Origin: Planctomycetota bacterium
GTDB taxonomy: Bacteria; Planctomycetota; UBA1135; GCA-002686595
Assembly: GCA_030746555.1 (NCBI GenBank)
Contig: JASLMK010000130.1
Span: forward strand, 1-64,000
Reading direction: 5' to 3'
Length of the DNA stretch: 64,000 nt
Position 1 is the first letter of the stretch. Each line of letters opens with the position of its first letter. A program made the position numbers and the translations under genes. Shown here one piece after another: positions 1 through 64,000 of the stretch. A model generated the notes under the pieces. The model was not told the origin of the DNA, made no database searches, and was given only the letters and a program-made list of their open reading frames with translations.

Positions 1-166
1 GGTGGTGCTTTGCGGGTTCTGGCGACGCAGGCGACCCTGAACGGGTCGTCGAGGAAGCCAGGTTCCGTAAAGCGCCGCCAGGGGCCGAGAGGCCGTCGAA
101 GACGGCCGGTTGCGAAGTCTGGTGTGCGTGTTCATGAATCAGCCGGGCTAGGATGGTCGGGCCGCC
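1..166. other. Left-edge non-coding stretch with nested short hairpins
   Basis: No open frame here resembles a protein. Bases 19-23 can pair with 57-61 around a second stem of 32-37 with 43-48. A GGCC stem (83-86/91-94) closes a GAGA loop of the GNRA type, and 91-97/101-107 is a perfect 7-bp stem with a GAA loop that competes with it. This could be the 3' part of a structured RNA cut by the window edge, a leader, or chance in GC-rich DNA. It does not look like SRP, RNase P, tmRNA or 5S RNA. A weak -10-like TAGGAT lies at 149-154. Confidence 0.3.
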
Positions 167-793
167 ATGTCGTCCCCCCTCCCGCGCACCCTCGCCATCG
201 TCCTCCTGGCCTGCGTCGCCGCCCTGGGCCTGTGGTGGCGCGGGCGCTCCCCCGCGGCCGGCACCGAGGGGACCGGCCCCTTGCCCGCCCGAGCGCGCCC
301 GCCCGCCGCCGACGCCACCGATCTCCCGGTGGACTCCCTGCGTGCTCCGCGCCCGGTCGCCGCCGAACAGCCGAGCCCTCATGACGAGCCCGACCGCTCG
401 CTCTCGGAGGCGGACGCTTCCACCGCGACACCGGACCCTCCCCCGTCCCCCGCTTCGCCTCCCTGGTCCGCGTCCTACGAGCACCTCACCCCCTCGGCCC
501 TGGCAGAGGCCCTCGCCGCGCTCGAGGAACGGGTGCGCGCCGAGCGGGTGCGCCTGTTCGACGCCCGCTTCGAGAGCGGGCGCACCACCGTCGTCTACCC
601 AGGCGACCCGCCCCCGATCCCGCCCCAGCCGGATCCGGACGGCAGGCTGCCCCTCCAGGAGGTGCGCTCGGTCACCGACCCCGCCTCGGCCTCCTCCCAC
701 GCCCAGATCGCGCGCCTGCCCCTGGCCGAGTACCCCGACTTCTACGCCCTCCTCGCCGAGCGCGACTGGCTCGCCGCGCGGGTCGGGCGCTGA
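167..793 (+). CDS. Hypothetical N-terminally anchored protein
   Basis: 208 residues, family not recognised. A hydrophobic segment at about residues 7-24 (ALGLWWRGR at its end) suggests a signal anchor or signal peptide. It is followed by a Pro/Ala/Arg-rich linker to about residue 100, then a more regular, probably helical part containing ALAALEERVRAERVRLFDAR and an acidic/aromatic C-terminus. The ATG at 167 is chosen because the hydrophobic segment follows it directly; another frame covering the same DNA gives only Arg/Pro-rich shadow protein. A -10-like TAGGAT ends 12 bases before the ATG, so the mRNA leader may be very short. It stands alone, convergent with the hydrolase gene downstream. 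Probably a periplasmic or envelope protein; no function is proposed. Confidence 0.6.
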   Translation: MSSPLPRTLAIVLLACVAALGLWWRGRSPAAGTEGTGPLPARARPPAADATDLPVDSLRAPRPVAAEQPSPHDEPDRSLSEADASTATPDPPPSPASPPWSASYEHLTPSALAEALAALEERVRAERVRLFDARFESGRTTVVYPGDPPPIPPQPDPDGRLPLQEVRSVTDPASASSHAQIARLPLAEYPDFYALLAERDWLAARVGR

Positions 794-841
794 GTCCGAC
801 GCTTCCAGGGCGGGTCTTGGATCCCCTGCCGATCGCGTCGG

Positions 842-1612
842 TCAGGACCCGCCCCGCCGGGCGCCGCCGACGTCGAGCGCGCGCACCAGCCAGGGCACGA
901 CCGTCCCGCACAGCTCGTCGAGGCGGCCGCTGAAGCGGTGGTCCGCGCCGGCCAGCAGGACCGTCTCCGCGTGGCCCGGACAGGCAGCGGACGCCGCCGT
1001 CGTGTCGTCCGCCTCCACGAGCTCGTCCGCCGTGCCGTGGACGAGGAGCCAGGGGACTCGCACGCGCGCCGCCGTCCCGACGAGGTCTCCCTGCGCCAGG
1101 GCGTCGTCGCGCAGAGCCCGGTCGTAGGGGCAGTCGGAGCGGTCGAGGAGGAAGTCCCGCCCGCACACCAGGCGGCCGAAGTGGCGCTCGAAGAAGGCCT
1201 CCACGCGCACCATCCCCGCCAGGGAGACCAGGGCCGCGATGCGGGGGTCCTCGACGGCGCGCAGGAGGCCGACCGCCGCGCCCATGCTGTGGCCGACGTA
1301 GGCCGCGCGCCGGCCCGCCAGGGCGTCGAGGACGCAGCCGAGATCGGCCACTTCGCTGGAGATCGTGGCGTCGACGAACGCCCCCTCGCTGGCGCCGTTG
1401 CCCGCGAAGGAGAAGCGCAGGCACGACAGCCCCGCCGCTCCCAGGGCCTCGGCCAGGGCGACGAGGTAGGGGCGGTCGTGGGCCGAGGTCACGCCGTGGC
1501 CGAGGACGACCACGGCGGAGCCGTCGCCGGCTCCGGGGGTGAAGGCGAAGTCGAGGCGTTCGCCGCGCCCGCCGCGCAGGACGGGCGGAGCCTGCGGCGT
1601 GTCGGTGCTCAC
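842..1612 (-). CDS. Alpha/beta hydrolase (dienelactone-hydrolase/Tex30-like)
   Basis: 256 residues, a cytoplasmic single-domain alpha/beta hydrolase with no signal peptide. Visible elements: strand and oxyanion region VVVLGHGVTSAHD (about residues 34-46), FSFAGNGASEG, nucleophile elbow GHSMG with Ser109, an acid-loop Asp in HGTADELVEADD near residue 195, and a catalytic His in AGADHRF near 226. The substrate cannot be read from the sequence; relatives hydrolyse esters or short acyl groups. It is the last gene of a minus-strand set: its ATG lies 7 bases after the stop of the UPF0261 gene and must be translated from the same message. Similar hydrolases are often annotated as KANL3/Tex30-like. 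The fold call is secure, the substrate unknown. Confidence 0.85.
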   Translation of the reverse strand: MSTDTPQAPPVLRGGRGERLDFAFTPGAGDGSAVVVLGHGVTSAHDRPYLVALAEALGAAGLSCLRFSFAGNGASEGAFVDATISSEVADLGCVLDALAGRRAAYVGHSMGAAVGLLRAVEDPRIAALVSLAGMVRVEAFFERHFGRLVCGRDFLLDRSDCPYDRALRDDALAQGDLVGTAARVRVPWLLVHGTADELVEADDTTAASAACPGHAETVLLAGADHRFSGRLDELCGTVVPWLVRALDVGGARRGGS

Positions 1613-1619
1613 CGCCTTC

Positions 1620-2858
1620 TCACGCCCCAGCGCCGTCCTCGATGAGCGCGATCAGCCTGTCGACGCACTCGCGCACGAAGGCGGGGTCCTCGGCGTGGGT
1701 GTCGCGGCGCACGACCTCGATCGCGTCGCCGACCGCGGCCTCGAGGGCGGTGAAGAAGGCCGCGTCGGCCTCGGTGTCCCGCAGATCGCCGCCGGGACGG
1801 GCGTAGCTGCCGGTACCGTCGGTTGGGATCATCAGGACGGCACGCCCCTTGGTGTGGGCCAGGCGCTTCCCGACGTCGGCCGCGACGCGCTCGAGCTCGG
1901 CGGCCCGCAGGCGCGGGACGAAGACGACGGGGCTGTGGAACACGTAGTCGTGATCGGCCCACTCCTCGGGGACGGCGTTGGGCTCGACGAGGATGCCGAG
2001 GTGCTCGGCCCCGCCGGGGACGAGCACCTGGGGCAGGCCGAGCTCGCCGGCCACGGTCATGCGCTCGGGCCCGCCGGCGCGCAGGACGCCGAAGACGTCG
2101 TCGGCGATCTCGCCCATGGCGTAGTCGAACACGGCGCCGATCACCCCCTCCTTCATGAGCTGCTCCATGGCGCGGCCGCCCGAGCCGATGGCGTGGAAGA
2201 CGACGACCTCGTAGCCGCGCTCGGCGAGGTAGGCGACCGCCTCCAGGGCGCCGGTGGTCAGCACGCCCAGGTTCGACATGCCGATCAGGGGCTTGTCGCC
2301 GGTCCTGGGCTCGAGGGACACGTCCACCAGGGCCATGCCGTGGGCCGCCCCGGCGGCGTTGGCCAGGATCTTCCGCGTGAAGGCGTTGAGGCCCAGGATG
2401 TCGCCGACGGAGAACATCATGGTGACGTCCTTGATGTCGACGTAGGACGAGGTGTCCCCCGAGGCGGCGGTGGAGACCATGACCTTGGGCAGGCCGTAGG
2501 GCATGGCGCGCATGATCTCGCACGAGGCGGCCGTGCCCTGGAATCCGCCCATGCCCAGGACGGCGTGCAGCTCGCCGGCGTCGAGGCGCTCGCGCAAGAG
2601 GCGCGTGGCTCCGGCCACCATGACCGGGGCGGCGACCTCGCGGCTGGGATCGCTTGAGAGCTCGGCCAGGGGCGTGCCGCCGGCGGCGGCCACCTCCTCG
2701 CGTGGGACGTCCGCCGGGCAGGCGGGCTCGCCGACGACGCCCATGTCGACGACGAGCGCCCGGCTGCCCAGGCGCTCGAGCTGCTCGCGCAGGAAGGCCG
2801 CCTCGGCCCCCTTGGTGTCGAGGGTGGCCAGCACGGCGACGGTCTTCTCGCCACCCAC
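1620..2858 (-). CDS. Tm-1-like ATP-binding protein (UPF0261)
   Basis: 412 residues, typical for UPF0261. The start VAVLATLDTKGAEAAFLREQ and the later segments GMGGFQGTA, SCEIMRAMPYGLPKVMVST and DVTMMFSVGDILGLN are hallmarks of this family, which is the N-terminal half of the tomato Tm-1 virus-inhibitor protein. The fold binds ATP in structural work on Tm-1, but the bacterial reaction is not established. Three bases separate it from the upstream PEP-hydrolase-like gene, the same two modules that are fused in Tm-1, so the two products probably form a complex or act in sequence. A GTG/ATG choice is not an issue: the ATG at 2858 is directly followed by the conserved first strand. Confidence 0.88.
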   Translation of the reverse strand: MGGEKTVAVLATLDTKGAEAAFLREQLERLGSRALVVDMGVVGEPACPADVPREEVAAAGGTPLAELSSDPSREVAAPVMVAGATRLLRERLDAGELHAVLGMGGFQGTAASCEIMRAMPYGLPKVMVSTAASGDTSSYVDIKDVTMMFSVGDILGLNAFTRKILANAAGAAHGMALVDVSLEPRTGDKPLIGMSNLGVLTTGALEAVAYLAERGYEVVVFHAIGSGGRAMEQLMKEGVIGAVFDYAMGEIADDVFGVLRAGGPERMTVAGELGLPQVLVPGGAEHLGILVEPNAVPEEWADHDYVFHSPVVFVPRLRAAELERVAADVGKRLAHTKGRAVLMIPTDGTGSYARPGGDLRDTEADAAFFTALEAAVGDAIEVVRRDTHAEDPAFVRECVDRLIALIEDGAGA

Positions 2859-2861
2859 GGC

Positions 2862-3731
2862 TCAGCCCTCCTCGCTCTTGCCGAAGCCGACCGCGGCGAA
2901 GCGTGCCGCGGTCTTCGAGACGGCCTGCTCGATGGGCAGGCGCTCGGTGGACGAGCCGGTCCAGAAGCCGTCGCAGGTGGTGTGGTCGAGGAGGAACTGG
3001 GTCTCCTCGGGGGTCTCCATCGCCGCGCCGTGGGCCACCAGCAGCACGTCGTCGGAGAGGGCGCGCAGCTTCTCGTTGGCCGCCTCGGTGCGGCTCGCCG
3101 TCCGCTCGATGGTCTCGCCCGAGTCGAATCCCACGCGACCGCCCTTGGTCGTGCCGGCGTGGAAGCAGAAGACGTCGGGCTGGGCCTCGCCGACGAGGCG
3201 CTCGGAGTCCTCCTCGTCGAAGGCGAGGCCGACGGTCACCATCCCCATCTCCTTGGCGACGCGCAGGAACTCGACCTCGTTGGCGAAGGTGATGCCGCTG
3301 TTGTTCAGCACCCGGTAGACCTGGCTGTCCTTGTCGACGTAGCTGATCGAGGGGCCGATGTTCGATACGGACTCGACCCCCATGGCCCGGCACTCCTCGA
3401 TCACCCGCACCATGTCCTTGAGCGGGTCGTTGGCGTTCAGGCAGGCGCAGACGAAGGCCGAGCCCGTCATCGCCGGCAGGATGTCCTCGGCGGTGTAGTC
3501 GAGGGTCTGGCGGTTGGAGTCGAGGATGGGCCAGAGCATGGCCATGGTCCCCATCCCGTTGGCCCGCAGGCGAGCGCCGGAGAAGGTGTTGACGCAGTCC
3601 ACGCCGGCCTCCTCGAGCAGGCGCGCCACCAGACCGCTCCCGGCGCTGGCGATCCAGATCGGCTTGTCGGCGGCGCGCTTGGCGGCCAGCTTGGCGAGGA
3701 TCTCCTCGCGGGAGGTGCGGGGGACGATCAC
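2862..3731 (-). CDS. Phosphoenolpyruvate hydrolase-like TIM-barrel protein
   Basis: 289 residues from a GTG at 3731. This start is preferred over the longer frame because CAGGAGA (3741-3747 on the complementary strand) sits 9 bases upstream and the family begins at once with SREEILAKLAAKRAADKPIW. Recognisable family segments: ASAGSGLVARLLEEAGVDC, NIGPSISYVDK, VGLAFDEEDSERL, VFCFHAGTTKGGRVGFDSGE and the C-terminal DHTTCDGFWTGSSTERLPIE. The barrel belongs to the PEP mutase/isocitrate-lyase-like superfamily. Database entries call it PEP hydrolase-like; the true substrate is uncertain. It is first in an operon with the UPF0261 gene and a hydrolase. The longer upstream reading is Arg/Pro-rich and unlike the family. 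Confidence 0.86.
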   Translation of the reverse strand: MIVPRTSREEILAKLAAKRAADKPIWIASAGSGLVARLLEEAGVDCVNTFSGARLRANGMGTMAMLWPILDSNRQTLDYTAEDILPAMTGSAFVCACLNANDPLKDMVRVIEECRAMGVESVSNIGPSISYVDKDSQVYRVLNNSGITFANEVEFLRVAKEMGMVTVGLAFDEEDSERLVGEAQPDVFCFHAGTTKGGRVGFDSGETIERTASRTEAANEKLRALSDDVLLVAHGAAMETPEETQFLLDHTTCDGFWTGSSTERLPIEQAVSKTAARFAAVGFGKSEEG

Positions 3732-3927
3732 GGCGGTCGGTCTCCTGTGGGGTGGGGCGTCGGGCGGGGCCCGCCCCCGCCGGGAGGAGCATAGCGCCTG
3801 GGGCCCCCGCCGCGGCGGTGGCGATTCCGACGATTCCGGCGTCACACCCCGCGGAGTCTCACGCTTCAGGCTCGTGTGGTGACGGTCGCACGGCCCGCGC
3901 CACACCCCCACAACCCCGGCCCGACGA

Positions 3928-4005
3928 ATGACGATGCACCTCCGCACCCTGTTCGCCATCGGCTTCAACCTGTCGGACGGCCTGGAGGTGACGTTCTGCC
4001 CCTGA
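3928..4005 (+). pseudogene. Relic of a secreted-protein C-terminal tail (GFNLSDGLEVTF motif)
   Basis: A short open frame whose last residues (3961-4002) read GFNLSDGLEVTFCP before a TGA. This is nearly the same as the extreme C-termini of two secreted proteins in this window: GFNLTNALEVVWQP (stop at 34349) and GVNLSDGLDVTFQ (stop at 39295). The preceding residues (MHLRTLFAI) do not match that domain, and no FQFWYRDP-type segment can be found upstream in this frame. The simplest reading is the eroded 3' end of a deleted secreted-protein gene. A 14-residue match could still be chance, and expression as a 25-residue peptide is possible but unsupported. Confidence 0.5.
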
Positions 4006-4017
4006 GGCGGTACCGCC

Positions 4018-4152
4018 ATGACCTACGGAACCTGTCCGAACTGCAGCAAGTCGGCGATCGTCCTCTACCAGTGCATCAAGTGCGGCTCGGTGCAGTGTTC
4101 CTGGTGCTCTTCCAGTTGCTACGCGTGTGGTGGCCAGAAGAAACCCATGTAA
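4018..4152 (+). CDS. 44-residue double zinc-ribbon-like protein
   Basis: A very small gene: ATG at 4018, TAA at 4150-4152. Eight of its 44 residues are cysteines arranged as four CxxC pairs (residues 6/9, 19/22, 27/30, 34/37; CPNC, CIKC, CSWC, CYAC), enough to bind two zinc ions as treble-clef or zinc-ribbon knuckles. A GAGG element at 4004-4007 lies 10 bases before the ATG and overlaps the stop of the relic frame upstream. The frame is rich in Cys, Lys and Ser, unlike the Arg/Pro/Ala shadow frames around it. Likely cytoplasmic; a partner in nucleic-acid or protein binding is only inference. Such tiny Cys-rich proteins are usually missed by automated gene callers. Confidence 0.65.
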   Translation: MTYGTCPNCSKSAIVLYQCIKCGSVQCSWCSSSCYACGGQKKPM

Positions 4153-4212
4153 CCACAGCCGGCCAGCCCTGAGGGTGGCGGAGAGGCGCTCGGCGCCGCA
4201 CGAGCACCCGCC

Positions 4213-4229
4213 CGGCGGCTGCGCCGCCG
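4213..4229. terminator. Possible bidirectional terminator hairpin
   Basis: A perfect 7-bp inverted repeat (4213-4219 with 4223-4229) with a TGC loop lies between the convergent zinc-ribbon gene and the acetyltransferase gene. No T tract follows on either strand, so a role in termination is inferred mainly from position. Confidence 0.3.
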
Positions 4230-4232
4230 TCC

Positions 4233-4811
4233 CTACGAGCCCGTGCGCGCGCCAGGGGTTCGCACCTCCCACTCCGACCGCGTGACGCGGAGGAAGTGGT
4301 GGGCGAGGCCCGCGAAGGGGGCCTCGCGGACGAAGCGCAGGCCGCACTTCTCCATCACCCGGCGCGAGGCGTGGTTCGCTGGCTGGGTCCAGGACCACAC
4401 GACGTCAGAGCCGAGGTGTTCGAAGGCGACGCGCGTCGAGGCGGCGGCGATCTCCGTGGCGTAGCCCGCGCCCCAGGCATCGGCGGCGAGGTGGTAGAGC
4501 AGGGCGACGACGGGCGCGGGTTCCTCCGGCAGCTCGTAGCGCCGGAGGCCCCCGTGGCCGACGAAGCGATCCTCGGCGGCGGTGAAGACCCAGGTGCCGA
4601 AGCCATGGTCGGTCCAGTGGGCGAGGCCGCGCTCCAAGGCGGCGGCCTGCTCGGCCTCTCCGAGGACGCGCCCGCCGAGGGTCGCCATCACGCGCTCGTC
4701 CCGATAGAGCTCCCCGGCCAGGAGCTCGCCGTGAGCCGCCCGCAGGCGCTCGCCGCGTAGGCGCGGCGTCGCCAGGACGTCGAGGCCGGGTGAGGGTCCG
4801 TCGGCGGGCAC
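4233..4811 (-). CDS. GNAT-family N-acetyltransferase (RimJ/RimL type)
   Basis: 192 residues from the GTG at 4811, with GGAGG (complement of 4820-4824) 8 bases upstream. A longer frame to 5198 overlaps the thioesterase gene and is low-complexity. The domain opens with LDVLATPRLRGERL, continues with GTWVFTAAEDRFVGHGGLRRY and has the acetyl-CoA loop region ALLYHLAADAWGAGYATEIA, then NHASRRVMEKCGLRFVRE, all typical of Acetyltransf_3 enzymes that acetylate N-terminal amines or small amines. It lies about 100 bases downstream of the ACP-thioesterase gene on the same strand and could belong to the P450/FAAL transcript, perhaps acetylating an amine in that pathway, but a housekeeping or resistance role is equally possible. 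Confidence 0.82.
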   Translation of the reverse strand: MPADGPSPGLDVLATPRLRGERLRAAHGELLAGELYRDERVMATLGGRVLGEAEQAAALERGLAHWTDHGFGTWVFTAAEDRFVGHGGLRRYELPEEPAPVVALLYHLAADAWGAGYATEIAAASTRVAFEHLGSDVVWSWTQPANHASRRVMEKCGLRFVREAPFAGLAHHFLRVTRSEWEVRTPGARTGS

Positions 4812-4915
4812 GCCCCCATCCTCCAGCCGGGCACGCCCGAGGTCCAGCCACGGGCAGGCCGTGACGCCCGACGGGGGGGAGAACCCCCCGGTGCTGCGTG
4901 GCCCCGGCGCCGGGC

Positions 4916-6049
4916 TCAGGTGCCGGCCGCCGGAAGGAACGGACGCATGCTCGCGGCGAGCTGCTCCACCTCCGGCGGCTTCAGCATCAGACCGTGCAGG
5001 CCGCCGACGCGAACCACGTCGACCCCGTCGCACAGGCGCCTCCAGCGCCACGCGGCGTCGGCGCGGGAGAGGGTCGGGGCCGCCGAGAGGAACAGGCACA
5101 CGCGCCCCGCCAGGGGCTCGGGTCGATACTCGCCCAAGAGCGCCAGGTTGGCCTGGACCGAGTCCACGTGGGGAGCCCAGAAGTGCTCGCGAGCCCACTC
5201 CGAGGAGGTGGCCACCGGCAGGCCGACGATCGAGCGCACCTTCGTGGCCGTCCGGGACCGGACCTGGCTCAGGTAGCGGGGAAGCAACGCCGGCTGGGTG
5301 AGGGCGCGCCCCAGCACGAACGCCGGCAAGCGCAGGACGTTGGCCCCCAGCATGGCCGCCCGCGCCAGCCGCTGCCCCGCGCTCAGGCGGGGAGGATTGG
5401 GGGGCACGGCGTCGATCAGGCCCAGGAACTCGATCTCCTCCCCGGCGGCCTGGAGCTGGCGGGCCATCTCGAAGGCCACGATCGCGCCGAAGCAGTAGCC
5501 CCCCAGGCGGTAGGGGCCGCGGCGCTGGACCGTGCGCACCCCGTCGACGTAGCGCGCGGCCATCTCCTCCAGCCTCGCCGGGCCCTCGCCGCGCGCCGTG
5601 AGGGCGAACACCGGCTGGTCCTCCCCGAGGTGCTGGGTCAAGAGCCGGTACTCGACCACGAGGTTGGTCAGACCGTGAGCGAGGAACAAGGGCCGCTGAC
5701 CGCCGTGAGGCTGCACCGGCTCGATGGGCGAGAACTTCGCGGCCTCCGCCAGGTACGGATTCTGGGCGGGGGACGCGCCGGAGAGCGGGCCTGAGACGGC
5801 CTCCTCCGCCTCTCCGACGACGCGCGCCAACTCCTCGGAGAGGGCGGCGATCGTCTCGTGCTCCCAGAGCATCTCGACCGGGAGGTCACGGCCGAGCACC
5901 TCCGCCAGCTCTCCAGTGACGCCGATCAGCGTCATCGAGTCCAGGCCCAGGGCCTGGAAGCTGGCCTCGGGGTCCACGTCCTCCACGGGCCTGTCCAGCT
6001 CCGTGGCCAGGCGCCGCACCATCCAGGTCTTCAGTTCCCTTGCGTCCAT
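4916..6049 (-). CDS. ACP-thioesterase fusion with a Cys nucleophile
   Basis: 377 residues. Residues 1-80 form an acyl carrier domain with the phosphopantetheine site GLDSM (Ser38), and residues 115-370 a type-I thioesterase/alpha-beta hydrolase: oxyanion loop LFLAHGLTN, elbow GGYCFGAIVAFEMARQL with Cys186 where Ser is usual, acid region LGLIDAVPP, and a His in RVGGLHGLML near 350. The enzyme should hold an acyl chain on its own carrier and release it by hydrolysis or lactonisation. It lies 18 bases downstream of the fatty acyl-AMP ligase gene, which is the natural loader of its carrier domain. GxCxG elbows occur in some NRPS/PKS release domains, including a beta-lactone-forming one, so the product may not be a plain acid. 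Confidence 0.85.
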   Translation of the reverse strand: MDARELKTWMVRRLATELDRPVEDVDPEASFQALGLDSMTLIGVTGELAEVLGRDLPVEMLWEHETIAALSEELARVVGEAEEAVSGPLSGASPAQNPYLAEAAKFSPIEPVQPHGGQRPLFLAHGLTNLVVEYRLLTQHLGEDQPVFALTARGEGPARLEEMAARYVDGVRTVQRRGPYRLGGYCFGAIVAFEMARQLQAAGEEIEFLGLIDAVPPNPPRLSAGQRLARAAMLGANVLRLPAFVLGRALTQPALLPRYLSQVRSRTATKVRSIVGLPVATSSEWAREHFWAPHVDSVQANLALLGEYRPEPLAGRVCLFLSAAPTLSRADAAWRWRRLCDGVDVVRVGGLHGLMLKPPEVEQLAASMRPFLPAAGT

Positions 6050-6067
6050 CGCCTCGTCTGCGGCGCC

Positions 6068-7813
6068 TCAGGCCTTCTCCAGGGGTTCGAGGGCTCCACC
6101 CTCGTAGGCCGAGCGACAGGCCGCCCTACGCTTCTTTCCACTGGTCGTGCGGGGGAGTGCGCCGGGGCGCAGGAGCACCAGGTCACCGACCGCGATCTCG
6201 TGCTCGTGAGCCACGGCCTCGCGTACCGCGGCCGCCAGCGCCTCCAGGTCGCCGCCGCCCGCCCGCAGAGCCCGCCGGTCCACCTCCGCGGCCAGCACCA
6301 GCCGCTCGCCTCCCTCGCCCCCGACGGCGAAGGCGACCGCGCCGCCGGGCCGCAGGCCCGCATGGGCCGCTTCGGCCGTGATCTCGATGTCCTCGGGATA
6401 GTGGTTCCGCCCCGCGAGGATCACCAGGTCCTTGATGCGGCCGGCGACGTACAGCTCGCCGTCGTGGACGAAGCCGAGATCCCCCGTGCGCAGGAAGGCC
6501 CTGTCGTCCCCCTCGAGGCGGGCGCCGAAGGCCTCTCGCGAGAGCTCGGCGCTGCCCCAGTACCCCTCGGCCACGCTCTCCCCGGCGGTCCAGATCTCCC
6601 CCACCACCCCAGCCCCGCAGACCCCGTGGGTCGTCGGGTCGACGATCTCCACAGCCTGCACGCTGGTGGGAGAACCGCAGGCCACCAACTCGACCGCGGC
6701 CCCGCACCCCGTCCGCACCTCCTCGACCCGGCCCTCTTCCAGCGCGGCGCGGTCGAAGGTCGCGGTGACGGGCACTCCGTCCCGCGCCGTGCCGGTCGTG
6801 TAGAGGGTCGACTCCGCCAGGCCGTAGCAGGGGAAGAAGGCCCGTGGGTGGAACCCGTAGGGGGCGAACGTCTCCGCGAAGCGACGCAGGGTCGCGGCGT
6901 CGACGCGCTCCGCGCCGTTGAAGGCCACCTGCCAGCAGGAGAGGTCCAGCCCCTCCAGCTTCTCCGGGACGGCGTGGCGCAGGCAGAGGTCGAAGGCGAA
7001 GTTCGGCGCGGGGGAGTAGTTCACCCGAAAGCGGCTGATGAGCCGCAGCCACCGCAGGGGCCGGTAGAGGAAGGCCTCGGGGGGGATCAGGTTCACGGGA
7101 CGACCCTGGTGGACGGGGAAGAGCACCAGGCCGACCAAGCCCATGTCGTGGAAGAAGGGCAGCCAGCCGCCGCCCTCCACCAGGGGCCTGGTCGCGCCGG
7201 CCGACTCGAGGGCGGCGAGGTTGTGCAAGAGGTTCCCATGGCGGATGCGCACGCCCTTGGGCGCCGCGGTCGAGCCGGAGGTGTACTGCAGGAGCGCGAG
7301 GGAGTCCGGGCCCAGGTCGCGCCGGCTCCAGCCCTCCCCCTCGTCCAGCTCCGCCCCCGCCGCGGCCAGCCAGGGGACCGCCCCCAGGACCGAACCCCCA
7401 GCCAGCTCCGCCGCGGCGCGCTCGGCGGTCGGCGCGTCGCAGAGGGCCAGGGCGGGGCGAGCGTCCACGGCCACCGCCTCCAGACGCCCCCACCCGCGCC
7501 TGGGTCGCGGCGGATAGAGCGGCACGGCGACCGCGCCGCTGAGGAAGCAGGCGAACAGGGCCACGAGGTAGTCGACACCCCAGGGGTAGACCAGCAGCAC
7601 GCGCTCGCCGACCGCCCCGGCACCCCGCAGGCGCCCGGCCAGGCGCCGCGAGCGGGCCACGAGATCTCCGTAGGTCCACTCCTGGTCGACCTCCTCCCCG
7701 TCGCTCAGCAACCGAACGGCCACCGAATCGGCCTGGGCCGCGGCGCGCCGCTCGAGCAGGTCGGCCCAGCTCACCGGGGACGCCACGGAAGATGCGGGGG
7801 CGAGATCCGTCAT
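6068..7813 (-). CDS. Fatty acyl-AMP ligase (FAAL)
   Basis: 581 residues from the ATG at 7813, one base after the P450 stop; an in-frame ATG at 7846 inside the P450 gene is less likely. It is an adenylate-forming enzyme of the FAAL branch: A3 loop LLQYTSGSTAAPKGV, FFHDMGLVG, the FAAL-type segment NYSPAPNFAFDLCLRH followed by WQVAFNGAERVDAATLRRFAE, A5 CYGLAEST, A7 RTGDLGF, A8 RIKDLVILAGRNHYPEDIE and a C-terminal TTSGKKRR. FAALs activate a fatty acid as acyl-adenylate and pass it to a carrier protein rather than CoA. The ACP-thioesterase encoded directly downstream is the expected acceptor. Soluble, cytoplasmic. Chain length cannot be deduced. Confidence 0.92.
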   Translation of the reverse strand: MTDLAPASSVASPVSWADLLERRAAAQADSVAVRLLSDGEEVDQEWTYGDLVARSRRLAGRLRGAGAVGERVLLVYPWGVDYLVALFACFLSGAVAVPLYPPRPRRGWGRLEAVAVDARPALALCDAPTAERAAAELAGGSVLGAVPWLAAAGAELDEGEGWSRRDLGPDSLALLQYTSGSTAAPKGVRIRHGNLLHNLAALESAGATRPLVEGGGWLPFFHDMGLVGLVLFPVHQGRPVNLIPPEAFLYRPLRWLRLISRFRVNYSPAPNFAFDLCLRHAVPEKLEGLDLSCWQVAFNGAERVDAATLRRFAETFAPYGFHPRAFFPCYGLAESTLYTTGTARDGVPVTATFDRAALEEGRVEEVRTGCGAAVELVACGSPTSVQAVEIVDPTTHGVCGAGVVGEIWTAGESVAEGYWGSAELSREAFGARLEGDDRAFLRTGDLGFVHDGELYVAGRIKDLVILAGRNHYPEDIEITAEAAHAGLRPGGAVAFAVGGEGGERLVLAAEVDRRALRAGGGDLEALAAAVREAVAHEHEIAVGDLVLLRPGALPRTTSGKKRRAACRSAYEGGALEPLEKA

Positions 7814-7814
7814 G

Positions 7815-9275
7815 CTACGTCCCTGCCCCTCCCTCGTCCCGCGCATCGATCAGGTCCACCCACAGACCGCCCCGCGCGCGCAGGGTCAGCAGGGGGTCGA
7901 TCTCGACCGCACGCTCCTCGCGCAGGCGAAAGCGAAAGCGCTGCGCCATGGTCGCCAGGCCCACGACGGCCTCCGTCAGGGCGAAGCGCCGGCCGAGGCA
8001 CAGGTGGCGGCCGCTGGCGAAGGGGATGTAGGCGAGGGCGCCCTGGAAGCGCCCCTCGCCGCCCTCGAAGCGTCGCGGCTCGAAGCGTTCGGGGTCCTCC
8101 CAGAACTCCTCATGGCGGTGGACCAGGAAGGGGCTGATGAGGACACCGGCTCCGGCTCCCAGGGCCACGCCACCCAGCTCGTCGTCGTTCACGACCTCGC
8201 GCGCGATGTTCCAGACCGGCGGGTACAGCCGCAGGGTCTCGTCCACGACCATGCGCGTGTAGACCAGACCCTCGAGGTCGGCGGCCGCGACCGCCCGCCC
8301 TCCGAGCACCCCGCGCACCTCCGCACGCAGCTCCGCCGCTGCGGTCGGGTGGGTGGCCAGGAGGTACGAGGCCCAGGTGAGGGTCACCGCCGTCGTCTCG
8401 TGGCTGGCGACGAGCATCGTCACGACCTCATCCCGCAGCTGCCGTTCCGTCAGGGGAGCTCCCCCCGGGCCCGGCCGCGCGTCGAGCAGGACCTTCAACA
8501 TGTCGGGGGCACCCCCGGGGTCGGCCCGCCTGTCCGCGATGATCCGCTCCACGTCCTCCTCGATGCGGCCCATCGTCTCCTTGAACTCGCGGTTCGCCTC
8601 CGGGGTCCGGACGAGGCTGGCGCCGAACGCCGCCCCGCAACCGATCTCGCCCATCTGGCGCAGCACGAGGGCGAAGTCGTCCAGGAAGCGCTCCTCGACG
8701 GAGGCGGAGAACAGGGCCCGGGTCCCGTTCTCGAGCGCGGCCAGCTCCATCTGACGCGCGAGGTTGAGGGCCGCCCCCCCCTCGACCAGGGCCGGCCAGG
8801 CCTCCATCCGCGCGCGGAACACCTCCCCGAAGAGGGAGACGAGCTCCTCGACCCGCGCGTCACGGAAGCTCGGCGCGAGCAGCCGTCGCTGCCGCTTCCA
8901 GTGCGGGCTGTCGCTGGCCAGCAGCCCGTCCCCGAGCACGGTCTTCACCAGGGGCGTGCGGATGAAGTTGTGGCTGGCGAGGACCTCGCGCACCTCCCTG
9001 GGGTGGCTGAACAGGTGGACCTCTCCGAACAGGGTCCGGTAGGCCACGACGTCCCCGTGCCGCCGCCGGAGCTCCCGCAGGACCTCGATCGGCGTGCTCC
9101 CGTACTCTCCGGGCAGCCTGAGGACGGCCTCCGGGCCGGACGCCGTGCTCGTGGGCCCCTGGGAGGAGCTCTGCTGGGATTCCGAAGCCACTGGAGGGGA
9201 GGGGGTGCCGTCTGCTCTGGGCACGCTGGGCGCGTCCCTCCCCCCCGCGAACACGCCCTCAGGCGACCCGTCCAC
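7815..9275 (-). CDS. Cytochrome P450
   Basis: About 486 residues from a GTG at 9275; the first 45 residues are low-complexity, and a later GTG near 9222 is an alternative start. P450 landmarks in order: helix-C WKRQRRLLAPSF, helix-I SHETTAVTLTW, ExxR motif DETLRLYPP, a PERF-type segment EDPERFEPRRF and the heme loop FASGRHLCLGRRFA with the thiolate ligand Cys426. No membrane anchor is seen, so it is a soluble class-I type enzyme needing ferredoxin and reductase from elsewhere. The sequence style resembles fatty-acid-hydroxylating CYP families, but substrate is inference. It starts the P450-FAAL-ACP/TE set, with stop and next start separated by a single base, so the three are very likely co-translated. 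Confidence 0.9.
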   Translation of the reverse strand: MDGSPEGVFAGGRDAPSVPRADGTPSPPVASESQQSSSQGPTSTASGPEAVLRLPGEYGSTPIEVLRELRRRHGDVVAYRTLFGEVHLFSHPREVREVLASHNFIRTPLVKTVLGDGLLASDSPHWKRQRRLLAPSFRDARVEELVSLFGEVFRARMEAWPALVEGGAALNLARQMELAALENGTRALFSASVEERFLDDFALVLRQMGEIGCGAAFGASLVRTPEANREFKETMGRIEEDVERIIADRRADPGGAPDMLKVLLDARPGPGGAPLTERQLRDEVVTMLVASHETTAVTLTWASYLLATHPTAAAELRAEVRGVLGGRAVAAADLEGLVYTRMVVDETLRLYPPVWNIAREVVNDDELGGVALGAGAGVLISPFLVHRHEEFWEDPERFEPRRFEGGEGRFQGALAYIPFASGRHLCLGRRFALTEAVVGLATMAQRFRFRLREERAVEIDPLLTLRARGGLWVDLIDARDEGGAGT

Positions 9276-9298
9276 AGTCTACCACCCCTACCGGCGGA

Positions 9299-11950
9299 TC
9301 AGCCGCCCGCCTTGCCGCTTCCGCCCGAGATGGTGATCTCGACCGTGGCGATGTTCGAGCGCTCGCCGTGTATGTCGGCCATCGAGTAGTTGAACGTGTC
9401 CGTGGTCGAGCGCGTTCCGGGATGGGGCGTGTAGGTCACCGTCCCGTCCGGATTGGCCGCGGCGTGCCCCTTGTTTCCGGCCCACTCGATCACCACGGAG
9501 CCCGGGTCGAGGGGGTCGCCGTCGACGTCGGCGTCATTGGCCAGCACATCCACCGTGACCGCCATCATCGGGTCCGTGGCCGCCGCGTCGTAGTTCGCCT
9601 TGGGAGCGTGGTTCGGCGGGGGCGCATTGACGATGCACACCTGAACCGTCGCCACGTTGGAGACCTCGCCGCACCAGTCGGCGACCGTGTAGTTGAAGGT
9701 GTCGCAGGAGGTCCAGCCGGGATCGGGAGTGTAGAGGACCGTGCCGGGGCTCTCCCCGTCGGGGTTCACGACCAGCGTCCCGTGCTCGGGCATGTGGGTG
9801 ATGACCATGGAGCGGGGATTCAGGCCGCCCTCGGGGTCGAAGTCGTTGGCCAGCACGTCGATCAGGACCGGCGTCTCCATCTCGGTCTCGACCCCGTCGA
9901 ACTGCGCCGTGGGGATGACGTTGTTGACGCAGAAGTCGAAGTCCGTGCAGCCCATCTGCCCGCAGGGGTTCATGACGCAGATCGAGCCCGAGCCCGTCAT
10001 GCCGGGAGGGATCGGAAAGGCGAGGGACCGGTAGTCATCGGCGACGTCGACCAGATCGGGGTCTTGCTGCACCCCGTCGACGAACACCTTGATCTTGTTG
10101 TACCCGACCGGAACTTCCGACGCCCCCGGTCCACCGGGAAGCAGGCGCCCGACGTAGGGAACGAAGCCGGCGTCCGGTCCGGCGTCCAGGCGCAGGTCGG
10201 TGCCGACCTTGGAGACGGTGAAGTCGAGGTCGTCGGCCAGCGGGTTGCTGGCGTCGGCGACGATGTAGACCGGCTGGTCGTTGCCGTCGTAGATGCGCTC
10301 CTGGATCTCCGCGCTGTCCTGGGTGCCCCACCAGTTGCCGATGAGGTCGGCAGTGGGGACGCCGGCGCCCGACACCTCCTGGCAGAGGATGTTGACCGTC
10401 GAGTCGGCCTGGCCGCTGCGACCGTTGGGCCTGACGATGGTGTTGTAGCCCATCAGGGGCCAGGTCCCCGCTTCCAGGTCGGCGGTGACGTCGCTCGCCG
10501 CGCCGTCCACGTCGTAGATCACGATGAAGTTGTCCCAGTCGTTCTCCAGGCAGTTCGCGCGCACGTCGTGGGTTGCCGCACCCGCTCCAGGGCCGTCCTG
10601 GACGTAGGCGAGCCGGACACCGACCCTGTTGCCCAGAAGCGAGTTGTAACGGATCGAGTGGCTCGCCTCGACTTCGACCGAGCCGGAGCAACTAGTGAGG
10701 ATGTGGATCCCCTCGGACCAGCAATCGCGGATGGTGTTCCCGATGATCGCGACGTCATTGGCGACCGCGTTCCCGGAGTAGCTGGCGAGACACTCGAGGT
10801 TCACGCCCGCCGTGCCGCACTCCTCGATGATGTTCGCGGCGATGTAGACCTCCTGGTCCACGGATGCCGCGGAGCCGTGCAGTGTGAGGGACTGGTGGAC
10901 CCCCGCTCGGTCCTGCGCACTCAGGCGGTTGCCCTCAACGACCAGCATTTGAAGGAGTGCGGCAGAGCTGGATACACCCGTATCCAGCAAGATGGCCGTC
11001 TCCGAGCAGGCGAGGTCGTTGTTTTTGACCTGCAACAAGCGCTGGCAGTTCACGTCCGAGCTCATCCAGAGGTCGGCCGAGAGGCCTACGCCACAGTCCT
11101 CGAACTCGTTGCCCTTGATCCCCCCATTGAGGAACAGGCTCGCCGATGAGTACAATTCGGCCGAGAGCTGGACCGCATCCTCGCAGCTCAGGAATACGTT
11201 CTCGCTCACGTCGAGGTGGAAGCGCAGGTTCTCGCTCGTCGTCGAGGCCCTGGCGTCTATGTCGACTCCGTTGTCAGCGTCGATGAACTGGTTCCCATAC
11301 ACCAGCAGATCGACCCCGGCGGTCGTCCCGGTCGTCGCAGCCGGATTGAAGTCGACGCCCTGATAACACGACACGACCTTGTTCTGGACGATCACGTACT
11401 CGCCCGGTCTGTCCGCATGGACCTCCAGGATCCCGATGTCCGAGATCTCGTTGTTGGCCACCACGACCAGCTCGGCACCAGCGTCGATGTCCAGGAGCTC
11501 CTTGGTGGACGCGTTGCCGTGGACCAGGAAGCCGGAGATGACGATGGTCCCCTCCACCATGTCGTCGGTGTCGAAGATGGGGGAGCCGTCGATCGAGTTC
11601 TCGATCAGGGACGCGTCGGCGCCGAAGTCGCCGGTCCCCAGGAAGATCGCTCCCAGGTCGTCGTGCTCGTCGGGGCGGATCGGGAACACCTCGCCCGCGG
11701 CGGCGTCGTACGTGCCAGGGCCCACGTGGATCGTGGGCTGCCCGCCGCCGGCCTGGTCGACCGCGTGGGTGATGGTGCGCCAGGGGTTGGCCGCGCTCCC
11801 GTCGCCGGTGGTGTCGCTGCCCGTACCCCGAACATGGTAGTCCCCGCTCCCCATGAGGGCCCCGGCGAGGGCCGAGGGACCGATGGCGAGCAGGACGGCG
11901 GGAACGAGGAGCAGGCGCTGGGAGAGGCGTTCGGCGGTTCGGTGATGCAT
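9299..11950 (-). CDS. Secreted parallel beta-helix protein with two tandem-95/cadherin-like repeats
   Basis: 883 residues from the ATG at 11950, directly followed by an export signal (LLLVPAVLLAIGPSALAGAL); the frame stays open far upstream but is Arg/Gly-rich shadow there. Residues about 40-110 match a DUF1565-like start (GSDTTGDGSAANPWRTITHA, IHVGPGTYDAAAGE); residues about 110-600 form right-handed beta-helix rungs with repeated VxxNxIxxC-type turns; the C-terminal 200 residues hold two Big_9/tandem-95 repeats with DVLANDFDPEGG and DVLANDADVDGD. Such proteins are surface or extracellular carbohydrate-binding or lyase-like proteins; no catalytic site is recognised. It ends in a Gly/Lys-rich tail and lacks the FQFWYRDP tail found elsewhere here. 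Possible promoter at 12051-12079. Confidence 0.85.
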   Translation of the reverse strand: MHHRTAERLSQRLLLVPAVLLAIGPSALAGALMGSGDYHVRGTGSDTTGDGSAANPWRTITHAVDQAGGGQPTIHVGPGTYDAAAGEVFPIRPDEHDDLGAIFLGTGDFGADASLIENSIDGSPIFDTDDMVEGTIVISGFLVHGNASTKELLDIDAGAELVVVANNEISDIGILEVHADRPGEYVIVQNKVVSCYQGVDFNPAATTGTTAGVDLLVYGNQFIDADNGVDIDARASTTSENLRFHLDVSENVFLSCEDAVQLSAELYSSASLFLNGGIKGNEFEDCGVGLSADLWMSSDVNCQRLLQVKNNDLACSETAILLDTGVSSSAALLQMLVVEGNRLSAQDRAGVHQSLTLHGSAASVDQEVYIAANIIEECGTAGVNLECLASYSGNAVANDVAIIGNTIRDCWSEGIHILTSCSGSVEVEASHSIRYNSLLGNRVGVRLAYVQDGPGAGAATHDVRANCLENDWDNFIVIYDVDGAASDVTADLEAGTWPLMGYNTIVRPNGRSGQADSTVNILCQEVSGAGVPTADLIGNWWGTQDSAEIQERIYDGNDQPVYIVADASNPLADDLDFTVSKVGTDLRLDAGPDAGFVPYVGRLLPGGPGASEVPVGYNKIKVFVDGVQQDPDLVDVADDYRSLAFPIPPGMTGSGSICVMNPCGQMGCTDFDFCVNNVIPTAQFDGVETEMETPVLIDVLANDFDPEGGLNPRSMVITHMPEHGTLVVNPDGESPGTVLYTPDPGWTSCDTFNYTVADWCGEVSNVATVQVCIVNAPPPNHAPKANYDAAATDPMMAVTVDVLANDADVDGDPLDPGSVVIEWAGNKGHAAANPDGTVTYTPHPGTRSTTDTFNYSMADIHGERSNIATVEITISGGSGKAGG

Positions 11951-12463
11951 TGGATGAGGATCTGCGGGGATGGGGATCTGCGGGCTGGGATCCGCTTCTG
12001 TGGAGGGTCCGACGACCCCTCCGGGGCCCATAGCCGGACCTGGTCCCGTCATTGCAAGGTCGTAGATGGTTCCTGTAAACCGGGATTCGCGAGTTTCTTT
12101 GCAGGGTTTGGATGGCCTCCCTGGGCCTCCGACCCCCGCGAGAGCCCGGAATGGCCGTCCGAGCGGCCTACCCGGGGCCCCCGCCGGCACTGGCTCGGCT
12201 GTCCGCTCCCGTCCCCGAAGCAGGGACATCGGCGAGCACCCGGAGGGAGTACGAGCCCTTGCGTAGGGTCCTGCGCATTGATTCGGACCCGACTCCGCAC
12301 CAGGGCCCATACGACGGCCCGCCCCTCTGGCAAGACTCTCAGACCCGGCATCGGACGGTGCGCGCTGATCGTGGATCGGCCCGACCTCCCCTGCCTGACA
12401 ACGCCACTCCCCCCTCCACCCCGGTCCGCCGCCCGGTGCGACCCATCTCGTCAGGAGTCCCCG
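11951..12463. other. 513-base divergent intergenic region
   Basis: No coding frame here looks real. It separates the beta-helix gene (leftward) from the cupredoxin lipoprotein/oxidase operon (rightward). The only recognisable signals are a leftward sigma70-like pair at 12051-12079 and an AGGAG ribosome site at 12453-12457, six bases before the rightward ATG. No clear rightward promoter was found. Confidence 0.5.
12051..12079 (-). promoter_or_regulatory. Possible sigma70-type promoter for the beta-helix gene
   Basis: Read on the complementary strand: TTTACA (12074-12079), 17 bases, then TGCAAT (12051-12056). This gives 5/6 and 4/6 matches to the consensus with ideal spacing, in a locally AT-richer patch about 100 bases before the start codon at 11950. 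Confidence 0.35.
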
Positions 12464-13297
12464 ATGCGACCCATCCGCTTCCTCCCGCTCGCCCTCACCC
12501 TCGTGCTCGTCCCCGCTTGCGGGGGGGGGGACGCTGACCGGCAGGGCGTGGCCGCCTCCGAGACGCCCGAGCCCTCCGGCAGCGAGAACGCTGCCGCCAA
12601 GACTTCGTCGGCCCCGGCGGCGGCACCCAAGCCCTGGGATCCCGGGGCCGGGGTGGCGCGGGTCAGCGGCAAGATCGCCTTCGACGGCGATCCTCCCCGG
12701 CGGCGCAAGGTCGACATGGGCAGCGACGCCCAGTGCAGCGACCTCCACGAGGAGAAGCCCCTCGACGAGTCGGTGATCGTCGGTGCCGGGGGCGGCCTGG
12801 CCAACGTGTTCGTCTGGGTTCGCAAGGGCCTGGACGCCTGGGAGTTCACGCCCCCCAGCGAGCCCGCGACGATCGACCAACAGGGGTGCGCCTACGTTCC
12901 CCACGTCCTCGGCGCCCAAGTCGGGCAGCCCGTCGAGATCCGCAACAGCGACCCGATCACCCACAACGTCCACGGCTACAGCAAGAAGAACACCGGCTTC
13001 AACCAGACCCAGGCTCCCGGCTCGAGCTCCATCTCCAAGGTGTTCGCTCGAGAGGAGGTCTTCGTGACCCTCAAGTGCGACATCCACGGCTGGATGAACA
13101 CGAACCTCGCCATCGTCGAGCATCCCTTCTTCGCCGTCAGCGGCGAGGACGGCGGGTTCGATCTCGGGCTCCTTCCCCCGGGGGACTACCAGGTCGCCGC
13201 ACGCCACGAGGTCTTCGGGCTGCAGAAGCAGGACGTCACCATCGGCCCCGACGGCGCCGCGCAGAACCTGGAGTTCCGCTTCACGGAGGAGGACTGA
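12464..13297 (+). CDS. Cupredoxin-like lipoprotein of the oxidase operon
   Basis: 277 residues from the ATG at 12464, with AGGAG six bases upstream. It has a lipoprotein signal with VPAC (lipid Cys19), followed by a low-complexity Ala/Pro/Ser tether to about residue 60. The core resembles a plastocyanin-type cupredoxin: THNVHGY (His167, His170) and LKCDIHGWM, where Cys205, His208 and Met211 give the Cys-x2-His-x2-Met type-1 copper pattern. The end (LLPPGDYQVAARHE) resembles a carboxypeptidase-regulatory-like fold. Its stop is 2 bases before the coxB start, so it probably acts with the oxidase as a membrane-tethered electron carrier or copper carrier (inference). The Gly codons after the lipid Cys form a run of ten G (12521-12530). 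Confidence 0.8.
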   Translation: MRPIRFLPLALTLVLVPACGGGDADRQGVAASETPEPSGSENAAAKTSSAPAAAPKPWDPGAGVARVSGKIAFDGDPPRRRKVDMGSDAQCSDLHEEKPLDESVIVGAGGGLANVFVWVRKGLDAWEFTPPSEPATIDQQGCAYVPHVLGAQVGQPVEIRNSDPITHNVHGYSKKNTGFNQTQAPGSSSISKVFAREEVFVTLKCDIHGWMNTNLAIVEHPFFAVSGEDGGFDLGLLPPGDYQVAARHEVFGLQKQDVTIGPDGAAQNLEFRFTEED

Positions 13298-13299
13298 CG

Positions 13300-14118
13300 A
13301 TGAGCACCAGCGGTGACGCACCCCGCTCGCCGGCCTTCGGGCTGCTCTTCTACCTGTTGGGAGCCCTGGTGGTAGCCGGATTCGCCCTCGGCTGGCTGCC
13401 AGAGGTCTCCTCCGCCCACGGCCACGGCATCGACCGGGTGATCAAGTACCTCCTGCTCACCACGGGAACCCTCTTCCTCGTGGGCTGCGTGGTCCTGGGA
13501 CGGTTCATCCTGACCTACGGGAAGGGCGAGGCCCAAGAGGGCGCCCTGGTGTCCGAACGCACCCAGCTTCTGTGGGCCGTGGTACCCGTGCTCTTGATGT
13601 GCGCCATCTCCGAGGTGGGCGTCCTCGTCATGGGCCTGCCGGTCTTCGGCCAGGTCTACGGCGAGGCCGACGAGGACGCCTTCGAGGTCGAGGTCGTCGG
13701 GAAGCAGTTCGAGTGGCTGATCCGCTACCCCGGCCCCGACGGGGTCTTCGGGGAGGTGGACCACGACAAGGTCCACGACTCCCGCAATCCCCTGGGGCTC
13801 GTCAAGAGCGACCCCGCGGCACGCGACGACGTGGTCGTGCGCGGGCAGTTGCATGTCCCCGTCGACCGCATGTCCATCGTGCACCTGCGGTCGTTGGACG
13901 TCATCCACTCCTTCACCGTGCCGTTGTTCCGGTCCAAGCAGGACACCCTGCCCGGGTACACGGCCTACACACAGTTCATCCCCGAGGCCGAGGGCACCTT
14001 CGAGCTCGCCTGCGCCGAGCTCTGCGGTCTGGGCCACTACCGCATGCAGGGGACCGTCACCGTCCAGAGCGAAGAGGCCCTCGCCGAGTGGCTGAGCGAG
14101 CAGGAACCATGGCTGTAG
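13300..14118 (+). CDS. coxB: Cytochrome c oxidase subunit II
   Basis: 272 residues. Hydrophobic segments lie near residues 13-33, 46-67 and 86-110, then a periplasmic domain with the CuA site: VIHSF His plus CAELCGLGHYRM (Cys238, Glu240, Cys242, His246, Met249). It accepts electrons from a c-type cytochrome or cupredoxin and passes them to heme a in subunit I. There is no fused cytochrome c domain at the C-terminus, unlike classic caa3 subunit II, so an external donor is required. The ATG at 13300 follows the lipoprotein stop by 2 bases; the 3' end overlaps coxA by 10 bases. Confidence 0.95.
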   Translation: MSTSGDAPRSPAFGLLFYLLGALVVAGFALGWLPEVSSAHGHGIDRVIKYLLLTTGTLFLVGCVVLGRFILTYGKGEAQEGALVSERTQLLWAVVPVLLMCAISEVGVLVMGLPVFGQVYGEADEDAFEVEVVGKQFEWLIRYPGPDGVFGEVDHDKVHDSRNPLGLVKSDPAARDDVVVRGQLHVPVDRMSIVHLRSLDVIHSFTVPLFRSKQDTLPGYTAYTQFIPEAEGTFELACAELCGLGHYRMQGTVTVQSEEALAEWLSEQEPWL

Positions 14119-15806
14119 CACAAGAGCACGCCCCGCAGAGCTTCGTCTCGAAGTACGTCTTCAGCACCGATCACAAGATGATCGGTCTGCAGTACATCCT
14201 GACCGCCCTGTTCATGGGGATCGTGGGGAGCGCCCTCGCGGTCCTCATCCGCACCCAGATCACCTGGCCCGAGAAGGCCCTGGTGACGCCGGAGAGCTAC
14301 ATCAGCCTCGTGACGATGCACGGGACCATCATGGTCTTCTTCGTCGTCTCCCTGGCCCTGGTCAGCGGCTTCGGGAACTTCCTGATCCCTCTCATGCTCG
14401 GCGCGCGGGACATGGCGTACCCGTTCCTGAACATGCTCTCCTACTGGACGGTCGTCCCCGGGTGCATCCTGATCCTGGCGTCGTTCTTGGTGGAGGGCGG
14501 CGCCGCGGCCGCGGGCTGGACCGCCTATCCGCCCCTCTCGGCGCTGCCGGAGGCGGTGCCGGGATCGGGCCTGGGACAGACCCTGTGGCTCCTCGCGATG
14601 GCGCTCTTCATCGCCTCCTTCACCATGGGCGGTCTGAACTACATCGCCACGATCCTCAACTGCCGCGCCCGGGGCATGTCCTTGATGCGCATGCCGCTGA
14701 CGGTCTGGACCTACTTCATGTCGGCCATCCTCGGCGTCCTGGCGTTCCCCCCGCTGACAGCCGCGGCCATCATGCTGCTGCTGGACCGCCACGGCGGCAC
14801 GAGCTTCTTCCTCCCCGGCGGCCTCGTGTTCGGCAACGAGACCCTCCCCCACGAGGGCGGGACGCCCCTCCTGTTCCAGCACCTGTTCTGGTTCCTCGGG
14901 CACCCCGAGGTGTACGTCCTGGTGCTGCCGGGAATCGGCATCACCTTCGACATCCTGGCGACCTTCGCCAGGCGCCCCATCTTCGGCTACAAGACCTCGG
15001 TCTGGGCCCTGATCGTGGTCGGGTTCCTGAGCATGATCGTCTGGGGCCACCACATGTACGTGACGGGGATGAACCCCTACGTCGGCGAGTACTTCTCCAT
15101 CGCGACCGTGCTCATCACCGCGCCCTTCGCCGTGCTTGGGCTGAATCTGGTGGCAAGCCTGTGGCGCAGTCGGATCCGCATGGAGGTCCCGATGTACTGG
15201 GCCCTGGGGACGATCGCCGTCATCGGCCTGGGAGGCTTCGGCGGCCTGTTCCTGGCCACTTCGATCTCCGACATCTACTTCCACGAGTCGTTCTTCGTGG
15301 TGGGGCACTTCCATCTGATGATCGGTGTGGTGACCGTGCTCTCGACCCTGGGCGGCCTGTACCACTGGTTCCCGAAGATGTTCGGTCGCAAGATGAACGC
15401 GGGACTGGCGAGGCTCCACTTCTGGACGACGTACGTGCCGATCGTGGCCGTGTTCGCCCTGATGCACTTCCAGGGTCTCTCCGGGCTCCTGCGGCGCTAC
15501 TACGACCACACGATCTACGACTTCCAGAGCCCGGGGATCGCCCTGGCCCTGCCGATCACCGTACTGTCCTACGTGGTCACGGCCTCGCAACTGGTGTTCG
15601 TCTACAACTTCTTCGTCAGCATGAAGCGCGGCGAGCAGGCCTCGGACAACCCTTGGAACGCGACGACCCTGGAGTGGACCACACCCTCGCCCGCGCCCCA
15701 CGGCAACTGGCCCGGCGCCCTCCCCGTCGTGGACCGCCACCCCTACGACTACGATCCCTCGGCACCGGCCGAGGGTGACTTCAAGCCCCAGGGAACGGTC
15801 GCGTGA
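14109..15806 (+). CDS. coxA: Cytochrome c oxidase subunit I
   Basis: 565 residues, twelve-helix heme-copper oxidase catalytic subunit. All metal ligands are present: His71 and His402 for heme a, His400 for heme a3, and His265, His314 and His315 for CuB. Tyr269 in HPEVY is the cross-linked tyrosine, and Glu267 in the same motif marks an A1-type D channel. It reduces O2 to water and pumps protons across the cytoplasmic membrane. Start ATG overlaps the end of coxB by 10 bases, and its TGA overlaps the next gene's GTG, so the operon is translationally coupled throughout. Confidence 0.97.
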   Translation: MAVAQEHAPQSFVSKYVFSTDHKMIGLQYILTALFMGIVGSALAVLIRTQITWPEKALVTPESYISLVTMHGTIMVFFVVSLALVSGFGNFLIPLMLGARDMAYPFLNMLSYWTVVPGCILILASFLVEGGAAAAGWTAYPPLSALPEAVPGSGLGQTLWLLAMALFIASFTMGGLNYIATILNCRARGMSLMRMPLTVWTYFMSAILGVLAFPPLTAAAIMLLLDRHGGTSFFLPGGLVFGNETLPHEGGTPLLFQHLFWFLGHPEVYVLVLPGIGITFDILATFARRPIFGYKTSVWALIVVGFLSMIVWGHHMYVTGMNPYVGEYFSIATVLITAPFAVLGLNLVASLWRSRIRMEVPMYWALGTIAVIGLGGFGGLFLATSISDIYFHESFFVVGHFHLMIGVVTVLSTLGGLYHWFPKMFGRKMNAGLARLHFWTTYVPIVAVFALMHFQGLSGLLRRYYDHTIYDFQSPGIALALPITVLSYVVTASQLVFVYNFFVSMKRGEQASDNPWNATTLEWTTPSPAPHGNWPGALPVVDRHPYDYDPSAPAEGDFKPQGTVA

Positions 15807-16306
15807 GCCAGACCGCCGCCCTGTCCCGGCCGCGGGCCGGCGACGTCCTCTTCCTGGTCCTACTGGGCGTCGTCGTCATGCTCTTCGCGGGCTTCACGGC
15901 CGCCTACATGATCCGCCGCCCCTCTCCGGACTGGACTCCGGTGGCGATCCCCGCGTGGAGCTGGATCGGGACCGGCTTCCTGGCGGTGAGCAGCGTCACC
16001 TTGGAGTTCGCCCGCAAGCGCGAGAGCGCGGGCCTGACCCGGGTCAGCCTGCTGTTGGGCTGTGGGTTCCTCGCGGCTCAGCTCTTCTCCTGGAGCGAGC
16101 TGGCCCAGGGCGGGACAACCCTGCCGACGACGCCCCACGGCGCCTTCTACTTCATGCTCTCCGCCGTCCACGGACTGCACCTGGTGGGCGGCCTGTGCGC
16201 CCTGGTCTGGGTGACCCTGCGCGAGCGTCCGGTGCGGCTGGTCGCCGCCTACTGGCACTTCATGGGCCTCATCTGGCTGTACGTCCTCTTCCTCCTCGCC
16301 TCCTGA
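15803..16306 (+). CDS. Cytochrome c oxidase subunit III-like protein (first copy)
   Basis: 167 residues from a GTG at 15803 that overlaps the coxA stop (GTGA). About five transmembrane helices (residues 15-36, 47-66, 80-98, 113-137, 147-165). The segment HGAFYFMLSAVHGLHLVGG and the end AAYWHFMGLIWLYVLFLLAS are COX3 hallmarks. It is shorter than usual and lacks the first two helices of seven-helix forms, as in the five-helix type. A second subunit-III gene follows 13 bases later, so the two may sit together in one complex or one may act in assembly. No heme or copper ligands are expected in this subunit. Confidence 0.85.
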   Translation: MSQTAALSRPRAGDVLFLVLLGVVVMLFAGFTAAYMIRRPSPDWTPVAIPAWSWIGTGFLAVSSVTLEFARKRESAGLTRVSLLLGCGFLAAQLFSWSELAQGGTTLPTTPHGAFYFMLSAVHGLHLVGGLCALVWVTLRERPVRLVAAYWHFMGLIWLYVLFLLAS

Positions 16307-16319
16307 ACCCGAGCACGCC

Positions 16320-16925
16320 ATGACCGAAGTCCAAGCCGTCGCCGCCGACGAGTTGGAGCCCCCCATCTTCGAGATCAGCTGGCAGAAGCTGATGATGTGG
16401 GCCTTCATCATCACCGACGCCCTGCTCTTCTCCGGCTACCTGGCCAGCTACATGTTCACTCGCCTGGCGAGCGACATCGGCTGGCCCGTCCAGAGTGAGG
16501 TCTTCGACATGAACTTCATCACCCTGATGACGTTCACGCTGATCACCAGCTCCGCGACCATGGCCTGCGCCGTCAAGGCCGCTAGTGACGGTGATCCGAA
16601 GCTGACGCGCCGCTATCTCCTGCTGACCACGCTGATCGGCCTGGCCTTCTTGGGGATGCAGGCCGTCGAGTGGAGCCACTTCATCGGCGACGGCGCGCGC
16701 CTGACGGGCAACCCCTGGGGGACCGGCGCCTTCTCCGCCTACTTCTTCATGATGACCGGCTTCCACGGGACCCACGTCCTCATCGGAGTGGTGATCCTCC
16801 TGATCACGTTCCTGCGGACCTCGTCCGACCGCCTGATCGCCGACAAGGTCGAGGTCGTCGGCCTGTACTGGCACTTCGTGGACCTGGTCTGGGTCTTCAT
16901 CTTCGGCTGCTTCTACCTCCTCTAG
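16320..16925 (+). CDS. coxC: Cytochrome c oxidase subunit III
   Basis: 201 residues, five predicted helices, the usual size for subunit III of caa3-type oxidases. Family signs: KLMMWAFIITDALLFSGYLA at the first helix, AFLGMQAVEWSHFI, YFFMMTGFHGTHVLIGVVI and GLYWHFVDLVWVFIFGCFYL at the end. Subunit III stabilises subunit I and keeps proton uptake going through the D channel. Gap to the next gene is 9 bases. This copy is closer to the canonical family than the preceding gene. Confidence 0.92.
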   Translation: MTEVQAVAADELEPPIFEISWQKLMMWAFIITDALLFSGYLASYMFTRLASDIGWPVQSEVFDMNFITLMTFTLITSSATMACAVKAASDGDPKLTRRYLLLTTLIGLAFLGMQAVEWSHFIGDGARLTGNPWGTGAFSAYFFMMTGFHGTHVLIGVVILLITFLRTSSDRLIADKVEVVGLYWHFVDLVWVFIFGCFYLL

Positions 16926-16934
16926 GAACCCGTC

Positions 16935-17195
16935 ATGTCCCAGAACGCCTCCCACTCCTACGGGTCCTACTGGATCGCCTGGTTCGTGCTGCTCCTGATC
17001 ACCCTGGCGATGGTGTTCATCGGCAGCAAGCCGGTGCTGGCGGCTGGGATGGTCGTCAAGGCGGCGATCATCGCCATGTTCTTCATGCACCTCGCCTTCG
17101 AGAAGAAGAGCCTGGTCTACACGGTGCTGATCGGCATCTTCGCCACCACGGCCGTGCTGGTGGTGCTGGTGGCCCCCGACGGGGCGGCGATGTGA
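16935..17195 (+). CDS. Cytochrome c oxidase subunit IV family protein
   Basis: 86 residues with three hydrophobic helices (about 11-31, 36-56, 61-81). The middle helix carries KAAIIAMFFMHLAFEKKS, the signature of the caa3-type subunit IV family (COX4_pro). It is a small accessory subunit of the oxidase. The ATG at 16935 follows subunit III closely. Its stop TGA is shared with the GTG start of the next frame (GTGA), the same coupling seen between coxA and the first subunit-III gene. Confidence 0.9.
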   Translation: MSQNASHSYGSYWIAWFVLLLITLAMVFIGSKPVLAAGMVVKAAIIAMFFMHLAFEKKSLVYTVLIGIFATTAVLVVLVAPDGAAM

Positions 17196-17410
17196 GGCGC
17201 TCCCTCCTGCTCCTGGTCGTCTGCGCCCTCTGGTGGTGCGAACCGGCCATGGCCCAGGGCTGCTGACCGCGTCTGGGGGAGAGCCCCGAGACCGCGGGCG
17301 TGGCCCGCGGCCTGCAACAGGCCACCCTGGTCCTGCTGTTCGTCCCCTGGCTGATGGTGGGCGGGACGACCCTGTGGTACTGGCTGCGCTACGGACGACA
17401 CGCCGAGTGA
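17192..17410 (+). CDS. Candidate selenoprotein: small membrane protein with a Cys-Sec pair
   Basis: One continuous 72-codon frame, GTG at 17192 to TGA at 17408-17410, interrupted only by an in-frame TGA at 17264-17266 (codon 25). Residues 1-24 are a signal peptide ending in AMAQGC; after the TGA the frame reads PRLGESPETAGVARGLQQ and then a transmembrane helix (about 45-64, LVLLFVPWLMVGGTTLWYWL) with a basic end. If TGA is selenocysteine the protein has a vicinal Cys24-Sec25 pair outside the membrane, a redox or metal-binding site. The start overlaps the subunit-IV stop. Hairpins resembling a bacterial SECIS follow the TGA. Alternatives: TGA is a true stop giving a useless 24-residue peptide, a mutation, or a read error. 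The Sec machinery is not in this window. Confidence 0.6.
17267..17310 (+). promoter_or_regulatory. Candidate bacterial SECIS hairpins after the in-frame TGA
   Basis: Two partly exclusive hairpins follow the TGA. The first pairs 17267-17278 with 17284-17297 (12 bp, two single-base bulges on the 3' side) around a GAGAG loop. The second is a perfect 8-bp stem (17292-17299/17303-17310) with a GTG loop whose first G is 34 bases after the TGA. A small loop with G among its first two bases about 16-37 bases from the codon is the known bacterial pattern. GC-rich DNA forms hairpins easily, so this is support, not proof. Confidence 0.4.
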
Positions 17411-17454
17411 GGGCCTGGGACCTCCGGCCGTCTGCGCGCCGCCACCGGGGGCGC

Positions 17455-17460
17455 TATCAT
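17455..17460 (+). promoter_or_regulatory. -10-like box TATCAT, 8 bases before a GTG start
   Basis: TATCAT matches the -10 consensus in 5 of 6 positions in otherwise GC-rich DNA. No good -35 is seen. Transcription from it would begin at or next to the GTG at 17469, giving a leaderless message. Confidence 0.4.
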
Positions 17461-17468
17461 CCCCGGCC

Positions 17469-17816
17469 GTGCGCGCCCTCGTCCCGCTGCTTGCGCTGAC
17501 CGTCGCCTGCGCGCGCAGCGACGATCGGTGGGTGGAGGCCCTGGCCGATCCCGACCCCTTCGAGCGCGCCCTGGCGGCCCTCGCCCTCTGCGAGCAGGCC
17601 CCCGAGCGCGCGCCGCTCGCCCTCGACGTCCTGCTGGAGACCGTGGACCGCAGCGAGCTGGGCCTGGGTGCCGTCGCGGCCCGCAGCCTCGAGATCCCCG
17701 CCCGCATCGCGCCGAACCAGCTGCGCAAGCGCCTGAGCACCGATCCGTTCATGACCACCGAGCGAAGGCGGGCCTTGCAGGCGGCCCTGCGCGCCGTCGG
17801 AGCGGAGCGGCCGTGA
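17469..17816 (+). CDS. Small lipoprotein, function unknown
   Basis: 115 residues from a GTG at 17469. The N-terminus LVPLLALTVACA gives a lipoprotein-type signal with the lipid Cys at about residue 14. The mature part is all-helical in character (DPFERALAALALCEQAPERA, DVLLETVDRSELGLGAVAAR) and resembles one or two HEAT-like helix pairs; the family is not recognised. Its TGA overlaps the GTG of the following SGNH-like gene, so the two are coupled. It may begin a new transcript from the TATCAT box just upstream, or be read through from the oxidase operon. Confidence 0.65.
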   Translation: MRALVPLLALTVACARSDDRWVEALADPDPFERALAALALCEQAPERAPLALDVLLETVDRSELGLGAVAARSLEIPARIAPNQLRKRLSTDPFMTTERRRALQAALRAVGAERP

Positions 17817-19336
17817 GGCCGCGCACTTCACCGGCGGTCGGCCCCGCCATCTCCGTGGTCCTCGCCGCCGGCGCCGTCTGGGCGGCGGCGGCCGGGACGC
17901 ACGCCGTGCTCGAGCGGCGCGTGGGCATCGGGGCCTTGCTAGAGGACTGGCAGGTCATGCTCCTCGCCGGGCTGCTGTTGCTCTCCCTCGCCCTCTGCAC
18001 CGCCGCCGGGGTGGCGTCGGTCGCCACGGCGGTGAGGGCCGAGCTTCCCGGCCGTCCGACCGTCGAGCTCGGCGCGGCCGTCGTCATCGCCGTCGTCGGC
18101 TGGCAGGCCTTCCTGCTCCTCGCGCAGCCCTTCCAGCGCATCTGGTTCGACGCCGCCGCGGCGACCGCCGCCGGCGTCTGGGCCGGGTTCGCCCTGTGGG
18201 TCCGCGGCCGGCCGGCGGCGCCGCGCGCCAGGCGTGCGGTCCGGGCTGCGTGCGCCGTCGCCCTCGGCGTGGCCCTCGCCACCTTCGGCGCTGAACTGGC
18301 CCTGCGGGCGGCCTCCGCGCTGGCCCCCTCGCAGCTCCTCGCGCGCTCGTCCCAGGCGCCCCGCCGACTCATCGAGCGCTTCCGCTGCCGCCCCGGGCAG
18401 GCCCGCTTCGGCTTCCCCTGCAACAGCAGCGGGCACTACGACGAGGAGTTCTTCCGCTCCGCGCCCGGCGAGCGCCTCGTCTGCTCGATCGGCGACTCCT
18501 TCAACCTCGGCTCGGTCCCCCACTCGCGCCACTTCACGACCGTCTGCGAGGAGGAGCTGGGCCTGCCCGTGCACAACCTCGGCGTCGCCGGCATCGGCCC
18601 GTCGGAGTACCTCGCCCTGTTGCTCGACGAGGCCCTGCCCCTCGCGCCCGCAGCCGTCGTCGTCGACCTGTTCGTCGGGAACGACCTCGGCACACCCGAC
18701 GTCGAGCGCGACCTGCCCGATGCGCTCCTGCGGGACTGGTTCCAGCGCGAGCGCGCCCTGACCTGGGTCGTCTCGCGCAGGCTAGCACGCATCGCCCGCG
18801 AGCGTGCGCGCCTCCAGCAGCGCCGCCGCGGCGTGGCCATCGTTCAGGGGGAGCGCGCCGTGCTCGAGCGCTTCCCCTGGCTGGACGACCCGTCCCTGGA
18901 GCAGGGGACCCTCGCCGAGGAGACCTTCCTGCGCCTGGAGACCGATCGCGCCCGGGCCGTCTGCGGCGAGGACCCGGCCTCCCTGCCGTCGGTCTTCGAG
19001 AGCCTCACGCGCATGCGGGAGGCCTGCGGCCCGATCCCCTTGGGGGTGATGCTGATCCCCGACGAGTTCCAGGTCGAGGATCCCCTGTGGGCCGCGGTCG
19101 AGGCCGAGGCTGGCGTCCCCCTGGAGCGCGATCGGCCCCAGCGCCTGCTGCGCACCTGGCTCGACGAGCAGGGCATCCCCGCCCTCGACCTCCTCGCCGA
19201 GCTGCGCGCCGTTCGGCCCGGTGAGGACGGCAGGCGCCACCTCTACCACCTGCACGACACGCACTTCAACGCCCGTGGGAACGCGGTCGCGGGACGGGCC
19301 CTGGCGCGGTTCCTCGGGACCCTCCTCGAGCCCTGA
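17813..19336 (+). CDS. Membrane-anchored SGNH-hydrolase-like protein
   Basis: 507 residues from the GTG at 17813. Residues 1-165 contain about four to five transmembrane helices; the rest is an exported-looking SGNH/AlgX-type domain: block I CSIGDSFNLGS, block II GVAGIGPSEY, block III VVVDLFVGNDLGTP and the C-terminal HDTHFNARGNAVAGRALARF carrying the Asp-x-His pair. Such domains hydrolyse or transfer acyl groups on polysaccharides or peptidoglycan. The longer frame upstream overlaps the lipoprotein gene and is Arg-rich, so the GTGA overlap start is preferred. The substrate is unknown; a role in modifying an envelope glycan is inference. Confidence 0.75.
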   Translation: MRPRTSPAVGPAISVVLAAGAVWAAAAGTHAVLERRVGIGALLEDWQVMLLAGLLLLSLALCTAAGVASVATAVRAELPGRPTVELGAAVVIAVVGWQAFLLLAQPFQRIWFDAAAATAAGVWAGFALWVRGRPAAPRARRAVRAACAVALGVALATFGAELALRAASALAPSQLLARSSQAPRRLIERFRCRPGQARFGFPCNSSGHYDEEFFRSAPGERLVCSIGDSFNLGSVPHSRHFTTVCEEELGLPVHNLGVAGIGPSEYLALLLDEALPLAPAAVVVDLFVGNDLGTPDVERDLPDALLRDWFQRERALTWVVSRRLARIARERARLQQRRRGVAIVQGERAVLERFPWLDDPSLEQGTLAEETFLRLETDRARAVCGEDPASLPSVFESLTRMREACGPIPLGVMLIPDEFQVEDPLWAAVEAEAGVPLERDRPQRLLRTWLDEQGIPALDLLAELRAVRPGEDGRRHLYHLHDTHFNARGNAVAGRALARFLGTLLEP

Positions 19337-19412
19337 GGTGTTCCCCTGATCCCGCACCCTTCCGCGTCCCCGCACGCCGGTCTATTCTGGTCCCTTCGCT
19401 CCCCCGCCTCCC

Positions 19413-22343
19413 ATGGTCGCCGCCCTCCCGCCGCTGTTGTCGGCCCTCCTCCTCGGGGACGCGGGCCGTGTGGAGTTCACGCGCGACGTGCGGCCCATCC
19501 TCTCGCAGAACTGCTACGCCTGCCACGGGCCCAATGAGGAGACCCGCGAGGCGCGCCTGCGCCTCGACCGCCCCCAGGCGCGGCACGCAGAGCACGAGCT
19601 CCTGGTGCCCGGCGATCCGGCGGCCAGCGAGCTGGTCTACCGCCTGACCAGCGCCGATCCAGACGAGCGCATGCCACCCCCAAAGAGCCAGAAGCTCCTC
19701 GAGCCCGAGGAGATCGCCATCCTGGAGCGCTGGGTCGAGCAGGGCGCCGAGTTCGAGGACCACTGGTCGTTCAGGAGCTTGAAGCAGCCCACCGCTCCCG
19801 CGGTGGCGGGGGACGCCTGGGTCCTCAACCCCATCGACCGCTTCGTCCTCGCAAGCCTGGAGGAGCGGGGCCTGCGGCCCAACCCCGATGCGGACCGCCG
19901 CACCCTGCTGCGCCGGGCGAGCCTGGACCTGACCGGGCTCCCGCCGAGCCCCGCCGAGCTGCGGGCCTTCGAGGCGGACGGCTCGCCGGGCGCCTTCGAG
20001 CGCGCCGTCGACCGCCTGCTCGCGAGCGACGCCCACGCCGAGCGCATGACCCTGGCCTGGCTGGACGCGGCGCGCTACGGGGACACGAGCGTCTTCCACG
20101 CCGACGGGCCGCGCACCATGTGGCCCTGGCGCGACTGGGTGATCGACGCCTTCCGCTCGAACATGCCCTTCGACCGCTTCACGATCGAGCAGCTCGCCGG
20201 GGACCTGCTCGAGGAGCCGACCCTCGAGCAGCGCGTCGCCACCGGTTTCCTGCGCAACAACGGTACGTCCGACGAGGGCGGCGCGATCGACGAGGAGTTC
20301 CGCGTGCGCTACGCGGTAGATCGGGTCAAGACCGTGGGCAACGTGTGGCTGGGCCTGACCACCGAGTGCGCCCAGTGCCACCCGCACATCTTCGATCCGA
20401 TCAGCCAGGCGGAGTACTACGGCCTGTTCGCGTTCTTCAACCAGAGCCGCGAGAAGGGCATGCAATCGCGGAACGGCAACGAGCCTCCGCTGGTCCGCAC
20501 CCCCACGCCCGACCAGATCGCGGAGCTCGAGCGCATCGACGCGGACTCGGAGGCCCAGGAGCGGTGGCTGGCCGAGGCGGTCCCTCCGCCCGAGGCGTTG
20601 CGGACCTGGACCGACGAGCAGCAGGCGTTGGTCGCGAGTCTCGTCGAGCCAGAGCTCACCGCCTGGCACTCCCTGGGGCCCTTCGCCCACCCTTCCCAGG
20701 CGGCCGCGTTCCGCGCCGTCCACGGCCCCGAGGAGGGCGTGGACCTCGCCGGGGAGGTCGACGGCGTGGGCTGGCGGGAACGGAGCGAGTTCGGCGACGG
20801 ACAGGTGCACTCCCTGGGCCTGCCGAACAACAGCGCCCTCTACCTGCATCGCACCCTCACGGTCGAACGCCCCACGCTCCGCCGCGTCTCCCTGGGAAGC
20901 GACGACACCCTCCAGGTCTGGCTCGACGGCGAGGAGGTCCTCGCCCGCGAGGTGGGCCGCGGCGCCGCCGCGGACCAGGACTTCGCCGACCTCGAGCTCT
21001 CCGCTGGGGAGCACTCGCTGCTCCTCAAGATCTGCAACGGCGGCGGCGCCTCGGGTTTCTACTTCGACCTGCGCGGCATCGGCCTGCCCGAGGGCGTGGG
21101 CGCCGCCCTCGCCATCGAAGCGGACGCCCGAGGCGACGCGGAGCGCGCTCGCATCCGCGAGCACTTCCTGCGCGAGGTCTGGGAACCCGGCCGCGCCCGT
21201 GTCGCGGCCGTCGCCGCCCTGGAGGCCGAGCGCGCGGCCCTGGCCAAGGCCGTCCCGACCGTGATGGTCATGGAGGACCTCCCCGGCGGCAGGCCGACCT
21301 ACCTCCTCGAGCGCGGCCAGTACGACGCACCGCGCACCGACGAGGTGATCGCCCCCGACGTGCCGGCATTCCTGCCGCCCCTTCCAGACGACGCGCCGCG
21401 CAACCGGCTCGGGCTGGCCCGCTGGCTCGTCTCCCCCGACCACCCCCTGACGGCCCGCGTCGCCGTCAACCGCCTGTGGGCCATGGTGATGGGCACGGGG
21501 ATCGTGAAGACCGTCATGGACTTCGGCTCCCAGGGAGACTGGCCGAGCCACCCCGACCTGCTCGACTGGCTGGCGACCGACTTCGTCGACCACGGCTGGG
21601 ACGTGCGCCGCACCCTGCGCCAGATCCTCACCTCCCACACCTATCGGATCTCCTCCCTCCAGACGCCGGACCTGGTCGCGGCGGACGCCGAGAACCGCCT
21701 CCTCGGGCGGGCGCCGCGCATGCGCCTCCAGGGTGAGTTCCTGCGGGACACGGCCCTGGCCGTCTCCGGACTGCTCGATGCGACCGTCGGCGGGCCGGGG
21801 GTCAAGCCCTACCAGCCGCCGGGGCTGTGGAACGAGGTCTCGTTGAACAAGAACGTGCGCTTCTCGCCCGACAGCGGGGCGAAGCTGTACCGGCGCTCGA
21901 TGTACACCTACTGGAAGCGCTCCGCTCCCCACCCGGCCATGACCACCTTCGACGCCCCCACGCGCGAGAAGTGCTTGGTCGAGCGCCAGCGCACGAACAC
22001 CCCCCTGCAGGCCCTGGTGACCCTCAACGACGTCCAGTTCGTCGAGGCCGCCCGGCACCTCGCCGCGCGCATGATCGACGCCGGCCCCGCCTGGGAGCAG
22101 CGCCTGGATCTGGGCTTCGAGCTCTGCACAGGGCGCCCGGCGGACGCGGCGCGCCGCGAGATCATGGGCGCGGTGCTCGAGCGCGAGCGCCGCGAGTTCG
22201 CCGCTGATCCCGACCGCGCCGCTGCCCTGCTCGCGGTGGGCGACTCGCCGGCGACCACCGGCCCCGAGCCCGCGGAACACGCCGCCTGGACCGTCGTCGC
22301 CTCGATGCTCCTCAACCTCGACGAGACCCTCAACCGCGAGTAG
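19413..22343 (+). CDS. PSD1/PSCyt family protein (PSCyt1-DUF1549-DUF1553)
   Basis: 976 residues. An uncharged N-terminal signal is followed by PSCyt1 with a heme-type motif ([12 protein letters not shown], about residues 30-40) and DERMPPP; DUF1549 spans about 130-340 and carries a second motif, [14 protein letters not shown]1553 fills the C-terminal half with [34 protein letters not shown] and the end [13 protein letters not shown] region of about 440-560 looks like a carbohydrate-binding jelly-roll insert. Planctomycete-specific, secreted, substrate unknown; often proposed to act on polysaccharides with redox chemistry. It is followed 3 bases later by its usual DUF1501 partner. A -10-like TATTCT lies at 19383-19388. 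Confidence 0.92.
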
Positions 22344-22346
22344 CCG

Positions 22347-23789
22347 ATGGACCCCCTCCTGGAGAGCCGCCGCGACCTGACCCGGCGCACCCTGCTGCGC
22401 GGCGGCGCACGGGGGCTGGGCGCCCTGGCCCTGGGCGTGCTCGCCAGGCGCGGCGCCGCCGCCGCTCCCGGAGCCGCCGACGACCTGCCGCACTACGCGC
22501 CCGCGGCCAAGCGCGTGATCTACCTGTTCATGGCCGGCGGGCCGTCCCACATCGACATGTTCGATTACAAGCCCGCGCTGCGCCAGATCCACGGCCAGGA
22601 ACTCCCCGAGTCGATCCGGCGCGGGCAGCGCCTGACGACGATGACCAGCGGGCAGAGCTCCTTCCCCTGCGTCGCGCCCATGTTCGACTTCCGCCGCCAC
22701 GGCCGGCACGGCACCTGGGTCAGCGAGCTGCTGCCCCACACGGCCGGCATCGTCGACGACATCACGATCGTCAAGACGATGAACACCGAGGCCATCAACC
22801 ACGACCCGGCGATCACCTACATCAACACGGGGACGCAGCAGCCCGGCAAGCCGAGCCTGGGCGCCTGGCTCTCCTACGGTCTGGGATCGATGAACAGCGA
22901 CCTGCCCGACTACGTGGTCATGATCTCCCGCGGGCAAGGCAACCTGCAGGCGCTCTACGCACGCCTGTGGTCGGCGGGGTTCCTGCCCTCCAAGCACCAG
23001 GGCGTGAAGTTCCGCAGCGGGGGGGATCCGGTGCTGTACCTGTCGAACCCCGACGGCATCGACGCCGCCACGCGGCGGCGGATGCTCGACGGCATTGCGC
23101 GCATCAATGCCGAGAAGCACGCGGAGACCGGCGACCCCGAGATCCTCGACCGCATCGCCCAGTACGAGATGGGCTACCGCATGCAGACCTCCGTGCCGGA
23201 GCTGGTGGACCTCTCCGACGAGCCCGAGGAGGTCTTCGAGCTGTACGGGCCAGATTCGCGCAAGCCGGGCACCTTCGCCGCCAACTGCATCCTGGCGCGG
23301 CGGCTCGCCGAACGCGACGTGCGCTTCGTCCAGCTCTTCCACCGCGGCTGGGACGGACACAACAACCTCCCCCGGGAGATCCGCGGGCAGTGCAAGGACA
23401 CCGACCAGGCCTCCGCCGCCCTGGTGATCGACCTCAAGCGCCGGGGCCTGCTCGAGGACACCCTGGTGATCTGCGGCGGAGAGTTCGGGCGCACGATCTA
23501 CTCCCAGGGGAACCTGACGGCCGACAACCACGGGCGTGACCATCACGGCCGCTGCTTCCACACCTGGTTTGCCGGCGGCGGGGTCAAGGCCGGGTTCGAA
23601 TACGGTGAGACCGACGACCACTGCTACAACATCGTCCGCGATCCGGTGCACATCCGGGACATGAACGCGACGATCCTGCACCTGTTGGGCGTCGACCACG
23701 AGCGCTTCACCTACCCGTTCCAGGGCCTCGATCAGAACATCACCGGGGTCGAGGACGAGGCGCGCGTCGTCCACGAGATCCTGGCCTAG
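22347..23789 (+). CDS. DUF1501 protein with Tat signal
   Basis: 480 residues. The N-terminus [20 protein letters not shown] is a twin-arginine signal, so the protein is exported folded, probably with a bound metal. The domain has the DUF1501 hallmarks [20 protein letters not shown] near the start, [20 protein letters not shown], and [10 protein letters not shown]...DHHGRCF near the C-terminus, which belong to the alkaline-phosphatase/sulfatase-like fold. Function is not established. It pairs with the PSD1 gene upstream (3-base gap), the standard planctomycete arrangement, implying that both act on the same extracytoplasmic substrate. Confidence 0.93.
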
Positions 23790-23799
23790 CCCGGACGCG

Positions 23800-24951
23800 A
23801 TGGCGAGCGAGGACCTGATCGGCGAGTACATCTTCGGCGAGATCGTCGAGCAACCGGCCATCGTCGCCCGGCACGGCGGCGCCCCCCTACCGCCCTGGCC
23901 CACCGCTGCCCGGCGGGTGTTGCTCGCCGGAGCGGGTGACTCCCTTTGCGCGGCGGAGCTCATCGCAGGCCTCTATCCCCACATCGAGGCCCTGACGCCG
24001 ATGGCGGCCTCGGCCGCGGCGAGCTCCCTGGAGGAAGGGGACGCCCTGATCGGCATCAGCGTCTCGGGGCGCACACCGCGCATCCTGGAGGCCTGTCGCC
24101 GCGCCGCCGCGCGCGGCGCGCACACCGTCGCCGTCACCGACGACCCCGACGGCCCCCTGGCCCGCGGCGCCGACGAGACCTGGTGGCTGGGCGCCTCCCC
24201 TCCCGAGGCCGTGGGGAGCACCGACTACGAGTGCCCCCAGGCTCGGCAGTACGTCGGCTACCACCACGACGTCGCCCAGACCAAGACCTTCCTGGCCGCC
24301 GTCACGCTCCTCGCGCGCGCGCGCGAGGGTGGCGCGGGGAGCACGGACTGGGGTCGGCTCGCGGGGACGATCGCCGACCTGGTGGCGCCCGCGTTCTACG
24401 AGCGCCTGCGGGGCCCGGCCGAGGAGTGCGCCGGAGCGGGCGCGGCGTTCTTCCTGGGGGGCGCCGGCACCCTGCCCCTGGCGCGCTTCGCGGCCTACAA
24501 GCTGATGGAGTTCAACCGCACGGCGCACTTCGCCGACATCGAGGAGTACTGCCACACCCACTACTTCGTCACGCGCCCCGGGTCGGCGGTCGTGTGCGTG
24601 ATCGACGACGCCGACGCGGGCCGCCGGGCCGGAGAGATCGTCGGCGTCCTCGAGGAGCTGCTCGAAGCGCGAGTGCTGGTGCTGTGCACCGCCGACGCGG
24701 CCCCACCCGAAGTGCCCGCCCACAGGCGCATCGAGGTCCCCGCCGCCGGCTCCCTCCTCGAGCGCCGCCTGGCCCTGGTCGTGGCCCTGGAGTGGCTGAC
24801 CTACCTCTGGGGGCGCGTCGACGCCCCCGACGTGAACTCCTTCCACGGCGGCTACGACACCGAGCGCCTCGTCGCCGGCACCCTGCGCACCATCCGCGGT
24901 TCCCGCGTGGTCGTAGAGCCGACTACAATGGATGGGGAGCGCGCTCCCTGA
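23800..24951 (+). CDS. Double SIS-domain sugar-phosphate protein
   Basis: 383 residues, cytoplasmic. Two SIS (sugar isomerase) domains: the first with GAGDSLCAAELIAGLYPHIE and GISVSGRTPRILEACR, followed by HTVAVTDDPDGPLARGAD; the second with FFLGGAGTLPLARFAAYKLM and EYCHTHYFVTRPGSAVV. It looks like the isomerase half of GlmS or an AgaS-type protein without a glutaminase domain, so it probably binds or isomerises a phosphosugar or amino sugar phosphate. It sits between two PSD1/DUF1501 pairs with a 10-base gap from the first, which suggests use of a sugar released by those systems (inference). The 3' end contains a -10-like TACAAT at 24924-24929. Confidence 0.8.
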   Translation: MASEDLIGEYIFGEIVEQPAIVARHGGAPLPPWPTAARRVLLAGAGDSLCAAELIAGLYPHIEALTPMAASAAASSLEEGDALIGISVSGRTPRILEACRRAAARGAHTVAVTDDPDGPLARGADETWWLGASPPEAVGSTDYECPQARQYVGYHHDVAQTKTFLAAVTLLARAREGGAGSTDWGRLAGTIADLVAPAFYERLRGPAEECAGAGAAFFLGGAGTLPLARFAAYKLMEFNRTAHFADIEEYCHTHYFVTRPGSAVVCVIDDADAGRRAGEIVGVLEELLEARVLVLCTADAAPPEVPAHRRIEVPAAGSLLERRLALVVALEWLTYLWGRVDAPDVNSFHGGYDTERLVAGTLRTIRGSRVVVEPTTMDGERAP

Positions 24952-25001
24952 GCGCCCCGCCCCCCCCTCCAACGGAACGCGGGAGCCCCCCGTCCAGACC
25001 G

Positions 25002-28000
25002 ATGCCCCTCCTCTCCGTCCTCCTGCTGCTCCCCTGCGCCTCCCTGGCACAAGAGGGGCCGGCGGTCCTCGACGGCGACGCCCTGTTCACGGGCCGCATC
25101 GCGCCGATCCTGGAGCATCGCTGCGGGCGGTGCCACGGGCCGGACGCTCGGCGCATCAAGGGCGGGCTCTCGATGACCGGGCGTGAGGCCCTGATCGCCG
25201 GCGGAGACAGCGGCCCGGCCGTCGTCCCCGGAGACCCCGATGCCAGCCTGCTGATCCGGGCCGTCCGGTACGCAGAGCCGGACTACGAGATGCCGCCCAA
25301 GGGGCGCATCCCCGCCGACGAGCTCGCCGACCTGGAGCGCTGGGTCGCGGCGGGGGCTCCCTGGCCGGTGGAGACGATCACGGACACCCAACGCGAGGCC
25401 CTGCGCTTCTTCGAGGCCGAGGTGCGTCCCGTGCTCGCCGCCCGCTGCTATGAGTGCCACGGCCCCGAGGTCACCGACCCCGAGGGAGGGCTGCGGTTCA
25501 CCTCCGCGGCCGCCCTGTTGGAGGGCGGGCCGAGCGGACCGGCGATCGTCCCCGGCGATGCGGAGGCCAGCCTCCTCGTGCGCGCCCTGCGACGCGAGGA
25601 TCCCGACCTCGCGATGCCTCCCGACGACCCGGTCAGCGAGGAGGAGATCGAGGCCGTCGCGACCTGGATCAACCTCGGCGCTCCCTGGCCCGCGGGCTCC
25701 GCGGCCCTGGCCGACGAAGGGGTCGACATCGACGCCGGCAGGTCGTGGTGGTCGTTCCAGCCCCTGGAGCGCCCGCCCGTCCCGGCGCCCGCTGGCGGCG
25801 CCGCCACCTCCCACCCCATCGACGCCTTCGTCGACGCCCGCCTCGCCGCCGCCGGGCTCGAACCCAATCCGCCCGCGGACCCCCGCACCCTCGTGCGCCG
25901 CATCACCTTCGACCTGTGGGGGCTTCCGCCCACCTACGAGGAGGTCGAGGCCTACCTCGCCGACGACGGACCGGGTCGCTGGGAGCGCCTGATCGAGCGC
26001 CTGCTCGCCTCGCCACGCTACGGCGAGCGCTGGGGCCGGCGCTGGCTCGACGTCGTGCGCTTCGCAGAGACCAACGGCTACGAGATGGACGCGCCCAAGC
26101 CCTACGCCTGGCGCTACCGCGACTACGTCATCGATTCCCTGAACGCCGACAAGCCCTACGACCGCTTCCTGCGCGAGCAGCTCGCCGGAGACGAGCTCCC
26201 CGGGGCCGATGACGAAGCCGTGATCGCCACCGGCTTCCATCACCTCGGCGTCTGGGACAGCGAGCCCGACGACCGCCCGCAGGCGGTCTTCGACGGCTAC
26301 GACGACGTGATGCGCACGGTGGGCGAGGGCGTCATGGGCCTGACCGTCGGCTGCGCGCGTTGCCACGACCACAAGTTCGATCCCCTGCGCCAGGAGGACT
26401 ACTACGGCCTGCTCGCGTTCCTGCGGGACGTCCAGCCCTACAAGCCGACGCGCTTCACGCCCGACTCGGCGACCGTCGCCCTGCTGGAAGTGCAGGCGGC
26501 CGACCTCGAGCGACACGAGCGGCTGCGGGAGGAACACATCGCCGAGCTCGTCCGGCGCAAGGGCGCGCTCGGCGAGGTGCTCGAGAGCGAGCGCCTCGCG
26601 ACCCTGGCGGAGGACCTCCCGGCCGAGGCGCGGGCCGCCCTCGCCCTGCCCGAGCAGCGCCGGACCCGCGAGCAGAAGCGGCTGCTGGGCGCCCTGAGCG
26701 AGGCCGGCACCGCCATCCGCGAGCGACCCGCCGACCTCCAGGACAGGATCCGCAAGGAGGCCTTCCGCATCGATCAGGAGATCGAGCTCGCGCGCACCTC
26801 CTTCGAGGGCGCGCTGCCCTGGGCCCTGGCGGTCCGCGCCGCCAAGGATCCGCCCGAACCGATGCGCGTTCTCGTGCGCGGCCAGGCCCGCCGACCCGGC
26901 CGCCGGGTCGCGCCCCACTTCCCGCCCGTCCTGTTCCCCGCCGGGGACGGCGTGCCGCCCGACCCCGGGGACGGGGGCGCCCCGGCGCTCTCGGAGGAGA
27001 CCTCGCGCGGCCGGCGGCGCCTCCTGGCCGACTGGCTCGTCTCCCCCGAACACCCGACCGTGGCCCGCGTCCTGGTCAACCGCCTCTGGCTCGGGCACTT
27101 CGGGCGCGGGATCGTCGCCACCCCCGGCGACTTCGGCGCCCAGGGCGCGCCGCCCTCCCACCCCCAGCTCCTCGACTGGCTGGCCTGCGAGGTGATCGAC
27201 CGCGGCTGGAGCCTCAAGGCCATGCACCGCTTGATCCTGACCTCACAGGCCTACCGTCGCTCCTCCTCGACGGCCAACCCCGTCGCCCGCGCCGCCGACC
27301 CGGAGAGCTCGCTCCTGTGGCGCCAGCACCTGCGGCGCCTGGAGGCCGAGGCCTTGCGCGACTCGCTCCTCGCCGTGAGCGGGGAGCTCTCCCTCGAGAT
27401 GGGCGGTCGGGGGTTCTTCCCGCGCATCAGCCGCGAGGCCCTGGCGAGCGCCTCCCGGCCGGGGGCGGGCTGGGGACTCTCCCCCCTGGCAGAGCGCAAC
27501 CGCCGCGCGATCTACGGGTTCGCCAAGCGCGGCCTGGCGGTCCCGCTGCTCGACGTCTTCGACCTCGCCGACCCCAACAACCCGATCGGAGACCGCGCCG
27601 TCACGACCGTCGCGCCCCAGGCCCTGACCCTGTTGCACTCCGAGCTGCCCAACCGCGCCGCGGCGGCCCTCGCCCGGCGCGTCATGACCGAGGAGCCGAC
27701 GGACCCGCGCGCGCGCCTGGCGCGCCTGTACCAGCGGGTCCTCTCGCGCCTGCCCGAGCCCGACGAGCTCGCCGCGGCCCGGGACTACCTCACCGCCCAC
27801 GAGGACACCGCGACGCCGGCACCCCTGCGGATCGAGGGCCTGGTCCCCTCCCGCCTGGCGACGGAGTACCTCGCCCAGCTCAGCGGCGAAGACGTCCTGC
27901 ACGCGCCGCGGGAGGGCTGGAGCGTGACGCGCGGCGTCTGGCAAGGCGAGTACAACGCCACCCTGGGCGTCGATCCCGAGCGCGGACCCGCGGCCTTCCT

Positions 28001-28508
28001 CGACGAGCCCTCCTTCGCCGACGGTCGCGTGACGGCGCGCCTGCTCTTGGAGGAGGGCACCGAGCGCGCCGGCCTGATCCTACGTGGCGAGCCCTTCCGC
28101 AACGCCTTCGCCGGGATCGAGCTGGTGCTCGATCCGACCGCCGCCGAGGTACGCCTCGTGGAGCACGCTCCGCTCGTCGGACCGCGCGTGCTCGCGGCGG
28201 CGCCCGCGAACATCGAAGCCGAGCTCCCGCTGTCCGTCGTCCTGGAGGTGACCGGGGCGCGGGTCCGCGCGCGCCTCGACGACCTGCTCGACGCTCCCCT
28301 GGAGGCGACGACGACGCGCACCCGGGCAGGCCTGTGCGGCCTGCGCGCCTGGGGCGCGGGTCTGGTGGTCGAGCACGGATCGCTCGAGCCCGCGGGAAGC
28401 CGCCCGCTCGCCCTCGAGCCCGATCCCGGCCCCGAGCCGGCCCTCGCCGCCCTCGAGTCCCTGTGCCTGGTCCTCCTCAACCTCAACGAATTCGCCTACG
28501 TCGACTGA
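25002..28508 (+). CDS. PSD1/PSCyt family protein with two PSCyt1 domains and a LamG-like insert
   Basis: 1168 residues from the ATG at 25002, where a signal peptide begins (LLLLPCASLAQE). Two PSCyt1 units in tandem each carry a heme-type motif (HRCGRCHGPDA and ARCYECHGPEV), then DUF1549 with CARCHDHKFDP, a coiled Glu/Arg-rich middle, and DUF1553 with VARVLVNRLWLGHFGRGIVA. Near the C-terminus, about residues 955-1130, a jelly-roll segment (GWSVTRGVWQGEYNATLGV, GLILRGEPFRNAFAGIEL) interrupts DUF1553, whose last piece (ALESLCLVLLNLNEFAYVD) closes the protein. Such concanavalin-like domains usually bind sugars. The frame open upstream overlaps the SIS gene and is shadow. It overlaps the next gene by one base. 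Confidence 0.92.
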   Translation: MPLLSVLLLLPCASLAQEGPAVLDGDALFTGRIAPILEHRCGRCHGPDARRIKGGLSMTGREALIAGGDSGPAVVPGDPDASLLIRAVRYAEPDYEMPPKGRIPADELADLERWVAAGAPWPVETITDTQREALRFFEAEVRPVLAARCYECHGPEVTDPEGGLRFTSAAALLEGGPSGPAIVPGDAEASLLVRALRREDPDLAMPPDDPVSEEEIEAVATWINLGAPWPAGSAALADEGVDIDAGRSWWSFQPLERPPVPAPAGGAATSHPIDAFVDARLAAAGLEPNPPADPRTLVRRITFDLWGLPPTYEEVEAYLADDGPGRWERLIERLLASPRYGERWGRRWLDVVRFAETNGYEMDAPKPYAWRYRDYVIDSLNADKPYDRFLREQLAGDELPGADDEAVIATGFHHLGVWDSEPDDRPQAVFDGYDDVMRTVGEGVMGLTVGCARCHDHKFDPLRQEDYYGLLAFLRDVQPYKPTRFTPDSATVALLEVQAADLERHERLREEHIAELVRRKGALGEVLESERLATLAEDLPAEARAALALPEQRRTREQKRLLGALSEAGTAIRERPADLQDRIRKEAFRIDQEIELARTSFEGALPWALAVRAAKDPPEPMRVLVRGQARRPGRRVAPHFPPVLFPAGDGVPPDPGDGGAPALSEETSRGRRRLLADWLVSPEHPTVARVLVNRLWLGHFGRGIVATPGDFGAQGAPPSHPQLLDWLACEVIDRGWSLKAMHRLILTSQAYRRSSSTANPVARAADPESSLLWRQHLRRLEAEALRDSLLAVSGELSLEMGGRGFFPRISREALASASRPGAGWGLSPLAERNRRAIYGFAKRGLAVPLLDVFDLADPNNPIGDRAVTTVAPQALTLLHSELPNRAAAALARRVMTEEPTDPRARLARLYQRVLSRLPEPDELAAARDYLTAHEDTATPAPLRIEGLVPSRLATEYLAQLSGEDVLHAPREGWSVTRGVWQGEYNATLGVDPERGPAAFLDEPSFADGRVTARLLLEEGTERAGLILRGEPFRNAFAGIELVLDPTAAEVRLVEHAPLVGPRVLAAAPANIEAELPLSVVLEVTGARVRARLDDLLDAPLEATTTRTRAGLCGLRAWGAGLVVEHGSLEPAGSRPLALEPDPGPEPALAALESLCLVLLNLNEFAYVD

Positions 28509-29980
28509 TGAGCTCCGCGCAGCCTCCCTCCCCTCTCGTCCCCAGCCGGCGCGACGTGCTGCGCCACGCCGGCGCCGGCCTCGCCGGTGGCGGGCTGCTC
28601 TCCGCCCTCGCCCGCGCCGACGAGGGGAACGTCGCCGGCGCGGGGCCGCACCACGCTCCGCGGGTCCAGCGCGTCCTGTACCTGTTCATGTTCGGCGGTC
28701 CGTCCCAGATGGACCTCTTCGATCACAAGCCCGAGCTGCAGGCGCGGCACGGACAGTCGATCGACATCGAGCGGCGCCGCAACCGCTTCCGGGAAGCGCA
28801 CCTCCTGGGCTCCACCCGCAAGTTCCGTCGCTGGGGAGAGACCGGCCAATGGTGCTCGGACGCCTTCGAGCACCTGCCGCGGCACATGGACAAGCTCGCG
28901 GTCGTCAAGAGCCTGTACACCGACTCCTTCGCCCACGGCTCGGCCGTGCTGCAGATGAACAGCGGCCAGATCTTCCAGGGACATCCGTCCCTGGGGACTT
29001 GGGTGACCTACGGCCTTGGTTCGGGGACCGACGACCTCCCGCCCTACGTGGTCATGCACGACCCGCGCGGCGGACCGATCTCCGGGCCGGCGAACTGGAC
29101 CAGCGGGTACATGCCGGCCAGCTTCCAGGGGACCCTGTTCCGCTCGACCGGCGACCCCCTCCTGCACATGGGGCCGGGGCCCGCGGCCGGCGGGGCACGG
29201 GAGCCCGACGAGCTCCTGCGCGAGCGGCTGGACCTGCTCGCCGGACTCAACGAGCGCCACGCGGCGGACCGCCCGGGCTACTCCGAGCTCCAGGCGCGCA
29301 CGCGCACCTACCACCTGGCCCAGCGCATGCGCACGACCGCCCCCGAGGCCCTCGACCTCTCCCGCGAGGACCAGTCCACGCGGGAGATGTACGGCCTGGA
29401 GGACCCGCGGCCGGATCATCCGCTCTCGGTGGGCCCGGCGGTCTTCGGCCGCCAGTGCCTGATCGCGCGCCGCCTGCTCGAGCGCGGTGTGCGCTTCGTC
29501 CAGATCTACCACGGCGGCGGACACCAGCAGCAGACCTGGGACGCCCACCACGGAGTCGAGGAGAACCTCGCCATCCACTGCCCCGAGGTAGACCGGCCCA
29601 TCGCCGGGCTCCTGACCGACCTGCAGCGGCGCGGCCTCCTGGAGGACACCCTCGTCCTGTGGGGCGGGGAGTTCGGGCGCTCGCCCGTGAGCCAGCAGGC
29701 CGGGGACGGGCAAGTGGCCGCCTCCCTCGGACGCGACCACAACCCCAAGGCCTGCACGGTCTGGTTGGCGGGCGGCGGGATCCGTCCCGGCTCCTACGGC
29801 GAGACCGACGAGATCGGCTCGGAGGCCGTCGTCGACCGCCACCACGTCCGGGACCTGCACGCGACCGTGCTGCACCTTCTCGGGTTCGACCACGAGCGCC
29901 TGACCTACCACCACGCCGGCTTCGACCGCAAGCTGACCGGGGTGATCGAGCCGAGCTTGATGCGAGGGATCCTCGCCTGA
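28508..29980 (+). CDS. DUF1501 protein with Tat signal (second copy)
   Basis: 490 residues. ATG at 28508 shares a base with the PSD1 stop (TGATG). Twin-arginine signal SRRDVLRHAGAGLAGGGLLS, then VLYLFMFGGPSQMDLFDHKP, VVKSLYTDSFAHGSAVLQMN, VQIYHGGGHQQQTWDAHHG, and LVLWGGEFGRSP...GRDHNPKACTVWLAGGG. Same family as the gene at 22347 but clearly divergent, so the two pairs probably handle different substrates. Exported; alkaline-phosphatase-like fold; role unknown. Transcription unit with the PSD1 gene upstream is near certain from the overlap. Confidence 0.93.
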   Translation: MSSAQPPSPLVPSRRDVLRHAGAGLAGGGLLSALARADEGNVAGAGPHHAPRVQRVLYLFMFGGPSQMDLFDHKPELQARHGQSIDIERRRNRFREAHLLGSTRKFRRWGETGQWCSDAFEHLPRHMDKLAVVKSLYTDSFAHGSAVLQMNSGQIFQGHPSLGTWVTYGLGSGTDDLPPYVVMHDPRGGPISGPANWTSGYMPASFQGTLFRSTGDPLLHMGPGPAAGGAREPDELLRERLDLLAGLNERHAADRPGYSELQARTRTYHLAQRMRTTAPEALDLSREDQSTREMYGLEDPRPDHPLSVGPAVFGRQCLIARRLLERGVRFVQIYHGGGHQQQTWDAHHGVEENLAIHCPEVDRPIAGLLTDLQRRGLLEDTLVLWGGEFGRSPVSQQAGDGQVAASLGRDHNPKACTVWLAGGGIRPGSYGETDEIGSEAVVDRHHVRDLHATVLHLLGFDHERLTYHHAGFDRKLTGVIEPSLMRGILA

Positions 29981-30024
29981 GGGAGCCGAGGCGCGCGGGC
30001 GACCACGGCGCTAGACTCCCCGCC

Positions 30025-30975
30025 ATGACCCTCAGGGACCGAGTCCTAGCGGCGCGCGAGCGCATCGGCGAACACGTCCGTAGGACTCCCGTCGAGCGCT
30101 CACCCTTCCTCGAGGAGCGCAGCGGGGCGCGGGTGTTCCTCAAGCTCGAGAACCTCCAGCGCACGGGCTCCTTCAAGCTGCGCGGGGCCCTCAACCGCCT
30201 GCTCGCCCTCGCGCCGGACGAGCGCGCCCGGGGCGTCGTCGCGGCCTCCTCGGGCAACCACGGCATGGCGGTGGCCTGCGGGGCGGCCGAGGCGGGGATC
30301 TCGGCGGTGGTCTTCGTTCCACGAGGCGCGTCCGAAGCCAAGGTGGACGTGATCCGATCGTTCGGAGCCGAGGTGCGCGTCGCCGGGGACGATTGCCTGG
30401 TCGCGGAGGAGGCCGCCCGGGCCCTGGCGTCGACGCAAGGCCGAGCCTACGTCTCGCCCTACAACGACCCGCTGGTCGTGGCGGGACAGGGGACCCTGGG
30501 CCTCGAGCTCGAGGAGCAGGTCCCCGACCTCGACGCGGTCTTCGTCGCCCTCGGCGGAGGCGGCTTGATCGGCGGGATGGGCGGAGCGCTGACCGCCGCG
30601 CGGGACGACCTCGAGGTCGTCGCCTGCTCCCCGGCGAACTCCTGCGTCATGCACGCCTCTCTCCATGCCGGCCGCATCGTCGAGGCGCCCTCGCTGCCGA
30701 CCCTCTCCGACGGCACGGCGGGTGGCGTCGAGCCCGGTTCGATCACCTTCGAGTTGTGCCGCGAGGTCGTCGGGCGCTCCCTGCTCGTGGAGGAGGACGC
30801 GATCCGCCGCTCCCTGCGGGAGGTCGTCGCCCGGCACCGCACCCTGATCGAGGGCGCGGCGGCGGTGGCCGTCGCCGGATTCGAGTCGGTCGGACCCGAG
30901 TACGCCGGGCGCACGGTCGCCATCGTCCTGTGCGGCGCGAACATCGCTCCGCAGACCCTGCGCGAGGTGCTCTGA
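30025..30975 (+). CDS. Threonine/serine dehydratase-like PLP enzyme
   Basis: 316 residues, fold-type II PLP enzyme of the threonine dehydratase/serine racemase group. The PLP lysine lies in GSFKLRGALNRL (about residue 51), followed by the phosphate and substrate loops ASSGNHGMAVACGAAEAG and the Gly-rich ALGGGGLIGGMGGAL; a Ser/Cys at the pyridine-nitrogen position appears in IVLCGANI. It lacks the regulatory ACT domain of biosynthetic IlvA, so it is a short catabolic or racemase-type enzyme that deaminates Thr/Ser or a hydroxy-amino acid. A -10-like TAGACT (30012-30017) ends 7 bases before the ATG, which points to a leaderless message separate from the DUF1501 gene. Confidence 0.85.
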   Translation: MTLRDRVLAARERIGEHVRRTPVERSPFLEERSGARVFLKLENLQRTGSFKLRGALNRLLALAPDERARGVVAASSGNHGMAVACGAAEAGISAVVFVPRGASEAKVDVIRSFGAEVRVAGDDCLVAEEAARALASTQGRAYVSPYNDPLVVAGQGTLGLELEEQVPDLDAVFVALGGGGLIGGMGGALTAARDDLEVVACSPANSCVMHASLHAGRIVEAPSLPTLSDGTAGGVEPGSITFELCREVVGRSLLVEEDAIRRSLREVVARHRTLIEGAAAVAVAGFESVGPEYAGRTVAIVLCGANIAPQTLREVL

Positions 30976-31052
30976 GCCGGGTCGACCGCTCTCGCGCTCT
31001 CCCCCGAGCGGACAGGGTGCGCGATCGGCCCCGAACCGGCAGACTGGAGGCC

Positions 31053-32120
31053 GTGGAAGGGCCCATCTCGATCCGCAAGCGCGAGCACCTGCGCCTCGCC
31101 CTGGAGGGCGACGTCGAGCGCCCCCTGGCCGACAAGGGCCCCTTCGAGGTCGTCGAGCTCGCCCACCGGGCCCTCCCCGAGCTCGACCGCGACGAGGTCG
31201 ATCCCTCGACGGAGTTCCTCGGGCGGCGCCTCGCCTTCCCCCTGTTGATCGGCAGCATGACCGGCGGGACGGCGGAGGCGGGCGCCATCAACCGCCGCCT
31301 GGCCGCCGCCGCCCAGCACTGCGGCGTGGGCATGTGCCTGGGCTCCCAGCGCGCCGCCCTGGAGGATCCGAAGCTGAGCGCGACCTTCGCCGTGCGCGAC
31401 GTGGCCCCCGACATCCCGCTCGTCGCCAACCTGGGTGCCGTGCAGCTGCGCGAGGGCGTGGGGGCGGATCAGGTGCGCGAGCTGGCGGCCGCCGTCGGCG
31501 CCGACGCGGTCGTGTTCCACCACAACGCCGCCCAGGAGGCCGTGCAAGCCGAGGGGGACACGCGCTTCGGGGGGCTCACGGCCGCCCTCGCCGGCACGAT
31601 CGAGGCCCTGGACCTGCCCTGCGGCGTGAAGGAGGTGGGCTGCGGCTTCTCCGAAGCGGACGCGCGCCGCCTGGCGGAGCTCCCCCTGGCTTTCATCGAG
31701 AGCGCCGGCCGCGGCGGCACGTCCTGGCCCGCCATCGAGGGCCTGCGCGCCCGTGGCGTGCACGACCGAGAGCTCGCCGCCGCCCTGGCGGAATGGGGCA
31801 CCCACAGCCTGACGAGCCTTTTGGTCTGCCTGCGCCACGGCGACGCGCCGGTGGTCGCCTCGGGCGGCCTGCGCGGCGGGCTCGACGCCGCGCGCGCCTT
31901 GGCCCTGGGCGCCGCGGCAACGGCCATGGCTCTGCCCCTTGTGCGCGCCGCCGCGCGCTCGACCGCCGCGGTGATCGAGGAGCTGGCCGCCTTCCGCAAG
32001 GCCCTGGTGACCGGCATGTTCTTGACCGGTTCCCGCGACCTCGCCGCCCTGCGGCGCGTTCCCCACCGAGTCCCTCCAGAGCTCTTGCCCGAGGCCTGGC
32101 AGGACACCGCCGACTCCTGA
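31053..32120 (+). CDS. fni: Type 2 isopentenyl-diphosphate delta-isomerase
   Basis: 355 residues from a GTG at 31053, with CTGGAGG ending 2 bases upstream. FMN-dependent TIM barrel that interconverts IPP and DMAPP. Family landmarks: N-terminal ISIRKREHLRLAL, PLLIGSMTGGTAEAGAINRR, GMCLGSQRAALED, ANLGAVQLREG, HHNAAQEAVQAEGDTRFGG, VKEVGCGFSEADARRL and the phosphate/FMN loop VVASGGLRGGLDAARALALGA. Soluble, isoprenoid precursor supply. The upstream gene is unrelated in pathway, and 77 bases separate them. The longer frame upstream is shadow of the dehydratase gene. Needs FMN, NADPH and Mg2+ in characterised members. Confidence 0.93.
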   Translation: MEGPISIRKREHLRLALEGDVERPLADKGPFEVVELAHRALPELDRDEVDPSTEFLGRRLAFPLLIGSMTGGTAEAGAINRRLAAAAQHCGVGMCLGSQRAALEDPKLSATFAVRDVAPDIPLVANLGAVQLREGVGADQVRELAAAVGADAVVFHHNAAQEAVQAEGDTRFGGLTAALAGTIEALDLPCGVKEVGCGFSEADARRLAELPLAFIESAGRGGTSWPAIEGLRARGVHDRELAAALAEWGTHSLTSLLVCLRHGDAPVVASGGLRGGLDAARALALGAAATAMALPLVRAAARSTAAVIEELAAFRKALVTGMFLTGSRDLAALRRVPHRVPPELLPEAWQDTADS

Positions 32121-32134
32121 CCCCCGAGCAAGGC

Positions 32135-33367
32135 ATGACTTCGCCCATCATCCTCAGTGCCTTCCTCGCCCTGGCCGGTGACCGTTGGCCCGAGTTCCGC
32201 GGGCCGACCGCCGACGGCCACGCCGCCGCCGGCGACCCCCCCGTCGAGTGGAGCGAAGAGCGCCACGTCGCCTGGAAGACCCCCATACACGGACGCGGCT
32301 GGTCGACTCCGGTGGTCTGGGACGGCCGAGCCTGGATGACCACGGCGGACGATGGCGGCCACGAGCTGTCCGTCGTCTGCGTGGACGTCGTCACCGGCGC
32401 CGTGCTCCAAGACCGCGTGCTGTTCGAGGTGCCAAAGCCCCAGGAGCGCATGGCCCTCAACAGCTACGCGTCCCCGTCGGCGGTCATCGAGCAGGGGCGC
32501 GTGTGGGTGCACTTCGGCGCCGAGGGAACCGCCTGCCTGGACTCGGAGACCGGGCGCACCCTCTGGGAGCGCCGGGACCTGCGCTGCGAACACGGCGTCG
32601 GCCCGGGCTCCTCGCCGGTCCTGCACGGGGGGCGCTTGATCTTCCACGTGGACGGCATGGACGTGCAGTACGTCGTGGCCCTCGACAAGGACACGGGAGA
32701 GACCCTCTGGCGCACCGAACGCTCGGTGGACCTCAGCGGCAAGTCGCCGGACACCCGCAAGGCCTTCAGCACGCCCATCCTCGTCACGCTCGAAGGGCGG
32801 CAGCAACTGATCAGCACGGGCGCCGACGCGACCATGGCCTACGACCCGCGCGACGGCAGCGAGCTGTGGCGCGTGCTCTTCTCCGGCTTCTCCCAGTCCT
32901 CCCGCCCGGTCGCCGCCGGCGGCGTCGTCTACCTCAACACCGGCTACATGAGGCCGGAGTTGTGGGCCGTGCGAGCCGACGGTGAGGGGGACGTCACCGG
33001 CAGCCACGTGCTCTGGAAGCGCCGCCGGGCCGTGCCGACGATGCCCTCCCCGCTGGTGGTCGGCGACCGCCTGTTCCTGACCAGCGACGGCGGCGTCGTC
33101 TCCTGCCTGGTCGCCGCCTCCGGTGAGGAGCTGTGGCGCGAGCGCGTCGGCGGCCAGTACTCGGCCTCCCTGCTCCTGGCCGCCGGGCGCCTGTACCTGT
33201 GCGATCGCGAGGGCCTGACGACCGTCATCGAGCCCGCCGACGAGCTGAAGGTCCTGGCGGAGAACGAGCTCGACAGCGGCCTGATGGCCTCCCCCCTCGT
33301 CGTCGGGGACGCGCTCCTGTTGCGCACGAAGACGCACCTCTACCGCATCGAGCAGACCGAGGGCTAA
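32135..33367 (+). CDS. PQQ-like beta-propeller protein (BamB/quinoprotein-like)
   Basis: 410 residues with a short export signal (IILSAFLALA). Begins with the planctomycete-typical DRWPEFRGPTADGHA, then PQQ-like propeller blades: STPVVWDGRAW, TACLDSETGRTLWERRDL, VALDKDTGETLWRTE, MAYDPRDGSELWRV, PSPLVVGDRLFLTSDGG and ASPLVVGDALLLRT. No catalytic PQQ-binding residues are evident, so a scaffold or binding role is as likely as a dehydrogenase. It starts 14 bases after fni and probably shares its transcript. Its TAA overlaps the stop of the convergent hydrolase gene by 4 bases. Confidence 0.88.
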   Translation: MTSPIILSAFLALAGDRWPEFRGPTADGHAAAGDPPVEWSEERHVAWKTPIHGRGWSTPVVWDGRAWMTTADDGGHELSVVCVDVVTGAVLQDRVLFEVPKPQERMALNSYASPSAVIEQGRVWVHFGAEGTACLDSETGRTLWERRDLRCEHGVGPGSSPVLHGGRLIFHVDGMDVQYVVALDKDTGETLWRTERSVDLSGKSPDTRKAFSTPILVTLEGRQQLISTGADATMAYDPRDGSELWRVLFSGFSQSSRPVAAGGVVYLNTGYMRPELWAVRADGEGDVTGSHVLWKRRRAVPTMPSPLVVGDRLFLTSDGGVVSCLVAASGEELWRERVGGQYSASLLLAAGRLYLCDREGLTTVIEPADELKVLAENELDSGLMASPLVVGDALLLRTKTHLYRIEQTEG

Positions 33368-34326
33368 CGCGCCAACCAGGCGGCGATCGAGCGGCTGACC
33401 AGGTCGGCCGCGTCCTGCTGCACGAAGTGTCCCGCGCCGGGGATCGTCACCAGGGTCAGGTCTCCCGCCAACCAGCGCCAGGTGTCGTTGAGGGTCGAGG
33501 GCAGCAGCGCAGTGTCCTCGAGGCCGAAGATCATCAATACGGACGCGGCGACCCTAGCCGCCGCGGGCAGCGAGCGCGGGTCGTCGGGAAAGACCGGGGG
33601 AGAGTCGGGCCGCGGGTAGTTGGCCTTGTAGTAGTGCAGCATGGCCTCGAAGTCGGAGCGCTCGAAGGCCTCGATCGTCAGGGCGCGCGCCTCGGGATCG
33701 GTCACCCAACTCGCCAGCTTCTCGGCGCTCAGGGCCTCGTGGGCGCCCTCGGCCTGGAAGTCACGGGCGTACTGCCCGGCCTCGAACTGCCCCGACCCCG
33801 CCCGCGAGAACTCCCGCTGCAGGCAGCCGGGGTGGGGCATGTTGCAGACGACGAGCCCCGCGGTCCGCTCGGGGTGCTGGATGGCGAAGCTCCAGGCCAC
33901 GGCGCCTCCCCAGTCGTGCCCGACGATGACCGCCCGCTCGCTCCCCAGTTCGTCGAGCAGGGCGAGCACGTCGCCGGTCAGCACATCGATCGCGTAGCTC
34001 TCGACCCCCGCCGGGCTGTCGGAGAGGTTGTAGCCGCGCATGTCCAGGGCCACGACCCGGTGGTCGGCGGCGAGGGCCTCCATCTGGTGGCGCCAGGTGT
34101 ACCACCAGTCGGGGAAGCCGTGCAGCATCACCACCAGCGGACCCTCCCCCAACGAGGCGTAGTGGAGCCGGACGCTCCCGTTCTCGCACGTCCCGTGGGT
34201 CACTCGCTCCAAGATCGGGCTCACCAGGACCTCCCCTGTCGTCGCACAGCTCGAGAGCGCTCCGCCGATCAGGCAGGCGAGCCACGCTCCGTCCTTCTCG
34301 CCGCCCTCCGCCACGCACGAGAGCAT
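33364..34326 (-). CDS. Epoxide hydrolase-like alpha/beta hydrolase, probable lipoprotein
   Basis: 320 residues. Signal-like N-terminus with a lipobox-type GALSSC near residue 27, so the enzyme is probably tethered outside the cytoplasmic membrane. The domain matches epoxide hydrolases: HGFPDWWYTWRHQM (oxyanion), MRGYNLSDSPAGV, nucleophile GHDWGGAVAWSF with Asp in place of Ser, cap segment HYYKANYPRP with a likely Tyr, acid region FGLEDTAL, and base PGAGHFVQQD. This set fits hydrolysis of epoxides or haloalkanes. Transcribed toward the PQQ-like gene and overlapping its stop codon by 4 bases; 22 bases downstream of the secreted TSP3-repeat gene on the same strand. Confidence 0.87.
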   Translation of the reverse strand: MLSCVAEGGEKDGAWLACLIGGALSSCATTGEVLVSPILERVTHGTCENGSVRLHYASLGEGPLVVMLHGFPDWWYTWRHQMEALAADHRVVALDMRGYNLSDSPAGVESYAIDVLTGDVLALLDELGSERAVIVGHDWGGAVAWSFAIQHPERTAGLVVCNMPHPGCLQREFSRAGSGQFEAGQYARDFQAEGAHEALSAEKLASWVTDPEARALTIEAFERSDFEAMLHYYKANYPRPDSPPVFPDDPRSLPAAARVAASVLMIFGLEDTALLPSTLNDTWRWLAGDLTLVTIPGAGHFVQQDAADLVSRSIAAWLAR

Positions 34327-34348
34327 ACGGCATCCGCCGCGCGCGCGG

Positions 34349-36397
34349 TCAGGGCTGCCAGACCACTTCCAGGGCGTTGGTCAGGTTGAAGCCCGAGCCG
34401 CACGGCGAGCCGGCTGGATTGCGGTACCAGTACTGGTAGCAGCGCGAGTCACCGGCCTGCACTCCGGTCGCGGCGGCGATCGGCAGGTCGCTGGCGGTCG
34501 AGCCCGCCCCGTCGGGGAAGGTCACTTGCAGGCGCAGGACGTTGCCGCCGCAGCAGCGCAGGCCGTCGCCGAAGGTGACCCCCGCGCCGCCCGCCAGGGT
34601 CGAGGTGCCGACGAAGAACAGGCCGGGCTGCTGGGGTATGGCGTTGCCCACGCTCAACACGAGGCTGTCGGAGCCGACACTGGGGTGGCCGAGGGCGTCG
34701 GCGCGGGCCCCCGCTCCGCTGCTGTTCGCGCAGCCCTCCCCGGCGCCGCCGTTGTTCTGGCACGGGCAGGCCGTACCTCCGCCGTCCCCGAAGCAGGCCG
34801 CGGTCGCCGCCGCGGGCTCCTGCGGGACGTTCTGCGCGCCGGGGGTGTCGTCCACGCCGGGCTGCGGATCCAGGAAGTCCGTCGCGCTCCAGACCACCGC
34901 AGTGTCGCCGTCGCCCAGGGAGCGGAACACACCGGCGGGGGCCTGGCCACCGTCGGGACCCAGGGCCGTGAACATCGCGTCGTCGTAGAGCCGATCGAGG
35001 TCATCGCCGTCGGTCATCCCCACGACGTTGAGCACCGTCGCCAGGCAGGGGATCGGCGTCCGGCGGTCGCCGTCGGGGTCGAGGGGGGTGCCCACCAACT
35101 GCAGGAGCACACCTACAGCGGCGTCCTGCACGAGGTACACCGTCTGGGAGCCCGGCTCGAGGTCGAAGCCCGCGACGACCAGGTCCACTCCGGGCACGGC
35201 GGCGTCACCGACCACGAACAGGCTGTCGGAGGGCATGGCGTGCCCGCTGAGGTCGATCGCCGCCTCCAGCACGCCGGGCGTCTCGCTGTCGTCCCCCTCG
35301 ACGATCAGGATCATCGAGTTCGTGAGCGAGGCTCCGGCCCCGCCGGTCACCTCGATGAACTCGCGGCCGTCGTCGGCGGTGGCCGAGTAGATCTCGTTGA
35401 TGCGTCCCTTGTCGACGAACAGGTCACAGGCATCGCCGATACCGTCCCCGTCGCTGTCTTCCTGGCGCGGGTTGGGGTCCAGGGGGCAGTTGTCGCTCAC
35501 GTCCGGCCAGCCGTCCCCGTCGGAGTCACCCGGCGGAATGCCGGTCGTGCGGTAGGCCAGGGGGGTCTGGCCGAGCAGGGCCGGCGGCGTGGGCAGGAAT
35601 CCACCGCTGCAGACGCGGGACATCCCGACCTGCAGCTCCGACTCGCCGAGGGTCGTCAGCTCGAAGCCGGAGTCGCCGTCGCCGTCCACGCCGATCCCCG
35701 GAGGCAGGGGCGCGATCCCGAAGGCCAGGGGGTCGAACCCGGCCGGGCCGAACTTGAGGGTCCAGGAGGACTCGTCGGAGATCAGCTGCAGCGCCGTGCC
35801 GGGATCGAAGGGGCCGCCCACGAGGACGCCCTGATCGAAGAAGCGCAGGGCCACGCGCACCCCGACGTCGTAGTGGAACGAGCCGCCGTCGGCGTGGGTG
35901 CGCACGATGGTCATCGCGCCGCCGGGCTGGACGGCTCCGGGAAAGAGGCTCAGCTCGACGTCGAGCGCCTCGAGCCGTTGGCCGCCGTTGAAGCTGAACA
36001 CCACGGGCTCGGCGGAACGCAGGCTCAGGGCGACGACCTCCACACCGACGGTGTCCGCGCCGTTGATGTCGAGTGGCGCGGTATCGTCGAGGCGGCGGAT
36101 GATCGTGTCGGTCGAGCCCAGGGCTCCGGGCGGATTCGTAGCCAGGGGGCTGCCCTGGAAGGCGATCTTGCCGCTGAACGGGTCGGAGTTGTTGCCGACG
36201 GCGCCCGCGGGGATCGGCGCGGCGCTGAAGTCGAAGTGCGCGGGGATCTGCAGGAGCGCCTCGGGCGGCGGCGTCGTCAGGCCGTCGTCACCGGCGTGGA
36301 GGACGACGGGCTGCCCCTGGGGCGCACCGACAGCTCCGGTCGCCAGGATCGCCGGCAGTGCCGCCCACAGAGCGGTGGCCCTCGCTAGTGTGCTCAT
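34349..36397 (-). CDS. Secreted protein with TSP3 repeats, lamin-tail-like domain and sorting-type tail
   Basis: 682 residues from the ATG at 36397 (signal ALWAALPAILATGAVGAP). The N-terminal 250 residues are a beta-rich domain of unknown family (FSGKIAFQGSPLATNPPG); about 290-350 are thrombospondin type-3 calcium repeats (DSDGDGWPDVSDNCPLDPNP, DSDGDGIGDACD); about 355-500 resemble a lamin-tail domain (INEIYSATADDGREFIEVTG). The last 110 residues form a Cys-containing tail domain with GLFFVGTSTLAGGAGV, RCYQYWYRNP and the final GFNLTNALEVVWQP. Same tail as the GSDH protein at 39295, possibly for export or cell-surface attachment. Extracellular function unknown. A TTGACA promoter candidate lies upstream. 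Confidence 0.82.
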   Translation of the reverse strand: MSTLARATALWAALPAILATGAVGAPQGQPVVLHAGDDGLTTPPPEALLQIPAHFDFSAAPIPAGAVGNNSDPFSGKIAFQGSPLATNPPGALGSTDTIIRRLDDTAPLDINGADTVGVEVVALSLRSAEPVVFSFNGGQRLEALDVELSLFPGAVQPGGAMTIVRTHADGGSFHYDVGVRVALRFFDQGVLVGGPFDPGTALQLISDESSWTLKFGPAGFDPLAFGIAPLPPGIGVDGDGDSGFELTTLGESELQVGMSRVCSGGFLPTPPALLGQTPLAYRTTGIPPGDSDGDGWPDVSDNCPLDPNPRQEDSDGDGIGDACDLFVDKGRINEIYSATADDGREFIEVTGGAGASLTNSMILIVEGDDSETPGVLEAAIDLSGHAMPSDSLFVVGDAAVPGVDLVVAGFDLEPGSQTVYLVQDAAVGVLLQLVGTPLDPDGDRRTPIPCLATVLNVVGMTDGDDLDRLYDDAMFTALGPDGGQAPAGVFRSLGDGDTAVVWSATDFLDPQPGVDDTPGAQNVPQEPAAATAACFGDGGGTACPCQNNGGAGEGCANSSGAGARADALGHPSVGSDSLVLSVGNAIPQQPGLFFVGTSTLAGGAGVTFGDGLRCCGGNVLRLQVTFPDGAGSTASDLPIAAATGVQAGDSRCYQYWYRNPAGSPCGSGFNLTNALEVVWQP

Positions 36398-36420
36398 GTG
36401 TCCGCTGTTGCCCCAAGTCC

Positions 36421-36448
36421 AGTGTCGGGGGAGCCCCCCACCTGTCAA
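36421..36448 (-). promoter_or_regulatory. Possible promoter of the TSP3-repeat protein gene
   Basis: On the complementary strand a perfect TTGACA (36443-36448) is followed after 16 bases by GACACT (36421-36426), a weak -10. The spacer holds a short G/C inverted repeat. The start codon lies 24 bases beyond, at 36397. Confidence 0.35.
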
Positions 36449-36516
36449 CCGGTCCTCTCGCTCCCCATGACGAGAACCCACGCGGGAGGCCGACAGGAAT
36501 CCCGGAGAAACCCCGG

Positions 36517-39219
36517 CTAGTCGAGGGCCCGCGCCGGGCGCAGGCCGACGATCGGCACGCGCGCGTCGGGGGCCTGGCCGATGCGGAAGGCGGCCCGAGC
36601 GTGGACCAGGTCGGAGTAGTAGCAGCCGCCGCGCAGGACCCGGCGGCCGTCGCCCTCGCCCTCCCGCGCCCCGTCACCCCGACTCCAATCGCCCGCCCGC
36701 GGCTGGTAGCTCCCGATGAACGGGCACCGGCACCACTCGTAGACGTTGCCGTGGGTGCTGTGCAGGCCGAAGGGGTTGGGTGCGAAGGCGTCCACCGGCG
36801 CGTGGGCCACGTAGCCGTCGGCGAAGGGCGCGCGCCCCTCGCGAACGCCGTCCTCCGCCCCGGCGGCGAGGGCCGTCGCGTCCGCGAGGTTGGCGACGCC
36901 GGCCAGGTCGGCGGAGTCGTTCCCGGTCCACCAGGCCCCCTGCGTCCCCGCCCGACAGGCGTACTCCCACTGCACTTCGGTAGGCAGGCACAGGCCCAGG
37001 CGGGTGAGGGCGCGCGAGCCGTCCTCCCAGCTCACCTGCTCGACGGGGTGGCTCAGGTCGTGGCGGATCCCGCCCCGCAGGGCACCCGGCCCGAGCAGGC
37101 TCGGATTGGTCCCCTCCAGGGCCAGCCACTGGCCCTGGGACATCTCGAACTTCGACAGGAAGAACGGCGCGACGGCGCAGGAGCGCGGCGGGCTCTCGCG
37201 CGCCGCGAAGATCTCGGGCACGGCCTCGGGTTCGTAGGCGGGGCCCTCGGGGTCGTCGCTCTGCGAGCCCATGGTGAAGCTCCCCGGAGGAATGAGCACG
37301 AACACCAGCCCCGTCTCGGCGCTGACGATCAGGCCCCCGCTCTCGGGGTCCCGGCCTGGGGCCGCGCCGGAGGCGACGTGGTGGAACTCCCAGAGGGTGC
37401 TGCGCGGGTCGCGGCCCAGGGGAACCAGCCCCAGCTGGGGCTCGATCGAGAGCCCGCGGTAGAGCGGACAGCGGGCCGGGTCGGCGATCGATGCGATCGC
37501 CTCCGCCCAGGCCCTGGCGGCCTCCTCGCCGCTGACGGTATCGGCCGGGAGGCGCTCGACCAGATCCAGGCGCCGGGCGATGCCCAGGCCGAAGGGCGGG
37601 CCGGTGCCGTCGAGGAGGCCGCGCTCCGGCGCAAGGAGCCCCTCGAGGCGCTCGATCACGACCTCCAGCAGGTCTCGCCGCCTGCGCTCGTCCTCGGACA
37701 GGCCCGAGCGCTCGCCCAGGGCCAGGGAGCGCTCGAGGGCCTCCCGGTGGCCTCCCAGGCGCGAGCCTACGTCCCGCGCCCGCTCCAGCCAGTCGGCCAG
37801 GGACCCGGCGAGGGCCGGATCCAGGGGCCACAGCCCGTCCGCCTCCCGCTCCAAACGCTCCAGGAGGTTCAGGTCCACGGCGGGGCGCGCGCGCAGCAGC
37901 TCCTCCTCCGAGCGCGTCTTGCCCAGCCACAGGAACGTCGTCAGCACGGCCCCGATCCCCAGGGCCAGGGCCAGGCCGGCGGAGGCGGCGGCCGCCGCAC
38001 GATTGCGCTGGACCCACTTGCGCGCCTCGGCCAGGGCGCCGGTCTGGTGGGCCGCCACGACCCGGCCTTCCAGGTAGGCCCGCAGGTCGTCGGAGAGCTC
38101 CGCCACGCTGGCATAGCGGTCGGCGCTCTCGCGGGACATGGCCTTCTCGCAGATCGCCACCAGCTCCTGGGGCAGATTGGCCGCGACCTGGGCGAGCGGC
38201 TTGGGCGGGCCGCTGATGACCCAGTGCAGGACCGTGTGCGCCGAGGCCTTGGCGCCCGGGGGCAGGTACGGCATCGCACCGGCCAGCAGGTGGTAGAGGA
38301 TCGCGCCCAGGCTGTAGACGTCGGAGCGCTCGCCGACCTCCTCGAGGTCGCCCCGCGCCTGCTCGGGGGGCATGTAGACCGGCGTGCCCACGACCGAGCC
38401 GTCCATCGTCATGAGGGGGGCGCTGGGATCGAGGTCGCGCTCTTGGGCCCGCACGCTGCGCACGATGCTCGTCTGGTGCAGGTCCGGGGTCGGTCGCAGG
38501 TCGCGGCGGTCCTCGCGCCCCTTGACCCGAGCCAGCCCCCAGTCCATGACGTAGACCGCGCCGAAGCGGCCGACCATGATGTTGGCGGGCTTCAGGTCGC
38601 GGTGCACCACGCCCTTGGTGTGCGCGTAGCTCACGGCCTCGCAGACGCGCAGGAGCACGCCCAGGGCCCGGGTCATGCTCCAGCCCTCGCGCCCCTCGCG
38701 GACCAGGGAGAACACCTCGCCCAGATGCTGCCCGCGCACCAGGCGCATGGTGAAGAACACCCGTCCCTGTTCGTCGCGCCCCAGCTCGTGGACGGGGACG
38801 ATCCCGGGATGGTCGAGCTGGCTGGTGACCTGCGCCTCTTCGAGGAAGCGGCCGAGCGACTGACTGTCCGCTGCCTGGCCGCCGATGGGGCGGTCGTGCT
38901 CGCCCACCAGGGCGACCTTCATCGCCAGGCTGCGGCGCAGGTCCTCGTCCCAGACCTTGTAGACCGCGCCCATGCCCCCCGAGGCGACGTGTTCGAGGAT
39001 GCGATAGCGGGAAGCGACGGTGCGCTCTTCGCCGAGCCGTTCGATCAGCTGCGCGGAGGGCGGCGTCGCCGCCTCGCTAGACCCGCCCGCCGCGGGCAGG
39101 TCGGCTCCCGCGCCGGCGGGCTCGAGGTCCTCCGGACCCAGGCGCTCCAAGAAGCGCGAGAACAGGTCGTCGTCCCAGGATTCCTGCTCACCGTGATCTT
39201 GGGCTCCCATCGCTCGCAT
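36517..39219 (-). CDS. Ser/Thr protein kinase fused to an FGE-sulfatase (SUMF1-like) domain
   Basis: 900 residues (an ATG at 39210 is an alternative start). Kinase domain about 70-360: Gly loop ASGGMGAVYKVWDE, Lys in AMKVAL, catalytic HRDLKPANIM, DWG instead of DFG (VMDWGLARV), activation/P+1 region GTPVYMPPEQARGD. A transmembrane helix follows near 415-435 (LALALGIGAVLTTFLWLG). The outer half has a Glu/Leu-rich coiled region and, from about 655, an FGE-sulfatase domain: VFVLIPPGSFTMGSQSDD, LPTEVQWEYACRAGTQGA, STHGNVYEWC, RVLRGGCYYSD. This is a sensor-kinase layout seen widely in planctomycetes; the outer domain probably senses ligands rather than making formylglycine. A -10-like TAGAAT (complement of 39250-39255) precedes it. 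Confidence 0.93.
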   Translation of the reverse strand: MRAMGAQDHGEQESWDDDLFSRFLERLGPEDLEPAGAGADLPAAGGSSEAATPPSAQLIERLGEERTVASRYRILEHVASGGMGAVYKVWDEDLRRSLAMKVALVGEHDRPIGGQAADSQSLGRFLEEAQVTSQLDHPGIVPVHELGRDEQGRVFFTMRLVRGQHLGEVFSLVREGREGWSMTRALGVLLRVCEAVSYAHTKGVVHRDLKPANIMVGRFGAVYVMDWGLARVKGREDRRDLRPTPDLHQTSIVRSVRAQERDLDPSAPLMTMDGSVVGTPVYMPPEQARGDLEEVGERSDVYSLGAILYHLLAGAMPYLPPGAKASAHTVLHWVISGPPKPLAQVAANLPQELVAICEKAMSRESADRYASVAELSDDLRAYLEGRVVAAHQTGALAEARKWVQRNRAAAAASAGLALALGIGAVLTTFLWLGKTRSEEELLRARPAVDLNLLERLEREADGLWPLDPALAGSLADWLERARDVGSRLGGHREALERSLALGERSGLSEDERRRRDLLEVVIERLEGLLAPERGLLDGTGPPFGLGIARRLDLVERLPADTVSGEEAARAWAEAIASIADPARCPLYRGLSIEPQLGLVPLGRDPRSTLWEFHHVASGAAPGRDPESGGLIVSAETGLVFVLIPPGSFTMGSQSDDPEGPAYEPEAVPEIFAARESPPRSCAVAPFFLSKFEMSQGQWLALEGTNPSLLGPGALRGGIRHDLSHPVEQVSWEDGSRALTRLGLCLPTEVQWEYACRAGTQGAWWTGNDSADLAGVANLADATALAAGAEDGVREGRAPFADGYVAHAPVDAFAPNPFGLHSTHGNVYEWCRCPFIGSYQPRAGDWSRGDGAREGEGDGRRVLRGGCYYSDLVHARAAFRIGQAPDARVPIVGLRPARALD

Positions 39220-39294
39220 TCGACCCCGCCCGCGGCAAAGGTCCCCCAGATTCTAGGGGAGCGACCAGGGTCCGTCTCGCCCCCCGCGCGACGC

Positions 39295-41817
39295 CTATTG
39301 GAAGGTGACGTCGAGGCCGTCGGAGAGGTTCACGCCTGTCGGGCCGCCTCCGGGATCGCGGAACCAGAACTGGAAGAACCGGCGCGAGCCGGGAGTGATC
39401 GGGCCGGCCGGCGGCAGGGAGCCGAAGTCCACGGCGAAGGTCGCCTGTCCGCCCGATCCCACGACCAACGGCAGGCGGATCAGGCTCGTGCCTCCCACGC
39501 AGCGGAAGCCGTCGAAGAAGGGCACGCCCGCCCCGCCACCGGCCTGACCGTCGCCGTAGAAGAAGATCCCCGGCTGGTCGGGCACGGGTCCCGCCGTGAG
39601 CACGAAGGCGTTGTCCGCCACGATGCAGCGATCGTTGGAGCTGATCGACGCCGGATTCCCGGTGGAGTTCGGCGTCGCCTGGCAGAAGTTCGCTCCGGCG
39701 CAGGCGCACTCGTCGGGAACCCCGTCGCCGTCGACGTCCGTGCTGCTCCCGGTCGCGATGTCGCAGGCATCGTGCGCACCGTTCTGGTTGCAGTCCACCT
39801 CCTCCACGGCGACGACGCGCCACAGTGAGGCACCCGCCGCCGTCGGGCTGCTGCCCGCGTCCCGATAGAAGTCCGTGAAGTAGAGGCCCTCCGGACCGGC
39901 CGCGAGGCCTACGCAAGTGGCGCGCCCGCTGCCCATGTAGTCCAGGAAGGGCGCGGGACCGCTCTCGAGCTCGCCCTCGACGTCCAGGACCCACTCGGTG
40001 ATGCGCTTGCCATTGAGCTGGGGGCCGGCGGCGTAGGTCGGACCGGACTCGGTCACGAACGCGTGGTCCCACTTGCCGATCGGGAAGCCGCTGCCGCCGA
40101 AGGTCTGCGGCTGCACGAAAGCGAGGTTGACCGGACCGACGGCCGGGGACCAGTTGAACAACGCGAAGATCTGCATCGACGTGTTCCCGCCAGACCAGCC
40201 GAAGTTGCGTCCGGCCAGGACCTTGCCGAAGCGGTCCACCGACGGCCCGTTCTCGACCTGGTAGAGCGTGTCGTCCGCGCCGCGCCGTGCGCCGCCGAAG
40301 GGATTGCGCAGGCCGTAGGCGAAGACGTAGTCCTCCGAGTCGATTCCGTCGGTGGGATCGTAGAACGGGTTGTCGCCCGCCGGGGACCCGTCGAAGTTCA
40401 GACGCAGGATCTTGCCGCGGAAGGAGGTGAGGTCTTGTGCCGAGGGCATGTGGAAGCCGTCGCCGAGGTGCACGAGCAGCCGATCGTCGTCCGCCACCTC
40501 GATGTGGGAGATCTGGTGTGACTGCCCCATCGACTCACCGAACATGTCGAGGATCGTGACCTGGGAGGCCGCCGTCCGGCCGCCGTCCAGGCTCGTGAAG
40601 CGGTCGATCTTCGGGTAGTGCGGGCCGCCGGCGTCGTAGAGCATGGTCGCGAAGACGTCTCCGCTGGTCGGGTCCACGGCGATCCCGGTCAATCCCTGCT
40701 CTCCCGAGCCGGGGAAGAACCCGGTCGGGTTGTAGTTCAACAGGTTGGTGGCGTAGTCGCTCGCCGTGCCGTCCCGGGCGATCGTCCTGATCTTCCCGTA
40801 GAGCTCGGTCACGTACAGGAACGGGTCGCTTGGCGCACCACCGGCCCCGGGGATGAAGGCGATGTTCACCGGCATCCGCAGGCCGGTGCTGAAGCGCTCC
40901 ACGCTGTACCCCGGCTGGCGCAGCCACCACATCGCGCCCCGCGCCAGGTTGGAGAAGTCCGGATCGGTCTGGCCCGGCGATGCCACGAAGGTCGCGCCCG
41001 CCTCGCCCACCCAGTAGAAGCTCTCCTGCCCCGGGGCGAGCTGGATCGCCGGGAGCAGGACTTCGTGAGAGCCGCAGCCGTCGCCAATCAGCGACAGGTT
41101 CGACTCAGGCATGTTCACTCCGCTGCTCCCTCCGTTGAGGTGCAGTCGAACCTCGACGGCCCCTGGAAGGGCGGCGGGGTTGGTGACCGCGTTTCCGGGC
41201 GCGCCGTCGCCGGCGATCTCCAGCAAGAGCGCCCCCTGGGCGGACTCCACCATGAGGGTCGGAGCCGTCGCCGCTCCCGGCAGCTCGACGTCGAAGCCGT
41301 CCGCCTCGTACACCCAGGCCAGCGGCGGCGCCTCCCCGACGTCGGCGAGTTCCAGGGGGTAGATCGACGACGCATCGCCGGTGACGAACACGCGCTCCGA
41401 CCAGGGGCTCCACTGGGTCTGCGGGTCTGCGCTGTCGTCGGAGTGCCGCACGCGCAGGCGGTAGGTCGTGCTCTCGTAGAGGGCGTTGCGCCCGGCGTGC
41501 GAGCCCTCGAAGGTGCCGTCGCCGAGTTGGACGCTCAGCCGCTCCGAGCCGTCCATGCAGGGTGCCGACCAGATCCGGACCGACGCCGCGTGCAGGTAGA
41601 TCTCCCAGTCACTGCAGGCGTGCAGGTCACCCGGATCGGGGTCCGTAAACGGGCCGGTCTCCATCCGCAGTGACGCTGGATGCGCCACGTCACCGTCGGT
41701 CTCCGGCTCCAGGATGACCGGCGGTGTCGGGGACTGGTTCCCCTGGGCTCGCGCGGGAGAGGCGTGCAGGCAAAGGCACGCGAGGCCGAGCATCGCGGCG
41801 GCGGGGGTCGGGATCAT
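39295..41817 (-). CDS. Secreted GSDH-type PQQ sugar dehydrogenase-like protein with sorting-type tail
   Basis: 840 residues from the ATG at 41817, preceded by GAGGAG at a suitable distance; signal MLGLACLCLHASPARAQG. Residues about 25-300 are beta-sandwich material; about 300-700 form the six-bladed GSDH propeller (RFSTGLRMPVNIAFIPG, YVTELYGKIRTIARDGT, GEQGLTGIAVDPTSGDV, GKILRLNFDGSPAGDNPF, VFAYGLRNPFGGA), known from soluble glucose/aldose dehydrogenases that use PQQ and Ca2+. A dockerin-like DCNQNGAHDACD and DVDGDGVPDECA follow, then the tail domain ending RRFFQFWFRDP and GVNLSDGLDVTFQ. Probably an extracellular sugar oxidiser or binder. Enzyme activity is inferred from fold only. Divergent from the multiheme cytochrome gene. 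Confidence 0.87.
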   Translation of the reverse strand: MIPTPAAAMLGLACLCLHASPARAQGNQSPTPPVILEPETDGDVAHPASLRMETGPFTDPDPGDLHACSDWEIYLHAASVRIWSAPCMDGSERLSVQLGDGTFEGSHAGRNALYESTTYRLRVRHSDDSADPQTQWSPWSERVFVTGDASSIYPLELADVGEAPPLAWVYEADGFDVELPGAATAPTLMVESAQGALLLEIAGDGAPGNAVTNPAALPGAVEVRLHLNGGSSGVNMPESNLSLIGDGCGSHEVLLPAIQLAPGQESFYWVGEAGATFVASPGQTDPDFSNLARGAMWWLRQPGYSVERFSTGLRMPVNIAFIPGAGGAPSDPFLYVTELYGKIRTIARDGTASDYATNLLNYNPTGFFPGSGEQGLTGIAVDPTSGDVFATMLYDAGGPHYPKIDRFTSLDGGRTAASQVTILDMFGESMGQSHQISHIEVADDDRLLVHLGDGFHMPSAQDLTSFRGKILRLNFDGSPAGDNPFYDPTDGIDSEDYVFAYGLRNPFGGARRGADDTLYQVENGPSVDRFGKVLAGRNFGWSGGNTSMQIFALFNWSPAVGPVNLAFVQPQTFGGSGFPIGKWDHAFVTESGPTYAAGPQLNGKRITEWVLDVEGELESGPAPFLDYMGSGRATCVGLAAGPEGLYFTDFYRDAGSSPTAAGASLWRVVAVEEVDCNQNGAHDACDIATGSSTDVDGDGVPDECACAGANFCQATPNSTGNPASISSNDRCIVADNAFVLTAGPVPDQPGIFFYGDGQAGGGAGVPFFDGFRCVGGTSLIRLPLVVGSGGQATFAVDFGSLPPAGPITPGSRRFFQFWFRDPGGGPTGVNLSDGLDVTFQ

Positions 41818-41978
41818 GGCGCTCCTCTCGGATCGATCCATCGATGCTAAGCGGCACCCGACGAACCGTCCAGCGCCCCGCCTTCGGGCCGCGGCACCCC
41901 GAGAGCGGGATTCCCTGCAATCCCGTCGCCTCCCAGCTACCATCGTCCTGCGCGGCAACCCGTCCCCGCGTCCCATCG

Positions 41979-43902
41979 TTGAGCACCGAGATCCTGCTGG
42001 TCTTCGTGACCCTGACATTGGCCGCCACGCCCCTGGTGGTCTCAGCCGTGCGGCGCGGCACCCGGCGGGCGGCCGTCGGCTCCCTGGTCGCCTGGGTGCT
42101 CACCCTGGGCGCCGCCGCCTTCGCCGGGAAGCTCTACGCGCCCACCGAACCGCGCTTCGACGCTCAGCCCATCGAGGTGCCCGGCGACGGGTTCGTGACC
42201 TCGCGCTCGTGCAAGTCCTGCCATCCCCACGAGTACGACACGTGGTACGCGAGCTACCACCGCACGATGACGCAGCTCGCGACTCCGGAGACCGTCCTCG
42301 CTCCTTGGGACGACAAGGCCATGAGCGCGTACGAACGCGATTGGCGCATCGAGCGGCGCGGAGACGAGTTCTGGGTCGAGACCGAGGACACCGAGAGCGA
42401 CCTGCCCCCCGGCGAGCGCCCCCGGGTGTGGCGCCGTGTCGTCCAGACGACGGGGTCTCACCACTACCAGTTCTACTGGACGGAGACGCTCAACCATCGC
42501 AAGTTGAGCCTGTTCCCCTACACCTACCGTATCGCCGACGAGCCCCGCTGGATGCCCCTGGACGGCTGCTGCATCAGCCCCCCCCAACCACCGCCAGGAG
42601 GCGGGGACGGGACGCTGGAGCACGAGCTGCAACAAGTGCCACGCGACCCACGGACGCCCGCGCGTCAGCGGCCCGCCGGATGATGCGGTCATGGACACCC
42701 ACGTGGCCGAGCTCGGCATCGCCTGCGAGGCGTGCCACGGCCCCGGGGAGGCCCACGTGGACGCGAACCGCGACCCGCGCCGGCGCTACGACCTGCACGC
42801 CTCCGGCGCGGCGGACGGAACGGTCGTCAACCCGGCCCTGCTCGACAAGGAGCGCGCGACCCACGTCTGCACACGCTGCCACGGGGTGCACCGGTTCAAG
42901 AACCACACCGACCGGGAGCGCTGGTCCGAACACGGATTCCGCTACCGCCCCGGCGATCTGCTGACCGACACGGTCGACATCGACCAGGATGGTCTGGACA
43001 AGTTCTGGCCCGACGACGTCGTGAGGGTCACCGGACGCGAGGGAAACGGCCTGTTCAAGACGCCCTGCTACCTGAAGGGCGAGATGTCCTGCCTGACGTG
43101 CCACGAGTCGCACCAGAAGCCCGGTGATCCGCGCACGCGCGCCGAGTGGGCGGACGATCAGCTCAAGCCCCTGATGCGCACCGACCACGCCTGCCTGCAG
43201 TGTCACGACGAGTACTCCGACGAGGAGACCCTGGCGGCGCACTCCCATCACCCCCCGGGCTCGTCGGGCAGCCGCTGCATGAACTGCCACATGCCCTACA
43301 CGACGACGGGGCTCCTGAAGGCGATCCGCAGCCACACGGTCACCGAGCCGAGCGCGGCGGAGACCGTGGAGGTGGGACGCCCCAACGCGTGCAACCTCTG
43401 CCACCTCGACCGCACCCTCGCGTGGACGGCGGAGCACATGGAGGACTGGTACGGCACCCCGCAGCCCCAACTCGACGAGGACGATCGTTCCATCGCGGCC
43501 TCGATCCTGTGGGCCCTGCGCGGCGACGCCGGCCTGAGGGTCATCGCGGCCAACGCCTTCGGTCGAGACAGCGCCCGGGAGGCCTCCGGGTCGGAGTGGA
43601 TGACCCCAGCGATCACCTTCCTGATGACCGATCCCTACCACGCCGTGCGCTACGTCGCCGAGCGCTCCTTCCGCAAGCAGCCCGAGAGCGCGCGCCTGGG
43701 GCTGGCCTACGATTGCGTCGCCCCCTTCGAGACGCGCTCGCGCGAGACATTGGAGATCTTCGAGGGCTGGGGCGCCCGCGCGCGGCCGGGGCGGCGGAGT
43801 GGCCCTGAGTTGTTGATCGACGAGGACGGCCAGCTCATGCTCGACGTCTTCAACCGCCTGGTGTCCGAGCGGGACCTGACTCCCGTGACCCTCAACGAGT
43901 GA
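41979..43902 (+). pseudogene. Octaheme cytochrome c, frame broken in a C8 tract
   Basis: Two frames that together encode one protein of about 640 residues. The first (TTG at 41979) has a membrane anchor (LLVFVTLTLAATPLVVSAV) and heme site SCKSCH; it loses frame at eight C (42578-42585) just after DGCC. Removing one C restores NHRQEAGTGRWSTSCNKCH and joins the second frame, with CEACH, CTRCH, CLTCH, CLQCH, CMNCH and CNLCH, eight CxxCH in all, then a HEAT-like C-terminus. Without repair the downstream part could start at the ATG at 42691. A read error, a true null mutation or slippage-dependent expression are all possible. The product would be a membrane-tethered periplasmic electron carrier. 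Divergent from the GSDH gene. Confidence 0.85.
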
Positions 43903-43933
43903 GCGGGCGCCTCTCCAACCCTTGCGAACCCCA

Positions 43934-44377
43934 GTGAACCCCTCACCCGCCACCGACCCGCTCGCGCGCCGCCACCTGCTGGTGGGCTGGTGGGCGCTCC
44001 TGCTGTTCCTCTCCCTGGGCGCCGCGCTCGAAGCCATGCACGGGCTGAAGGTCGACTGGCTCTTGAACGTGGCCAACGACACCCGGCGCATGATGTGGCG
44101 CCTGGCCCACTCCCACGGCGCGCTCCTGGGCCTGGTGAACCTCGCCTTCGCCCTCTCGCTCCCCCACCTCGGCGAGCGCGGCGAGCCGTGGCGCGCACGG
44201 GCCTCGGTTTGCCTCGCGCTCTCGACCCTGCTCCTGCCCGGCGGATTCCTGTTGGGCGGCATCTGGATCTACGGCGGAGACCCCGGGCGCGGCATCCTCC
44301 TCGTTCCCGTCGGCGCCCTGCTCCTGTTCGCGGCGGTCGGCGCCTGCGCCTGCCGGGTCCTGCGCCGGGGCCGCTGA
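43934..44377 (+). CDS. Multipass membrane protein of unknown function
   Basis: 147 residues from the GTG at 43934 (a TTG at 43922 is possible). About four transmembrane helices: residues 15-37, 60-80, 92-115 and 120-140. The segment NDTRRMMWRLAHSHGALLGLVNLAFAL, seen in two parts (NDTRRMMWRLAHSHG, then LLGLVNLAFAL), has two His near a membrane boundary that could bind heme or metal, but I do not recognise the family. It lies 31 bases after the octaheme cytochrome gene and probably shares its transcript, which makes a role in the same electron-transfer chain plausible. Confidence 0.65.
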   Translation: MNPSPATDPLARRHLLVGWWALLLFLSLGAALEAMHGLKVDWLLNVANDTRRMMWRLAHSHGALLGLVNLAFALSLPHLGERGEPWRARASVCLALSTLLLPGGFLLGGIWIYGGDPGRGILLVPVGALLLFAAVGACACRVLRRGR

Positions 44378-44489
44378 CGCACCGCCCCGCGGCGCCCCCC
44401 GGCCCGCCTTGGGACCCCGGCCGCCAGGGCCTACACTGCCCTAGGAGCGATTCCGGACTTCACCAGGGGTCCCGCCCGCCGGCCGCCCG

Positions 44490-45812
44490 ATGTTCTCCAC
44501 CATGAGCACCCTCCTCCTCGGCCTGCTCGGCTGCCTGCCCACGCTCCAGGCTCCCGGTCCCGACGAGAGCCACGGCTGGCGCGGCAAGGCGGCGCCGGAG
44601 CTCGTCGTCGAGGCGTGGCTGAACCACGGCGACCGCCCACCCCCGACCCTGGAGAGCCTGCGCGGCCGGGTCGTCATGCTGGAGTTCTGGGGGACTTGCA
44701 AGAAGGACTGCATGAAGATGGAGCCCCTGGCCCAGGTCCTCCACGAGAAGTACGCGGCTGCCGGGCTCGAGGTGCTGGTCGTCTCCTACGACACCGAACA
44801 GGTCCTGCGCGACCTGCTCACCAAGCGCTCGATCAGCGTGCCGATGGGCAGCGCCGAGATGTCGACCTACCGGACCTGGGGCATTCCCGAGGTCCCCACC
44901 GCGTGCGTGATCGACGCCGACGGCGTGATCCGCTACCACGGGTTTCCCGACGAGGTCGAGCCGGCGATCCGGACCGCCCTGGGAGGCGCGGTGGACGCCG
45001 GGGCGCTCTTGGAGCGCTGGCTGAGGGGGGCTGAGGACCCGCGCGAGACCCTCGCGCAACTGGTCGCCCTGGCACCGCGGTCCTTCGACCTCTCGGCCTG
45101 GGCCCGCGAACAGTCCCGCGCCGCCTCCGAGTCCGAGGCGGCCGAGAGCGAGCCCGCAACGGATCCCCTCTCGGCCGCGGAGCTCTTGACCCGCGCCGTG
45201 AACGAGAGCCGCGCGGGGCGGGCCGAGGCCTCGGCCGCCTGCCTGGCGCGCCTGTTCGCTCCGGCTGCCGAGGACTTCGACCTGCGCGCCTGGGCGCGCG
45301 CGACCGAGGGGACGGCCTACCCCCTCACGGCCGAGGAGCTCGGCGCCCTGCTCGCCGACGGGGCCTTCGAGCGCGCCTTGGACGCGTTCTGCCACCGGCG
45401 CCCGACCCCGGCCCTCGCCGAGCTCGCCCTGGGGGACGAGCGCCTCCTGGCCCACTGCCGCAAGCGCATCCCCGAGGCGCGCGCCTTCGCCAAGAAGGGC
45501 CTGATGGCGGAGCACTGGCTGTTCGCCGACGTGCGACCCCGGCGCAAGCAGCTCTATTGGATCGACATGGGCGTCGCCTTCCAATCCACGACCCACGACG
45601 GCAGCCCCCGGATCACGATCGGCGCCGAGCCCCTCGACGCGCGGACCGTGGCCTCGTTCGTCACAGAGCAGCTCGAGCGGGTCCTGGTGGCGAGCTCGCT
45701 CGCCGCGGGCCGCGCTCCGCTCCCCCAGACCCTCGGTCGTCGCGTCGAGGCCGAGCGGGAGAAGCTGCGCCTCTACCTGCTCGACCGCTACGGAGTGCGG
45801 TCGGGGGGCTGA
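44490..45812 (+). CDS. TlpA-like thioredoxin-fold protein with a CxxxC site
   Basis: 440 residues. N-terminus FSTMSTLLLGLLGCLPTLQ suggests a lipoprotein (LLGC). A thioredoxin/TlpA fold spans about 30-160: GKAAPELVVEAWLN, RGRVVMLEFWGTCKKDCMK, LEVLVVSYDTEQ and the cis-Pro region IPEVPTACVIDADGVIRYHG. The active site is WGTCKKDC, with three residues between the cysteines instead of the two of WCxxC, which should change its redox behaviour. The C-terminal 270 residues are helical with repeated AWARxxxx segments and are not recognised. A -10-like TACACT lies at 44432-44437. Possibly linked to cytochrome c maturation or thiol redox in the periplasm (inference). Confidence 0.75.
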   Translation: MFSTMSTLLLGLLGCLPTLQAPGPDESHGWRGKAAPELVVEAWLNHGDRPPPTLESLRGRVVMLEFWGTCKKDCMKMEPLAQVLHEKYAAAGLEVLVVSYDTEQVLRDLLTKRSISVPMGSAEMSTYRTWGIPEVPTACVIDADGVIRYHGFPDEVEPAIRTALGGAVDAGALLERWLRGAEDPRETLAQLVALAPRSFDLSAWAREQSRAASESEAAESEPATDPLSAAELLTRAVNESRAGRAEASAACLARLFAPAAEDFDLRAWARATEGTAYPLTAEELGALLADGAFERALDAFCHRRPTPALAELALGDERLLAHCRKRIPEARAFAKKGLMAEHWLFADVRPRRKQLYWIDMGVAFQSTTHDGSPRITIGAEPLDARTVASFVTEQLERVLVASSLAAGRAPLPQTLGRRVEAEREKLRLYLLDRYGVRSGG

Positions 45813-45835
45813 CCGGCACGGCGACCGCCGCCGAG

Positions 45836-45862
45836 GCTCCCCTCGACCCGCGCGCGGGGAGC
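45836..45862. terminator. Possible bidirectional terminator hairpin
   Basis: A 7-bp perfect inverted repeat (GCTCCCC at 45836-45842 with GGGGAGC at 45856-45862) and 13-base loop lie between convergent stops at 45812 and 45884. There is no T tract, so the call rests on position and symmetry. Confidence 0.35.
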
Positions 45863-45883
45863 GCGCCACCGCGGCCCCCGTGC

Positions 45884-48800
45884 CTACAGGGGGGCGGAAG
45901 CGGTGAACTCGATGTCCTCGCCGCGTGCGTGGGGCGTGGCTCCCGGCGGAGCGTGGACCTCGCGCAGCACCAACTCGAGGGTGCCGGTGGACACGCTCAA
46001 GCCGGGCGGGAGGACCATCTGGAAACGCGCGCTCCCGTCGCTCCCCGAAGGAGTCGACAGGAGGTCGCCCGCGACCAGCTTCAACTGGCCGCCGATGTCG
46101 TGGTAGAGGGAGGCCTCCACCACGTAACCGGGATCCGGCGTACCGGCGCCGCGGGCCAGCTCGACCCGGGCCCGCATCAACATGCGCGACGCCGTGGAGC
46201 GCAAGACCGCCATGTCGACGTTCTCGATGCGCACGGGAGCCCCCAGGACCAGGGGCAACGTGGAGACGCCGAAGTCCACGACCGTCTGGTTCCCCTTGGG
46301 GTCCTCCATGTCGAGGTGGAAGACGTAGTCGCGGCCGGGCTCCAGCTCGCTGATGACCGTCGAGAACGACACGCCGCGCTTGGGCTTGAGAGGCTCGCGC
46401 ATGACCGGCGGACCGTCGTCGTAGGAGATCAGCACGCGCACGGGTTCGTCGGTCTCGTACTCGAACTTCACCGCGTTGGTGGTCGTGTAGACGATCCGCA
46501 CCGGAGCCAGGAGAGCTGGCGGCGTCTGGTCCGCGCACAGGTCCGCGTCGATCACCAGGGGGTCGGTGCCCCAGACAACCTCGTAGCCGTCGGGCATCTT
46601 GTCCCCGTCGCTGTCGTTGATCCCCTCGGCCGTTCCCCAGGCGGCCTCGTCCAGGTCCAGCAACCCGTCGAGGTCGCGATCGAGGGCCGTGGGCCTGCCC
46701 ATGAGGCGCGGGAGGCCGTAGAAGGTCACCGGCTCGCCGCCGGCCGCCAGGGCGATCAGCTCAGAGGGCAGGATGCGGTCCAGGTTCGCGGAGGCTTGCT
46801 CGAACGAGCCCGTGCCCGGACGGTAGAGCCCCTGCATGTGACGCACCCCGTCGCCCCAGGGAACCGGCCCGTAGGAGAAGGTGACGTCGCAGTGCCCGGC
46901 CTCGGCCTCGCCCAGCAGGTACTGCAGCTCGACGGCCGCGAAGGGGGCCGCGTTGCCCGCGTGCGCCGTGCCCTGGAAGGTCGTGGCCGGCGCCAGCCCC
47001 GTGTCGAAGGCCCCCAGGAAGATCCCGAGCTGGAACCGCTCGAAAGCCGTAAGCCCCAGGGAGGGAAGGTCGCCGGCGCCGTGATCGAGGGCCGTCTCGA
47101 GGTCCGGCCAGGCTCCGCCGTGGCCCCACCCAGCGCCCAGCTCCGTTCGCGTTCCGAAGTCGCCGCCGATCGTGAAGGCCTCCGCCCCCTTGGTCGACAC
47201 CGCGCGCAGGGAGGGCACGACGATCGTCGGCGCCAGTCCGCCGCCGCCGTGGTCGATGATCTCGCCGGCCGTCCCCAAGGGCAGGACGTGGCAGCTCGCG
47301 CAGGTCAGGCCGTTGGCGAGGACGCGGTTCATGAACACGTCCGCGCCCAGGTTCTCGGTCCCCACGTACAGGCGATTGCGGCTCTGCTTGGGGTTGGACG
47401 GGATCGCCAGGGTCTCCATGTACTGGGAGATGTAGGGGAAGTTCTGCTGGATGCCCTCCGGGCCGTCCTCTCCCGGCCGCTCGAGCAGGCCCGGGAAGGC
47501 CACGTCGAAGTCGGTCAGCTCCTTGCGCTCACCGCGCCAGTGGTAGGGCCCGACCTCCTTCAGGCGCCGCACGCTCTGGGTGACCATCGGCCCCTTGTCG
47601 TCCAGCGGGAAGATCATCTCCTCTGCCGGCGTGCTCTCGGGATCCATGAACAGCCCCAGGTTCCAGGCCAGCCCGTCGGTGTGGCCGTCTACGTGACAGG
47701 AGTTGCACGAAGAGGTGTGGGACAGGGAGTTGGCCGTGCGGATGAAGTGGATGCGCCCCTGGACGATGTCCACCGGCGTCGGGTCCCATCCCAAGGAGCG
47801 GGCGATCGGAGCCTCGTAGCGAAAATCGGGCTGTGCCGGGAGGAGGTCGAGAGGGACCTTGGAGAGGGAGTTCTCGCCCTTGTTGAAGACGTACAGCCAG
47901 CGGCCGTTGGGTGAAACGGTGCAGGTGCGAGGCCCCGCGCCGTCAGGATAGAGGGCCGTGGCCTGGATGCGGATCGTGCCCGCCCAAGTGACGCCGTCCG
48001 AGCCGATGTCGAGGACCGCGACGCTGTTCGAACCGTACCCGCAGACGAAGGCCCGGTCGCCGGCGCGCGAGAAGGCGACGTCGGTCGGCTCGGCGCAGCG
48101 CACGTCCCGCTCGGGGGCGAGGGCGTCGAGATCGATGTAGGTGACGCCCTCGGCTTCGAGAGCTCCTCCGGCAACCTGGGGCCGCACGACCGCGATGCGG
48201 TTGCGCACGACCTGGCCCGCGACGAAGCTCACCTCGCCGCGGTGGCCGGCGTTGAGCGCCTCGGTGTGGGGGATCCACAGCTCCTGGGTCCCCGGCCTGG
48301 GCACCACGTCGTAGAGCAGCGTCCCGATCCCGCGCACGGTCGCCTGGGGAACCAAGATGTCGTCTGCGGCCGTCGCGCCGAGACGGATCTTCAGCAGATC
48401 GAAGTCGGGCAAGAGGGTCGCCTGCGCGTGGTCCTCCACACGCTCCACCGTGCGCACGTCACCGGTGTCGGAGGTCGCCGGATTCCCCATCGGGGCGGTG
48501 CCGTTGCCCGAGAGGAACGAAGCCACGAACAGGTCGTCCCCCACGCGGGTCATGGCCCGCGGCTCGACGCAAGGCAGGGCGATCGAGCGACTGACGGAGT
48601 AGGTGCCCACGTCGAGCACGTCCACGCAGCGGCCGATGGAGCAGGAGACCCAGGCCCGGGAACCATCCCGGGAGAACACCAGGTCCTGGGGCGCCCCGGA
48701 GACGTGGACCGTGCGCTCGAGGGTTCCGGTCGTGCTGTCGAGCACGCCGATCGACGAGGTCAGCCGGTCGACGCACCACAGCTCCTCGGACTCAGGCCGC

Positions 48801-49075
48801 GCAACGACCTTGACGACGCCGGGGCTCAGGGGCAGGGCGAACTCCGGGCCGGCGTGGCCGAGGCGGTAGCGGTGCAGCTGGCGGCCGACCTGGTTGGCGA
48901 CCCACACCCATCCCCCGTCGTTGCTGAAGCAGATCGGGTCCTGAGGCGGGAGCTCGAAATTCATCCAGCGGCCCGCCTGGTCGTCGAAGGGGACGTCCAC
49001 CGGGTCCTGGACGAGCGCGGAGGCAGGGGTCGCGAACGGAATCAGGGCGCCGAGAGAGAGGATCAGCGGGTGCAT
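45884..49075 (-). CDS. Secreted diheme c-type cytochrome with YVTN-type beta-propeller
   Basis: 1063 residues. Signal LILSLGALIPFATPASALVQ. Residues about 30-430 form a YVTN/lactonase-like propeller (GGWVWVANQVGRQLHRYRLG, IGVLDSTTGTLERTVHVSG, DGSRAWVSCSIGRCVDVLDV). Then come two heme sites, SCNSCHVDGHTDGLAWN (about 470) and TCASCHVLPLGTAG (about 610), in a di-heme peroxidase/MauG-like cytochrome layout. After about 800 there are calcium-type repeats (DRDLDGLLDLDEAAWG, DSDGDKMPDGYEVVWGTDP), a fibronectin-III-like domain (FEYETDEPVRVLISYDDG) and a beta-rich end. Probably an extracytoplasmic oxidase or electron-transfer protein; substrate unknown. It stands alone between a convergent neighbour and the BNR-propeller gene. 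Confidence 0.85.
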   Translation of the reverse strand: MHPLILSLGALIPFATPASALVQDPVDVPFDDQAGRWMNFELPPQDPICFSNDGGWVWVANQVGRQLHRYRLGHAGPEFALPLSPGVVKVVARPESEELWCVDRLTSSIGVLDSTTGTLERTVHVSGAPQDLVFSRDGSRAWVSCSIGRCVDVLDVGTYSVSRSIALPCVEPRAMTRVGDDLFVASFLSGNGTAPMGNPATSDTGDVRTVERVEDHAQATLLPDFDLLKIRLGATAADDILVPQATVRGIGTLLYDVVPRPGTQELWIPHTEALNAGHRGEVSFVAGQVVRNRIAVVRPQVAGGALEAEGVTYIDLDALAPERDVRCAEPTDVAFSRAGDRAFVCGYGSNSVAVLDIGSDGVTWAGTIRIQATALYPDGAGPRTCTVSPNGRWLYVFNKGENSLSKVPLDLLPAQPDFRYEAPIARSLGWDPTPVDIVQGRIHFIRTANSLSHTSSCNSCHVDGHTDGLAWNLGLFMDPESTPAEEMIFPLDDKGPMVTQSVRRLKEVGPYHWRGERKELTDFDVAFPGLLERPGEDGPEGIQQNFPYISQYMETLAIPSNPKQSRNRLYVGTENLGADVFMNRVLANGLTCASCHVLPLGTAGEIIDHGGGGLAPTIVVPSLRAVSTKGAEAFTIGGDFGTRTELGAGWGHGGAWPDLETALDHGAGDLPSLGLTAFERFQLGIFLGAFDTGLAPATTFQGTAHAGNAAPFAAVELQYLLGEAEAGHCDVTFSYGPVPWGDGVRHMQGLYRPGTGSFEQASANLDRILPSELIALAAGGEPVTFYGLPRLMGRPTALDRDLDGLLDLDEAAWGTAEGINDSDGDKMPDGYEVVWGTDPLVIDADLCADQTPPALLAPVRIVYTTTNAVKFEYETDEPVRVLISYDDGPPVMREPLKPKRGVSFSTVISELEPGRDYVFHLDMEDPKGNQTVVDFGVSTLPLVLGAPVRIENVDMAVLRSTASRMLMRARVELARGAGTPDPGYVVEASLYHDIGGQLKLVAGDLLSTPSGSDGSARFQMVLPPGLSVSTGTLELVLREVHAPPGATPHARGEDIEFTASAPL

Positions 49076-49200
49076 CTCGTGTCGGGTTCAGGGAGCCGTG
49101 GGCGGGCGATGGCGACAGTCAGTATCCCAGTCTATGGCTCACGTGCGAAAGCGCATCCCCCCACCCTCGGTTCCGGGGGCGCCGGCGGCTCCGCTGGCCC

Positions 49201-52200
49201 CTAGGCGTCCCCAAGACCCCCGCCGACCGCGGCGGCAGACCGCGGCCCCGCGCGCTCCCGCGCTCGTCGCTCTTCTTCTTCTTGGGCGGCCCGGTGTCCG
49301 GCGGCCCGGTCGGGATCGGCGCGCACCTCCACGTCCCGCGTCTGGCGCACCCCGTCCACCTCCAAGACGATGCGGTAGGCCCCGGGCTCGATCCTGCCGC
49401 GCCGGCGCCTGGAACCCGCGCCCTCCCCGCTGCGCCGCAGGTCCCATACGACCCGCTGGGGGCCGCGGTCCCGGGGAGCCTCGAGCTCGGCGACCGTGTC
49501 CCCGCCCAGCCCCGTGACCGTCAAGGACACCGAGCGCGCCTTCTTCTTCAGGCGGTAGGCGATCCCCATTCCCGCGGCGGGGTTGTCGCCGACGAAGCGC
49601 CGCAGGCCACTGGAGCCGCGGGAAGCCTCGCTCCCCCACAGGATGCTGTCTCGCGGGTCGAACAGGGTGAAGTCCGCCTCGAGGTTGTCCGCGGTCAGCT
49701 GGCGCAGGAGGGTGACGTCGCCCGCCCACAGGCTGCGTCCGTGGGTGCCGACCACCACGTCTCCACCGAGGGGGTGCTGGGCGATCTCGTGCACCGCCAC
49801 CGTCGGCAGGCCCTCGATCTCCGCCCAGCTCGCGCCCCGGTCGAGGGAGACCCACATGCTGAACTCGGTTCCCAAGTAGAGCAGGTCGGGATTGACCCGG
49901 TCCTCTCTCAGGACTCGAGAGGAGCCGCGCGGCAACTCCTCGCTCAGGCAGCGCCAGGACCGTCCCCGGTCCTCGCTGGCGAACAACCAGGGCCGATCGT
50001 CATCGGAGCGGTGACCGTCGAAGCAGGCGTAGACCCGCTCCTCCTCGTGCCGCGACGCTTCCAGGGAGCTGATCCACATGCGCTTGGGCAACAGCTCGGC
50101 AATGGTCGGCCCCGCCTCCTCGCGTTCCTTGGCCGCCCGCCGCCGGTCGCGCTCGGCCCGCTCGCGCTCGCGCTCGGCGCGCTCCTCCTCCTCGCTCTGC
50201 TCCCGCTCCGCCGTGATCTCGAGGCTGCCAACGCCTTCGCCCTCGACGGTGCCCGACAGACCGTCACCCTCGACGAGGGCCGCGATCGAGAGCTCGCCGA
50301 GGTCGCTGGCGAAGGTGAAGGTCAGACGGCCTGTCTCCTCGTCGAAGGCCGACCCGTCCACGCTCCCCTCGCCGGCGGGACAGGTCAGTTCGCCGCTCAA
50401 GGCGCCGTCCTCGTCACGCGCGAGGGTCAGGGTGAACCCGCCCTCGCCCTCGGGCACGCCCGCGCCGCTCGCGGTTCCCGCCCAGACCCCCGCGGGCGGC
50501 GCGGCGGTTGGATCCTCGACCGGCGGGACCTCGTCGAGCAACTCGGCACGCTCGACCGCGTCGAGGAGCCCGTCTCCGTTGGCGTCCGCACGCACGAACA
50601 CCTCGGTCCAGACCTCGGGCACCTCGTCGGCCACCAGGCGGCCGTCCCCGTCCGCGTCGAGCTCTCGCAGTAGCTGCTCCATCACCTGGCGCCGGCGCTG
50701 GGGCGCGTCGTCGTCCTCGGCGGCGTAGGGCTCGAAGAGATCGATCCAGCTCTCGCCCCCGTCCTCGGTGCACCACAAGGCGCCGTCGTCGGTCCCGACG
50801 TACAGCAGGTCGGGATCGAGCGGTGACTCGCTCAGGGCGGTCCCGCTGCCGCGCTCGGTCAGGGTCAGCTCGGGCGAGATCGCTCGCAGGTTCTCCCCGC
50901 GATCGACCGAGCGGAAGACGTGGTTGCCCGCCGCGTAGAACACGCGCGCGGCATGGGCCGAGAGCTGGAACGGGGTCTTCCAGTTGAAGCGGAATCGCAG
51001 GCCGCGCTCTCCGCGAGGCCGCAGGAAGCCCCGCTCGCCCGTCTTCAGGTGCCGCCGCCCCATGCCGCCATTCTGGCTCTCTGTGTACACCCTGTCGGGA
51101 TCCTCGGGGTCGACCCGGCAGACGAAGCCGTCACCACCGCCGACGTTGATCCAGTCCGAGTTCACCACGCCCGTCCGCCCACGCGTGCGGTTGGGACCGC
51201 CCCACGAGCCGTTGTCCTGCAGCCCGCCGTAGACCTGGTAGAGCAGCTGGTTGTCCGTGGTGACGTGGTAGAACTGGCCGATGGCCATGTGGTTGTGGTG
51301 GTCCCACTGCTCCATGCGGTCGTGGGTCACGTAGACGCCGCCGTCGTTGCCGAGGATCATGTGGCGGCCGTCGGCCGGATCGATCCACAAGGAGTGGTGG
51401 TCGACGTGCACCCTGCCGCCGCGGGAGCGCCGGGACGCGCCGTCCGAAGTGAAGGTCACGCCCCCGTCGGAAGAGCGGTAGAGCGCCGTCCCCAGCACGT
51501 ACACGCGCTCGGCGTCGGAAGGATCGACGCGGATCTCGCTGTAGTACATCGGGCGCGGGTTGACGCTGTTGATCCGGGTCCAGCTGTCCCCGCCGTCGTC
51601 CGAGCGGAACACGCCGCCGAGCTCCCCGCCGCCCGGACCCTGTTCATCCTGCAGGTTCTCGCGCTGCCCGCCCAAGCCGCTGCTGTAGGGCGCCCGGCTC
51701 CCCGAGTCCTCCGGGCGCTTCTCGAAGGTCACCTCGACCACGATCACCTCGCGCTCGCGCACGATCTCCACGGCCACGGTCTCTCCCGCCCGGTGGCCGC
51801 GCAGGAGCCTGATCAGTGACTGGTAGCCGGAGACGAACTCGCCGGCGAGCTCGATCACGATGTCGTCCTCCTGCAGGTCCGCCGCTTCGGCCGGGCCGCC
51901 CTCGGTGATCTTGGTCAGGCGCGCGCCGACCTCGGCGTCCTCCCCGTTGATCCCCATGTAGGCCGCGTCATCGGGCAGGCTGGCGATCTTCTCGGTCTCG
52001 ACGATGGCGAACACGACCTTTGGGTCCGCCGCGAAGTAGTCCACGCCGATGCGCCCGAGCGTGCAGGTGGGCAGTCCTGTCTCCAGACGCCTGAAGCTCT
52101 CGCCTCCGTCGGTGGACTTGTGGAGCCCGCTTCCCGGCCCCCACTTCTTCGCCGGGTCGTTGGTGTCGAAGCCGTCGCGCTCGCGCTCGTAGGTCGCGAC

Positions 52201-52839
52201 GATCAGGGTGTCGGGATCGCCGGGGTCGAGGTCGATGTCGATCACGCCGGTGCGCTCGTCCACGAACAGGACCAGCTCCCAGGTCTCGCCACCGTCGGTG
52301 GTCTTGTACAGGCCGCGCTCGGGGTTGGGCCCGTAGAGCCGGCCGAGGGCGCCGACGAACACCGTGTCCGGATCGGTGGGGTGGATCGCGATCGCGCCGA
52401 CCTGGAAACTCTCCTCGAGGCCCATGTGGGTCCAGGTCTCTCCGCGATCGGTGGAGCGGTACACGCCGTCGCCGTAGGAGACGGAGTTGCGCGGGTTGCT
52501 CTCGCCCGTGCCGATCCAGAGCGTCGTCGGATCCGAGGGCGCCACGGCCAGGGCGCCGATCGAGACGCTGTCCTGGTCATCGAATCGGTGCTCGTAGGTG
52601 ATGCCCGCGTTGGTCGTGTGCAGCAGCCCTCCCGAGGCCGTCCCGATCCAGTACTCCGAGACGTCGCTGGGGTTGACGGCGATCGCCGTGATGCGCCCTC
52701 CCATGTTGGCGGGGCCGAGTGAGCGCCACTCCAGGAGTTCCTGCCAGTCGGGGTCGAGCTCGAGGACCTCCGGCTCGTCGCCCGCGATGGCGACCTGCGA
52801 GGGGCACAGGAGGAGGAGGAATACGAGGGCCTGTCTCAT
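49201..52839 (-). CDS. Large BNR/VPS10-type propeller protein with PDZ and EF-hand segments
   Basis: 1212 residues from the ATG at 52839 (signal ALVFLLLLCPSQVAIAGDEP). Sortilin-like ten-bladed propeller built of Asp-box repeats: YRSTDRGETWTHMGL, YKTTDGGETWELVLF, HKSTDGGESFRRLETG, FRSDDGGDSWTRI, YRSSDGGVTFTSDG, FRSVDRGENLRAIS, WCTEDGGESWIDLF. A PDZ-like module is inserted at about 290-380 (EVGARLTKITEGGPAEAADL, VSGYQSLIRLLRGHRAGETV). An EF-hand pair lies near 715-765 (LDADGDGRLVADEVPE, ADANGDGLLDAVE), then a Glu/Arg-rich coiled stretch and the final blades. Exported; likely a glycan- or protein-binding surface protein. Enzyme activity is not evident. The open frame extending upstream to 55659 is shadow of the DUF1592-type gene. 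Confidence 0.88.
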   Translation of the reverse strand: MRQALVFLLLLCPSQVAIAGDEPEVLELDPDWQELLEWRSLGPANMGGRITAIAVNPSDVSEYWIGTASGGLLHTTNAGITYEHRFDDQDSVSIGALAVAPSDPTTLWIGTGESNPRNSVSYGDGVYRSTDRGETWTHMGLEESFQVGAIAIHPTDPDTVFVGALGRLYGPNPERGLYKTTDGGETWELVLFVDERTGVIDIDLDPGDPDTLIVATYERERDGFDTNDPAKKWGPGSGLHKSTDGGESFRRLETGLPTCTLGRIGVDYFAADPKVVFAIVETEKIASLPDDAAYMGINGEDAEVGARLTKITEGGPAEAADLQEDDIVIELAGEFVSGYQSLIRLLRGHRAGETVAVEIVREREVIVVEVTFEKRPEDSGSRAPYSSGLGGQRENLQDEQGPGGGELGGVFRSDDGGDSWTRINSVNPRPMYYSEIRVDPSDAERVYVLGTALYRSSDGGVTFTSDGASRRSRGGRVHVDHHSLWIDPADGRHMILGNDGGVYVTHDRMEQWDHHNHMAIGQFYHVTTDNQLLYQVYGGLQDNGSWGGPNRTRGRTGVVNSDWINVGGGDGFVCRVDPEDPDRVYTESQNGGMGRRHLKTGERGFLRPRGERGLRFRFNWKTPFQLSAHAARVFYAAGNHVFRSVDRGENLRAISPELTLTERGSGTALSESPLDPDLLYVGTDDGALWCTEDGGESWIDLFEPYAAEDDDAPQRRRQVMEQLLRELDADGDGRLVADEVPEVWTEVFVRADANGDGLLDAVERAELLDEVPPVEDPTAAPPAGVWAGTASGAGVPEGEGGFTLTLARDEDGALSGELTCPAGEGSVDGSAFDEETGRLTFTFASDLGELSIAALVEGDGLSGTVEGEGVGSLEITAEREQSEEEERAERERERAERDRRRAAKEREEAGPTIAELLPKRMWISSLEASRHEEERVYACFDGHRSDDDRPWLFASEDRGRSWRCLSEELPRGSSRVLREDRVNPDLLYLGTEFSMWVSLDRGASWAEIEGLPTVAVHEIAQHPLGGDVVVGTHGRSLWAGDVTLLRQLTADNLEADFTLFDPRDSILWGSEASRGSSGLRRFVGDNPAAGMGIAYRLKKKARSVSLTVTGLGGDTVAELEAPRDRGPQRVVWDLRRSGEGAGSRRRRGRIEPGAYRIVLEVDGVRQTRDVEVRADPDRAAGHRAAQEEEERRARERAGPRSAAAVGGGLGDA

Positions 52840-52927
52840 GGTGCGTGATCCGGTCGGGGCGGCGTGCTCCACTTCCACTCTAGACGGGTCGGAGGATCCC
52901 GCAAGGCGGCCCTGCGCAGCCGCCGGA

Positions 52928-52956
52928 TCGACAGGCGCCGGTGGGTCGCCTAGCCT
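52928..52956 (+). promoter_or_regulatory. Possible promoter giving a leaderless transcript
   Basis: TCGACA (52928-52933), a 17-base spacer and TAGCCT (52951-52956). The box is 6 bases before the GTG at 52963, so transcription would begin at the start codon itself. The -35 matches 5 of 6, the -10 only 3 of 6. Confidence 0.35.
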
Positions 52957-52962
52957 GTGGGT

Positions 52963-55230
52963 GTGAGCCCTCTGAGACGAGCAGCCCCGGCTCTCTTCCT
53001 CTGCGGCCCCCTGGCGAGCGCCGCGGCGCCCGACGAGTACGAGAGCTCCGTCCTCCCCCTCGTCTTGGAGTACTGCGTCGACTGCCACGGCGGAGCACGC
53101 CCCAAGGGGGACGTCGATCTCGAGCAGTTTCGGCTCTCCGAGCAGGTCCGGGCCGACCCGGAGACGTGGTGGACGGTCAGGGAGCTTCTGGCCGCCGGCG
53201 ACATGCCGCCCGAGGACGAGCCCGCGCCGAGCCCGTCCGAGCGCGCGGCCATGGTCGAGTGGATCGACGCCGCCGTGGGCCGCGAGCTCGATCCCGACCT
53301 GCCCGAGGCCCCCGGCGCGCCGACCCTGCGCCGGCTCAACCGCACCGAGTACCAGAACACGGTGCGCGACCTCTACGGCGTGCACTTCCCGGCGGAGAAG
53401 GAGTTCCCCGCCGACGAGGTCTCCAACGGGTTCGACAACAGCGGAGACGGGCTCTCCATGTCCGACCTGCTGGTCGACAAGGTGCTCGATGCCGCCGGGC
53501 GCGTCGCCCGGGCGGCGATCGTCGTCGAGGGGCTCGCACCGCCCGCCCGCCGCCGCTTCGGCCCCGGCGTGCTCTCGGGCAAACGCCGTGGGGAGGCGAT
53601 GGTGCTCCTCACGCGCGGTGACGTCTTCGTGCGCCACGAGTTCCCGCGCGATGGAACCTACGTGCTGCGTGCGCGCACCTGGGCCCAGCAGGCGGGCGAC
53701 GAGGTGGCGCGGATGTGCTTCGTCGTCCACGGCGAGAAGCAGGCCCCCATCGACGTGAGCGCCGAGCGCGAAGCACCCCAGGTCGTCGAGTTGACGCTGG
53801 ACGTCCCGGGCGGGTGGCATCGCATCGCCGTGCGCTTCCTCAACGACTTCTACGAGGCCGAGCATCCCGATCCCGACCGCCGCGATCGCAATCTGTTCGT
53901 CGGGTGGATCGAGATCGAGGGCCCGGTGGACCCCACGCCGCCGAGCGCCTTCCAGGGTGAGCTGTTCGTCCGCTTCGGGCCCGACCTGGGGCGCGACCGC
54001 GAGCGGGCGATCCTCGACCACCTGGCGAGCCGGGCCTGGCGCCGCCCCGCCAGCGAGCGCGAGGTCGCCCGACTGTCGCGGCTCACGCCCCCCGACCGCC
54101 CCCTGGACGAGCGCGTGCAGATCGCCCTGGAGGCGATCCTGGCCTCGCCCAGCTTCCTCTACCGCTTCGAGCTCGACGACGCCCGCACTCCCGAGGACGC
54201 CGTGCGGGAGCTGGACGGGTTCGAGCTGGCCGCGCGTCTGGCCTACTTCCTGTGGAGCAGCACGCCCGACGAGGAGCTCTCGCGCCTGGCCGGGAGCGGC
54301 CGCCTGGGTGAGCGCGCCGTCCTCGACGAGCAGGTCACCCGCCTGCTGGCCGACCGGCGCTCGCGGGCCCTGGTCGAGGGCTTCGCCGGGCAGTGGCTCG
54401 GCCTGCGCAGCCTGCGGCTGGAGGGAGTCGATCCCGAGGCCTTCCCCGACTTCGACGAGGCCCTGCGCGGATCGATGGTCGAGGAGACCCTGGCGGTCTT
54501 CGAGGCCCTCCTGCGCGGCGAAGGCGACGTGTGGGAGCTGATCGACGGGGACACCACCTTCGTCGACGAGCGCCTCGCCGCGCACTACGGCATCGAGGAT
54601 GTCGAGGGGCCAGAGCTGCGGCGCGTCTCCCTCGCCGAAACCGAGCGGCGCGGCGTCCTCGGCCACGCCAGCGTCCTGACCCTGACCAGCGCGCCCACGC
54701 GCACCTCGCCGGCCCGGCGCGGGAAGTGGGTCCTGGAGGCGCTCCTGGGCGCGCCGCCACCGGAGCCGCCCCCGGGCACCGCGCCTCTCGACGAGAGCCC
54801 CGAGGCCAGCGCGGCCGCCAGCCTCCGCGAGCGCCTCGAGCGCCACCGCGACGATCCCGACTGCGCGAGCTGCCACGTCAGCATGGACCCCCTCGGCTTC
54901 GGCCTGGAGAACTACGACGCCATCGGACGCTGGCGTGAGGAGGACGCATCGGGATTCCCCCTCGACGCATCCGGGGTCCTCCCCGACGGCCGCTCCTTCG
55001 GCGGGCCGCGCGAACTGGCCGCCCTGCTGCGCTCCGACGGGCGGTTCGTCCGCAGGTTGACCGAACGCCTGTTGGTCTACGCCCTCGGCCGCAGCCTCGA
55101 GCCGAGCGACCGCCCCACCCTGGCGCGCATCCTCGCGGGCCTCGATCCCGACGCGCCTGACCTCCCCAGCATCGTCCGCGGCATCGTCCACAGCGAGGGC
55201 TTCCGCCTTCGCCGCGCCTCCTCCCGCTGA
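52963..55230 (+). CDS. DUF1592-type planctomycete cytochrome-like protein (DUF1587/1595/1592/1588/1585)
   Basis: 755 residues from the GTG at 52963 (GTG at 52957 possible). Signal peptide APALFLCGPLASAAA. Domain order: heme-type start LEYCVDCHGGARPKGD with DMPPEDEPAP, DUF1587 with LRRLNRTEYQNTVRDLYG, a jelly-roll/DUF1595 region (TYVLRARTWAQQAGDEVARM), DUF1592 with SPSFLYRFELDD and LAARLAYFLWSSTPDEEL, DUF1588 with TSPARRGKWVLEALLG and CASCHVSMDPLGFGLENYDA, and DUF1585 with ALLRSDGRFVRRLTERLLVY. Two CxxCH sites suggest heme c. Extracytoplasmic; function unknown but always paired with DUF1552, which follows after 10 bases. Third such paired system in the window. Confidence 0.93.
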   Translation: MSPLRRAAPALFLCGPLASAAAPDEYESSVLPLVLEYCVDCHGGARPKGDVDLEQFRLSEQVRADPETWWTVRELLAAGDMPPEDEPAPSPSERAAMVEWIDAAVGRELDPDLPEAPGAPTLRRLNRTEYQNTVRDLYGVHFPAEKEFPADEVSNGFDNSGDGLSMSDLLVDKVLDAAGRVARAAIVVEGLAPPARRRFGPGVLSGKRRGEAMVLLTRGDVFVRHEFPRDGTYVLRARTWAQQAGDEVARMCFVVHGEKQAPIDVSAEREAPQVVELTLDVPGGWHRIAVRFLNDFYEAEHPDPDRRDRNLFVGWIEIEGPVDPTPPSAFQGELFVRFGPDLGRDRERAILDHLASRAWRRPASEREVARLSRLTPPDRPLDERVQIALEAILASPSFLYRFELDDARTPEDAVRELDGFELAARLAYFLWSSTPDEELSRLAGSGRLGERAVLDEQVTRLLADRRSRALVEGFAGQWLGLRSLRLEGVDPEAFPDFDEALRGSMVEETLAVFEALLRGEGDVWELIDGDTTFVDERLAAHYGIEDVEGPELRRVSLAETERRGVLGHASVLTLTSAPTRTSPARRGKWVLEALLGAPPPEPPPGTAPLDESPEASAAASLRERLERHRDDPDCASCHVSMDPLGFGLENYDAIGRWREEDASGFPLDASGVLPDGRSFGGPRELAALLRSDGRFVRRLTERLLVYALGRSLEPSDRPTLARILAGLDPDAPDLPSIVRGIVHSEGFRLRRASSR

Positions 55231-55240
55231 ACACCCGCCG

Positions 55241-56569
55241 ATGAGAACACTCTCCAGACGCACGCTCCTGCACGGCGCCGGCGCGAGCCTGGCCCTGCCG
55301 TGGCTCGAGGCCATGCTCCCCGCCCGCGTGATGTCTCCGCCCGAGGGGGCGCGCATCACGCGCTGGCTGACCCTGTACGTCCCCAACGGCATCCACATGC
55401 CGGACTGGACGCCAGCCGCCGAGGGCGCCGAGTTCGATCTCCCGTTCCTGCTCGAGCCCCTCGCGCCCTTCCGCGAACACCTCTCCGTGCTCAGCGGCCT
55501 GACCCACGACAAGGGGCGGGCCAACGGCGACGGCCCCGGCGACCACGCTCGGGCAGCGGCCACCTTCCTGACCGGCGTGCAGCCCCTCAAGACCGACGGG
55601 CAGGTGCTCTTGGGGCGCTCGGCGGACCAGGTCGCCGCGGCCGAGCTCGGCCACCGCACGCGCCTGCGCTCGGTGGAGCTGGGCTGCGAGGCCGGGCGCA
55701 GCTCGGGCGAGTGCGACTCGGGCTACGCCTGCGCCTACTCCAACAACATCTCCTGGCAGTCGGAGACCGTCCCGGCCGCCAAGGAGATCGATCCGCGCCT
55801 GGTCTTCCATCGCCTGTTCCGCGGCGGCGACGAGGACGAATCCTCCGAGGCGATCGCCGAGCGCCTGCGTCGCCGGCGGAGCATCCTCGACTTCGTTCGG
55901 GCGGACTCCTCGCGCCTGCGGCGCTACCTCTCCGTCGAGGACCGCCGCAAGCTCGACGAGTTCTTCGATGGGATCCGCGAAGTGGAGCGGCGCATCGAGT
56001 TCGAGGAGAACGCCCACGTGGCGGAGGTGCCCGACTCCGAGCGCCCGACGGGCGTGCCCAAGGACGATGGTGAGCACATCCGGCTGATGAACGACCTGTT
56101 GGTCCTCGCCCTGCAGACGGACTCCACGCGCATCGCGACCTTCATGCTCGCCAACGAGGGGAGCAACAAGAGCTACCCGAAGCTAGAGGTGCGCGAGGGA
56201 CACCACTCCCTGTCGCACCACGGCGGGGACGAGGCCAAGCAGGCCCAGATCAGGACCATCAACCGCTTCCACACCGAGCAGCTCGCCCACCTGCTGGGTC
56301 GGCTGGCCGGGGTGCGCGAGGGAGCCGGCTCCCTCCTGGACGCGGTCATGCTCGTGTACGGCTCCGGGCTGGGCGACGGGAACCGTCACAACCACGACGA
56401 CCTGCCGGTGCTCCTGATCGGCGGGGGCAACGGGGCGCTCTCCCCCGGACGCCACCTGCGCTTCGCGGCGGAGACGCCCCTGAACAACCTGCACCTCGCC
56501 CTCCTGGAGCGCCTCGGCGCCCCCACCGCGGCCCTCGGGGACGGCACCGGCGTGCTCGAGGGGATCTAG
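55241..56569 (+). CDS. DUF1552 protein with Tat signal
   Basis: 442 residues. Twin-arginine signal LSRRTLLHGAGASLALPWLE. Family signs: TLYVPNGIHMPDWTP, LSVLSGLTHDKGRANGDGPG, HARAAATFLTGVQPLKTDG, SGYACAYSNNISWQSETVP, RRKLDEFFDGIREVERRIEF and YGSGLGDGNRHNHDDLPVLL. It is related in fold to DUF1501 (alkaline-phosphatase-like). The natural partner of the DUF1592-type gene directly upstream. Function not established; probably works on the same exported substrate. Its TAG overlaps the stop of the convergent acetylesterase gene by 4 bases (56566-56569), leaving no room for a terminator. Confidence 0.93.
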   Translation: MRTLSRRTLLHGAGASLALPWLEAMLPARVMSPPEGARITRWLTLYVPNGIHMPDWTPAAEGAEFDLPFLLEPLAPFREHLSVLSGLTHDKGRANGDGPGDHARAAATFLTGVQPLKTDGQVLLGRSADQVAAAELGHRTRLRSVELGCEAGRSSGECDSGYACAYSNNISWQSETVPAAKEIDPRLVFHRLFRGGDEDESSEAIAERLRRRRSILDFVRADSSRLRRYLSVEDRRKLDEFFDGIREVERRIEFEENAHVAEVPDSERPTGVPKDDGEHIRLMNDLLVLALQTDSTRIATFMLANEGSNKSYPKLEVREGHHSLSHHGGDEAKQAQIRTINRFHTEQLAHLLGRLAGVREGAGSLLDAVMLVYGSGLGDGNRHNHDDLPVLLIGGGNGALSPGRHLRFAAETPLNNLHLALLERLGAPTAALGDGTGVLEGI

Positions 56570-58572
56570 GGCGCGGTCACGGCGGGCCAGTCGTCGGTGC
56601 GGAAGCTCGGCGCGGGCAGGCCCTCGGCGTTCATCAGGTTGGGCTCGTCGGCGGCGCCCCAGGCGTAGCGCGCGGCGACGGGCCGGGGTACGGACGGGCT
56701 GGTCAGGACGACCTCGTCACCCTCGATCACCGCCACGGCCGGGTGGAACACGCGGTCGGCCCCGGCGAGGGTGAAGTGGGTCAGCTCGCCCTCGCGGGAC
56801 CGCAGCCCTCCTCCGACGTGGTCGAATCCGAGATGGACGCGGGCGCCGCGCAGGGCCATCGAGCGGTAGAGGGGACCCGAGCAGACGAGGTCGTCGCGGC
56901 CGTAGGTGCGGGCCAGGGCCCACAGGGCCAGGCGCTCGCCGACCGGCCGCTTGTCGCGTGGGTGGATGTCGGCCGGATCGCCCACGTCCATCGTGACCGC
57001 CATGCCCGTATTTGGCGTCGCCAAGGCCAAGAACTGCGCCTCCCGCAGCTCCGCCGCCTCCCCCCGGTCAGCGCCGTAGGCGAAGGGGGCGATCTGGACG
57101 AAGTAGAACGGGAAGTCCCCGCGCCCCCAATGGGCGCGCCAGTCGCCGATCATGGCCGGGAAGAGGGTCCGGTAGCTCCAGGCCCGCGGACGGTTCGACT
57201 CGCCCTGATACCAGACGGCACCGCGCAGGGCGAGGGTCGCCAGGGGAGCGATCATCCCGTTGAACAGGGCGGTCGGCCGGTTGGCGTGCAGGGCCGGCGC
57301 GCTCGGCCAGGCGGCGAGCTCGCCCTTCGCGGCGCCCTCACGGAAGTGCCAGGGCCCCGCCAGGGAGACCGGCTCGGCTTCGGGGGCGCCCGCGGGGAAG
57401 CAGCGCATCTGCTGGGGCTCCCCCCAGATCCCACCGCCGCCGCCCCAGTCGTAGACGCGCACGGCCAGCTCGTTGGCTCCCGTGCGCACCAGTGCGGCGG
57501 GGACCTCGTAGCGGCGCGGGGTGGTCCACTGGCCGCCGGTCTGGATGCCCCCGACGCGCTCCCCGTTCCACCAGGTGGTGTCCATGTCGTCGATCGGTCC
57601 CAGCTCCAGGGTGAGGGGCCGGCCCGACCAGACCTCGGGCGCCTCGACGGTCCGGCGGAACCACACGACGCCGTCGTAGCCGGCCAGGCCCGCCTCCTCC
57701 CAGGCGCGGGGGAGCTCCATCGTGCTCCAGCCCTCGGGGCGGAAGTCCGCGGCCCGCCAGCCCTCGGCTCCCCCGCCGGGGTCCACGCGCTCGAGCTCGG
57801 CCCACCAGGCGGCGCGACGCTCGGCGAGGTCCGCGGCGCCGTCCGCTCCAGCCAGGCGATCGACCTCGGCCAGGGCGGGGCCGAAGCCGCCGAGTGCCTC
57901 GAGGGTGGCGCGCGAGGTCCAGGACTCGACCGCGGTCCCTCCCCAGTTGGCGCCGATCAGGCCGATGGGGACGTCGAGCTCGGCCTGCAGCGCTCGCCCG
58001 AAGAAGTAGCCGACGGCGCTGAAGGAGGCCACCGACTCCGCCGAGCAGGGGCGCCAGGCGCCTTCGCAATCGGCGAGCGGAGTCGCGGAGATCGCGTTGA
58101 CCACGTTGAACAAGCGGATGCGCGGGTGGTCCGCGGCGGCCAGCTCGACCTCGGAGTCGCGCACACCGATGTAGCCGGGGCGCACGTCCGCCACGCTCTG
58201 TTCCATGTTGGACTGGCCCGAGCACAGCCAGACCTCCCCGATCAGGACGTCGGAGAGCTCGATCCGCTCGCCGCTCTCGATCACCAGGGAGAAGGGACCG
58301 CCGGCGGCGGGCGTCTCGAGCTCGACGCGCCAGGCACCGCTCTCGTCGGCCAGCACACCGACCGGCTCCGCGCTCCAGCCGGGGGTGACGGTCACCACCG
58401 CGCCCGGCTCCGCCCGGCCCCACAGCGGGGCCGTCGTCTCGCGCTGCAGCACCATGTGCTCGCCGAAGATCCCGGCCAGGCCGAGGTCGCACCCGGCGGA
58501 GGTGGAGCCGACGACGAGGGACGACAAGGCCAGGAGCGCTCCGGCGAGCCGCGCCGCGCCGATCGCACTCAT
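56566..58572 (-). CDS. Sialate O-acetylesterase family protein
   Basis: 668 residues from the ATG at 58572 (signal LAGALLALSSLVVGSTSAGC, possibly a lipoprotein). The N-terminal beta domain ends with the SGNH nucleophile motif VWLCSGQSNMEQSV (Ser near residue 110). The middle includes GLIGANWGGTAVESWTSR, an inserted jelly-roll (GVVWFRRTVEAPEVWSGRPL) and AVWYQGESNRPRAWSYRTLF; the catalytic Asp-x-His pair is in DPADIHPRDKRPVGERLALW. Removes acetyl groups from sialic acid or plant/algal polysaccharides outside the cytoplasm. Its start overlaps the stop of the small helical-protein gene (ATGA), so they form an operon with the Gfo/Idh/MocA gene. Confidence 0.9.
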   Translation of the reverse strand: MSAIGAARLAGALLALSSLVVGSTSAGCDLGLAGIFGEHMVLQRETTAPLWGRAEPGAVVTVTPGWSAEPVGVLADESGAWRVELETPAAGGPFSLVIESGERIELSDVLIGEVWLCSGQSNMEQSVADVRPGYIGVRDSEVELAAADHPRIRLFNVVNAISATPLADCEGAWRPCSAESVASFSAVGYFFGRALQAELDVPIGLIGANWGGTAVESWTSRATLEALGGFGPALAEVDRLAGADGAADLAERRAAWWAELERVDPGGGAEGWRAADFRPEGWSTMELPRAWEEAGLAGYDGVVWFRRTVEAPEVWSGRPLTLELGPIDDMDTTWWNGERVGGIQTGGQWTTPRRYEVPAALVRTGANELAVRVYDWGGGGGIWGEPQQMRCFPAGAPEAEPVSLAGPWHFREGAAKGELAAWPSAPALHANRPTALFNGMIAPLATLALRGAVWYQGESNRPRAWSYRTLFPAMIGDWRAHWGRGDFPFYFVQIAPFAYGADRGEAAELREAQFLALATPNTGMAVTMDVGDPADIHPRDKRPVGERLALWALARTYGRDDLVCSGPLYRSMALRGARVHLGFDHVGGGLRSREGELTHFTLAGADRVFHPAVAVIEGDEVVLTSPSVPRPVAARYAWGAADEPNLMNAEGLPAPSFRTDDWPAVTAP

Positions 58573-59036
58573 CCGTCCTCTGTGAAGCGCTCGTGCCCGC
58601 CGTCCTCGAGCTTCTTGATGGCCTTGAACAGGGTGCGCGCCAGGTCCGTGTTGCCGTCGAGGACGGCCACCTCGAGCTCGCACAGCTCCTTGAGCATGCC
58701 GACCATCTCGCGCCGGTAGGCGGTCACGAACGCCGCCTGCTCGGCCTCGGGCTGGCCGTCGGTCATCACCGGCCGCTCGGCCTTGGAGGCCACGACGGCG
58801 CTCTGGATGGCCGAGATGTGGCCGAGGCTCTCCTCACGCTTGGTCTCGTCGCGCAGGGTGCGGCGCAGCTTGGCCAGGTGGGCCTCGAGGTCCTCCATCT
58901 GGGCGGCCAGGGGCGTCAAGGGCTCGTCGCCCTCTCCCCCGTCCTGGGCGGGCGGCTGCGCGGGAGAGGCCGCGGCGACGCACAGGGCCAGACAGGCGAG
59001 GAGGACGAAGGACGGGACGGCGAGAGGATGCTTCAT
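58569..59036 (-). CDS. Small exported helical protein, unknown function
   Basis: 155 residues from the ATG at 59036, where the signal starts (SFVLLACLALCVAAASPAQP). The mature part is a four-helix-like bundle: PLAAQMEDLEAHLAKLRRTL, HISAIQSAVVASKAERP, AFVTAYRREMVGMLKELCEL and ARTLFKAIKKLEDGGHERF. It resembles the cytochrome b562/DUF-type helical proteins found next to PSCyt genes in planctomycetes, but without a clear heme Met/His pair; the family is not firmly recognised. Coupled by ATGA overlap to the acetylesterase gene. Confidence 0.72.
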   Translation of the reverse strand: MKHPLAVPSFVLLACLALCVAAASPAQPPAQDGGEGDEPLTPLAAQMEDLEAHLAKLRRTLRDETKREESLGHISAIQSAVVASKAERPVMTDGQPEAEQAAFVTAYRREMVGMLKELCELEVAVLDGNTDLARTLFKAIKKLEDGGHERFTEDG

Positions 59037-59058
59037 GGCGGATCGCAAGGGAGGCGTT

Positions 59059-60384
59059 TCAGATGGTCTTGGTGATGCCCGGAATCGGGATGGGATAGAG
59101 GCCCTGCTCGTCGGGTCGCGGTCCGGGGTCCGCGTCCCAGGCGTAGGCTGAGGGCGAGAGGTCGAGCTCGCTGGCGAGGGCGTCCTTCCACGCCAGTCGC
59201 TTGCCCGAGTAGGTCGCCATGCGCCCGAAGATGCTGGTCATCGTGCTCGTGGCGCCGTACTCGGCCTCATTGTGGGGACGGCCCTCGCGGATCGCCCGGA
59301 ACAGGACGTCGTGCTCGGTCTGGTAGTGGTCGGGATCGTCCCCACGGAAGCGCCAGCTCCAACCTCCCGTTCCGCCGATCCTCCCCGCGCTGACGTCTGC
59401 GCTGCCCTCGCTCCCGTGGGCGTGCTCGGAGACGCTGTTGTGACAGCCCCGGATGTGCCGGCACTGGCTGAGCATCTTCGTCCCGTCCGCGTAGGTGAAC
59501 TCCACCATGTGGTGGTCGAAGATCTCCCCGTGGTCGACGCCGTCGCGCACCTCGCGGCCGCCCTGGCCCTGGGCGCTCACCGGCGGGCCGCCCATCACCC
59601 AGTTGCACACGTCGAGGTTGTGGATGTGCTGCTCGACGATGTGGTCCCCGCACAGCCAGTTGAAGTAGTACCAGTTGCGCATCTGGTACTCCATTTCGGT
59701 CTGGCCCTCCTCGCGCGGCCGCACCCACACTCCTCCGCTGTTCCAGTAGCAGCGCAGGAACACGAGCTTGCCGATGGCGCCGTCACGCAGGCGCTGGACC
59801 GTCTCGTTGTACTTGACCGAGTGGCGACGCTGGAGGCCCACGCCGACCTTGAGGTTGCGCTTCTTGGCCTCCTCGGCGGCGGCCAGCACGCGCCGAACGC
59901 CGGGAGCGTCGACCGCCACGGGCTTCTCCATGAAGACGTGCTTGCCCGCGTTCACGGCGTGCTCGAAGTGGATCGGCCGGAAGCCCGGCGGCGTGGCGAG
60001 GATCACCACGTCCACGTCGCAGGCGACGGCCTTCTCGTAGGCGTCGAAGCCGACGAAGCGACGCTCGGGGGGCACGTCGACTCGATCGCCCACCTGGCGC
60101 GTGAGCACGTCGAGAGCGGAGTCGAGATGGTCCTCGAACGCGTCCGCCATGGCGACGAGCTTGACGGAGCCGTCCGTCACCAGGGCCTGGCCGGCGGCGC
60201 CTCGGCCGCGGCCGCCGCAGCCGATCAGGGCCACGCGCAGGGTGTCGTCGCCGCGCGCGTCGTCCCGCGCGCGCGCAGCGTCGGTGAGGAGGGCCGTACC
60301 GGCCAGGGTCGCGGCCGAACCGCGCGCGAGGAACCCGCGCCGGGTGGGAGCGGAGGAGGCGAGATCGGTCTTGCGGTCGGTCAT
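59059..60384 (-). CDS. Tat-exported Gfo/Idh/MocA oxidoreductase
   Basis: 441 residues. Twin-arginine signal APTRRGFLARGSAATLAG, then the Rossmann NAD(P) domain VALIGCGGRGRGAAGQALV, DVDVVILATPPGFRPIHFEH, and the catalytic EKP motif in HVFMEKPVAVDAPGVRR. The C-terminal alpha/beta domain has QRRHSVKYNETVQRLRDG, NWYYFNWLCGDHIVEQHIHN with the conserved His residues, and a planctomycete-type end. Such proteins oxidise or cleave sugars and cyclitols with a tightly bound nucleotide cofactor carried through Tat export. First gene of the minus-strand set leading to the helical protein and the acetylesterase, which together suggest exported glycan processing. Confidence 0.92.
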   Translation of the reverse strand: MTDRKTDLASSAPTRRGFLARGSAATLAGTALLTDAARARDDARGDDTLRVALIGCGGRGRGAAGQALVTDGSVKLVAMADAFEDHLDSALDVLTRQVGDRVDVPPERRFVGFDAYEKAVACDVDVVILATPPGFRPIHFEHAVNAGKHVFMEKPVAVDAPGVRRVLAAAEEAKKRNLKVGVGLQRRHSVKYNETVQRLRDGAIGKLVFLRCYWNSGGVWVRPREEGQTEMEYQMRNWYYFNWLCGDHIVEQHIHNLDVCNWVMGGPPVSAQGQGGREVRDGVDHGEIFDHHMVEFTYADGTKMLSQCRHIRGCHNSVSEHAHGSEGSADVSAGRIGGTGGWSWRFRGDDPDHYQTEHDVLFRAIREGRPHNEAEYGATSTMTSIFGRMATYSGKRLAWKDALASELDLSPSAYAWDADPGPRPDEQGLYPIPIPGITKTI

Positions 60385-60432
60385 GGCTGAGCACTCCGGC
60401 GGTGGCGGTTCGATGGGGTCCGGGGGGGCGCG

Positions 60433-61533
60433 TCAGCGACCACCGGTGCGCTGCTTCTCGAGGATTCTGCGAACGGCGTCGAGGTCGGGCCCCCAGACGC
60501 GCTCGCGAGTGAGCTCGGGGGACTCCGCGAGCGGGCGTGCGACCCGGAACCCGACGAAGGAGGCGTCGGTCAGGTACCAGATGCTCTTTGGGAGCTGGGG
60601 ATCCTGGACCTTCCAGCCCTTGCGGGAGCCGCGCCGGGCGGCGCTGCGGAGCAGCTCGGGGTCGTCGTCCCACGAGCCGCCGCGCACGACGCGCGGATAG
60701 AGCTTGGTGGGCCAGGCGACCGGGTCGCGCGTTACGGCGTCTGGCGCCTCGGCGAGGGAACCGTAGAAGCTCGCGTCGTGGCCGTCGAGCACCCACTCCG
60801 CGACGTTCCCGTGCATGTCGTACAGACCCCAGGGGTTGGCCCGCTTGCTCCCGACCGGGTGGTAGGCGTCGTCGGCGTTGTCGAAGTACCAGGCGTACTC
60901 GTCGAGGTCGTCGGGGTCGTCACCGAACGAGTAGGCCGTCTCGGTGCCCGCCCGGCAGGCGTACTCCCACTCGGCCTCGGTCGGCAGGCGGTAGAAGCGG
61001 CCCGTCTTCATCGAGAGCCAGCGCGTGTACTGGCGCGCGGCGAACTGGGTCATGCAGACCGCCGGGCAGCCCTCGACGCCCATCTCGAAGTCCATGGGCA
61101 CGTAGGGCGGCGTGGGGCGGCTGACGGCGTCGGCCCAGGGGTCGGAGGGCTGCGGCTGCGCGGCTCCGCCCTCGCGCCGCGCGACGTCGAGCTTCAGCAT
61201 GAACTCGTAGTACTCGTCCCAGGTCACCTCGCAGCGCCCGAGCCAGAACGGGGAGATCTCGACGGCGTGCTCCGGCCCTTCGTCGTCCTCCCGGTCCTCC
61301 TCGTCGGGGGGGCTGCCCATGGAGAAGCGCCCACCGGGGATCGGCACCATCTCAAAGCTCACCTGCGAACCGGGGAGGCGCTCACGGTAGACCCCCATGT
61401 CGGCCTCCACGGAGGCGTCCGCCCCTTCCACGTCGAGCAGCGGGGCCGGGCCCTCGGGGGGATCGGGGTAGATCGGGTCGTCCGTGCGCGCGGCGAAGAC
61501 GAGCGCCAGGAGCCAGGGCAGGTGGGATTGCAC
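60433..61533 (-). CDS. Exported FGE-sulfatase (SUMF1-like) domain protein
   Basis: 366 residues from a GTG at 61533, where a short signal starts (SHLPWLLALVFAARTDD); the frame is open further upstream but covers the ApbE gene on the other strand. Domain: FEMVPIPGGRFSMGSPPDEE, PFWLGRCEVTWDEYYEFM, LPTEAEWEYACRAGTETAYS, DMHGNVAEWVLDGHDA, VVRGGSWDDDPELLRSAARR and FVGFRVARPL. The paired active-site Cys of true formylglycine-generating enzymes is not apparent, so it may be a binding or structural relative. Lies 48 bases upstream of the Gfo/Idh/MocA gene on the same strand and is divergent from apbE. Confidence 0.87.
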   Translation of the reverse strand: MQSHLPWLLALVFAARTDDPIYPDPPEGPAPLLDVEGADASVEADMGVYRERLPGSQVSFEMVPIPGGRFSMGSPPDEEDREDDEGPEHAVEISPFWLGRCEVTWDEYYEFMLKLDVARREGGAAQPQPSDPWADAVSRPTPPYVPMDFEMGVEGCPAVCMTQFAARQYTRWLSMKTGRFYRLPTEAEWEYACRAGTETAYSFGDDPDDLDEYAWYFDNADDAYHPVGSKRANPWGLYDMHGNVAEWVLDGHDASFYGSLAEAPDAVTRDPVAWPTKLYPRVVRGGSWDDDPELLRSAARRGSRKGWKVQDPQLPKSIWYLTDASFVGFRVARPLAESPELTRERVWGPDLDAVRRILEKQRTGGR

Positions 61534-61620
61534 GGGGGATTCGACTGCCGTGAGCGCGGCCGTATGGGACGAGAGTCTATCCTCCCGACGCGAACCGTAA
61601 CCTCGGTACGCCGAAAAGCC

Positions 61621-62655
61621 GTGTCCCTCCCCCGACCGCCGACCTCCTCTCTGGCCGCCCTGGTCTGGCTCCTCGGCGCCTGCGCCACGGCGCAGCTCGC
61701 GCCGTATACGGAGGCTCGGACGGCCATGGGCACGCGCTTTTCGATCACCGTCTACGCGCCGGACCACGAGACCGCGCGGGACGGCCTCGAGGCCGCCTTC
61801 GCGCGCATCGAGAGCCTCGACGCCCGGCTGTCCGACTACGACCCTCACAGCGAGCTCTCCCGCCTGTCCCTCGCCCCCGTCGGCGAGGCGGTCGCGGTCT
61901 CCGAGGACCTCTGGCGGGTCCTCACCGAGGCCGAGCGCGTGCACGCGCTCAGCGGCGGCGCCTTCGACGTGAGCGTGGGTGCGCTCTCGCGCCTGTGGCG
62001 CAGCGCCCGGCGCCACGGGTCGCTCCCCGACCCCGAGCGGCTGGAGCGGGCCCTCGCCGCCACCGGCGCCCACCTGCTCACCCTCGACCCGACGAGCAGG
62101 GCGGTGCGCCTGCACGCCGAGGGAATGCGCCTCGACCTGGGTGGGATCGCCAAGGGCTTCGCCCTCGACGAGGCCCTCGCCGCCCTGCGATCCCGCGGAC
62201 TCCCCCGGGCCATGGTCGACGGGGGCGGCGACCTGCTCCTGGGCCAGCCGCCCCCCCGACGCGCCGCCTGGCGCGTCGCCGTCGAGACCGGCGCCGAAGC
62301 CGGCTCGGCGCGAGTCCGCCTCGAACTGGCCAACGCGGCGGTGGCCACCTCCGGCGACGGCTTCCGCCACGCCGTCATCGACGGGGTCCGCATCTCCCAC
62401 GTGATCGACCCGCGCACGGGAGCGGGGCTCACCGATTCGCCGGTGAGCACGGTCGTCGCTCCCAGCGGAATGCTCGCCGACGCCTGGGCCTCCGCCCTGT
62501 GCGTTCTCGGCCCCACGCGCGGCCTGAAGGTGCTCGAGTCCCTCCCCGACGTCGAGGCACGCCTGGTCTGCGGCAAGGGCGCGCGGGCCCGCAGCTTCGA
62601 GAGCGCCGGGTTCCCCGCGGCGGTGGTATCCTCTCCCCCTGACGGTCGACCCTGA
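61621..62655 (+). CDS. apbE: FAD:protein FMN transferase (ApbE family), lipoprotein
   Basis: 344 residues from the GTG at 61621; lipobox LLGAC near residue 21. Family landmarks: TEARTAMGTRFSITVYAP, LDARLSDYDPHSELSRLS, HALSGGAFDVSVGALSRLWR, LDLGGIAKGFALDEALAALR, AMVDGGGDLLLGQPPP, HVIDPRTGAGL and the Mg2+/substrate region VAPSGMLADAWASALCVLG. ApbE attaches FMN covalently to Thr/Ser of exported or membrane flavoproteins such as NqrB/C or RnfG. No such target is encoded in the window. The -10-like TATCCT at 61578-61583 is a possible promoter in the 87-base divergent region shared with the FGE-domain gene. Confidence 0.92.
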   Translation: MSLPRPPTSSLAALVWLLGACATAQLAPYTEARTAMGTRFSITVYAPDHETARDGLEAAFARIESLDARLSDYDPHSELSRLSLAPVGEAVAVSEDLWRVLTEAERVHALSGGAFDVSVGALSRLWRSARRHGSLPDPERLERALAATGAHLLTLDPTSRAVRLHAEGMRLDLGGIAKGFALDEALAALRSRGLPRAMVDGGGDLLLGQPPPRRAAWRVAVETGAEAGSARVRLELANAAVATSGDGFRHAVIDGVRISHVIDPRTGAGLTDSPVSTVVAPSGMLADAWASALCVLGPTRGLKVLESLPDVEARLVCGKGARARSFESAGFPAAVVSSPPDGRP

Positions 62656-62744
62656 TGCTCCCACCCGCGAACGGGGAGCGGTCGGTCCCGCCGCCTCGAC
62701 GCCGACGCCGCCCGAACCGTCCCCAGCGCCCCTTGGAGGCCCCG

Positions 62745-64000
62745 ATGAGTGAACGACACGCCGCCCCCCTCGATCCCTCTCGACGCGACCTGTTGCGGGA
62801 CGCGACCGCCGCCGCCGCCGCGACGGGCGCCATCGCCCCGCTCGCCCGAGCACGTCCCGCTCCACGCCCCGTGGAGGGCGCCCTGCGGGTCGGCCTGATC
62901 GGCTGCGGCGGCCGCGGTACCGGAGCCGCCGCGAACGCCCTGAGGGCCGATCCCGACACCGAGCTCGTGGCCCTCGGCGACGCCTTCGGCGATCACCTCG
63001 ACAACTGCCTGAACACCCTCGCCAACACGGCCGACATCGCCGAGCGCGTGCGCGTCGACGAGGACAAGCGCTTCGTCGGCTTCGACGCCTACCAGGGGGT
63101 CATCGAACACTGCGACGTCGTGCTCCTGGCCACCTCGCCCCACTTCCGGCCCCTGCACGTCGCGGCGGCGGTCGAGGCCGGGCGGCACCTGTTCGTCGAG
63201 AAGCCGATCGCCACCGACGCCCCGGGGGTACGCGCCATGCGCGAGGCCTGCCGGCGGGCGGAGGAGAAGCAGCTGGCCGTGGTTTCGGGACTCTGCTACC
63301 GCTACCAGCGCGCCAAGCAGGAGACCGTCTCACGCATCCGAGACGGCGCCATCGGCGACATCGTCTGCATGCAGACGACCTACAACACCGGCGGGCTCTG
63401 GCACCGGGGCCGCAAGGAGGGCTGGAGCGAGATGGAGTACCAGATGCGCAACTGGCTGTACTTCACCTGGCTCTCCGGCGATCACATCGCCGAGCAGCAC
63501 ATCCACAGCCTGGACAAGATCGCCTGGGTGATGGGCGACGTCTACCCCGCCAAGTGCACCTCCAGCGGCGGGCGCATCGTGCGCACCGACCCCAAGTACG
63601 GGAACATCTACGACCACTTCAACAACGTCTACGAGTGGGAGAGCGGCGCGCGCTGCTTCAGCTCCTGCCGCCAGTGGAGCGGCGCGGCCAGCGACGTCTC
63701 CGACTACGTCTACGGGACGCGCGGGACGGCCAACATCCAGCGCCACCGCATCGAGGCCGGCCCTTGGAGCTGGCGTTGGAAGGGCGACGGTCCCGACGAC
63801 ATGTACCAGAACGAGCACGACGCCCTGTTCGCCTCGATCCGCAAGGGCGAGCCGATCAACAACGGCGAGTACATGTGCAACAGCACGATGATGGCCATCA
63901 TGGGTCGCATGTCGGCCTACACCGGCCAGACGATCACCTGGGAGCAGGCCTGGAACTCCGCCGAGGACCTCTCGCCGCCGGCGCATGAGTGGTCCGACCT
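62745..64000 (+). CDS. Tat-exported Gfo/Idh/MocA oxidoreductase (second copy, cut by window end)
   Basis: 418 codons visible, open at the right edge. ATG at 62745 with TTGGAGG upstream. Twin-arginine signal DPSRRDLLRDATAAAAATG, Rossmann start VGLIGCGGRGTGAAANAL, CDVVLLATSPHFRPLHVAAA, the EKP motif LFVEKPIATDAPGVRAM, then LCYRYQRAKQETVSRIRDG and NWLYFTWLSGDHIAEQHIHS with conserved His residues. Clearly homologous to the protein encoded at 59059-60384 but divergent in detail, so they are paralogues with different substrates or a functional pair. Follows apbE on the same strand after 89 bases. The missing C-terminus is probably short. Confidence 0.9.
   Translation, partial: MSERHAAPLDPSRRDLLRDATAAAAATGAIAPLARARPAPRPVEGALRVGLIGCGGRGTGAAANALRADPDTELVALGDAFGDHLDNCLNTLANTADIAERVRVDEDKRFVGFDAYQGVIEHCDVVLLATSPHFRPLHVAAAVEAGRHLFVEKPIATDAPGVRAMREACRRAEEKQLAVVSGLCYRYQRAKQETVSRIRDGAIGDIVCMQTTYNTGGLWHRGRKEGWSEMEYQMRNWLYFTWLSGDHIAEQHIHSLDKIAWVMGDVYPAKCTSSGGRIVRTDPKYGNIYDHFNNVYEWESGARCFSSCRQWSGAASDVSDYVYGTRGTANIQRHRIEAGPWSWRWKGDGPDDMYQNEHDALFASIRKGEPINNGEYMCNSTMMAIMGRMSAYTGQTITWEQAWNSAEDLSPPAHEWSD

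Follow-up and report, generated by a model that had tools for sequence, protein, structure and literature searches.

The reading frame at positions 17192-17410 on the forward strand of the window (the whole 64,000-nucleotide stretch of DNA, from an uncultured planctomycete, that was analysed) almost certainly encodes a selenoprotein in which an in-frame UGA codon is read as selenocysteine (Sec), a conclusion drawn without protein or selenium data. The assignment of the whole gene, from its GTG start to its TGA stop, as a protein of 72 residues with Sec at residue 25 is based on the frame, its homologues and the selection acting on it. Frame, conservation, fit to a selenocysteine insertion (SECIS) model, Sec machinery and gene neighbourhood were computed, while Sec insertion, signal cleavage and a redox role are inferred from them. 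We consider it very likely that the best overall explanation is SECIS-directed insertion of Sec into an exported Cys-Sec membrane anchor that would supply a thiol/selenol centre in oxidase biogenesis.

The GTG start (17192-17194) overlaps the TGA stop of cytochrome oxidase subunit IV (17193-17195) by four bases (GTGA), and the frame continues for 72 codons to 17407, followed by a terminal TGA at 17408-17410. Codon 24 is TGC (Cys24, 17261-17263) and codon 25 is the in-frame TGA (Sec25, 17264-17266), which together make up a vicinal pair at 17261-17266; this arrangement, including the real stop at its end, had been described in the original prediction and was confirmed. With the TGA read as U, the window protein is (M)RRSLLLLVVCALWWCEPAMA-QGCUPRLGESPETAGVARGLQQATLVLLFVPWLMVGGTTLWYWLRYGRHAE. 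Its hydrophobic, signal-like first segment ends in AMA-Q ahead of Cys24, and on the basis of hydrophobicity and the AxA pattern a signal peptide is predicted at residues 1-21 (17192-17254), with the AMA end directly before Gln22 and cleavage inferred. Hydrophobicity rises again to a peak over residues 44-62 and places a transmembrane helix at about residues 43-63 (17318-17380). Both of the membrane features foreseen for this protein are predicted from its sequence. The gene directly upstream on the same strand is that of subunit IV (16935-17195; Pfam COX4_pro, E 4e-6, slightly below the cut-off). The rest of the oxidase operon, also on the forward strand, extends over 13294-16925 with matches to Pfam COX2, COX1 and COX3, and consists of subunit II (13294-14118), subunit I (14118-15806), a subunit III-like protein (15803-16306) and subunit III (16320-16925); its first start codons are undetermined. 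The two consecutive subunit III-like genes, 15803-16306 and 16320-16925, show 34% mutual identity over about 160 residues.

A protein query of 101 related genomes recovered the window's own gene and, in addition, single-TGA copies of it in G001 (source of loci L009 and L011), G059, G052 and G034. Two other matches from this first search, G035:C53 and G040:C14, were not homologues and were dropped. A profile built from these five members brought out further ones among 392 genomes of the phylum, several with two consecutive TGA codons. With a larger profile, 109 of the 392 genomes matched, the weakest of these matches being due to chance. Homologues are found across the Planctomycetota at 26-86% identity, with the position kept as Cys-TGA or as tandem TGA-TGA, and homologues from other genera and families share the TGA. 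The internal stops of credible family matches are all TGA, and the aligned residues around the TGA are near invariant (Q-x-C-U-P-R-x-G-x-x-P-E-T-A). No family members were found in a scan of IMG/VR.

The members fall into two groups, which would be two branches of one planctomycete family. Group A contains 18 genes, 8 with Cys-Sec and 10 with Sec-Sec (TGA-TGA), and has the motif (C/U)U-P-x-L-G-x-D-P or close to it. Group B shows the motifs UxxC (mostly UPxCK..AV), CxxU (for example QCVMU) and CxxC (CPxCK). These counts cover readable members only, and Planctomycetota was the only phylum sampled. In a tree of the family, made from short sequences and largely unresolved in its branching outside group A, all group A genes fall together in a single clade (100/97), within which CU and UU replace each other through about four changes. 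Across the 18 group A genes, residue 24 is either Cys or TGA and residue 25 is never Cys, while Cys in place of Sec is met within group B (CxxC, UxxC, CxxU). At residue 25, the customary exchange between Sec and Cys can be seen only through paralogues, with no Cys-only group A gene in the sample. Because the sample holds no Cys version, group A could be missed by homology tools that need one. On contigs G113:C20 and G161:C197 (L088, L143, L086, L141), UxxC and UU genes lie about 5 kb apart, flanking the same oxidase cluster.

Hairpins were sought by a scripted scan using the published model of the bacterial SECIS, with an apical loop of 3-9 nt, a G in its first two places, a distance of 16-37 nt from the UGA and a folding energy of at most -7.5 kcal/mol (PMC13188914), and were compared against synonymous recodings. 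The predicted SECIS hairpin of the window gene, at 17292-17310 on the forward strand, has an 8-bp stem CCGCGGGC/GCCCGCGG and the apical loop GUG at 17300-17302, 33 nt past the UGA. This hairpin, CCGCGGGC-GUG-GCCCGCGG, meets the model with -17.2 kcal/mol (extended stem; P 0.018). A more proximal hairpin (about 17272-17292) was rejected as the SECIS because its loop, at just 13 nt from the UGA, falls short of the published minimum of 16; the next hairpin fits, and the assignment was made to 17292-17310. The energy limit is passed by 16 of the 18 genes of group A (with synonymous recodings as the reference, combined P 1.5e-8, the rows being related), although the significance per gene is modest (median P 0.06), and single genes also give a weak signal when the whole 45 nt are folded and their energy is compared with that of synonymous shuffles (mean z -0.9). 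In group A genes from other families the hairpin is mostly CCGCCU-GGN-AGGCGG or close to it at 35 nt, and many group B UxxC genes carry GGAGGC-GGUC-GCCUCC or close to it 17 nt past the UGA. The GGUC-loop hairpin of group B is encoded by the Ala-Val-Ala-Ser part that follows UxxCK (for example in L083, L086 and L097), where Val or Ile is present in 23/23 Sec forms as against 4/33 Cys forms among hand-listed members. As Val/Ile is nearly confined to the Sec forms, the conservation of Ala-Val-Ala-Ser may be that of RNA (the SECIS) rather than of protein. The Rfam model SECIS_1 (RF00031), which is eukaryotic, gave no match and was uninformative even in controls, and Rfam as a whole produced only chance matches over the window gene.

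Absence of Sec machinery from the host would have refuted the original prediction, and all of it was found: SelA (C108:3683-5050, 484 bits), SelB (C128, N-terminal part over the cut-off at 297 bits), SelD (G000:C126:434-1375, itself with one in-frame TGA) and tRNA-Sec (C126:3483-3576, 72.3 bits). SelB is present in 235 of the 392 genomes of the phylum sample; by hand count it occurs in 35/39 genomes with Sec forms versus 15/41 with Cys forms only (Fisher P 6e-7). Three of the four Sec-form genomes without SelB (G025, G362 and G421) have SelA, SelD and tRNA-Sec, and in the other, G300, which is 77% complete, recognisable SelA, SelB and tRNA-Sec were not found. G059 and G052, which lie outside the 392-genome sample, have no SelB over the cut-off; both have tRNA-Sec and SelD, and G059 also has SelA.

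These results bear on three other accounts of the TGA. If it were a true stop, the gene would be reduced to a 24-residue leader peptide and a separate downstream frame, and such a reading can point to an in-frame GTG at codon 36 and to the fact that TGA is an ordinary stop elsewhere in this genome, for example at 17193-17195 and 17408-17410. However, PRLGESPETAG, the stretch between the TGA and the GTG of codon 36, belongs to the most strongly conserved part of the protein, and the Cys-TGA or TGA-TGA pair is itself kept across families. Over the 39 codons past the TGA, the window and L009 differ with a dN of 0.02 and a dS of 0.49, indicating purifying selection; in frame 0 pS and pN are 0.36 and 0.02, and the other two frames (0.00 and 0.14-0.16) are without synonymous excess. 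Such a low dN relative to dS is not what a stop with noncoding DNA behind it would give, making this account highly improbable, and the conservation in frame 0 alone upholds the view that the part past the TGA is genuine protein and not a shadow. Nor do homologues have unrelated first 24 codons, which would have refuted the prediction, as they keep the signal peptide, the Cys and the post-TGA part. An assembly error or a decaying pseudogene is conceivable in a draft genome of 137 contigs, but it is the least credible of the three: the same TGA occurs in independent assemblies and in several families, which excludes a sequencing error and answers the objection that resequencing might remove the codon, and the dN and dS past the TGA speak against decay. 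Reassignment or readthrough of the TGA as another amino acid (such as Trp), with no selenium involved, cannot be distinguished by the frame alone; it is nonetheless very hard to sustain when ordinary genes here end in TGA, relatives have Cys in the TGA columns, Sec forms accompany SelB and the hairpins match the SECIS model.

The selenoprotein reading being preferred, the surroundings of the gene suggest where its product may act. Group A genes lie directly 3' of oxidase subunit IV in 18/18 loci. Sco and/or DUF420 are found in 46 of the 67 fetched group B loci, usually just upstream, and other cox genes in 8 more, giving 54/67 in total (hand counts; short flanks limit the rest), and Pfam confirms SCO1-SenC and DUF420 in representative group B loci. 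Homologues were thus met where they had been expected, beside oxidase genes and with the TGA conserved, and the Cys (CxxC) relatives belong to the paralogous group. DUF420 is CtaM, which is essential for aa3/caa3 assembly in Bacillus (PMC9145763), and a 2026 study that cites planctomycete Sco-DUF420 fusions proposed CtaM as a copper exporter to Sco (PMC13344008). In L107:1536-2906 a single open frame seems to fuse Sco and DUF420 domains just upstream of a CPMC family gene, and similar joined frames seem to lie upstream of such a gene in loci L109, L112 and L117.

Judging from position and chemistry, a role of the family in oxidase biogenesis is likely. In the proposed mechanism, the hairpin at 17292-17310 would direct SelB and tRNA-Sec to decode the UGA at 17264-17266 as Sec, and the product would be exported and its signal peptide cut before Gln22. 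What remains, a single-helix protein of about 50 residues, would stay in the membrane with the vicinal Cys-Sec pair at its periplasmic N-terminus. Of 56 group B members listed by hand, 55 have AxA-type residues directly ahead of the motif, so here too the mature protein would begin at, or a few residues from, the Cys/Sec pair. The exchange of Sec between both positions suggests a putative internal bridge of the S-Se, Se-Se or S-S type. A possible role for this membrane-tethered thiol/selenol centre could be to reduce cysteines in Sco or in the CuA site and so make copper loading possible, a target favoured because Sco, CuA and CtaM are neighbours. The earlier description of an exported Cys-Sec membrane protein concerned with oxidase assembly fits this anatomy and neighbourhood, and a copper or thiol role is still an inference.

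The same selenoprotein might instead use its Cys/Sec site to bind copper(I) and relay it to Sco or CuA. CPxC motifs of other proteins are known to bind soft metals, and the neighbouring Sco and DUF420/CtaM, the latter being the proposed copper exporter (PMC13344008), would suit such a relay. Adjacent residues (CU, UU), however, make a poor linear Cu(I) site, and redox catalysis is the general use of Sec; we therefore keep the copper relay as a second choice, possible but rather doubtful. Given a role in biogenesis, a reductase is our first choice over a copper carrier, by a slight preference and with no direct support.

The directly tandem UGA-UGA of ten sampled genomes is fairly likely to encode Sec-Sec, apparently with one downstream SECIS, which would place a vicinal diselenide at the mature N-terminus. 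The best argument that both codons are Sec is that the first TGA sits exactly on the Cys column. Where a tandem gene has its hairpin at 35 nt, 38 nt separate the first UGA from the loop, slightly more than the model allows. If both are decoded, double decoding and an adjacent Sec-Sec centre would each be new for bacteria, within reach of our literature search; nothing relevant on consecutive UGA codons or Sec-Sec in bacteria was found, journal coverage being partial.

Searches of Pfam and NCBIfam with both Sec and Cys forms returned no credible model, only weak or generic helix or anchor matches, and a 2026 inventory that covers 119 prokaryotic selenoprotein families (PMC13188914) has no such oxidase-operon family and no UU motif. 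No thioredoxin-like domain was matched in Pfam or PDB sequences for the window protein, with its 72 residues and two hydrophobic segments. A CtaJ profile match in PDB (E 0.31, helix only) was discounted. The family thus appears to be undescribed, as the original prediction held, within a literature search that subscription papers partly escaped and with only Planctomycetota searched; planctomycete selenoproteins have been reported in general (PMC4807772). It would be a phylum-wide selenoprotein family that annotation would cut at the UGA, and it would link selenium to the building of an aerobic respiratory oxidase. Sco and CtaM, proteins of unsettled chemistry, also gain a candidate partner. 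Natural tandem UGA-UGA genes offer material for studying how SelB decodes consecutive Sec codons, and the natural series UU, CU, UxxC, CxxU and CxxC in one small protein may reveal what selenium buys over sulphur.

Two Sec residues in one motif, as in the UU members of group A, are also known from UxxU selenoproteins, of which SelL is one. Others are the Prx-like and metal-binding NF041115 families (PMC13188914), though the Secs of UxxU families are two residues apart and those of the window family directly tandem. SaoC, SaoL, KCU-star, MbdU and the Csac_0668 family (PMC13188914, Table 1) share the adjacent Cys-Sec motif of the window protein, but none of the catalogued CU-motif selenoproteins is described as an oxidase-operon protein and no NCBIfam model fits the window family. 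Sco, PCuAC, CtaK and Cox11_CtaG (PMC9145763) are, like the window family, membrane-tied or periplasmic and encoded near oxidase genes, where they serve as CuA/CuB assembly factors; the window protein has no sequence match to them, is far smaller, and has one helix and its motif at the mature N-terminus. DUF420/CtaM adjoins group B genes and acts in oxidase assembly, but it has several helices and an unrelated sequence. TlpA is a thiol reductant of CuA/Sco with a thioredoxin fold. The chemistry that we propose resembles that of ResA (PMC9145763) and TlpA-type reductants of CuA/Sco, which use a thioredoxin fold where the window protein would have only about 50 residues and one helix.
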